In this document: one piece after another, positions 1-32,985 of the stretch
How positions within the stretch are numbered: position 1 is the first letter of the stretch
How the letters are laid out: each line of letters starts with the position of its first letter
NCBI GenBank assembly: GCA_009778325.1
Contig: WRJZ01000024.1
Coordinates: forward strand, 1 to 32,985
Source of the DNA: Candidatus Endomicrobium neocapritermitis
GTDB taxonomy: Bacteria > Elusimicrobiota > Endomicrobiia > Endomicrobiales > Endomicrobiaceae
DNA length: 32,985 bases
Direction of reading: 5' to 3'
The notes under the pieces: model-generated
The model's database searches: none
What the model was told of the DNA's origin: nothing
Seen by the model: only the letters and a program-made list of their open reading frames with translations
Made by a program: the position numbers and the translations under genes

Positions 1-2245
1 TCAGCTTTCCGTTAACGCACTTCCAAGTGCCTCTATACTGCGCGTTGCTTGCCGTAAACTGGTCCCAATTATCGATGCCGCATGAAAAACGAATGTCCGG
101 CTCGCCGAATCTGTCAAGAACAAACGGCGTCTTGACGTTTGCCACAGATGGGCTTGTTTGACCTATGCCGTTAAATTTTCCCGTAAAACTGAGTTTAGCG
201 GCGCCGCCGGTAATTTTCACGTTGTAAGTCAGAGTTGTACTGGAATATGCTGGAACCGTGACGCTCTGCGGACCGCTCACGGTATAGACGGCGTTTTCGG
301 ACGCCTTCGTGAACAATCCCTCCACCGTGCCGGTGACCTGAACATCGTTGAAGTTATATACGGTTACATCAACATCGGTTTGCGTATTGGGATTTAATGA
401 ATAAGCGCCTTCCACCTTTACGTTTTTACGGGATTCTATCGGGAAGCTCTGGTCAAGCACAATTTTTTGAGCTTTTGAAAATGTTTTAGGCGCAAGAGCC
501 TTGTTCGTATAATTCGACGGCGTGTACACGCTCGTAGGAATATCGCCGGAAACTCTCAGATAGACGGGGTCGGGGCCGAGCGTAAGGTTGAAAGTACCTC
601 CGGTGACTGTGGCGGGTTTCGTGCCGCCCATGATGTCCGTGAGGATTCCGCTTTTTCCCAGGGGCAATGTCGCTGTAGATGATGCGCTCGCCGATCTCGC
701 GTCCCAGAGAACCAGCACAGTATCACTGCCGTCCTTAAATACATATCCCTTCGCGTCGCCGGTCAGATTGTTTAATTTACCGATGTATTTCGCCTCACCC
801 AGAGCTTCAGTCATGACAGCTTGGGCAACATAAGAGGCATAAGGAGTCATACGGAAAGAGAAGGATCCCCAATAATTTATACGGCTGCCTTCTTCACCTC
901 CTCCATCAATAAAAGGCAAGCCGAGGAACCAGAAATGCTTATCCACCCCGGTGGCCAGGCTTATCGCCGCGGAAGTAACTAAATACCGCGCCTGCGCCTT
1001 CTGCGCTTCATAAGTTTCCAGCTCTCCAAAGGGGCCTGTGTAGCTGACAATCGCTCCGCCTGCCTCTGTTACCCACACAGGCATATTTTCGGCGCCGGCA
1101 AGGCTGTTTTTCAAGGTCAAATGAGCATTGTTGTTACCAATAGGAAAATCGTCATAGGGCCCTTCAGGTTTCAAGTTGTCCTGATGGCTATGGAAGTTAT
1201 ATGCATCGATGTAATTGATAATTCCGTTATCAAACAGAGTGTCCTGATACAAAGCAATCGTATCAAATCTTATGCGATTGACAAGCCCGCCAATGGTAAC
1301 GAGAGGAGTACTGGCTGCTCCGCAATCGCGAAAGCCGATGGACGCAGCCTTTAAGAACGCGGCGAATTTGTCAGGCCCCTCGTGTTCTCCGGTCATATAG
1401 TTAAGCGGTTCCGGCTCGTTCCAGACTTCCCACATGCCAATATCGTTCCTGTAATAGTAGCCGGCATTTCGTCCGAACTCGTAAACGGACATCAGGTCGT
1501 CCGGCAACGTATATGCTTTAGCTGCCTTGTTCGCGTCTATTTTCTCCTGAGACGTTAAAGCCCAAGCAGGCGTTCCGGTGAAGCATTGCAATATCTTGAT
1601 ACCTGCTCCGTAAGACAGCTTGGCGTAGATATTTTGCGCAGTATAGGAGAAAGTGTTTTTATTAGTGTTTTGTATCCCGCTCCAACTCATTCTATCCCTT
1701 ATCCATTTAACGCCGCTGAGCCTAACCGCCCTGATATAAAGGTCCCGCCATTTGTCTCCTTCCTGCGGCGATGACCAACTGCTTGCGTTAAACGCTTTTT
1801 TATACCAATCCAAAAGCACCCAAGCGACGGCTGTATCTGTCGCAAAAGGCGAATCGGTCAGAGGCTTGCGCTGTTCATAGGGTATCACAACGGCAAAGTC
1901 CCCGGAAACGCTTTCTCCGGGAACCGAAGCGGTAACAACATAATGTCCCGTATCCATAAATCCGAGATCGACTTGAGCCGAACTCCGCCCCACAGCAACA
2001 GAAGTATTTCCGGAACTGACCATCACTCCAAAATAATTTTTAACCGACCAGCCGACAGGGGTAGCAGCGGCCGACGGACTCAGGAGAACAACATCACAGA
2101 CGAGCCGTTCGCTCGTAGTGTAAATGTTCAGCTGCGTACCTTCAACGCTTTTCAAAATATTTGCAGCAAAAGCGTTCGAAGCCGGAGCGCTCATGAACAG
2201 GGTAAACGCAAAAATAAACCCCGGCCATTGTGCTTTGATATTCAT
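1..2245 (-). CDS. secreted clan GH-A glycoside hydrolase (GH39-like), 3' end outside window
   Basis: I translated this frame by hand; it stays open for 748 codons from the ATG at 2245 to the left edge, so the C-terminus is missing. Residues 1-27 form a Sec signal peptide, with likely cleavage after NAFA. Residues about 28-110 look like a beta-sandwich domain. The rest contains a TIM-barrel glycosidase with WEVWNEPEP (N276-E277, predicted acid/base) and VWVTEAGG (E394, predicted nucleophile). Asn-Glu at strand 4, with the second Glu 117 residues later, is the retaining clan GH-A pattern and resembles GH39 spacing. The region after about residue 480 looks like beta-rich accessory domains. An AAGGA Shine-Dalgarno precedes the ATG by 7 nt. 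Probable role: periplasmic or extracellular polysaccharide or glycoside degradation. The substrate cannot be told, and GH5 or another GH-A family remains possible. Confidence 0.8.
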   Translation of the reverse strand, partial: MNIKAQWPGFIFAFTLFMSAPASNAFAANILKSVEGTQLNIYTTSERLVCDVVLLSPSAAATPVGWSVKNYFGVMVSSGNTSVAVGRSSAQVDLGFMDTGHYVVTASVPGESVSGDFAVVIPYEQRKPLTDSPFATDTAVAWVLLDWYKKAFNASSWSSPQEGDKWRDLYIRAVRLSGVKWIRDRMSWSGIQNTNKNTFSYTAQNIYAKLSYGAGIKILQCFTGTPAWALTSQEKIDANKAAKAYTLPDDLMSVYEFGRNAGYYYRNDIGMWEVWNEPEPLNYMTGEHEGPDKFAAFLKAASIGFRDCGAASTPLVTIGGLVNRIRFDTIALYQDTLFDNGIINYIDAYNFHSHQDNLKPEGPYDDFPIGNNNAHLTLKNSLAGAENMPVWVTEAGGAIVSYTGPFGELETYEAQKAQARYLVTSAAISLATGVDKHFWFLGLPFIDGGGEEGSRINYWGSFSFRMTPYASYVAQAVMTEALGEAKYIGKLNNLTGDAKGYVFKDGSDTVLVLWDARSASASSTATLPLGKSGILTDIMGGTKPATVTGGTFNLTLGPDPVYLRVSGDIPTSVYTPSNYTNKALAPKTFSKAQKIVLDQSFPIESRKNVKVEGAYSLNPNTQTDVDVTVYNFNDVQVTGTVEGLFTKASENAVYTVSGPQSVTVPAYSSTTLTYNVKITGGAAKLSFTGKFNGIGQTSPSVANVKTPFVLDRFGEPDIRFSCGIDNWDQFTASNAQYRGTWKCVNGKL

Positions 2246-2293
2246 GAAAAATTCCTTTTTTAGAAGCGGACGCATCTTCTTATACTTATCTAA

Positions 2294-2322
2294 AGTATAA
2301 GACTACATCATTCGATATGCAA
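2294..2322 (-). promoter_or_regulatory. sigma70-type promoter of the glycosidase gene with overlapping palindrome
   Basis: Read on the minus strand, TTGCAT (2317-2322) and TATACT (2294-2299) are separated by 17 nt, about 50 nt upstream of the start codon. The -10 box is one arm of a perfect inverted repeat, TATACTT/AAGTATA (2281-2299), which would sit over the transcription start and could be an operator. The promoter is inferred from consensus match only. Confidence 0.5.
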
Positions 2323-2364
2323 TATGTTCTTTTTAGGGGGTTTTTTGTAATTAAGAAGGGCTAT

Positions 2365-2498
2365 AACGGCAATTACGAATTACGAATCAAAAGACAAAAC
2401 AAAAAATTGTAGATTACAACTTATTCGTAATTACTGTAATTGTCTTTGCCGTTCGCCGTTGATTCGTAATTCGTCATTCGTAATTCGTAATTGCCGTT
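2365..2498. repeat. family A hairpin element A1 (7-bp units AATTACG)
   Basis: This is a long imperfect inverted repeat. The left end AACGGC is followed by AATTACG-type heptads; the right end has ATTCGTA/ATTCGTC heptads in near-perfect tandem and finishes with GCCGTT. The interior carries AAAGACAAAAC on one side and CTTTGCCGTTCGCCGTTG on the other. It is clearly homologous over most of its length, in the same orientation, to A9 at 23807. Its right end overlaps the stop codon of the autotransporter gene (2497-2499). It may act as a 3' end or terminator structure for that gene. Confidence 0.85.
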
Positions 2499-5400
2499 AA
2501 AATCTATATCTTAGGCCGGCATTTGCTGAAATGTTTTCATATCCGTCAGAGGAAGCGTACCCGCCGTGCGTGTAAATATATACCTGTTCGGTGACGGTAA
2601 CTTCTATTCCGCAGTTTGCGCTTAGTATCATATCTCCCTGCTCCAAACCTTTTACTTTCATCTTACCGTCCGCCTGAACAAATTCGGTTTCCAGCTCATT
2701 TTGCATGCCTGTGAGCGCATAGCCTGCTCCGCCGTTTATGTACCATTCGACTCTTTTATGATATCCTTTAAAACCTAAGCCCAAAAGAGCGTCTGAATAT
2801 AAATAATTTTGCGAGGCTATTGTAAGGCCGAAGTCGCCTTCTTCGTTAAAACTTTCATTTATTACAGCCGCTGCGCTAAAGCCGATAAACGGCTTTAAGG
2901 CAATCGCGCTGCTCACTCCGATTTCATATCCGATATTTCCGTCAAAAGAAGCGCTGTATCCCGAAAAATTTCCGCGGGCGGCGCCCGTATTTAAAGTTTT
3001 AATTTTTCTTTCGGTTGTATAAGACTGAAATCCTAAAGATAAAATTCCTTTAAATTCAAAAGAGTTTTTAAACCACGCTCCGTAAGCGCCGGCTTCAAGA
3101 CTGTTGATTCCAGCTTTATCATTTTCCTGTTCCGCGTCATTCCTTCTGTATCCGATCATCAAACCGCCGATCAAACCGTCGCTGTTTTTAAGGTCCCAGC
3201 CTGCCTGTATTCCCCAGCTGGTATCTTCAAAATCGGATTGCGGAATATTTTCGTCTTTGAATGTCAAAAGAGAACCGGAAGCCTGCACCCATGAATTTTC
3301 ATCCGGCGCCATTTTTTCTCTTATCTGTCCGAACATATTGCGTTTTTGGCTGTTAACGGCAGCGGATTTAAACAAGTCCGCGTAGAAAGCGCCGGACAGC
3401 GCGCCCAAAGTTTCTTTCAAGTCGTCAAGATTAAGCGCATCCATCGGCGAAACGACGTTTCTCCAAAATCCGCCGTTATTTGCAAAAATAGAGTCGTACT
3501 CGGCATTAAGTATATTCGCGGCTTGCTGCTGGTTATGCGTAAGCCCTTGAAGTTCATTATACCCTATACTCTCGACAAAAAGATTAAGATTTCCGCCTGA
3601 GCGGCTTAATGCCCAGTTTATTCTTGCCCCGTATGCTCCGCTGGACACGCTGAAATTGCCGTTTATAGCGGTCGCGTTAACAATTGTGAAAGTTCCCCTT
3701 CCTACGCTAAGATTTCCGCCGATCAAAAGTCTGCCGGAAGGATCAATATTTACAGTATTTGCCCTTATTGTGGTAGAGGTGCTGCTTTTTAAATCTACGC
3801 CGACACTTAAATTTCCGCGAACATTCAGAGTTGCCGAGCGAAAATAAGCAGTATCTTCAACGCTTAAAGTTCCTCCGGATTCTATGTTAAAAATTCCGCT
3901 TACGTTGACGGAAGAATTTCTTCCCGCTAAAAACATGTTGCCCGGGCCTACAGTAAGATTGTTTATGGCCAGGGAAGCCGATTCGTTAAGAACCACGCCG
4001 CCCTGCGTAATGGTGAAAGTACATTGTATTACGCTATTTCCGCCGAGCTGCAAATTTCCCGCGCCGGTTTTATTTATCGAAATATTTGAAGGCGACGCCG
4101 CGTGCGCAATGCCTCCGCCCAATAAAATATCGCTGTTTTGGGCGTTTAGCGTAAGAGCTGAATTATTTGCCAGATAAATATCGTTCGCTCCGGTCGAATC
4201 TGTGTTTCCTTCAAATTTTATGTCGGAGTTCAAGGCGTTTAGAACAAGCTTTGAACCGGCGGCGACGTAAAAAGCTCCGCCGCGGCCGTATGATAAATTA
4301 TTTGCGAAAGTTCCGTTGTTTACTATAAGTTCGCTGTTGTCAATATATGCCGCCGCGCCGTTTTGGGAAATATTGCCTGAAAAAGAAACATTGTTTAGAA
4401 CCGCGGAAGAGTTTCTTACGTATATTGCGCCGCCGGAAACTCCCGCGATATTTCCGTTAAACTGCGCGTTTTGAATATTTATGTAAGTATTTTCGGCATA
4501 TATCGCGCCGCCGTTTGAAGAGGCTCTGTTGCCGGAAAAAACCGGACCGTTCAATACGGCCGAAGATGACATCATATAAAACGCTCCGCCGGAAGAGTGA
4601 GCAATATTATTTTCAAACCTGCCGTTTCCTATAATTGCCGAGCTGCCAAGAAAATAAAACGCTCCGCCGTTATTTGCCGAGTTATTTCCGGCATATGCGG
4701 ATACAAGAGCAATCCCAGAATTATCGGCAAATACGGCTCCGCCGTTTGCTGCGGCCGAATTGCTTGAAAACCGCACGTTATTTGTATTTATGCCGGTACT
4801 TGCCGAAATATACAAAGCCCCGCCGGACTGCGCGGCGTCGTTAAACATAAAACGGCTGTTATTTATATTAATATTCCTTGAACTGTCCATATAAAATCCG
4901 GCTCCGTTGTCAGCCGTATTGCTTGTAACATATACATTATTCATAATTCCCGAAGACGTAAAAGACATATACGCTGCTCCGCCGGATAAAGCGCTGTTGC
5001 CCGTAAAAGTACTGTTAGAAACGGAAAACGTTCTTGTGCTTGCCAAGTATAGAGCTCCTCCGCGGGACGAAGCCGAATTATCCGCAAAATATATATGGTC
5101 TAAAGTAAATATTGACGATGAAACGCTTAATCCGCCGCCGGATGCGGCATTGTTGTTTGATATTGTGCTGTTTATAATTGTAAATGAGCTTTGGGCGGCA
5201 AACATAAAACCGCCATGGCCTGAAGCGGTATTGCCGTTAGCAAATATTTTGCTGAGACTGCCCGTGGAATGTATGACAAAAACCGCGCCGCCGGACTCAA
5301 TTGCAGTATTGTTTGAAAAAGTGCTGCCTGCAATATTAAAAACAGAGTTTCCGGAATAAAACGCGCCGCCGGACAAAGCCGTATTTGAACTGAATGCTAC

Positions 5401-5790
5401 CGAACTTATATAAACAAAAGAATCGAGTCTCGCGTTAACGACGGCTCCGGATGACAATGAGCCGCCGTAAAAAGACGTAAATGTTGAAGATGAAGAGCCT
5501 GTAAGAGTAAAGGTTGAGTTAAAAAATTCAAAACCCGTATATTGATTGCCGCCGGATATAAAGACCGGTATCAGAGGATTAAAAGACACTGCCGCGTTTT
5601 TGCCGGAGTGCGCTCCCAAATCGCTTGTAAAATTAAAAGAACCCGAAAGCAAAATGTTCGGATCCGAAGAGTCGTTAAGCGCGTTTCTTAAAGTAGTTTG
5701 ACTGTTGACCGGCGTTTGCTGCGCATATGACACGACAGCCGAAATTGTAATAATAGATACAAGACAAAACAACTTTTTTAAATAAGCCAT
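2497..5790 (-). CDS. autotransporter with POMP-like beta-helix repeats
   Basis: The 1097-residue protein has a Sec signal peptide (1-23, ending SYAQ). Residues about 90-540 hold roughly 15 imperfect repeats of about 22-30 residues with the signature GGAxY/F ... F/IxxNxA, the alternating GGA(I/L) and FxxN pattern of chlamydial polymorphic outer-membrane proteins and related right-handed beta-helix passengers. A less regular Ser/Asn-rich beta region follows to about 800. The last roughly 280 residues look like an autotransporter beta-barrel, beginning near NSWVQASG and ending in the typical terminal aromatic (RYRF). It is therefore a type V secreted, surface-displayed protein, probably an adhesin. 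GGAGG lies just before the ATG. The gene stands alone between two hairpin elements. Cysteine is almost absent from the passenger, as usual for exported repeats. The ligand is unknown. Confidence 0.88.
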   Translation of the reverse strand: MAYLKKLFCLVSIITISAVVSYAQQTPVNSQTTLRNALNDSSDPNILLSGSFNFTSDLGAHSGKNAAVSFNPLIPVFISGGNQYTGFEFFNSTFTLTGSSSSTFTSFYGGSLSSGAVVNARLDSFVYISSVAFSSNTALSGGAFYSGNSVFNIAGSTFSNNTAIESGGAVFVIHSTGSLSKIFANGNTASGHGGFMFAAQSSFTIINSTISNNNAASGGGLSVSSSIFTLDHIYFADNSASSRGGALYLASTRTFSVSNSTFTGNSALSGGAAYMSFTSSGIMNNVYVTSNTADNGAGFYMDSSRNININNSRFMFNDAAQSGGALYISASTGINTNNVRFSSNSAAANGGAVFADNSGIALVSAYAGNNSANNGGAFYFLGSSAIIGNGRFENNIAHSSGGAFYMMSSSAVLNGPVFSGNRASSNGGAIYAENTYINIQNAQFNGNIAGVSGGAIYVRNSSAVLNNVSFSGNISQNGAAAYIDNSELIVNNGTFANNLSYGRGGAFYVAAGSKLVLNALNSDIKFEGNTDSTGANDIYLANNSALTLNAQNSDILLGGGIAHAASPSNISINKTGAGNLQLGGNSVIQCTFTITQGGVVLNESASLAINNLTVGPGNMFLAGRNSSVNVSGIFNIESGGTLSVEDTAYFRSATLNVRGNLSVGVDLKSSTSTTIRANTVNIDPSGRLLIGGNLSVGRGTFTIVNATAINGNFSVSSGAYGARINWALSRSGGNLNLFVESIGYNELQGLTHNQQQAANILNAEYDSIFANNGGFWRNVVSPMDALNLDDLKETLGALSGAFYADLFKSAAVNSQKRNMFGQIREKMAPDENSWVQASGSLLTFKDENIPQSDFEDTSWGIQAGWDLKNSDGLIGGLMIGYRRNDAEQENDKAGINSLEAGAYGAWFKNSFEFKGILSLGFQSYTTERKIKTLNTGAARGNFSGYSASFDGNIGYEIGVSSAIALKPFIGFSAAAVINESFNEEGDFGLTIASQNYLYSDALLGLGFKGYHKRVEWYINGGAGYALTGMQNELETEFVQADGKMKVKGLEQGDMILSANCGIEVTVTEQVYIYTHGGYASSDGYENISANAGLRYRF

Positions 5791-5826
5791 GCTGCCTCCG
5801 TGTATGTTTTAAAAGTATTTTATAAC

Positions 5827-5970
5827 TGGGTTGCTTGAAAAACCCGCATTTGTCATTGCGGGCTTGACCCGCAATCTGTCCCGTAAGGCCTTAATACGGG
5901 ATCTACGACAAGATTGCGGCTCGGAGGCCGCAATGACGGCACAGAAAACAAAAATTTTTCAAGAAACCCA
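5827..5970. repeat. family B nested hairpin element B1
   Basis: Three nested inverted repeats fill this gap. The outer arms are GGGTTGCTTGAAAAA (5828-5842) and its near-complement (5955-5969). The middle arms begin GTCATTGCGG (5852) and end CCGCAATGAC (to 5937). Inner arms TCCCGTA/TACGGGA lie at 5879-5885 and 5895-5901. The outer and middle segments recur around 31377-31491, so this is a dispersed, MITE-like element rather than a simple terminator. GTCATTGCGAG-type repeats are common in unrelated bacterial genomes. Confidence 0.8.
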
Positions 5971-6024
5971 AACTGCAAATAAACTCTAAAATAACACCGC
6001 AAAACGCCAAGACTTCAGGGCATA

Positions 6025-6942
6025 TCAGGCATTTATTTCAAGCATGCGTTTTATCGGAGCATACGCTTTTTCTCTGATATCTTCAGAAACGCCGACAATA
6101 TTTTTCATATTTGCAAGAACATCCAGAACTTTGGCAAGCGTAATTTTTTTCATATTGGGACATACCGCGAGAGAAGAAACCGGATAAAACTTTTTATCAG
6201 GATTTTCCTTTTGAAGTTTATACAAAATTCCGGTCTCCGTGCCTATAATAAACTCTTTTTTAGGGCTTGCAAGCGCGTGTTTGCACATTCCGCCCGTAGA
6301 TAACGCGAAATCCGCAAGTTCGATAACTTCCGGGCGGCATTCGGGATGAACTAAAACTTCCGCTTCGGGATGTTCTTTTTTCATCCGGACAACCATTTCG
6401 GGAAGCATATTGTTGTGCGTCGGGCAAAAACCGTTCCATATTACCATTTTCCTGCCTGACATTTTCTGCGCGTAAGCGCCAAGATTTCTGTCGGGCACAA
6501 AAATTATCGCTGCGTCTTTAGTTTTGGCGTCAATGCTTTTTATCACATTGACGGCATTTGAAGAAGTACAGCATATATCGCTTTCCGCTTTTACGTCCGC
6601 CGATGTATTTACATAAGCGACGACTGCCGGATTTTTATATTGTTTTTTAAACTCTCTCAATTTTTCGGCCGTAATCATGTCAGCCATAGGGCAGCCCGCA
6701 TGAACATCCGGAATTAATACTTTTTTCTTTGGGCTGAGTATTGCCGCGGTTTCGGCCATGAAGTGAACTCCGCAGAAAACAATAACGTCCGCGCCGGTTT
6801 GCGCGGCTTTTCTGCTCAATTCCAGAGAATCTCCTACAAAATCTGCAATATCCTGTATTTCAGGCAGCTGGTATATATGCGCCAGAATAATTGCGTTTTT
6901 CTCTTTTTTGAGTTTGTTTAATTTTTCTGTTATTTCCTGCAT
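6025..6942 (-). CDS. nadA: quinolinate synthase NadA
   Basis: This 305-residue cytosolic enzyme condenses iminoaspartate with dihydroxyacetone phosphate to give quinolinate, the second step of de novo NAD synthesis. Three cysteines are placed as in NadA [4Fe-4S] ligation: C84 (HAGCPMAD), C173 (NGFCPTHNN) and C261 (LAVCPNMKK). These match the positions known for the compact NadA of Thermotoga. Other family motifs are AHIYQ near residue 21, GDSLELS at 38-44, CGVHFMAETA at 57-66 and STGGM at 215-219. The length is typical. The start codon overlaps the end of thiM by 13 nt, implying translational coupling in a metX-metW-thiM-nadA transcript. No nadB or nadC is present here, so iminoaspartate must be supplied by genes elsewhere. 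Confidence 0.96.
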   Translation of the reverse strand: MQEITEKLNKLKKEKNAIILAHIYQLPEIQDIADFVGDSLELSRKAAQTGADVIVFCGVHFMAETAAILSPKKKVLIPDVHAGCPMADMITAEKLREFKKQYKNPAVVAYVNTSADVKAESDICCTSSNAVNVIKSIDAKTKDAAIIFVPDRNLGAYAQKMSGRKMVIWNGFCPTHNNMLPEMVVRMKKEHPEAEVLVHPECRPEVIELADFALSTGGMCKHALASPKKEFIIGTETGILYKLQKENPDKKFYPVSSLAVCPNMKKITLAKVLDVLANMKNIVGVSEDIREKAYAPIKRMLEINA

Positions 6943-7736
6943 GGTTTTATTTCTTCCACTCTTTTCATTTTATTTATCGATATATCGCTGAGCGTGCTGA
7001 TTTTATCAAAAAGCTTGGTTTTGAAAGTTCCGGGTCCTTCCGAGGTTTTGTCCGCATTTTCCGCGGCGATTTCAAAACAAACCAAAGCTGCCGCGGAAGC
7101 GAAAAGATAATCTTTTTCCACGGCGCAGAACGTTCCTATGACTGAAGCCGCCATACATCCTGTGCCGACTACCTGTGACAGCATAGGCGTTCCGTTTTTT
7201 ACTAAACATGCGCTTTCGCCGTCGGTGCATATGTCTTCTTTACCCGTCACAACAACAACGCACTTTCTTTTACCAGCTAATTTTTTGGCGATTTCAACCA
7301 TATCTCCGGAAACATGACCGCTGTCAACGCCTTTTGTCGTAACATTGATTCCGGCTGTGGCGGCGATTTCCGAAGCGTTTCCTTTTATAACGTCTATTTT
7401 AAACTTCAAAAGTTTTTTTATCGTTTCATTTCTGAATTTGGTTGCGCCCGCTCCGACAACATCTAAAACGACAGGGATTCCTTTTTTGTTGGCCGCTTTT
7501 ACCGCGCGTTTCATGGCTTCTACTGTAAAAGAGGTCAATGTGCCTATATTTATAACAACGGCATTAGAAATCGAAGCCATATCGGCAGCCTCTTCTTTTG
7601 CGTGCGCCATTACAGGCGAACCGCCGAAAACTTTAACGATATTGGCGCAATCCGAAACCGTTACCCAGTTTGTAATGTGATGCACCAAAGGCGACTGTTT
7701 TCTTACTTTTTCCAAAACCTCATAAATCTTGTCCAA
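6930..7736 (-). CDS. thiM: hydroxyethylthiazole kinase ThiM
   Basis: It phosphorylates 4-methyl-5-(2-hydroxyethyl)thiazole in the thiamine salvage pathway. Ribokinase-like fold motifs are visible: NxVT near the N-terminus, LDVVGAGAT, VVVVTGKEDICTDG and the C-terminal VVGTGCM, whose GTGC forms the anion hole and active site. I chose a TTG start at 7736 (268 residues). It has a perfect GGAGG eight nt upstream and gives the usual ThiM length. The longer frame from ATG at 7763 would start inside a repeat fragment and add nine residues (MTDYPEEFQ) that themselves encode the Shine-Dalgarno. The gene overlaps nadA by 13 nt and follows metW after a 66-nt gap holding the repeat. Having no thiD or thiE beside it is unusual for thiM. 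Confidence 0.93.
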   Translation of the reverse strand: MDKIYEVLEKVRKQSPLVHHITNWVTVSDCANIVKVFGGSPVMAHAKEEAADMASISNAVVINIGTLTSFTVEAMKRAVKAANKKGIPVVLDVVGAGATKFRNETIKKLLKFKIDVIKGNASEIAATAGINVTTKGVDSGHVSGDMVEIAKKLAGKRKCVVVVTGKEDICTDGESACLVKNGTPMLSQVVGTGCMAASVIGTFCAVEKDYLFASAAALVCFEIAAENADKTSEGPGTFKTKLFDKISTLSDISINKMKRVEEIKPCRK

Positions 7737-7758
7737 TTGGAATTCCTCCGGATAATCC

Positions 7759-7784
7759 GTCATTCCGGACTTGATCCGGAATCC
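7759..7784. repeat. GTCATTCCGG-type palindromic repeat fragment
   Basis: An 8-bp perfect stem, ATTCCGGA (7762-7769) and TCCGGAAT (7775-7782), has a 5-nt loop inside a GTCATTCCGGACTTGATCC motif. The sequence resembles half of the dispersed GTCATTC/GCGG repeats common in many bacteria. It lies between metW and thiM and reaches into the upstream in-frame ATG of thiM. Confidence 0.6.
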
Positions 7785-7802
7785 GTTTTTATTAAAGCAG
7801 CG

Positions 7803-8399
7803 TCATTTTGAAATTACAAATACCGCGGTTTGCGCCAAAAGATTCGGCAGAAATTTTACTTCCCTGTTTGAAGCGAAAAAGAATTTATCCGAAATTTTAT
7901 ATTTTTTTTCCGCGCAAAAACTTTCAAAATCTTTAATGCTCAAAAAGCGCAAATTCGGCGTATTGTACCACTTGTAAGGAAGAGTTTTTGTTACCGGAGA
8001 GTGTCCGAAAAAAAGATCTCTTCTTGCCCATATATAGGCAAAATTGGGAAATCCTATAACAACTTTTTTGCCGATTCTGAAGCATTCCTCAATAACATAA
8101 TCGATTTTCTGCACCTGCTGAAGGCTGTTGTGCATAATGACATAATCAAAACTTTTATCGGGATAAGCCTCCATTCCGCCTTCTATGTCGGAATGAAAAA
8201 CCGTAAGACCTTTTTCAACGCATTTATATATCGCGTCTTCGCTTATTTCAATGCCCTGCGAGTTAATGTTTTTAGTCTGCATTAGGTAATACATAAGGTC
8301 GCCGTCGCCGCAGCCCAAATCCAAAACTTTTGCATCCCTTTGTACCACCGAAGCTATTTTTCTGTACTCCAAAGGCGTATTATTTATTCTTTCAGCCAT
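7803..8399 (-). CDS. metW: methionine biosynthesis protein MetW
   Basis: The protein has 198 residues and a Rossmann-type methyltransferase fold. Residues about 24-34 read [11 protein letters not shown], the SAM-binding motif I of class I methyltransferases. Further family features are the acidic SDIEGG segment near residue 70, [12 protein letters not shown] and [10 protein letters not shown]. MetW is almost always encoded with MetX, and here its ATG overlaps the end of metX by 8 nt, as expected for a coupled pair. It is thought to support MetX-type homoserine acylation; the precise reaction is not established. The length is normal for the family. Confidence 0.93.
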
Positions 8400-9522
8400 T
8401 TGCCGCCTCTTTCTGCACTCTTTCCAAAAAATGTTTTATCATTCTTGTCTCGTCTTCAACTTCAAGAAGAAAAGCGTCGTGCCCGTAAGTGGATTTTATT
8501 TCTATATATGTGGCATTGTATCCTCTGAGTTTAAGCTGCTTGGTAATTTCTTCGGATTGGTACGAAGGATAAAGCCAGTCGGACTTAAATGAAATCACCA
8601 AAAATTTAGCGTCTTTATTTTTTGCTTCTTTAACGAAATTTTTGCCCGACACGTCAAAGTAGTCCATAGCTTTTGTTATGTATAAATACGAGTTGGCGTC
8701 AAATCTTTTCACGAAAGAATCGCCCCTGTACCTGAGATAGCCTTCAACTTCAAAATCCGAAGTAAAGCTGAAAGAATAAGCTTTTTCTTTAAGATTTCTT
8801 GAAAATTTTTCTTCCATGGACTTATCGCTCATATACGTTATATGTCCTATCATTCTTGCCACGGACAAACCTCTTTCGGGCTGTACCGCGTTATAATAAT
8901 TTCCGCTGTTCCACGCGATGTCGCCCATTATGGATTGTCTGGCAACTTCGTTAAAAGCTATCTGCTGCGGAGAGTGTTTCATCGTCGTTGCAATAGGTAT
9001 GGCGGAAGCGATCATTTCCGGGTAATCGACAGCCCACTGCAAAACCTGCATGCCGCCCATTGAGCCGCCGGCGACGGAAAGAAGTTTTTTTATTCCTAAA
9101 TGGCTTACAAGCTCTTTTTGCGCCGCAACCATGTCCGCAATTGTAATAACCGGAAAATCCAAAGCGTAAGGTTTGCCTGTTTGGGCGTTAATCGAAGACG
9201 GTCCCGTGCTGCCGGAACATCCGCCGATTACATTTGAGCATATGACAAAATATTTATCCGTGTCAAAAGCTTTTCCGGGGCCTATCATATTGTCCCACCA
9301 GCCCGGTTTTGCAGCGCCTTCGTGATAGCCGGCGGCATTCGCGTCTCCGGAAAAAGCATGCATTATTAATACCGCATTGCTCTTTTTTTCATTCAGGGCG
9401 CCGTATGTTTCATACGCAAGCGTGACATTTTTAAGCTCTTTTCCGCATTCAAGCAAAAGCTTATCAAAATTAAAATATTCTGTTTTAACGATTCCGATTG
9501 ATTTTTCTTTGTTTTTGTCCAA
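8392..9522 (-). CDS. metX: homoserine O-acetyltransferase MetX
   Basis: This alpha/beta-hydrolase-fold acyltransferase activates L-homoserine, normally with acetyl-CoA, for methionine synthesis. Its 376 residues include the nucleophile elbow GGSMGGMQ (S154) and catalytic partners D315 (SDWLYP) and H348 (GHDAFL), plus MHAFSGD and the [15 protein letters not shown] segment typical of MetX. Some members of this fold family use succinyl-CoA, which cannot be excluded by eye. Translation begins at TTG (9522), preceded by a weak AGAGAG. Its product is the substrate of the O-acetylhomoserine sulfhydrylase at 14687-15970, so together they give the direct sulfhydrylation route to homocysteine. It is the first gene of the metX-metW-thiM-nadA group. 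Confidence 0.94.
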
Positions 9523-9550
9523 TTTTATCTCTCTGAAATTAGTATCGCGT

Positions 9551-9556
9551 ATTATA
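9551..9556 (-). promoter_or_regulatory. -10 box upstream of metX
   Basis: Perfect TATAAT on the minus strand, about 30 nt before the TTG start. No good -35 hexamer lies at 16-18 nt. The 145-nt gap 9523-9667 holds no repeat element and no recognisable riboswitch; it would be too short for a SAM aptamer. Confidence 0.4.
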
Positions 9557-9667
9557 TCATTTTATACTTAAAAAATCATTAACGCATGAAAAATATCCAT
9601 CGACGATTGCCGCTATCCATGCCAAGCAGTCTGTTGCTTTTTACATTTTTATTTTGCATGTTTCGCA

Positions 9668-10921
9668 TTACACGCCCAAAGAGCCAAGAGATATAATGTT
9701 TATTCCGTCTGGTCTCGTGTAGCTGATTCCGGTTCCTGTTATAATATTGAGCGATTTAGGGCGGCTTATTTTCTTTGTGTCTAATATTTCGGTAAGTTTT
9801 TTTAAGTTTGTTGCCGCCGCTTCAATCATTCCTGCTCCGAGTTTGACTTCAAATGCAGACCAGCCTCCGTTATATTTTTGAATTATGGCGTCGACTTCCA
9901 ACCCGCTTGAATCGCCGTAATAATAAACGCCGGCATCATTAGCTTGAGCGTAAACCCTTAAATCATGTATGACCAGCGATTCAAAAAGAAAGCCCGTAAA
10001 CTTTACGTCTTTTAGAAGAGCGCCTTTATCAACTCCTAATGACGCTATTGCCAAAGAAACATCCGTTATATGCCGTTTTGGCGATCGTCTTAAAGAAGCT
10101 GACGAGCGTATGTGCGTATTCCAAGCCGGCTGATCTTCTATAACCATTAAACGGGCCATAGCGTCTAAATAATCATACAGCGTGGGTCTTGAAATATCTT
10201 CGTTTTGTATTTCTTTTATATCTCTTAGAATAGTGGCATTATCAACAACAGTAGAAATATTCCTTGCGAGCGACTTTAATATAGCATAAACTTTTATAGG
10301 GTCGCGCTTTACATTTGCTATCTTACTCATATCAGCTTCCGCAAACAGTTTAATATACGCTCTGTTCATCAGAACAGATTCTTTTACGCTTGAATCTAAC
10401 AAGGCAGGCCAACCGCCTTTCAGCATTCTTTCAACTATTACTTCAAAATCCAAAGCAGAATCAACTACTTTAATCGTCTTTCCGTCTAATAAATCTTTTA
10501 AACTCGCTTTTGCAGTTGAATAGCCCATTTCCTGCCAAGACATCGTTCTCATATCCAAAATAGTAAATCTTCCCGCTCCGCTGTGCATTTTGGCATTATC
10601 TTTTGGCGTGGAAGAACCGGTTAACAGAAACTGCGCTTTTTGCTTTCTAATGTCAATTTCGCGTTTTATATAAGTCCAAAGTTTAGGCTGTTCCTGCCAT
10701 TCGTCTATTAACCGCGGCGTTTTTCCAAGAAGAAGACGCTTGGGATCCGTATCCATAATATATGGAACTTGCTCGTCAGTATCAACATTTAAAGTACTTT
10801 TGGCAAACTGAGTAGCGGTTTCAGTCTTACCGCAGGATTTCGGACCGCGTATCAGCAATGCTCCGCCGGCATTTAGTTTTTCTTTAAGTTCCCTTTCCAC
10901 TATTCTTTTTCTGTATTCCAT
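9668..10921 (-). CDS. AAA-family ATPase with DUF4143 and PD-(D/E)XK-like C-terminus
   Basis: The 417-residue protein has Walker A GPKSCGKT (26-33), a Walker B/DE segment LIDEWQE (71-77) and a sensor FLLTGSS, the AAA_14 type. A DUF4143 region follows from about residue 190 (SKIANVKRDPIKVYAIL). The C-terminus contains SSGLEVDAII followed by AFEVKLG, an E-V-D ... E-V-K arrangement like the degenerate PD-(D/E)XK nuclease end of this family. The family is widespread in anaerobes and archaea, often in many copies, and its function is unknown; roles in DNA maintenance or mobile-element biology have been suggested. It is a single gene with its own TATAAT at 10954-10959. No partner gene is visible to support a toxin-antitoxin or defence role. 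Confidence 0.85.
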   Translation of the reverse strand: MEYRKRIVERELKEKLNAGGALLIRGPKSCGKTETATQFAKSTLNVDTDEQVPYIMDTDPKRLLLGKTPRLIDEWQEQPKLWTYIKREIDIRKQKAQFLLTGSSTPKDNAKMHSGAGRFTILDMRTMSWQEMGYSTAKASLKDLLDGKTIKVVDSALDFEVIVERMLKGGWPALLDSSVKESVLMNRAYIKLFAEADMSKIANVKRDPIKVYAILKSLARNISTVVDNATILRDIKEIQNEDISRPTLYDYLDAMARLMVIEDQPAWNTHIRSSASLRRSPKRHITDVSLAIASLGVDKGALLKDVKFTGFLFESLVIHDLRVYAQANDAGVYYYGDSSGLEVDAIIQKYNGGWSAFEVKLGAGMIEAAATNLKKLTEILDTKKISRPKSLNIITGTGISYTRPDGINIISLGSLGV

Positions 10922-11069
10922 AAAAACACCGCTCCCAAATATTATTTTACATTATTATAGCATTTTATTTTATATTTTTTTACTATTTTACTTTACACTT
11001 TTATAATGATTTATTTTACAAATTTTGAGAAACGAAAAAATGTCCGACTAATCGGCAATTTATATTTTG

Positions 11070-11705
11070 TCAAAACGTCTGCAATCCGAATTTTTTCGCC
11101 GCAAAAGAATATATGCATTCAGTCGTCTCATCCATACCTAAAACCGATGAATTTACGCATAAGTGATAAGAGCTCGCGGCGCCCCATACTTTTCCGCTGT
11201 AAAAATTATAATACTTTGCGCGATGCTTATCGATGTTTTCTACTTCTTTGCGTATATTTTTGATCTCCTCTTTTTGCCTGCTTAAAATATTTTTTATTCT
11301 GTCTTCAATATCCGCGCAAACAAAAACATCTATGCGGAACGGATGTTCGCGAAGCACGTAATCAGCGCATCTTCCTACAAAAATGCATGACTCTTTTCTT
11401 GCCAGCTGGCGTATAATGTCGCTTTGAATTTTAAATACCGAATCGTTCAATAAAAAATTTTCTCCGTAATATCCGCAGCTTACGGCATTTGTCAGAAAAC
11501 AGGACAAATTCCCGAGAATCCCCGCCGGCGGCTTTTCATCTGATTTTTCAAATAATTCTTTATCCAACCCGCTTTTTTTTGCGGCAATTTCAATAAAATT
11601 TTTGTCATAATAATTTATTCCGAGTTTCCTTGAAAGTTTTTCGGCAATTTCCAGTCCGCCGGCTCCGAACTGCCTTCCGATGTTGATTACATATTTTTTA
11701 TCCAT
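11070..11705 (-). CDS. cytidylate kinase-like protein
   Basis: The 211-residue protein belongs to the cytidylate-kinase-like family (P-loop nucleotide kinase fold). Its N-terminal INIGRQFGAGG is the variant P-loop seen in this family, lacking the usual GKS/T. Also typical are IAEKLSRKLGINYYDKNFI, the CIFVGRCADYVL strand and the FVCADIEDRI segment followed by a lid rich in Arg and Lys. True Cmk is also P-loop but has a GPxGxGKS motif, so this is not the housekeeping Cmk. The substrate is unknown. The ATG overlaps the MATE gene stop by 8 nt, so the two are co-transcribed and probably coupled; MATE plus this kinase-like family occur together in other anaerobes. Confidence 0.82.
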   Translation of the reverse strand: MDKKYVINIGRQFGAGGLEIAEKLSRKLGINYYDKNFIEIAAKKSGLDKELFEKSDEKPPAGILGNLSCFLTNAVSCGYYGENFLLNDSVFKIQSDIIRQLARKESCIFVGRCADYVLREHPFRIDVFVCADIEDRIKNILSRQKEEIKNIRKEVENIDKHRAKYYNFYSGKVWGAASSYHLCVNSSVLGMDETTECIYSFAAKKFGLQTF

Positions 11706-13068
11706 AGCGCGCTCCCTGACTGCTTTTGTTTTTTAACTGCTTATATACCGCAGCTAACATCCATGCCGAAACAACGCTCGAAAACAAATCGGCAACCGGC
11801 ATGCTTACCCATACTCCGAAAATTCCGAAATATTGCGGAAGTATTATAAGCAGCGGTATAAGAAAAAGAACCTGCCTTGAAACGGAAAGAAAAATAGCTT
11901 TTTTTGCCATCCCGATACTCTGAAAAAAAGACAGAACCACCATCTGAAACCCTATAAGCGGATAAAATATAAAAACTATGCGCAATCCCAAAGCCGTAAG
12001 ATTAATAAGCTCATCGTCTTTTGTAAAAGCCGATGCAACCGCATGAGGAAACAATTGCGCGACAATAAAACCCAGCAGCATCACAAGCGTAGCCAGGATA
12101 ATGGATTTTTTAAGAACTTCGCTTACCCTGCCGTAAAGCGCCGCGCCGTAATTATATCCCGCTATAGGCTGCATGCCGATATTAACTCCGAAAACTATCA
12201 TAAAGAAAAGAAACGCCGCGCGGTTTACTATGCCGTAAGCGCCGACAGCCAAATCTCCGCCGTAAAACACAAGCTGCCTGTTTATCAGCACGATTATAAC
12301 GCTTGACACGGCATTGAGCATAAAAGGAGCGAGCCCTATGGAAACTATGCCTTTAACAATATCGTTTTTTAAACGGTATATTCCTTTTTTAAAACGTATA
12401 AAACTTTCCGCGGAAGCAAAAAATTTGAACTGCCACACAAGAACTATAATCTGCGATATTACCGTGGCTGCCGCGCTGCCGCGTATTCCCCAGCCGAGCC
12501 CGAAAATAAACAGCGGGTTTAACACAATATTTATAAGCACCGTATAAACCGTAGCGTACATTGCCTGTTTCGGATGTCCGGCCGAGCGCAGCAAAGCGTT
12601 CAGCCCCATAAACATGTATGTCACGGCGTTTCCTGCTAAAATTATCACCATGAAATCATAAGCATGAGAAATCGTGCCGGGGCTTGCTCCGAAAAAATAC
12701 AGCATAGGTTTAAGAAAAATCAGAGACAAAACCGAAAACAATACGCCGATTACAATGCTTAAAACAGTCACATTGCCTAAAATGATATTGGCGGCGTCAT
12801 AATCTTTCTGTCCTAATCTTAAAGACAAAAGAGCTGCGCCGCCCGCCCCTATAAGAGAACCGAATGCCGCGGAAAGATTCATAATAGGAAAAGTAATCGC
12901 AAGTCCGGACAATGCCATAGGGCCGACGCCGTGACCTATAAAAATGCTGTCGGTTATATGGTAAAGCGACGAAGCTGTCATCGCAATGACAGCAGGCACG
13001 GCATACTGCACAAGCAGCTTGCTTATATTTTCTGTCCCTAAATTAAAAGGAGCGTTCCCTTTTTTCAT
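11698..13068 (-). CDS. MATE-family multidrug/cation efflux transporter
   Basis: This 456-residue inner-membrane protein has about 12 hydrophobic helices in two related halves, each with the MATE pattern. The N-terminal half starts LLVQYAVPAVIAMTASSLYHITDSIFIGHGVG, and the second half starts VSIGLAPFMLNAVSSVIIVLIN. Related sequence is PIMNLSAAFGSLIGAGGAALLS. It exports organic cations or drugs in exchange for Na+ or H+; the substrate and ion cannot be told. AAGGA sits correctly before the ATG. The final codons overlap the cytidylate-kinase-like gene. Confidence 0.92.
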   Translation of the reverse strand: MKKGNAPFNLGTENISKLLVQYAVPAVIAMTASSLYHITDSIFIGHGVGPMALSGLAITFPIMNLSAAFGSLIGAGGAALLSLRLGQKDYDAANIILGNVTVLSIVIGVLFSVLSLIFLKPMLYFFGASPGTISHAYDFMVIILAGNAVTYMFMGLNALLRSAGHPKQAMYATVYTVLINIVLNPLFIFGLGWGIRGSAAATVISQIIVLVWQFKFFASAESFIRFKKGIYRLKNDIVKGIVSIGLAPFMLNAVSSVIIVLINRQLVFYGGDLAVGAYGIVNRAAFLFFMIVFGVNIGMQPIAGYNYGAALYGRVSEVLKKSIILATLVMLLGFIVAQLFPHAVASAFTKDDELINLTALGLRIVFIFYPLIGFQMVVLSFFQSIGMAKKAIFLSVSRQVLFLIPLLIILPQYFGIFGVWVSMPVADLFSSVVSAWMLAAVYKQLKNKSSQGARYG

Positions 13069-13098
13069 AATTTTCCTTTTTTTATCAACCTTCGCTCA

Positions 13099-13107
13099 AT
13101 TATAACA
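13099..13107 (-). promoter_or_regulatory. extended -10 promoter of the MATE gene
   Basis: On the minus strand TGT-TATAAT forms an extended -10 box about 30 nt upstream of the start codon. No -35 box is convincing, as is common for extended -10 promoters. Confidence 0.45.
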
Positions 13108-13130
13108 CACTTTTTGCACAAATAAAAAAC

Positions 13131-13188
13131 GACAATATAAGGTATATCGCCGTTAATTATTACTTATTATTATTAATTATTAATTGTC
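13131..13188. repeat. partial family A element A2 (7-bp units AATTAAT)
   Basis: Read on the minus strand, units AATTAAT, AATTAAT, AATAATA and AGTAATA run in 7-bp register from the end of cysK and finish with AACGGC (13149-13154). Short arms GACAAT (13131-13136) and ATTGTC (13183-13188) close the structure. The core seen in other members is absent, so this looks like a deletion remnant. It overlaps the last codons and stop of cysK. Confidence 0.6.
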
Positions 13189-14109
13189 TTTAAACAGCCA
13201 CGTTGAAATATATCTCTCGCCGGTATCGCATAAAATGGTTACTATATTTTTCCCTTTTGCTTCGGACCTTGCGGCGACCTGAAGAGCTGCCCAGACATTT
13301 CCTCCGGAAGAAATGCCTGCCAAAATGCCTTCTTCTTTTGCCAGCATTCTTGCGGTGATGCCGGCATTGCCGGATTCGACTTTCATTATTTCGTCTATTA
13401 TATTTCTGTTTAATATTTCGGGAATAAAACCTGCGCCGATGCCCTGTATTTTGTGAGGAGCGGCTTTTTCTCCGGATAAAACCGCAGATTCTTTAGGCTC
13501 CACCGCAATAATTTTTACGCCGGGCTTTTTTTCTTTCAAAAATTCGCCTACTCCGGTAATAGTTCCGCCGGTGCCTATTCCGGCAACAAAATAATCTATA
13601 TTTCCTTTCAGAGATTCCCATATTTCAACAGCCGTAGTTTTTTTATGAACTCCGGGGTTAGCTTTATTTTTAAACTGCTGCGGAATATAGCTATTCGGAT
13701 TATTTTTCGCAAGCTCTTCGGCTTTTAAAATCGCACCTGTCATCCCCTGTTTCCCTTCAGTCAAAACAATATCAGCGCCCAGCATTTTTAAAAGAGCTTT
13801 TCTTTCTTCGCTCATGGTTTCAGGCATTGTAAGAATAAGCTTATATCCTTTTTGCGCGCACACAAAAGCAAGAGCTATGCCCGTATTGCCGCTTGTCGGC
13901 TCAATTATTACAGTGTCTTTATTGATAAGTCCTTTTTTTTCGGCATCTTCTATCATCGCAAGGCCGATTCTGTCTTTAACGCTGGAAAGCGGATTAAAAA
14001 ACTCGGCTTTTACGTAAACATTTCCGTGCAGGCCGTTTGCAAGTTTATTGATTTTTATAAGAGGCGTATTTCCTATTGTTTCGCTTATGGTATTATAAAT
14101 TTTTCCCAT
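13180..14109 (-). CDS. cysK: cysteine synthase (O-acetylserine sulfhydrylase)
   Basis: This 309-residue PLP enzyme makes L-cysteine from O-acetylserine and sulfide. The PLP lysine is K45 in LSSVKDRIG. TSGNTG (72-77) is the substrate and PLP-phosphate loop, GIGTGGTITG is the phosphate-binding glycine loop, and the family ending GISSGGN is present. The length matches CysK. It follows the Rrf2 regulator after 17 nt, an arrangement that suggests sulfur- or redox-controlled expression of both from one promoter. AAAGGA precedes the ATG. Its last codons and stop lie inside repeat remnant A2, so the extreme C-terminus (FKDN) may have been altered by the repeat. Confidence 0.94.
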   Translation of the reverse strand: MGKIYNTISETIGNTPLIKINKLANGLHGNVYVKAEFFNPLSSVKDRIGLAMIEDAEKKGLINKDTVIIEPTSGNTGIALAFVCAQKGYKLILTMPETMSEERKALLKMLGADIVLTEGKQGMTGAILKAEELAKNNPNSYIPQQFKNKANPGVHKKTTAVEIWESLKGNIDYFVAGIGTGGTITGVGEFLKEKKPGVKIIAVEPKESAVLSGEKAAPHKIQGIGAGFIPEILNRNIIDEIMKVESGNAGITARMLAKEEGILAGISSGGNVWAALQVAARSEAKGKNIVTILCDTGERYISTWLFKDN

Positions 14110-14126
14110 TTTAAAATCCTTTTGCT

Positions 14127-14564
14127 CTAAATATTAAAATCTAAAACTTTTTCTTTGCCGCCGTTCATTCGAAGTAATTGCTCTAATGTTATTCCTTTTA
14201 GGAAATTAAATAAAACTTCGGAGGCTTTTTCCCATACACCCCTGATTATGCATGATGAATTCTTCGGGCAGTATTTTTCATCTTCAATACATTCAATAAT
14301 ATATTTGTCTTCTTCAAGCGCGTACACTATATCGGCAAGATTTATGCGCGAAGGCTCCTTAGAAAGCGTAAATCCTCCGTTTTTGCCTCTAACGCTGTTA
14401 ACAAGCCCAGCGTCAACAAGAATAAGAAGAATATTCTGAAGATATCTTTCGGAAATATTTTGATTTTTGGCTATGACATTTACCGGCAAAACTTTTTTGC
14501 CGTAATTTCCGGCAAGTTCTATCATCGCCCTTGCGCCGTATCTCGATTTCGAAGACAGCCTCAT
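14127..14564 (-). CDS. Rrf2-family regulator, IscR/CymR-like
   Basis: The 145-residue DNA-binding protein has a winged helix-turn-helix at the N-terminus (RLSSKSRYGARAMIELA, then ISERYLQNIL) and the wing VRGKNGGFTLSK, all typical of Rrf2. Three cysteines, C92, C99 and C105, occupy nearly the positions of the [2Fe-2S] ligands of E. coli IscR (92, 98, 104); CymR-type cysteine regulators usually lack them. It may therefore sense Fe-S status or redox while controlling the adjacent cysteine synthase gene. It is followed directly by cysK and preceded by element A3 and metY. Target sites were not identified. Confidence 0.87.
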   Translation of the reverse strand: MRLSSKSRYGARAMIELAGNYGKKVLPVNVIAKNQNISERYLQNILLILVDAGLVNSVRGKNGGFTLSKEPSRINLADIVYALEEDKYIIECIEDEKYCPKNSSCIIRGVWEKASEVLFNFLKGITLEQLLRMNGGKEKVLDFNI

Positions 14565-14579
14565 ATTGATTCCTTTATC

Positions 14580-14680
14580 AGAAGCTCAGAAGCATGGAGG
14601 CGTAGATGCATAGAGCAGCTATGGTCGTTTTGTCTTCGCCGTTACTATGCATCTACGCCTCCATGCGTCTATGCATCATT
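14580..14680. repeat. family A element A3 (8-bp units, 22-bp perfect arms)
   Basis: Perfect 22-bp arms lie at 14592-14613 and 14645-14666. On the minus strand the arm splits into octads GATGCATA, GACGCATG, GAGGCGTA and GATGCATA in exact register. The loop reads GGTCGTTTTGTCTTCGCCG on the plus strand (from 14624), the family core. The element fills the whole gap between metY and the Rrf2 gene, so any Rrf2 promoter must overlap it, unless that gene is read through from metY. Confidence 0.88.
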
Positions 14681-14686
14681 TTTCAT

Positions 14687-15970
14687 TTATGCTTTTTCAA
14701 GAGCCTGTTCTATATCGTTTATGATATCTTGCACGTTTTCTATGCCAACGGAAAGCCTTATAAAATCAGGCGTTACGCCGGCGGACAAACGCTCTTCTTC
14801 AGTGAGCTGCTGATGCGTTGTGCTTGCGGGATGCGTTGCCAAAGTTTTTGCGTCGCCCAAATTGCTAACATGCGAAATAAGCTGCAAAGAGTTAATGAAT
14901 TTTTTACTCTTTTCGATTCCGCCTTTAACGCCGAACCCGACTAAAGGACCACCGCAGCCGCTAAAGTATTTTTTAGCTTTATCATACTCTTTATTGTCTT
15001 CAAGCCCCGGATAGTTGACCCATGCGACATTTTTATTGCTCTTTAAATACTTTGCAACAGCAAGCGCGTTTTCATTATGTCTGGGCATTCTAAGATGCAA
15101 AGTTTCAAGTCCCTGCAAAACTAAAAATGAATTAAACGGCGATATTATAGCTCCGATATCCCTGTTTAAGCCTGCTCTGATTTTTACAAGATATGCAAAC
15201 TCTTTAAACGTTTTCACAAAATCCAAACCGTGATAGCTTGCGTCAGGACCTGCTATTGAAGGAAATTTTCCGTTTGCCCAGTTAAATTTTCCGCTGTCAA
15301 CTATTATTCCGGCGGCGCTTGTCCCGTGCCCGCCAAGATATTTGGTCGCGGAATAGATTGCTATATCAACTCCGAAATCAAACGGTTTGCATATATACGG
15401 AGTGGAGGTGTTATCAACTATCAGCGGCAATCCGTTTTCATGCGCTATTTTTGAAAGTTTTTCAAGTTCGGGAGTATCAAGTTTGGGATTTCCGAAAATT
15501 TCGGCATAAACGGCTTTTGTTTTAGAATTTATGGCTTTTTTCACTGCTTCCAAGTCCGACGAATCAACAAAATTTACTTTTATGCCAAACTTTTTAAAAG
15601 TATGCGCGAACAAGTTGTAAGTTCCGCCGTAAAGGTTATTTAAAGCGACTATTTCATCGCCGCTTTGCGCTAAAACCGTAATAGCAAGAAAAATCGCCGA
15701 CATACCGCTTGAAACCGCAACCGCGCCGATTCCGCCGTCCAAAAGCGCGACGCGTTTTTCCAGAACATCGGTAGTGGGATTATTCAAACGCACATAAATA
15801 TTGCCCGCCTCGCTCAGCTCAAAAAGTTTAGCCGCGTGATCCGTATTCTTAAATTGGTATGCCGTTGTCTGGTGAATCGGCACGGCAATAGAACCCGTAA
15901 CCGGATCAGGCTCCTGTCCGCCGTGCACTAAAATACTTTCTTTTGTTAATTTATTATCTATTTTTGACAT
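14687..15970 (-). CDS. metY: O-acetylhomoserine sulfhydrylase (O-acetylhomoserine aminocarboxypropyltransferase)
   Basis: This 427-residue PLP enzyme of the Cys/Met metabolism family converts O-acetylhomoserine and sulfide to homocysteine. K210 in [10 protein letters not shown] is the PLP Schiff-base lysine; [10 protein letters not shown] (88-97), VDNTSTPY and [10 protein letters not shown]-like sequence ([10 protein letters not shown], 59-68) are family signatures. The long C-terminal part and the length near 430 favour MetY over MetB or MetC (about 380-400). It uses the product of metX (8392-9522). AGGAGC precedes the ATG. Downstream are A3, the Rrf2 regulator and cysK. A methionine gamma-lyase assignment is less likely because of length and context. 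Confidence 0.92.
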
Positions 15971-15990
15971 TTTATAGCTCCTGTTATAAC

Positions 15991-16128
15991 GACAAAGTTT
16001 AGAGTTTAGAGTTCAGAGTTCAAATGCCGTGTTTCGCCAAAGGCGAAACGAATAACAGGTTTGCGCGGAACTTAGTTCCAGCGAAAACTCCAAATTTGAA
16101 CTCTGAGCTCTGAACTTTTAACTCTGTC
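15991..16128. repeat. family A element A4 (7-bp units GAGTTCA) with nested hairpins
   Basis: The left arm has GAGTTTA, GAGTTCA, GAGTTCA heptads; the right arm has their complements (GAACTCT, GAGCTCT, GAACTTT). Two smaller perfect palindromes lie inside: GTTTCGCC/GGCGAAAC (16031-16038, 16042-16049) and GGAACTTAGTTCC (16067-16079). It is homologous, in opposite orientation, to A6 at 17510. If the TATAAT at 16170 is used, A4 is transcribed into the 5' leader of metY mRNA. Confidence 0.82.
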
Positions 16129-16448
16129 TTTTTATATATGATATTATTTTTTTAATTTTACTGCAAAACATTATAGTTAATATCACATTCGGAAAAAATC
16201 CACATGTAAATAAATCATAATTTACCTGCCTTTGTTTTTTGAAATTGTTTTTGAAAAATTTGTTTTGAAACTTTGTTTCGAAACTTTGCTGCGGAATTTA
16301 GTTCCGAATTACATTCGTACTGCGGTAAATGAAAGACGCATGCATTCGCAATAAGCGAAAACATGTTTAAGGAATGTATTGATGATAGTGTTTTCTATTG
16401 AATGTTTCATTGTTGGAATATAATATAAAACTTCAGTTAAAATGTCAA
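16129..16448. other. 320-nt AT-rich gap with degenerate short repeats
   Basis: No gene is supported here. Positions 16230-16290 hold a degenerate tandem of TTTTGAAACTTTG-like units. GGAATTTAGTTCC at 16293-16305 echoes the palindrome inside A4, and TTCGC/GCGAA (16345-16359) is a small hairpin. The stretch looks like decayed repeat-element material between metY and the LDH-like gene. Confidence 0.5.
16170..16175 (-). promoter_or_regulatory. candidate -10 box for metY
   Basis: TATAAT on the minus strand in AACTATAATG. It is about 200 nt from the metY start, so it predicts a long leader containing A4. No -35 box is clear. Confidence 0.3.
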
Positions 16449-16539
16449 AACGGCAATTACGAATAAGTTGTAACCTGTAATTATTTTTTTGTTTTGTCTT
16501 TGATTTGTAATTCGTCATTCGTCATTCGTAATTGCCGTT
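16449..16539. repeat. family A element A5 (7-bp units ATTCGTA)
   Basis: AACGGCAATTACGAAT opens the element and TCATTCGTAATTGCCGTT closes it, with TTGTTTTGTCTTTG of the core between. Relative to A1 and A9 it is inverted and shortened, lacking the second core half. The right end touches the stop codon of the LDH-like gene (16539-16541). Confidence 0.83.
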
Positions 16540-17495
16540 TAAAATCCGCTTGCTTTTATAACTTCCCGGACTGTTTGCGCGGAGTTTTTAAACGCGGCCA
16601 GTTCAGCTGCGTCAAAATCAACTTCAAGAACCTGCCTTATTCCGGTTTTATGGACAACCGCCGGAACGCTCAAATATATATCGCTTATGCCGTGATAGTT
16701 TTCAAGCAATGAGGAAACCGGTAAAACCGAATTCTCATCTTTCAAAATTGATTTTGATATTTTGGTCAGCGAGAGGCCGATTCCGTAAGAAGTTTCGCCT
16801 TTTTTTTCTATAATTTCATAAGCGGAATCTCTTACGTCTTCGAAAATTTTATCGAGCTCTGCTTTCTGGTCTTGTCCGCACTTTTCTTTACAGACATTGC
16901 AAAAGTCTTTGAAAAACACGCCGCCTATCATTGCTTTGCTCCACATGGGAAATTCCGTATCGCCGTGTTCTCCCAAAATCAAAGCGTGTATGCTTCTGGA
17001 ATCAACATTGCAGTGCCTGCCTATAAGATAGCGGAATCTTGCCGTATCCAAAACCGTGCCTGAACCGATAACTTCATTGGCCGGTTTTCCTGAAATTTTA
17101 TACGTTATATAAGACAAAATATCCACGGGGTTTGTAGCAACCAGAATTATCGCTTTTGGCGAGTACTTCACAACCTGCGGAACTATGCTTTTTAATATTT
17201 CAGAATTGCCTTTAACCAAATCTATTCTTGTTTCGCCAGGCTTTTGTCCTCTTCCGGCTGTAATTACAACCAAATCTGAATCCGCGGTATCCGGATAATC
17301 TCCGGCGTAAATATTTACCGGAGAAACATAAGGCGCGCCGTGAGACAAATCCATGGCTTCGCCTTCCGCTTTCTTTTTGTTGTAATCCACAAGAACAAGC
17401 TCTCTTGTAACGCCTTTTATAATCATTGAATACGCGTAACGCATTCCCACGTTGCCGCAGCCTATTATTGAAACTTTCGGATGTAATCTTTTCAT
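16539..17495 (-). CDS. L-lactate dehydrogenase-like LDH/MDH-family enzyme
   Basis: The 318-residue cytosolic NAD-dependent dehydrogenase has the N-terminal Rossmann motif GCGNVG (12-17), D37 ending strand 2 (NAD rather than NADP), D150, R153 and the catalytic H177 in GEHGDTE. The substrate loop reads ITAGRGQKPGETR: Q84 is at the position equivalent to residue 102 of Bacillus LDH, where Gln selects pyruvate and Arg selects oxaloacetate; R90 is the conserved polarising arginine. I therefore favour lactate dehydrogenase. ATG at 17495 has AGGTGG five nt upstream; a GTG three codons earlier overlaps that Shine-Dalgarno and is unlikely. It is a tandem paralogue of the next gene upstream (17620-18570), separated by element A6. 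Confidence 0.85.
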   Translation of the reverse strand: MKRLHPKVSIIGCGNVGMRYAYSMIIKGVTRELVLVDYNKKKAEGEAMDLSHGAPYVSPVNIYAGDYPDTADSDLVVITAGRGQKPGETRIDLVKGNSEILKSIVPQVVKYSPKAIILVATNPVDILSYITYKISGKPANEVIGSGTVLDTARFRYLIGRHCNVDSRSIHALILGEHGDTEFPMWSKAMIGGVFFKDFCNVCKEKCGQDQKAELDKIFEDVRDSAYEIIEKKGETSYGIGLSLTKISKSILKDENSVLPVSSLLENYHGISDIYLSVPAVVHKTGIRQVLEVDFDAAELAAFKNSAQTVREVIKASGF

Positions 17496-17509
17496 ATTTA
17501 CCACCTTTT

Positions 17510-17619
17510 AACGGCAGAGTTCAAAGTTCAGATTTGGAGTTTTCGCGAAGCGAAAACCGATTATTAGTTTCGCCAGAGGCGAAACACGACATTTGAACTC
17601 TGCACTCTGAACTCTTCTT
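17510..17619. repeat. family A element A6 (7-bp units GAGTTCA) with nested hairpins
   Basis: The arms carry GAGTTCA-type heptads. The interior contains GTTTTCGC/GCGAAAAC (17539-17557) and GTTTCGCC/GGCGAAAC (17567-17585). It is a reversed copy of A4 that lacks the GGAACTTAGTTCC palindrome, so the loops of the two differ by small palindromic modules. It fills the gap between the LDH-like and MDH-like genes; its AACGGC end runs straight into the AAAAGGTGG ribosome-binding region of the LDH-like gene. Confidence 0.83.
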
Positions 17620-18570
17620 TTAAAAACCTATTTCCTTAATAACCTTTTTAACCTCGGCGGCAGAATGCCGGAAGGCTTTCATTTCTTCGTCATTAAATCT
17701 TACTTTCAAAACTTTTTCGATTCCTTTTTTGCCTACTATAGCAGGAACGCTCAGATACACGTCGCTTACGCCGTGATAATCCTCAAGAAGAACGGAAACA
17801 GGAAGAACCGACTTTTCATTTTTTAAAACAGCTTTTGATATTCTTGTCATTGAAAGACCTATTCCATAAGACGTTTCGCCTTTTCTTTTAATAATTTCTT
17901 TGCCTCTGTTCTTAACTTCCTGAAAAATGCGTTCAAGCTCGGCTTTGTAATCAACGTTGTGGTTAAAAGCTTTAAAAGCGTCTTCCAAAGGCACTCCGCC
18001 GACAGTAGCTTTACTCCAGACCGGAAAAGCCGTTTCGCCGTGCTCGCCTAAAACCTGAGCGTATATGCTTCTGAGATTCACGTCAAAAAGGCCTTTCAAA
18101 AGATTTACGAGCCTTGTGGTGTCAAGCAATGTGCCGGAACCGATAATTTCGCCGGAAGGTTTTCCTGAAATTTTATACGCGGCATAAGAAAGAATATCGA
18201 CAGGGTTTGAAACAACCAAAATAACGGCATTAGGAGAATACTTCAGAACTTTCGGAATTACTGATTTTATTATCTCAACGTTTCCTTTAACCAAATCCAT
18301 TCTCGACTGCCCGGGCTTTCTGCCTGAGCCGGCAGTTATAATGACAAGCTCGGAATTTGCCGTATCCTGATAATCCCCCGGATAAACGTCAACCGAAGAA
18401 AGAAGCGGACCGCCGTCTGCCAAATCCATGGCTTCGCCTTCCGCGATTTCCTTATGCAAATCCACTAAACAAAGTTCTCTTGCAAGCCCCTTTATTACCA
18501 TGGAATAAGCGTAACGCATTCCTACGTTGCCGCAGCCTACGATCGATACTTTCCTGGACAATGTCTCCAT
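17620..18570 (-). CDS. malate dehydrogenase-like LDH/MDH-family enzyme
   Basis: This 316-residue paralogue of the neighbouring gene aligns without gaps through the N-terminal half: GCGNVG (12-17), D37, R90 and catalytic His in GEHGETAFP. Its substrate loop is ITAGSGRKPGQSR, with R84 where the paralogue has Q84. Arg at this position is the classic malate dehydrogenase determinant, so oxaloacetate/malate is the likely substrate pair. The start is ATG at 18570, seven nt after GGGG; an upstream in-frame TTG at 18594 lies inside the end of repeat A7. gdhA is upstream on the same strand. The pair probably arose by tandem duplication followed by a specificity change. Confidence 0.83.
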   Translation of the reverse strand: METLSRKVSIVGCGNVGMRYAYSMVIKGLARELCLVDLHKEIAEGEAMDLADGGPLLSSVDVYPGDYQDTANSELVIITAGSGRKPGQSRMDLVKGNVEIIKSVIPKVLKYSPNAVILVVSNPVDILSYAAYKISGKPSGEIIGSGTLLDTTRLVNLLKGLFDVNLRSIYAQVLGEHGETAFPVWSKATVGGVPLEDAFKAFNHNVDYKAELERIFQEVKNRGKEIIKRKGETSYGIGLSMTRISKAVLKNEKSVLPVSVLLEDYHGVSDVYLSVPAIVGKKGIEKVLKVRFNDEEMKAFRHSAAEVKKVIKEIGF

Positions 18571-18586
18571 CTTAAAACCCCATTTT

Positions 18587-18704
18587 AACGGCAATTACGA
18601 ACAAAGGCGGAAGTTCAGCAGCTCGGCAGCTCAGAGAAGCTCTGGTCGCTTTATCTTTGCTTTTTGCCGTTGCCGAGCTGCTGAGCTTCCGAACTTCCGC
18701 CGTT
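18587..18704. repeat. family A element A7, chimeric 7-bp/8-bp type
   Basis: It opens with AACGGCAATTACGAA, the end of the heptad class, then switches to GGCGGAAGTTCAGCAGCTCG octads. The core GGTCGCTTTATCTTTG ... TTGCCGTTGCCGAG follows, with complementary octads ending GCCGTT at 18704. It is homologous to A10 (in reverse) apart from the foreign left end. It fills the gap between gdhA and the MDH-like gene. Confidence 0.85.
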
Positions 18705-18705
18705 T

Positions 18706-20100
<1,395 letters not shown>

Positions 20101-20124
20101 TCACTTTTTGCAGTGGTTTTGACT

Positions 20125-20154
20125 ATTTTATTTAAAAATTTATGCTGTTGTCAA
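20125..20154 (-). promoter_or_regulatory. sigma70-type promoter of gdhA
   Basis: On the minus strand a perfect TTGACA (20149-20154), an 18-nt spacer and TAAAAT (20125-20130), which predicts a leader of about 75 nt. It is the best promoter match in the window. Confidence 0.6.
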
Positions 20155-20163
20155 TATATATAA

Positions 20164-20243
20164 AAAGGCAGAGAATAGTTTATTTGTCTTTTGCCGTTGA
20201 CGTAGACGTATCTGTTATCTATTCTCTATTATCTTTTATCTGT
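20164..20243. repeat. family A element A8 (7-bp units TATCTGT/TATCTAT)
   Basis: The right arm is a heptad array, TATCTGT, TATCTAT, TCTCTAT, TATCTTT; the left arm is reduced to AGAGAATAG. The core TTTGTCTTTTGCCGTTG lies between (20184-20199). The element separates the divergent gdhA and dnaE genes. Its right end abuts the dnaE extended -10 box. Confidence 0.7.
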
Positions 20244-20247
20244 TTTA

Positions 20248-20256
20248 TGGTATAAT
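20248..20256 (+). promoter_or_regulatory. extended -10 promoter of dnaE
   Basis: TGG-TATAAT is a perfect extended -10 box about 35 nt before the dnaE ATG. Any upstream contact would fall within the heptad arm of A8. Confidence 0.5.
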
Positions 20257-20290
20257 ATTTATAACAGTATTTACAAAAACAGGCGGGTTT

Positions 20291-23200
20291 ATGGCGGAAT
20301 TTATACATTTGCACAATCATACCGAATACTCTCTTCTTGACGGCGCTTGCAGGATAACAAATGATAAGGGTAAACCCGGCGAGCTTTTTGACCTTATAGC
20401 AAAAGAATATAAAATGCCGGCTCTGGCAATTACGGACCACGGCAATATGTACGGCGCCATGGAATTTTACTGGGCGGCAAAAGAAAGCGGCATAAAGCCG
20501 ATTATCGGCTGCGAAGTATATGTCGCTCCAAAATCCCGTTTTGACAAAAGCGCTGAGAAAATTTCCGAAGAGGGCGGAAATTATAACCACTTAACGCTTC
20601 TTGCGAAAGATTTTAAAGGTTATCAAAACCTTATGCAGATAGTCAGCATAGGATTTACCGAGGGCTTTTACTATAAGCCGCGCGTTGACAAAGAAGTTTT
20701 GCGCAAGTACGGCGGCGGCATAATTGCCATGTCCGGCTGTTTGGCGGGCGAAATCGCGGCCAATATTCTTAAAGGCAATACGGAAAAAGCCGAAGCGGCC
20801 GCGATAGAGTATAGAGATATTTTCGGGAAAGGCAATTTTTATATTGAAATAATGGATAACGGCCTTGAAGACCAGCAAAAAGTTATTCCCGGGCTTATAG
20901 CGCTTGCGCAAAGAACGGGCATTGCGCTTGTCGCCACAAACGACTGCCACTTTTTGCGTAAAGAAGACGCTGCCACGCATGACATACTTCTTTGCATAGG
21001 CACCGGCAAAACTTTAAACGATATAAACAGAATGCGTTTTGATTCCGACTTATTTTTTTACCGCTCTCCCGAAGAAATGGCAAAAACTTTTTCATATATT
21101 CCCGAGGCTTTAAAAAATACTCTGGAAATCGCCGAAAAAACTAATCTTGAAATAAATACGGACCAATTGCTTCTGCCGCAGTTTCCCGTTCCAGCGGGGT
21201 TTAAAAACGACGGCGCGTATCTTGAAAAGCTTTGCCGCGAAGGTTTGGCCCGCAGATACGGGACCGTCAAACCGGAACACGAAGCAAGGCTTGCGCATGA
21301 GCTCGGCATTATCAATAAAATGGGTTTTGCGTCATACTTTTTGATTGTTTCCGACTTCATAAAATACGCCAAAGACAACGGCATTCCGGTAGGCCCCGGC
21401 AGAGGTTCGGGAGCTGGCTCCATGGTTGCGTACACTTTGGGAATTACCGATATTTGTCCGCTTAAATACGGGCTTCTTTTTGAAAGATTTTTAAATCCCG
21501 ACAGGCGTTCCATGCCGGATTTGGATATAGATTTCGCGGATTTCGGCCGCGACAGGGTTATAGAATACGTGCGCCAAAAGTACGGCGAAGAAAAGTGCGC
21601 TCAGATTATCACTTTCGGTTCAATGCAGGCGCGTCTTGTGATAAAAGACGTTGCGCGCGTTATGGGTTTTACGCCGACGGAATCAAATAATATAGCAAAA
21701 CTTATTCCTTTTAATTCAAGCATCGCCGAAGCATTGCAGTCGTCGCAGGATTTGGTAAAACTTACAAAAGCCGACGACAGGATCGCGAAACTTATAGCCG
21801 CGTCGCAAAGGCTTGAAGGTTTGAAAAGGCATACCGGCGTTCACGCCGCGGGAATGGTTATAGCAAACGAAGAAATTACAAAATATTCGCCTCTGTCCAA
21901 AGGTTCAAAAGATATTATCACAACCCAGTACGACGGAACAGTGCTGCCGAATCTCGGCCTTTTAAAAGTTGACTTTCTCGGTTTAAGAACGCTTACCATT
22001 ATCGATGAAACTGTAAAGCTCATAAAAATAAAAAATCCTGATTTTGATATTAACGCCATACCTTTGGACGATTCTAAAACTTACGAGCTTCTTGCCGAAG
22101 CAAAAGCGCTGGGCATGTTTCAGCTTGAAAGCAAAGGCATGCGCGAGCTTATAAGAAAGATGAAACCTTCAAGCATAGACGACATCATTGCTTTGATCGC
22201 TTTATACCGCCCCGGCCCTATGGGCTCTGGCATGCTGGACGACTTTGTGGCAAGAAAGCACGGCAGAAAAAAAATCGAGTACGACCACCCTTTGCAGGAA
22301 CCTATTCTTGCCGACACTTACGGCGTTATCCTGTATCAGGAACAGGTAATGAAAATGGCAATATCTTTAGCGGGTTTTACTCCGGGCGAATCGGACGCTT
22401 TGCGCAAAGCCATGAGCAAAAAGATTCCCGAGGTTATTGAAAAACAAAGGGAAAAATTTATTAACGGCGCGAAAGAAAAAGGCGTTGATAAAAAAATTGC
22501 CGACAAAATATACAATAATATAGTGGCGTTCGCGGGTTACGGTTTTAATAAATCGCATTCCGCGGCTTACGGAATGGTTTCATACCAGACGGCGTATCTG
22601 AAAGCCAACTATCCGCTTGAATATCTGACATCGCTTTTGAATTCCGAAATCGGCCGCTCGGCGGTTAAAGACAATGAAGAAAGCAAGCTTGTGATGTACC
22701 TTGACGACGCGGCGCTGTTTAATATTAAGATACTTCCGCCCGACGTGCAGTTTTCCGACGGAAAATTTAAAACGGAAAACGGCAATATACGTTTCGGATT
22801 ATCGGCCGTTAAAAACGTGGGCGAAGGAATAACGCAGTCAATTGAACAAACCAGAGCTGAAGGCGGCAAGTTTAAAGACTGGGACGAATTTTTACAGCGC
22901 ATAGATTTAAAATCCACAAATAAAAAAGCTTTGGAAAGTCTTGCCAAAGCCGGAGTCTTCGACGCTTTCGGCAAGGACAAGCTTGAAATAAGAGCAAGCC
23001 TGCTTCAAAGCATAGATTCGTCTGTTGATAAAGCCGCGAAGATTAAAGCCGACAAAGAGTCCGCGCAGGGATTTTTGTTTGATTCCGCTGAAACCATAAG
23101 CCAGGAAAGTTCGCTTCAAAAAGCCAAACCTTTGGAAGTTTTTGAAGCTTTGGAATTTGAAAAAGAAGTGCTGGGTTTTTATCTTTCGGGACATCCTCTG

Positions 23201-23806
23201 ACTCCGCGCAAAAGAGAGCTTATAGCGTATTCAAATTACAGACTGGACAATCTTCCGGCGGCAAAAGAAAACATTGACATTAAAGACGCGCAGATTGTGC
23301 GAATAGCCGGAATGATATCGTCAATAAAAAAGATGATATCAAAAGCCAAAAAAGAGCCTTACGCGAAATTTAAAGTCGAAGATCTTAACGGCAGCGTTGA
23401 AGCCATACTTTTTCCGAAATCTTATGAAAGATATCAGGGATATCTCACGCCGAACAATATTATTGTCATAAAAGGCAGGCTCATGGGCTCGGAAGGGCAG
23501 GCTGAAATTATAGTTGAAGATATGATGACAATAGACGAAGCCAAAAAGAAATACCAGCCCAACTGCGGCGAAGTGCATATAAAAATTTCCACCACAAGAT
23601 ACGATGACGAGCTCAGCGAAATGCTAACAAAAGTGTTTAAAGAGCACAAAGGCAAAGCCAAAGTGTTTTTGGATTTGGAAGATCCGGTTCACGGAAGTTA
23701 TTCTTTGGAAACGGAGTTTATGTCGGATTGTTCGGACGCGTTTGTTGCGTCCGTAGAGAAAGTTGTCGGAAGCTCTGATGTTGTGGAATTGCATTATACA
23801 AATTAA
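20291..23806 (+). CDS. dnaE: DNA polymerase III alpha subunit DnaE
   Basis: This is the replicative polymerase catalytic subunit, 1171 residues, of normal DnaE1 length. Domains in order: PHP (FIHLHNHTEYSLLDG, residues 4-18, to about 290); palm with the catalytic aspartates in MPDLDIDFAD (D410, D412, matching E. coli D401/D403) and PVGPGRGSGAGS; thumb and fingers with GMFQLESKGM and YRPGPM; a helix-hairpin-helix region (YGFNKSHSAAYG and beyond); an OB-fold near residues 1000-1080 (VRIAGMISSIKK); and a C-terminal tau/clamp-binding region. Most PHP metal residues appear retained, so residual proofreading or a structural metal role is possible. A GGCGGG lies upstream of the ATG. It is the first plus-strand gene of a block of four. 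Confidence 0.97.
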   Translation: MAEFIHLHNHTEYSLLDGACRITNDKGKPGELFDLIAKEYKMPALAITDHGNMYGAMEFYWAAKESGIKPIIGCEVYVAPKSRFDKSAEKISEEGGNYNHLTLLAKDFKGYQNLMQIVSIGFTEGFYYKPRVDKEVLRKYGGGIIAMSGCLAGEIAANILKGNTEKAEAAAIEYRDIFGKGNFYIEIMDNGLEDQQKVIPGLIALAQRTGIALVATNDCHFLRKEDAATHDILLCIGTGKTLNDINRMRFDSDLFFYRSPEEMAKTFSYIPEALKNTLEIAEKTNLEINTDQLLLPQFPVPAGFKNDGAYLEKLCREGLARRYGTVKPEHEARLAHELGIINKMGFASYFLIVSDFIKYAKDNGIPVGPGRGSGAGSMVAYTLGITDICPLKYGLLFERFLNPDRRSMPDLDIDFADFGRDRVIEYVRQKYGEEKCAQIITFGSMQARLVIKDVARVMGFTPTESNNIAKLIPFNSSIAEALQSSQDLVKLTKADDRIAKLIAASQRLEGLKRHTGVHAAGMVIANEEITKYSPLSKGSKDIITTQYDGTVLPNLGLLKVDFLGLRTLTIIDETVKLIKIKNPDFDINAIPLDDSKTYELLAEAKALGMFQLESKGMRELIRKMKPSSIDDIIALIALYRPGPMGSGMLDDFVARKHGRKKIEYDHPLQEPILADTYGVILYQEQVMKMAISLAGFTPGESDALRKAMSKKIPEVIEKQREKFINGAKEKGVDKKIADKIYNNIVAFAGYGFNKSHSAAYGMVSYQTAYLKANYPLEYLTSLLNSEIGRSAVKDNEESKLVMYLDDAALFNIKILPPDVQFSDGKFKTENGNIRFGLSAVKNVGEGITQSIEQTRAEGGKFKDWDEFLQRIDLKSTNKKALESLAKAGVFDAFGKDKLEIRASLLQSIDSSVDKAAKIKADKESAQGFLFDSAETISQESSLQKAKPLEVFEALEFEKEVLGFYLSGHPLTPRKRELIAYSNYRLDNLPAAKENIDIKDAQIVRIAGMISSIKKMISKAKKEPYAKFKVEDLNGSVEAILFPKSYERYQGYLTPNNIIVIKGRLMGSEGQAEIIVEDMMTIDEAKKKYQPNCGEVHIKISTTRYDDELSEMLTKVFKEHKGKAKVFLDLEDPVHGSYSLETEFMSDCSDAFVASVEKVVGSSDVVELHYTN

Positions 23807-23950
23807 AAAGGCAATTACAAATTACGAATTACGAATCAAAGACAAAACAACAAAATAATTGTATATTACAATCTATTCGTAATTGTAGTAATTATCTTTG
23901 CCGTTCGCCGTTGATTTGTAATTCGTCATTCGTCATTCGTAATTGCCGTT
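23807..23950. repeat. family A element A9 (7-bp units AATTACG)
   Basis: A near full-length homologue of A1 in the same orientation: heptads AATTACA, AATTACG and AATTACG, then AATCAAAGACAAAACAAC, an AT-rich centre, CTTTGCCGTTCGCCGTTG, and heptads ATTCGTC/ATTCGTA ending GCCGTT. It begins directly at the dnaE stop codon and ends next to the AAAAAAGGGG Shine-Dalgarno of the next gene, so it fills the junction exactly. Confidence 0.87.
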
Positions 23951-23967
23951 AAAAAAGGGGATAAAGT

Positions 23968-24207
23968 ATGGGAAAATCAAACACAGGTAATACTTCTTTG
24001 AACACGATTTTGGTTGTTGTATTTTTTGTTTTGCTTCTTGTATTTGCGCCGAAGATTATACCGTTTGTTAAATCAAAGTTCGGTTCAAAAGAGGGACTGA
24101 AAGAATTGGCAACCGATATTGATAAACTGAATAAAAAAGGCGTCAAACAGGTAAAAAAAGCAGGAGACGGAATGGGCAAAGGCATAGACATGCTTAGAAC
24201 GAGATAG
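23968..24207 (+). CDS. small single-pass membrane protein, unknown function
   Basis: Not recognised. The 79 residues comprise a short polar N-terminus, one hydrophobic helix at about 12-31 (LNTILVVVFFVLLLVFAPKI), and a Lys- and Gly-rich amphipathic tail that is probably cytoplasmic or periplasmic (KSKFGSKEGLKELATDIDKL). GGGG lies 8 nt before the ATG. It is the first of three small co-oriented membrane-protein genes after dnaE, each preceded by its own family A hairpin. Codon use resembles the neighbours. Confidence 0.65.
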   Translation: MGKSNTGNTSLNTILVVVFFVLLLVFAPKIIPFVKSKFGSKEGLKELATDIDKLNKKGVKQVKKAGDGMGKGIDMLRTR

Positions 24208-24210
24208 GCA

Positions 24211-24322
24211 AACGGCGGAAGTTCAGAAGTTCGGAAGCTCAGCAGCTCGGCAACAGCAAAAAACAAAGACAAAACGACCAGAGCTCCTCCGGGCTTCTGA
24301 GCTGCCGAGCTGCTGAGCTTCT
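24211..24322. repeat. family A element A10 (8-bp units GAAGTTCA/GAAGCTCA)
   Basis: AACGGC, then octads GAAGTTCA, GAAGTTCG, GAAGCTCA and GCAGCTCG, then GGCAAC, then the core AACAAAGACAAAACGACC (the complement of GGTCGTTTTGTCTTTG). Complementary octads run to 24322. It starts four nt after the previous stop and ends at the AAAAAGGGG ribosome-binding site of the next gene. Confidence 0.88.
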
Positions 24323-24337
24323 AAAAAGGGGTTTTGT

Positions 24338-24832
24338 ATGAAAAACAAACTCAATTACATCATGAAAGCATCTGCCGTTACAATGGTATCGGCTTCCGTG
24401 TTTTTCATTATGCTTGCCTACATCAATGTTTGCGCGCAGGAATTTTTCGGGTATGAAGAATTTTTGAAGGTTGAATCAGAATCGGAACCTGCAATAGAGC
24501 AAGATGCCAATGATAAAGAATTGCGCGATTTGCGCAGACAGCTGGAAGATCTTGAATATTATAGGTCTGATCTGAAAGCTCAGGAGAGTGCGGCTCTCGC
24601 GGCTCTTCCGGCAAGCATGAAAACAAAGAAATTTCAAAATTCGGCTGAAAAGGCCGAATACTATAAAAAACTTTCAATAGAATATACAAATAAGCTTGCA
24701 AATGAGCAGCTTAGCAAAAGCGATATCAAAATATCGCAAAATCTCATAACTTTGGCGGAATTATACACAACTGAAGAATCCATAAAAACAGTAAAAAAAG
24801 AGATAGCAAAAAGAAGCAGTGTAAGAAGATAA
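24338..24832 (+). CDS. exported or membrane-anchored coiled-coil protein, unknown function
   Basis: Not recognised. In 164 residues there is a hydrophobic helix at about 11-30 ending INVCAQEF, which could be a signal peptide cleaved after VCAQ or CA, or an uncleaved anchor. An acidic stretch (ESESEPAIEQDAND) and two predicted coiled coils follow, at about 53-80 (ELRDLRRQLEDLEYYRSDLK) and 105-160. The single Cys lies in the hydrophobic segment and does not form a clear lipobox. GGGG precedes the ATG. It lies between elements A10 and A11. Confidence 0.65.
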   Translation: MKNKLNYIMKASAVTMVSASVFFIMLAYINVCAQEFFGYEEFLKVESESEPAIEQDANDKELRDLRRQLEDLEYYRSDLKAQESAALAALPASMKTKKFQNSAEKAEYYKKLSIEYTNKLANEQLSKSDIKISQNLITLAELYTTEESIKTVKKEIAKRSSVRR

Positions 24833-24923
24833 GAAGTTGGGATGCTGGGAAGCTGGGAGGAGCTGTAGTCGTTAAAGCCGTTGCCTTTGCTCAGCTTCTC
24901 AGCTTCCCAGCATCCCAACTTCT
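24832..24923. repeat. family A element A11 (8-bp units GAAGCTGG)
   Basis: Octads GAAGTTGG, GATGCTGG and GAAGCTGG with complementary octads on the right (to 24923) and a shortened core TAGTCGTTAAAGCCGTTGCC. The AACGGC ends are missing; the arms start on the last base of the preceding stop codon. The open frame running through its right half gives a spurious N-terminal extension to the next gene. Confidence 0.8.
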
Positions 24924-24943
24924 ATAAATATAAAGGAAAATTT

Positions 24944-25126
24944 ATGCAAAACAATGAAGAAAAACAAGATCAGCAGGCAGCCCCTGAAGCGGAAAATACG
25001 GAAATTAAAAACAAAATGCATAAGAGCGACAAAATAGTTTATGCTGTTATGGTTGGTATTATAGGCTTAACATTGCTTATTACCTGGTATCTGATTAAAA
25101 TAGTAACTAATGTTTTTGTAGCATAA
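24944..25126 (+). CDS. small single-pass membrane protein, unknown function
   Basis: Not recognised. The 60 residues comprise a Gln- and Glu-rich acidic N-terminal half and one helix at about 32-52 (VYAVMVGIIGLTLLITWYLI). AAAGGA lies 8 nt before the ATG at 24944. The frame extends upstream to 24881, but that part is element A11 and lacks a ribosome-binding site. It is the last of the three small membrane proteins. The following 100 nt (25127-25225) are AT-rich and convergent with rsgA, with no strong terminator hairpin seen. Confidence 0.6.
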   Translation: MQNNEEKQDQQAAPEAENTEIKNKMHKSDKIVYAVMVGIIGLTLLITWYLIKIVTNVFVA

Positions 25127-25225
25127 ATAAGGAATTTTTTTGTTTTTCAAACCAAAAATAAAATTTAGTTTTAAATTTAAATATTATTGAAAAATCAATC
25201 TGATATTTACTTAAAAACTATTTTT

Positions 25226-26302
25226 TCATTTTCTGTTTTTATTTTTCTGCTTTACTTCATTCTTAAGCTTTTTCATCTGCTCCTTGCTGCCGAACATGCT
25301 TTTAACTTTGGCATGTTCGATTTCTTTTGAACTTAAACCTTTGTAAGACAGCTCTTTGCGCAGTTTAAGATAATTTTCAAAACGTTTTTCCGAAACCGCG
25401 CCGTTTTTTATGGCTTGGCTAACAACGCATCCGGGCTCGGCTTTATGCGAACAGTTGCTGAACTTACACTGCAAAGCAAGCTTTTCAATGTCCGCAAAAG
25501 ATTTTGAGAAATCAGCCGCGTCAAGCTGCAGCTCTTTCATTCCCGGCGTATCTATCACAATTCCGCCTTCAGGCAAAAGCAGAAGCTGCCTGAAAGTGGT
25601 TGTATGCCTGCCTTTGCCGTCTTCACATATATCGGCAACGGCTAAAAGTTCTTTTCCAATCAATATATTTATAATCGTTGATTTTCCTACGCCCGATGAG
25701 CCTATAAAAGAAGCTGTTTTGCCTTTCGGGAGCAAATCTTTTATTTTTTGTATGCTGTTTTCGTCTTTTTTTGATGTTACAAGCACATTGCATCCGCCGC
25801 TTACGGCAAAAGTTTCCGAAAGTTTTAATTCAATGTCATCGCATAAATCGGATTTTGTAAGAATTACAACGGGCGTTCCTCCGCTTTCCCAGGCTATTGA
25901 AAGGTAGCGCTCCAAACGGCGGAGATTATAATCTTCATTTAACGCCATACATATAAATATGATATCCACATTAGAAGCAATAACCTGCGATTCAACGGCC
26001 GTACCCGCAGCTTTTCTGACAATCGCGGTTTTGCGCTGCAAAACATTATGTATTACGGCGTTTCCGCTTGTATTGGCGTCAATCATTACCCAGTCGCCGA
26101 CAACCGGATAAACGGTATTATCTTGCGCGTCAAACGAAAATTTGCCGGATACGGAGCCTATTATCATTCCGTTTCGCGTCATGATTTTGTAAAGGCTGCC
26201 GTGCTGCTGGCAAACTCTGGCAATTTCAAGCTCAGGGTAAGCCAGAGATTTGTTTATAAACTCTGCCGTAAGCCCGTATGATTCTAAATTTACCTGTTCC
26301 AT
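25226..26302 (-). CDS. rsgA: ribosome small-subunit-dependent GTPase RsgA
   Basis: This circularly permuted GTPase checks and matures the 30S subunit. With the ATG at 26302 it has 358 residues: an N-terminal OB-fold (about 30-100), G4 TKSD (149-152), G1 GSSGVGKST (201-209), G3 DTPG (251-254) in the permuted order, then a zinc-binding segment C279, C284, H286, C292 (CKFSNCSHKAEPGC) and a basic C-terminus. The frame is open 20 codons further (TTG at 26362), but a TATAAT at 26348-26353 lies inside that extension, so the internal ATG is preferred. The Shine-Dalgarno is weak (GGGA next to the ATG). It is transcribed convergently with the small membrane proteins. Confidence 0.93.
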   Translation of the reverse strand: MEQVNLESYGLTAEFINKSLAYPELEIARVCQQHGSLYKIMTRNGMIIGSVSGKFSFDAQDNTVYPVVGDWVMIDANTSGNAVIHNVLQRKTAIVRKAAGTAVESQVIASNVDIIFICMALNEDYNLRRLERYLSIAWESGGTPVVILTKSDLCDDIELKLSETFAVSGGCNVLVTSKKDENSIQKIKDLLPKGKTASFIGSSGVGKSTIINILIGKELLAVADICEDGKGRHTTTFRQLLLLPEGGIVIDTPGMKELQLDAADFSKSFADIEKLALQCKFSNCSHKAEPGCVVSQAIKNGAVSEKRFENYLKLRKELSYKGLSSKEIEHAKVKSMFGSKEQMKKLKNEVKQKNKNRK

Positions 26303-26347
26303 TCCCGAGATTTTAACAATTAATAAAAATGAAAACAATAAAATTTT

Positions 26348-26353
26348 ATTATA
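26348..26353 (-). promoter_or_regulatory. -10 box of rsgA
   Basis: Perfect TATAAT on the minus strand, about 46 nt from the chosen ATG. The upstream hexamer at 17 nt is only T-rich. Confidence 0.4.
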
Positions 26354-26414
26354 ATATTGCACTCCGAAATAAAAAAGATGTGATACTTTTTATGGTTGCG
26401 CATAGTATTGGTAG

Positions 26415-26527
26415 AAAGGCAGAGTGAAGAGTGGAGAGTGAAAAGTGAAGATAATGAGCGCTTCGCGCGGATATTCAGTGTCGTTGCCGTATCTTCACTC
26501 TCCACTTTTCACTCTTCACTCTGCAGT
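26415..26527. repeat. family A element A12 (7-bp units GAGTGAA)
   Basis: Heptads GAGTGAA, GAGTGGA, GAGTGAA and AAGTGAA in exact register; the right arm carries their complements (TTCACTC, TCCACTT, TTCACTC). The core is reduced to GTGTCGTTGCCGTATC, preceded by a small GAGCGCTTCGCGC hairpin. The left end is AAAGGC and the right end CTGCAGTT, followed by the AAAAAAGGAG Shine-Dalgarno of the next gene. Confidence 0.85.
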
Positions 26528-26544
26528 TAAAAAAGGAGATAAGA

Positions 26545-29500
26545 ATGAAAAAGAAACTTAGTTTCAAGATTCTAGCATGTTTAATTGCCGTTGTTATGTT
26601 TTCGGGGCCGGTTTTTGCCCAAAGCGGTTTTCAATCATTAAAAAGGGGCGGTTCTTCGCAAAACGATGAAATTGCTGTAATGCCAATGCCTATGCCAAGA
26701 CCTGTTCCGGTACCGCGCATAGTGGTTTCGCCGGATAGAAAACCCATAAATTTGCAGGATTTAAAAATTGACGTTGAAATTATCGGAAATCTCGCGATGA
26801 CTACTTATGAAATGGTTTTTCATAATCCGAACCAGATGGTTATGGAGGGCGAATTTGAGTTTCCTTTAACCGAAAACCAAAATGTTTCCGCCATAGCTTT
26901 GGATATTAACGGAAAAATGAGAGACGGCGTTGTTGTGGAAAAACAAAAAGCAAGGGAAGCTTTTGAAGCGATTGTCCGCCGCGGCGTTGATCCTGCTTTG
27001 GTAGAAAAAACTTCCGATAATCAGTTTAAAATGAGAATATATCCTTTTAGTCCCAACGGCACGCGCAGAATAAGAGTTACCATAGAAGAACCTCTTATAA
27101 CCAGAGACAATAACTATATTTATAATCTTCCTTTAAGGTTTAACCAGCAGGTTAACTTTGATTTAAACGTTGAAATCCCTGCAAATGCGGTTGCTTCAAT
27201 GCCAAAGACAGATACGGATCTGTCTAAATTCGCTTTCAGCAAAATTAATAATGTTTTTAAAGCTTCTTTTTCACAAAGAAATTATTTATTGGATAACCAG
27301 ATTTCTTTTACTCTGCCAAAGCTGAAAGAAGAGCCTGTTTTTATGCATAAGGACAATAATGAAACTTATTTTTATTCCGACATAAACATTCAGCCTTCTT
27401 CAAAAGATAAAACTCTTCCGAAAAGAATAGCGGTTGTCTGGGATACTTCGCTTTCTTCTTCAAAGCGTAACCTTGCCGCAGAAATCGCACTGCTGGACGC
27501 TTATTTTAAAAATTTTTCCAACGTCGATGTGGCATTCGCCACATTTAATATAAAGACCGACATAAACAAGAGCTTTACTGTTAAGAACGGCAACTGGGAC
27601 GCTCTTAGAAAAGAGATCGAAGAACTCATTTATGACGGAGCCACGCGTTTTGATAAGCTAAATCTCAACAGTTTAAAAGTTGATGAAATATTATTGTTTA
27701 CAGACGGCGTCAGCACTTTCGGAAACACGCAGATAGAAGAAAGCAACACGCCGGTATTTGTAATCACATCCTCTCCGGAGTTTAACCGCGGAGGACTTAT
27801 GAATGCAGCGGTTAAAAGCGGGGGAAGTTTTATAAACCTTAACGCCGTCACCGCAAAAGAAGCGTTAACGCTTTTAACAAAACAGAATCTTAAACTTATC
27901 GCTTACGAATTCGATAAAAATAAATTCAGGGATATTTATCCCAAACCCGGCGTTGACGTAGGCGAAAACTTTACTTTTGCCGGTATTTTGACCGCGCAAA
28001 GCGGCGAGATAACTTTGTCTTTCGGCTATAATAAAAAAGAGATAGTTCAAACAAAAAAAATAAATATTAAAGCTGAAGGCGACAATCCCGCCGTGGCAAG
28101 GCTTTGGGCAGTACAAAAAATAAAAGATTTGGAAATGGATTCGGAAAAAAATGAAAAAGAGATTTCAAAGCTCGGGCAGGAATATTCCGTTGTTACGGAA
28201 TTCACTTCGCTTCTTGTGCTTGAATTTGTGCAGGATTATGTGACATATAAAATAACGCCTCCGCAGGAACTTTTGGCCGAATACAACAGAATAACGGCTA
28301 ATGCCAGAAAAGGCGAAGAGCAGACAGAAAAATCAGCTCTTGATGACGCGATATCGCAGGCAAGAGAGATAAAAGAGTGGTGGAAAAGAGAGTTTGACCA
28401 AAGCAAACCGCCGAAATCTTTTGAAAAACTTAAAGGCGGCGGCGAAGTAAACCGCCTGCAGGAATCGAATGCAGCAATGGATGCCGCGCCTATGCCGTCA
28501 GTACGGCAGGAAGCATCTGTTTCAAGAGACCGCGATGCAGCGCCCAGAAGAGCTAATGCAGCTTCAAAAGTCGCAAGAAGCCGCGCAGCTTCCGCTGACT
28601 TTGCAATGGCGGATATGGCTGTTGCCGAATCGGATAAAGCGGAAGTATCAAGAGCATCAGAGCAAAAATCAGCGGCGACTATACAAATAAAAGCATGGGA
28701 TCCGCAGACTCCGTACATGAAAATATTGAAAAAATCAAATGATCAGGAAATATACAGAGATTATTTAAAGCTTAAATCCGGATATGATGACCAGCCTTCG
28801 TTCTTTTTTGATGTTACTGACGAATTTATCCACCGCAAAATGAACGATAAAGCAGTTGTAATACTTTCCAATATAGCCGAGATGAAGCTTGATAATGCGG
28901 AACTTCTGCGCACTGTCGCCAATAAACTTATGGAGCTCGGCGAATATCAGTATGCGGTTGATATGTTTGAAAAAATAGTAAAACTCAGAGGCGAGCATCC
29001 CCAGTCGTACAGGGATTTGGCTTTGGCCTATCAGGCAAACAAAGAGTATCAGAAATCTTTAGACACTTTTTACATAGTTATGACGCGCACATGGAGCAGG
29101 TTTAACAGCATTAAACAGATAGTTTTTGTGGAAATGAACAATTTGATAGCTTTAAGCCCGAAACTTGATACTTCAAAAATTAATAAAGAGCTGATATTCG
29201 CAATGCCTGTTGACATAAGAGTTGTGCTGGGGTGGAGCACTGATAATACCGATATAGACCTTCATGTAAAAGATCCGTACGGCGAAACGGCTTATTACGG
29301 CAACAGACTGACAAGAATCGGCGGAAGGGTTTCGCAGGATATTACGGACGGTTTTGGCCCTGAAGAGTTTATGCTTAGAAAAGCGGTAAACGGCGATTAT
29401 GAAATATTCACAAATAATTTCGGAGACAGAAGGCAAAGTATTTCCGGCCCCACGGTTTTGTATTTGGACATTTTTACGTTCTACGGAACTAAAAAACAGA

Positions 29501-29574
29501 CACATCAGCGCATTCTTGTAAGAACCGAAAACGTGAAAGAAAACAATATAATAGGAACGGTAAATTTTAAGTAA
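26545..29574 (+). CDS. secreted VIT-VWA-TPR-DUF2135 protein
   Basis: The 1009-residue exported protein has a signal peptide at 1-25 (VFAQ). A Met/Pro-rich linker (about 46-60) follows. A VIT domain spans about 65-185 (MVMEGEFEFPL, QKAREAFEAIVRRG, FKMRIYPFSP). A VWA-like domain starts near 293 with a MIDAS DxSxS at D300, S302, S304 (WDTSLSSS). Then come a charged helical part, an Ala/Ser/Arg-rich low-complexity stretch (about 650-710), TPR-like helices (about 770-850) and a C-terminal YfaP-like DUF2135 domain (about 895-1005, WSTDNTDIDLHVKDPYG). VIT plus VWA mediates metal-dependent protein contacts. The specific role is unknown; envelope assembly or surface interaction is plausible. A good AGGAG precedes the ATG. 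Confidence 0.85.
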   Translation: MKKKLSFKILACLIAVVMFSGPVFAQSGFQSLKRGGSSQNDEIAVMPMPMPRPVPVPRIVVSPDRKPINLQDLKIDVEIIGNLAMTTYEMVFHNPNQMVMEGEFEFPLTENQNVSAIALDINGKMRDGVVVEKQKAREAFEAIVRRGVDPALVEKTSDNQFKMRIYPFSPNGTRRIRVTIEEPLITRDNNYIYNLPLRFNQQVNFDLNVEIPANAVASMPKTDTDLSKFAFSKINNVFKASFSQRNYLLDNQISFTLPKLKEEPVFMHKDNNETYFYSDINIQPSSKDKTLPKRIAVVWDTSLSSSKRNLAAEIALLDAYFKNFSNVDVAFATFNIKTDINKSFTVKNGNWDALRKEIEELIYDGATRFDKLNLNSLKVDEILLFTDGVSTFGNTQIEESNTPVFVITSSPEFNRGGLMNAAVKSGGSFINLNAVTAKEALTLLTKQNLKLIAYEFDKNKFRDIYPKPGVDVGENFTFAGILTAQSGEITLSFGYNKKEIVQTKKINIKAEGDNPAVARLWAVQKIKDLEMDSEKNEKEISKLGQEYSVVTEFTSLLVLEFVQDYVTYKITPPQELLAEYNRITANARKGEEQTEKSALDDAISQAREIKEWWKREFDQSKPPKSFEKLKGGGEVNRLQESNAAMDAAPMPSVRQEASVSRDRDAAPRRANAASKVARSRAASADFAMADMAVAESDKAEVSRASEQKSAATIQIKAWDPQTPYMKILKKSNDQEIYRDYLKLKSGYDDQPSFFFDVTDEFIHRKMNDKAVVILSNIAEMKLDNAELLRTVANKLMELGEYQYAVDMFEKIVKLRGEHPQSYRDLALAYQANKEYQKSLDTFYIVMTRTWSRFNSIKQIVFVEMNNLIALSPKLDTSKINKELIFAMPVDIRVVLGWSTDNTDIDLHVKDPYGETAYYGNRLTRIGGRVSQDITDGFGPEEFMLRKAVNGDYEIFTNNFGDRRQSISGPTVLYLDIFTFYGTKKQTHQRILVRTENVKENNIIGTVNFK

Positions 29575-29714
29575 AGAGACAGAGATACAAAATGTATGGC
29601 TTTTTTAATCATATTTACTTATATTTAAAAGTAGACCTTCCGATTTGGATGAGATAAACTTAAATAGTATCTAATCTAATGAAATCGACTCGAAAGAATT
29701 TAGGAGGATCGTTT

Positions 29715-30659
29715 ATGAAACTGCTAAAAAGGAAAGGCTTAATCATTGCTCTGCTTGGGATATTGCTGGTTTTTGCAATACCATTAGGTATCAATGTTGC
29801 CCACAGAGTCACCCAAGATAGGCTCAAGGCGGCTCTGAATGCTGAACAGGCAAAAGCATACTTTATGATTTTTGAAGACTTTGATAGGCATAGACAAACC
29901 GAGTATATTACCAATAAGTATATTGCTGTAGATCTAACGAATGTAAAACTTCCGGATACCGCGCCGCTAATTGCGCTTATGCAAAATTATTGTGATAGGC
30001 ATGGCCTTACACTCTTCCTGGATACATCTGCAGAATTGATAAAAAAGGGATATATTTATACTACTTCAAATGGTTCACGTTTTGTTAACGTCTCGTTCTT
30101 CAAATTCGTAGATACGGAGCTAACTCAAGATACTCTTGTTACATTGGTATCAATGTGGAGTGGATATGCTGATATGTCAGGAATTTATACAGCCAAACGC
30201 ACGAATAATATGTGGGAAATTACAGGTGGGCAGGCGGCTCTGAATGCTGAACAGGCAAAAGCATACTTTATGATTTTTGAAGACTTTTATAGAAGGGGAG
30301 GGGGACGGGTTGCGGTAGATTTAACAAATGTAAAACTTCCGGATACCGCGCTGTTAATTAAGCTTATGCAAAATCATTTTGATCGGTATGGCGGTACACT
30401 CTTGCTGGATACCTTTGAAGGATTGGTGGAAAAGGGATATATTATTGCAGATAGAGCTACTATAAATGGTTCACGTTTTGTTAACGTCTCGTTCTTCAAA
30501 TTCGTAGATACGGAGCTAACTCAAGATACTCTTGTTACATGGTCGTCAATGCGCAGTAGCTATGCTGAGAAGTCAGGAACTTATACAGTCAAACGCACGA
30601 ATAATGTGTGGGAAATTACAAATAGTAACCCGGTGGGCAGGGTATTAATAATAGATTAA
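29715..30659 (+). CDS. membrane-anchored protein with tandem duplicated domain, unknown function
   Basis: Not recognised. With ATG at 29715, seven nt after AGGAGG, it has 314 residues: one N-terminal helix (about 8-29, LIIALLGILLVFAIPLGINV) and two copies of a domain of about 135 residues, each beginning ALNAEQAKAYFMIFEDF and ending TNN(M/V)WEIT. The copies share blocks identical at nucleotide level but differ strongly between the blocks. The fold looks alpha/beta: VDLTNVKLPDTA(P/L)LI, LFLDT and SRFVNVSFFKFVDT. It is probably anchored in the inner membrane, facing the periplasm, or a lipid-free exported protein. A longer frame from 29679 has no ribosome-binding site. It ends 23 nt from the convergent carbonic anhydrase gene. 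Confidence 0.7.
   Translation: MKLLKRKGLIIALLGILLVFAIPLGINVAHRVTQDRLKAALNAEQAKAYFMIFEDFDRHRQTEYITNKYIAVDLTNVKLPDTAPLIALMQNYCDRHGLTLFLDTSAELIKKGYIYTTSNGSRFVNVSFFKFVDTELTQDTLVTLVSMWSGYADMSGIYTAKRTNNMWEITGGQAALNAEQAKAYFMIFEDFYRRGGGRVAVDLTNVKLPDTALLIKLMQNHFDRYGGTLLLDTFEGLVEKGYIIADRATINGSRFVNVSFFKFVDTELTQDTLVTWSSMRSSYAEKSGTYTVKRTNNVWEITNSNPVGRVLIID
29827..30624 (+). repeat. intragenic tandem duplication, two copies offset by 396-405 nt
   Basis: Copy 1 starts at 29827 and copy 2 at 30232. A 56-nt block is identical (29827-29882 and 30232-30287), and a 77-nt block is identical (30068-30144 and 30464-30540). The offset changes from 405 to 396 because copy 2 has a net loss of three codons. Between the blocks the copies differ at many positions. 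Confidence 0.9.
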
Positions 30660-30682
30660 TAGATTGTAATTTGTAATTAATT

Positions 30683-31336
30683 CTATTCCATAAAAACAAC
30701 TTTCCCTCTCTGCATATTGTACATTCCGCCGACAATCATTATTTTGCCTTTATCTTCCAGCTCTTTAAGTATCTGACTTCTCTCGCGGATTTCGCGGATA
30801 GAATGTTTTACGTTTTCTACGCTTACGTTTTTTACAAAGTCAGGGTTATCTGAAGTTTTTTCGCCTTCATAATGTTTTGACACTGCGCATACCGAAGGTT
30901 TTATTTTTGCAAGAAGGTTTGTCATGTGCCCGAGTTTTACGTCATCTATTGAAGATTGTATTGCTCCGCAGTGCTCATGCCCCAATACGAGCACGAGCTT
31001 TGCCGTAGACTTTTTACACGCAAACTCAAAACTGCCTAAAATATCGTTATTTATGATGTTGCCGGCTATGCGCGCCACAAACATTTCTCCTATGCCCCTG
31101 TGAAAAATATCTTCAACCGGAAGACGCGAATCCAGACAGGACAAAACCGCCGCGATAGGTTTTTGCCCGAGCGCCGCGCCTCTGACTCTTTTGGAGTTAT
31201 TTCTCACGGTTAAATTATCGTTAACAAAATCTTCATTGCCTTTTTTAAGTATTTCAAGCACTTCGCCCGGGGTAAGCTTTGCTCTTGCTTCAAGCGGCAA
31301 ATCCGAACTGTCCAAAATGCGTTTTGTTTTTTCCAT
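30683..31336 (-). CDS. beta-class carbonic anhydrase
   Basis: It interconverts CO2 and bicarbonate with a zinc ion. The 217-residue protein (ATG at 31336, GGAG seven nt upstream) has the beta-CA ligands C67 with the D69/R71 pair (SCLDSR), H120 and C123 (GHEHCGAI), and FVARIAGN upstream. No signal peptide is present, so it is cytoplasmic, where it could supply bicarbonate for carboxylations. The frame is open 20 codons further to 31396, but those codons are element B2 sequence and have no ribosome-binding site. The gene is convergent with the duplicated-domain gene. Confidence 0.92.
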   Translation of the reverse strand: MEKTKRILDSSDLPLEARAKLTPGEVLEILKKGNEDFVNDNLTVRNNSKRVRGAALGQKPIAAVLSCLDSRLPVEDIFHRGIGEMFVARIAGNIINNDILGSFEFACKKSTAKLVLVLGHEHCGAIQSSIDDVKLGHMTNLLAKIKPSVCAVSKHYEGEKTSDNPDFVKNVSVENVKHSIREIRERSQILKELEDKGKIMIVGGMYNMQRGKVVFME

Positions 31337-31376
31337 TGTTAACTCCAAAATAAATTTATTAGGTTTTTTCGGCAGT

Positions 31377-31466
31377 GTCATTGCGAGGAAGGACAAAGTC
31401 CTGACGCGGCAATCCAGTGTCGTAAATCTCTAGATTGCTTCAGAGGCTTCGCCCCCTCGCAATGAC
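31377..31466. repeat. family B hairpin element B2
   Basis: Outer arms GTCATTGCGAGG (31377-31388) and CCTCGCAATGAC (31455-31466) enclose smaller stems such as GGAC/GTCC. On the minus strand the flank beyond the arm, up to about 31491, reads GGGTGTCTCGAAAGAACC then TTTGTCATTGCG, matching GGGTTGCTTGAAAAACCC then TTTGTCATTGCG of B1. The flank forms the 3' end of the neighbouring membrane-protein gene. Confidence 0.8.
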
Positions 31467-31470
31467 AAAA

Positions 31471-32853
31471 TCATGGTTCTTTCGAGACACCCAATTCGTC
31501 ATTCGTAATTGCCTTTTTTTCGCCGTGCAAAAGCTCTCTTACAACTTTAGTTTTTTCTTTTATTTTTCGGTCTGTCAAATCGTAAGCAAGGTCGTATCCG
31601 TATTTATTCTTCTCCAAAGCTTCTTCGGCTTGTTTGAGGTATGTAAGTTTCAGAATCAAATCGTCTTCCATGTCGGTTTTCAAAAACCAGCCATACACTT
31701 CCGCAAGCCCTTCATTGCCAAGCATTGCCGCCGTAATTTTATCAGGGTTTACCCACATATACTTTCTCACATAACTGTTTACCGCTGAAAAAACAAAAAA
31801 TAAACCTAAAACCAAAACCGCAATCCACTTTTTTTTGCCGCCCAAATAAGGGAACGCGTATATCTCAAGAAAAGCGAAAAGCGCGAAGAAAACGCCTATA
31901 GAACCCATATACATATAACGCAGGCTCATCACTTCTGTTTTATCTATCAGAATAAGTCCCGGCAGCAGAAATATAATAAAAAACGCGGGCGCTAAAATGA
32001 AAATTCTGTTTTTTCTGTACGCAAAAAAGCATACTGCCGCATATGACGCCAAAACGCCGAACTGCCATAAGTAGCGCAGCGGATCCTGCATGAACGGCGG
32101 CAAAGGCAGCGAATAAATAATGTCAAAAAACGGCGGAACAAAACAATAAACTATATAGTAAGCCATCAAAGAAGGTATCTTGTACAAAGAAGCCCAGCCA
32201 AACAGATTCAGTGAAAAAAACAGGCCGCTGTCAACAGACCGAAGAACGTATAAATTTACAGCTGCCGCAATAAAAACGATTACTGCGAAAGGAAGCATTT
32301 TAAAAAAAACTTTTTTCACGGGCTGCCTGTTATTTTTCGCAAATTCATAAACAGCCAGTAATACCGGCAAAACTATTAATGTCGGCCAAAAGAAAACCCC
32401 GATAAAAAATAAAAAAGCGGCCAAAGCTATAAAATGTTTGTCCTGATTATGTTTCAGACCGGAAGAGTCAGCCAGCATATAAAATAAAAAAGAAGACAAA
32501 GCAAAAAAACCGGTAAAAAGATGCCCCCTTGCGGCTATTTCGTTTACGGCATTGCTGCCTACAGGGGCGACAGCAAAGAATAATGCCGTTAAAAAAGCCG
32601 CGCGGTAAGATTTTGAAAGCATTAAAATTACCATATAGCACAATAAAACATTAAAAACGTGAATTATATCGCTGAAAAGATGAGATACATGCGGGTTGAA
32701 AGGCTCAGCCAAGTTAAGAAAATAATTAACTGAATATTCATTGTTTACTGCTAAGGCATAATCGTTTTTATAATTTCCGAAATACACCGCTGCCGTAATT
32801 ACGGCAAGAATTAAAAAATGGAAAATAATTTTGTTGTTTTTAAAAAAGTTCAT
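31471..32853 (-). CDS. polytopic membrane protein, GT-C glycosyltransferase-like (TMTC/PMT type)
   Basis: The 460-residue inner-membrane protein has about ten hydrophobic helices and a short soluble C-terminus. An early loop (GNYKNDYALAVNN, about residues 26-38) and FFAVAPVGSNAVNEIAARGHLFTGFFAL near residue 95 resemble the DD loop and the HPVxxEAVxWI-x-RxxLL segment of TMTC/DUF1736-type and related GT-C transferases, which use lipid-linked sugars. The usual acidic pair is N-D here. The role is thus a possible protein or lipid glycosyl transfer, moderately supported. AAAGGA precedes the ATG. The last 13 residues (AITNDEL then GVSKEP) are encoded by repeat sequence, so the native C-terminus has been replaced. 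Confidence 0.65.
   Translation of the reverse strand: MNFFKNNKIIFHFLILAVITAAVYFGNYKNDYALAVNNEYSVNYFLNLAEPFNPHVSHLFSDIIHVFNVLLCYMVILMLSKSYRAAFLTALFFAVAPVGSNAVNEIAARGHLFTGFFALSSFLFYMLADSSGLKHNQDKHFIALAAFLFFIGVFFWPTLIVLPVLLAVYEFAKNNRQPVKKVFFKMLPFAVIVFIAAAVNLYVLRSVDSGLFFSLNLFGWASLYKIPSLMAYYIVYCFVPPFFDIIYSLPLPPFMQDPLRYLWQFGVLASYAAVCFFAYRKNRIFILAPAFFIIFLLPGLILIDKTEVMSLRYMYMGSIGVFFALFAFLEIYAFPYLGGKKKWIAVLVLGLFFVFSAVNSYVRKYMWVNPDKITAAMLGNEGLAEVYGWFLKTDMEDDLILKLTYLKQAEEALEKNKYGYDLAYDLTDRKIKEKTKVVRELLHGEKKAITNDELGVSKEP
31491..31513. repeat. family A fragment A13 inside the 3' end of the membrane-protein gene
   Basis: Read on the minus strand, GGCAATTACGAATGACGAAT is the end of an A1/A5/A9-type element. 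It is in frame with the membrane-protein gene and encodes AITNDEL. It directly adjoins the flank of B2, so two repeat families meet at this point. Confidence 0.75.
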
Positions 32854-32865
32854 TTAAAATCCTTT

Positions 32866-32985
32866 AACGGCAGATGATTGGAAGTTCAGCAGCTCGGAAG
32901 CTCGGCAACGACAAAAACAGCGGCAATCCATTACCTTCTGTTAACTGCGTTCACAGTCCGTTCTTGTCTTTGCCGTTGCCGAGCT
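32866..32985. repeat. family A element A14 (8-bp units), truncated by window end
   Basis: AACGGC, octads GATGATTG, GAAGTTCA, GCAGCTCG and GAAGCTCG, then GGCAACGACAAAAAC. The core half TTCTTGTCTTTGCCGTTGCCGAGCT lies at the edge, so the right arm is just beginning. The interior is longer than in A10. The AACGGC end lies directly upstream of the ribosome-binding site of the membrane-protein gene. Confidence 0.78.

Follow-up and report, generated by a model that had tools for sequence, protein, structure and literature searches.

Hairpins with facing heptad and octad arms in Candidatus Endomicrobium neocapritermitis: probable copies of a dispersed, non-autonomous mobile repeat

The hairpin at 26415–26527 and similar elements in the window

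A gene for a VIT/DUF2135 domain protein (26545–29574, plus strand) carries in its 5′ untranslated stretch a hairpin at 26415–26527 of the window, i.e., of the whole 32,985-nucleotide stretch of DNA analyzed here, which belongs to the 2.38-Mb genome of Candidatus Endomicrobium neocapritermitis (G000). The 35-nt arms (26419–26453 and 26490–26524) are 89% complementary and enclose a 36-nt loop; as RNA, the hairpin folds with −59.2 kcal/mol (z = −9.5 relative to dinucleotide-shuffled sequences). Read on the plus strand, the left, purine-rich 5′ arm comprises about four GAGTGAA-type heptads (GAGTGAA GAGTGGA GAGTGAA AAGTGAA GATA), and the right, pyrimidine-rich 3′ arm about four inverted heptads, ending approximately 20 nt 5′ of the start codon of the gene. 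Each arm is periodic at 7 nt, with a self-match of 0.75 (p = 0.0015 and 0.002, maximum over lags 3–12). Mismatches are found at four of 34 arm positions and are all transitions, the variant units being placed differently in each arm. The loop, or core, at 26454–26489 (ATGAGCGCTTCGCGCGGATATTCAGTGTCGTTGCCG) is common to other GAGTGAA elements of the same genome (e.g., L018:9110 and L011:4205), with DNA matches extending over the whole element. At the orthologous locus, the relative G002 has no hairpin, and G001 has a hairpin of the AGATAAT/AGAATAG type. An intrinsic terminator was ruled out, since no GC-rich stem followed by a U-tract is present in 26300–26600, and nowhere in the window did an Rfam match exceed the gathering score.

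Elements of similar build recur along the window. AATTACG-type heptad elements lie at 2364–2499 and 16448–16540, and a further AATTACG-type element at 23807–23950, directly 3′ of the dnaE stop codon. A GAGTTTA/GAGTTCA-type heptad element with an inner-hairpin core occupies 15985–16134, and a GAGTTCA-type heptad element with a two-hairpin (T) core, the first row of alignment A1, occupies 17507–17624. Octad elements are found ahead of the minus-strand gene 14127–14564, upstream of its start codon (14581–14677, GATGCATA/GAAGCTCA type), at 18600–18707 (GAAGTTCA/GCAGCTCG; the same junction holds a different octad element in G003 and none in G002 and G004), just 5′ of the start codon at 24338 (24218–24321), at the stop codon of gene 24338–24832 (24832–24923, GAAGCTGG), and at 32880–32985 (GGAAGCTC, cut off by the window end). 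As originally predicted, the arms are periodic: the 11 arm sets analyzed across the window all have their maximum at 7 or 8; in ten sets one or both arms reach p ≤ 0.007, and the element at 2364 has p of about 0.01. A palindromic repeat, GTCATTGCGAG...GCAATCCAG, occurs alone or in the loops of heptad elements (window 31390–31475; L014:832–959; L012:16951–17061).

Unit arrays, polarity, and core register

The discreteness of the periods is a sound observation, as it follows from 73 hairpins picked by complementarity alone in 410 kb of the same genome: 44 have a significant period of 7 or 14, eight have a period of 8, 21 lack a significant period, and none has any other. The sharp peaks at 7 or 8 that had been predicted were thus obtained. 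The accompanying expectation of no intermediate classes is borne out in Endomicrobia but not at Bacteroidales loci, where the arms of a few hairpins have periods of 4, 9, 10, or 11. Periods of 9, 10, or 11 were observed at L254:11606, L166:2682, L156:3812, and L121:2611. The original prediction also ascribed the two period classes to two variants of the generating process; the classes are indeed discrete, but judging from the unit lists, octads and heptads look like related units rather than products of two processes (e.g., octad GAAGTTCA resembles heptad GAGTTCA with one additional base).

The elements can be grouped into a small number of unit families and of loop types. Heptad families in the G000 sample are GAGTGAA, GAGTTCA/GAGTTTA, AATTACG, AATTAAC, AGTTAGT, AATGGTT, and AGATAAT; the octad families are GAAGCTGG, GAAGCTCG, and GAAGTTTG. 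Arms contain three to six units, in good agreement with the predicted three to five. In GAGTGAA elements from many phyla, the left arm has four units in 71 of 105 cases and the right arm in 75 of 105, the loci outside Endomicrobia having been fetched with one unit sequence; this four-unit mode departs from the broad spread expected of a slippage-driven simple sequence repeat. Equal unit numbers in the left and right arms show no excess over permutation.

Polarity is nearly invariant. The 5′ arm is the purine-rich one in all 109 elements from three genomes, and in nine genomes the GAGTGNA unit yields 94 inward-facing matches (overlapping matches inside one element counted separately) against a single outward-facing one; judged by its sequence, the latter resembles two adjacent elements. 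In the T-elements (n = 23 in the sample), the loop consists of two small hairpins with CTATTAATAG as the linker. Near-identical T cores (84–91%) bear different arm units, and since the unit type is always switched on both arms, a homogenizing process is needed; one candidate route is slippage combined with hairpin-templated copying. When aligned, the 23 T-elements share 37 conserved pairs, and in 31 of these both partners have changed. At four columns, with a spacing of 7, an A-U pair is kept in 22–23 of the 23 sequences. Units of the T-core sub-family follow the code A-R-W-K-W-D-N, in register with the two-hairpin core: A at position 1 (91/92), a purine at 2 (105/105), A/T at 3 (104/107), G/T at 4 (82/84), A/T at 5 (82/86), any base except C at 6 (92/92), and any base at 7. 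The first-position A and the second-position purine are likewise kept in another 25 Endomicrobia elements and in 12 from Clostridia; the underlying alignment was fitted to the model and is thus biased towards agreement, although gap-free arms allow little freedom. The register between units and core stays fixed across families, while the AATTACG and octad families fit the T-family code inexactly.

Loops may carry a CCCTCACC-type repeat, the GTCATTGCGAG...GCAATCCAG repeat, or an intrinsic terminator. The loops of AATTACG, GAGTGAG, and further heptad or octad elements enclose a CCCTCACCC...GAGGGAA repeat (L015:8516, L020:13896, L062:16444, and L092:4760), and heptad or octad arms bracket the apparent intrinsic terminator of a neighboring gene at L092:6040–6350 (G003), L020:18248, and L028:18301. 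A longer inverted repeat with GGGTGTG..ACACACCC ends and a large inner hairpin is found in G000 (L011:11165–11438, L013:870–1140, and L062:15766–15927), and a short version with similar arms in G001 (L031:11132).

The prediction that the opposite arm carries compensating changes did not hold. Compensation is found between families only, in that both arms have the same unit type; within unit families, the two arms of an element are no closer to each other than to the arms of other elements (own-arm versus between-element identity of 0.952 versus 0.937 for AATTACG, 0.881 versus 0.849 for GAGTGAA, 0.887 versus 0.887 for AATTAA, and 0.861 versus 0.897 for GAGTGAA in G003), and the four transition mismatches at 26415–26527 are in line with this. 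The mixed octad class does have own-arm identity in excess of between-element identity, because it pools several unit types. Sharing of rare unit variants by both arms within one genome is not significant (p = 0.12).

A local origin of each hairpin, with a unit expanding in place by replication slippage and the strand folding back to copy itself into the opposite arm, is therefore unlikely, although it would account for arms of period 7 or 8 and for a unit type that is always equal in both arms on cores common to several unit types. Some Bacteroidales elements also have an identical rare unit in both arms, offset by one unit, and heptanucleotides are cited in PMC4679880 and PMC4692102, from Mrazek 2007, as the most abundant long simple repeats of many bacteria. 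The heptanucleotide repeats described there share with the present elements the prevalent 7-nt unit but are simple arrays attributed to polymerase slippage, whereas here the arrays are paired, facing, of about four units each, and arranged around a core. The slippage-and-foldback mechanism of the original prediction is contradicted by the few dispersed families, the unit number of about four, the 94:1 polarity, the fixed core register, and the lack of any arm matching beyond the family; moreover, cores are common to unrelated loci, and the GAGTGAA unit recurs with the same layout in distant phyla.

Placement between genes and distribution among genomes

Approximately 70 elements of facing 7- or 8-base units were found in 462 kb of G000, sampled in stretches on contigs with hits, so that the genome would contain roughly 350 by extrapolation. 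Among 61 of these elements, 45 lie between co-directional genes, and the elements occur 5′ of, 3′ of, and between genes in every orientation. The median distance is 3 nt to the flanking stop codon and 22 nt to the flanking start codon, with ORFs called heuristically by a simple script. In other phyla, the elements lie a median of 7.5 nt from the stop codon, and the values −6, −13, and −20 recur, which suggests that successive units supply stop codons.

Orthologous junctions differ among relatives. The 3′ end of dnaE is followed by the AATTACG element in G000, by an AATTAGT-type element in G002, and by none in G001. An octad element of about 99 nt in G191 parts two genes that overlap by 10–12 nt in G189 and G014, and provides the stop codon of the upstream gene. 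A 120-nt junction with a T-element in G191 corresponds to 30–54 nt in three relatives, some of which have possible arm remnants, and another junction is occupied by a heptad T-element in G191 and by an octad one in G186. The relatives are separate species, 75–87% identical, with near-empty sites too diverged to define exact ends or a target-site duplication; in Prevotella, the relatives compared were too distant to yield clean empty sites. On the sequences compared, such differences are what insertion, decay, and replacement would leave, while the high co-occupancy of junctions could alternatively mean remodeling in place.

The hairpins might also be host RNA elements, i.e., gene-end structures such as 3′ stabilizers and intercistronic or 5′-UTR hairpins that are under selection for their fold and have repeat arms only incidentally. 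The very stable fold, the compensatory change between families, and the placement against stop and start codons are consistent with this possibility. It is nevertheless quite unlikely, given that the elements take all positions and orientations relative to genes, are not conserved at orthologous junctions between species, and are patchy among relatives; the hairpin at 26415–26527 is not a U-tract terminator, and folding alone requires neither a strong polarity nor a sequence code.

A pattern scan detected two facing GAGTGAA double units in at least 117 stretches of named genomes, a cross-phylum set that was partly fetched by the unit sequence itself. The matches listed are mostly from Prevotella and its relatives, then from Clostridia, Endomicrobia, Acidobacteriota, Verrucomicrobia, Chloroflexi, Armatimonadetes, Planctomycetes, Campylobacteraceae, and Lysobacter. 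Some of these genomes come from cultured isolates; therefore, the elements are not merely assembly products. In Clostridia, the elements share the T layout but differ in their inner hairpins; a covariance model built from G000 alone detects them with E of about 1e-13, a rough value for loci partly picked by their arms. Within 288 kb from element-poor relatives, the sole match of this model below E = 0.01 was a true element, in G002. Copy numbers vary widely across the order: at least 59 each in G000, G186, and G191, 54 in G020, 33 in G189, and zero in most genomes. Carriage by phages was rejected, as 2.9 million viral contigs gave a single match, and none with the opposite polarity.

Possible mobilization and relation to known repeats

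The hairpin at 26415–26527 is probably a copy of a dispersed mobile repeat, itself probably non-autonomous, in which a core, often made of two small hairpins, is flanked by two facing arrays, each with about four units of 7 or 8 bp. Its copies are numerous and dispersed, face inward almost exclusively, have a narrow unit number, obey a unit code that keeps register with their core, and sit at gene ends; at orthologous junctions they are present or absent or exchange families, and their taxonomic spread is wide and patchy. A putative trans-acting factor would recognize either the arrays in their facing arrangement or the single strand once folded, and spread the copies. These may insert where the gap between a stop codon and a ribosome-binding site tolerates them, and could add a new stop codon, while slippage, gene conversion, or exchange between elements might carry new unit types through all copies and both arms. 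A dispersed element with recognition units is favored because polarity, unit number, core register, and base classes fit a putative binding partner, and none of these four is predicted by slippage.

The closest published case is that of the GGGAATC repeats of Xanthomonas, with a 7-nt unit, mostly four units per array, and 70–75 convergent pairs per genome (Rehm et al. 2015, PMC4692102). These repeats are intergenic and nearer to the upstream ORF, and their families turn over between species. The present elements likewise have inward-facing arrays with about four units of 7 nt; however, their heptad units (GAGTGAA, AATTAAC, GAGTTCA, and others) lack G-tracts, and a two-hairpin core with a unit code was not found in the accessible sections of PMC4692102. 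There, the authors tie the number of four to G-quadruplexes. GAGTGAA arrays also number four without G-tracts, which argues against quadruplexes as a general explanation of the four-unit rule. In the family to which G096 (the genome with Lysobacter locus L172) belongs, inward-facing GGGAATC pairs were likewise detected, in 5 of 79 genomes.

The TAACTGA repeats of Beggiatoaceae, Cyanobacteria, and Bacteroidetes are intergenic heptamer arrays by start codons, with 169 direct sets and one indirect set (MacGregor 2015, PMC4679880). They resemble the present elements as intergenic heptamers beside start codons in scattered phyla, but are almost always direct arrays. On the opposite strand, TAACTGA reads AGTTATC and fits the unit code A-R-W-K-W-D-N, which is a resemblance only. 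Terminal inverted repeats, as in MITEs, are present here in the form of the arms. Eukaryotic fold-back (FB) transposons have long inverted repeats composed of short tandem repeats. They are alike in their inverted arms of short tandem repeats, yet far longer and eukaryotic, so that the resemblance is one of build. No relevant paper was found by searching the literature for the unit strings, and no discussion of heptad or octad repeats was found in the accessible part of the Endomicrobia genome paper PMC11257099.

It is conceivable, albeit doubtful, that the heptad and octad elements belong to one phylum-spanning class of mobile DNA, recognized by array period, polarity, and per-position base class rather than by a fixed terminal sequence. 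The Xanthomonas, Beggiatoaceae, and cyanobacterial heptamers would then be members, and new unit types would arise continually while the architecture stays. If true, scattered reports of bacterial heptamer repeats would be united into a single class with a defined build. The elements lengthen hundreds of intergenic gaps by about 100 nt each and so shape operon spacing and gene ends in common gut bacteria.

REP, REPIN, and BIME sequences are dispersed extragenic palindromes, occurring as inverted doublets less than 20 bp from the 3′ ends of ORFs, where they possibly supply stop codons and may form large hairpins (PMC3733652, PMC3116915). The present elements share the inverted doublet able to form one long hairpin and the extragenic position near ORF 3′ ends. 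The 20–40-bp palindrome with a GTAG/CGTC tag is absent from the elements of alignment A1, and instead of a constant palindrome the arms are unit arrays that vary freely save at the restricted unit positions. From the shared position and doublet, the absent tag, and the direct arrangement of the TAACTGA arrays, we conclude that they are REPIN-like repetitive extragenic elements and not members of the REPIN or MITE groups.

Among the five same-genus genomes examined, Y1 transposase genes (PF01797, Y1_Tnp) are present in G000 and G001, and none was found in G002, G004, or G003. That the elements are true REPINs mobilized by these RAYT-type transposases is very unlikely: the inverted-dimer build with two small hairpins, the REP-like placement beside stop codons (cf. 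PMC3733652), and the lack of Y1 matches in G002 and G004, both with few or no elements, speak for it, but the Y1 genes are bordered by their own, different CGTC-type hairpins (GTCAAGGGGACG.AG..GTTGAC) and not by the heptad repeat, the heptad elements lack a GTAG/CGTC tag beside a constant palindrome, and heptad elements are numerous in G003 (70% complete), where no Y1 match was found. The RAYT (Y1) candidate was rejected on account of these different ends. An origin based on reverse transcription (retron, DGR, or group II intron) was rejected as well, since G000–G004 encode no RVT_1 genes. Checks for RVT_1 and PF01797 in G000–G004 thus identified no mobilizing gene for the heptad and octad elements; what moves them is a testable question, because the polarity, the unit code, and a covariance model are available for searches.

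At the Y1_Tnp loci themselves (L062, L063, and L064 in G000; L065 and L066 in G001), four of five have an adjoining CGTC-type hairpin or a close variant. These hairpins resemble a REP class described as lacking a dedicated transposase (PMC3733652).
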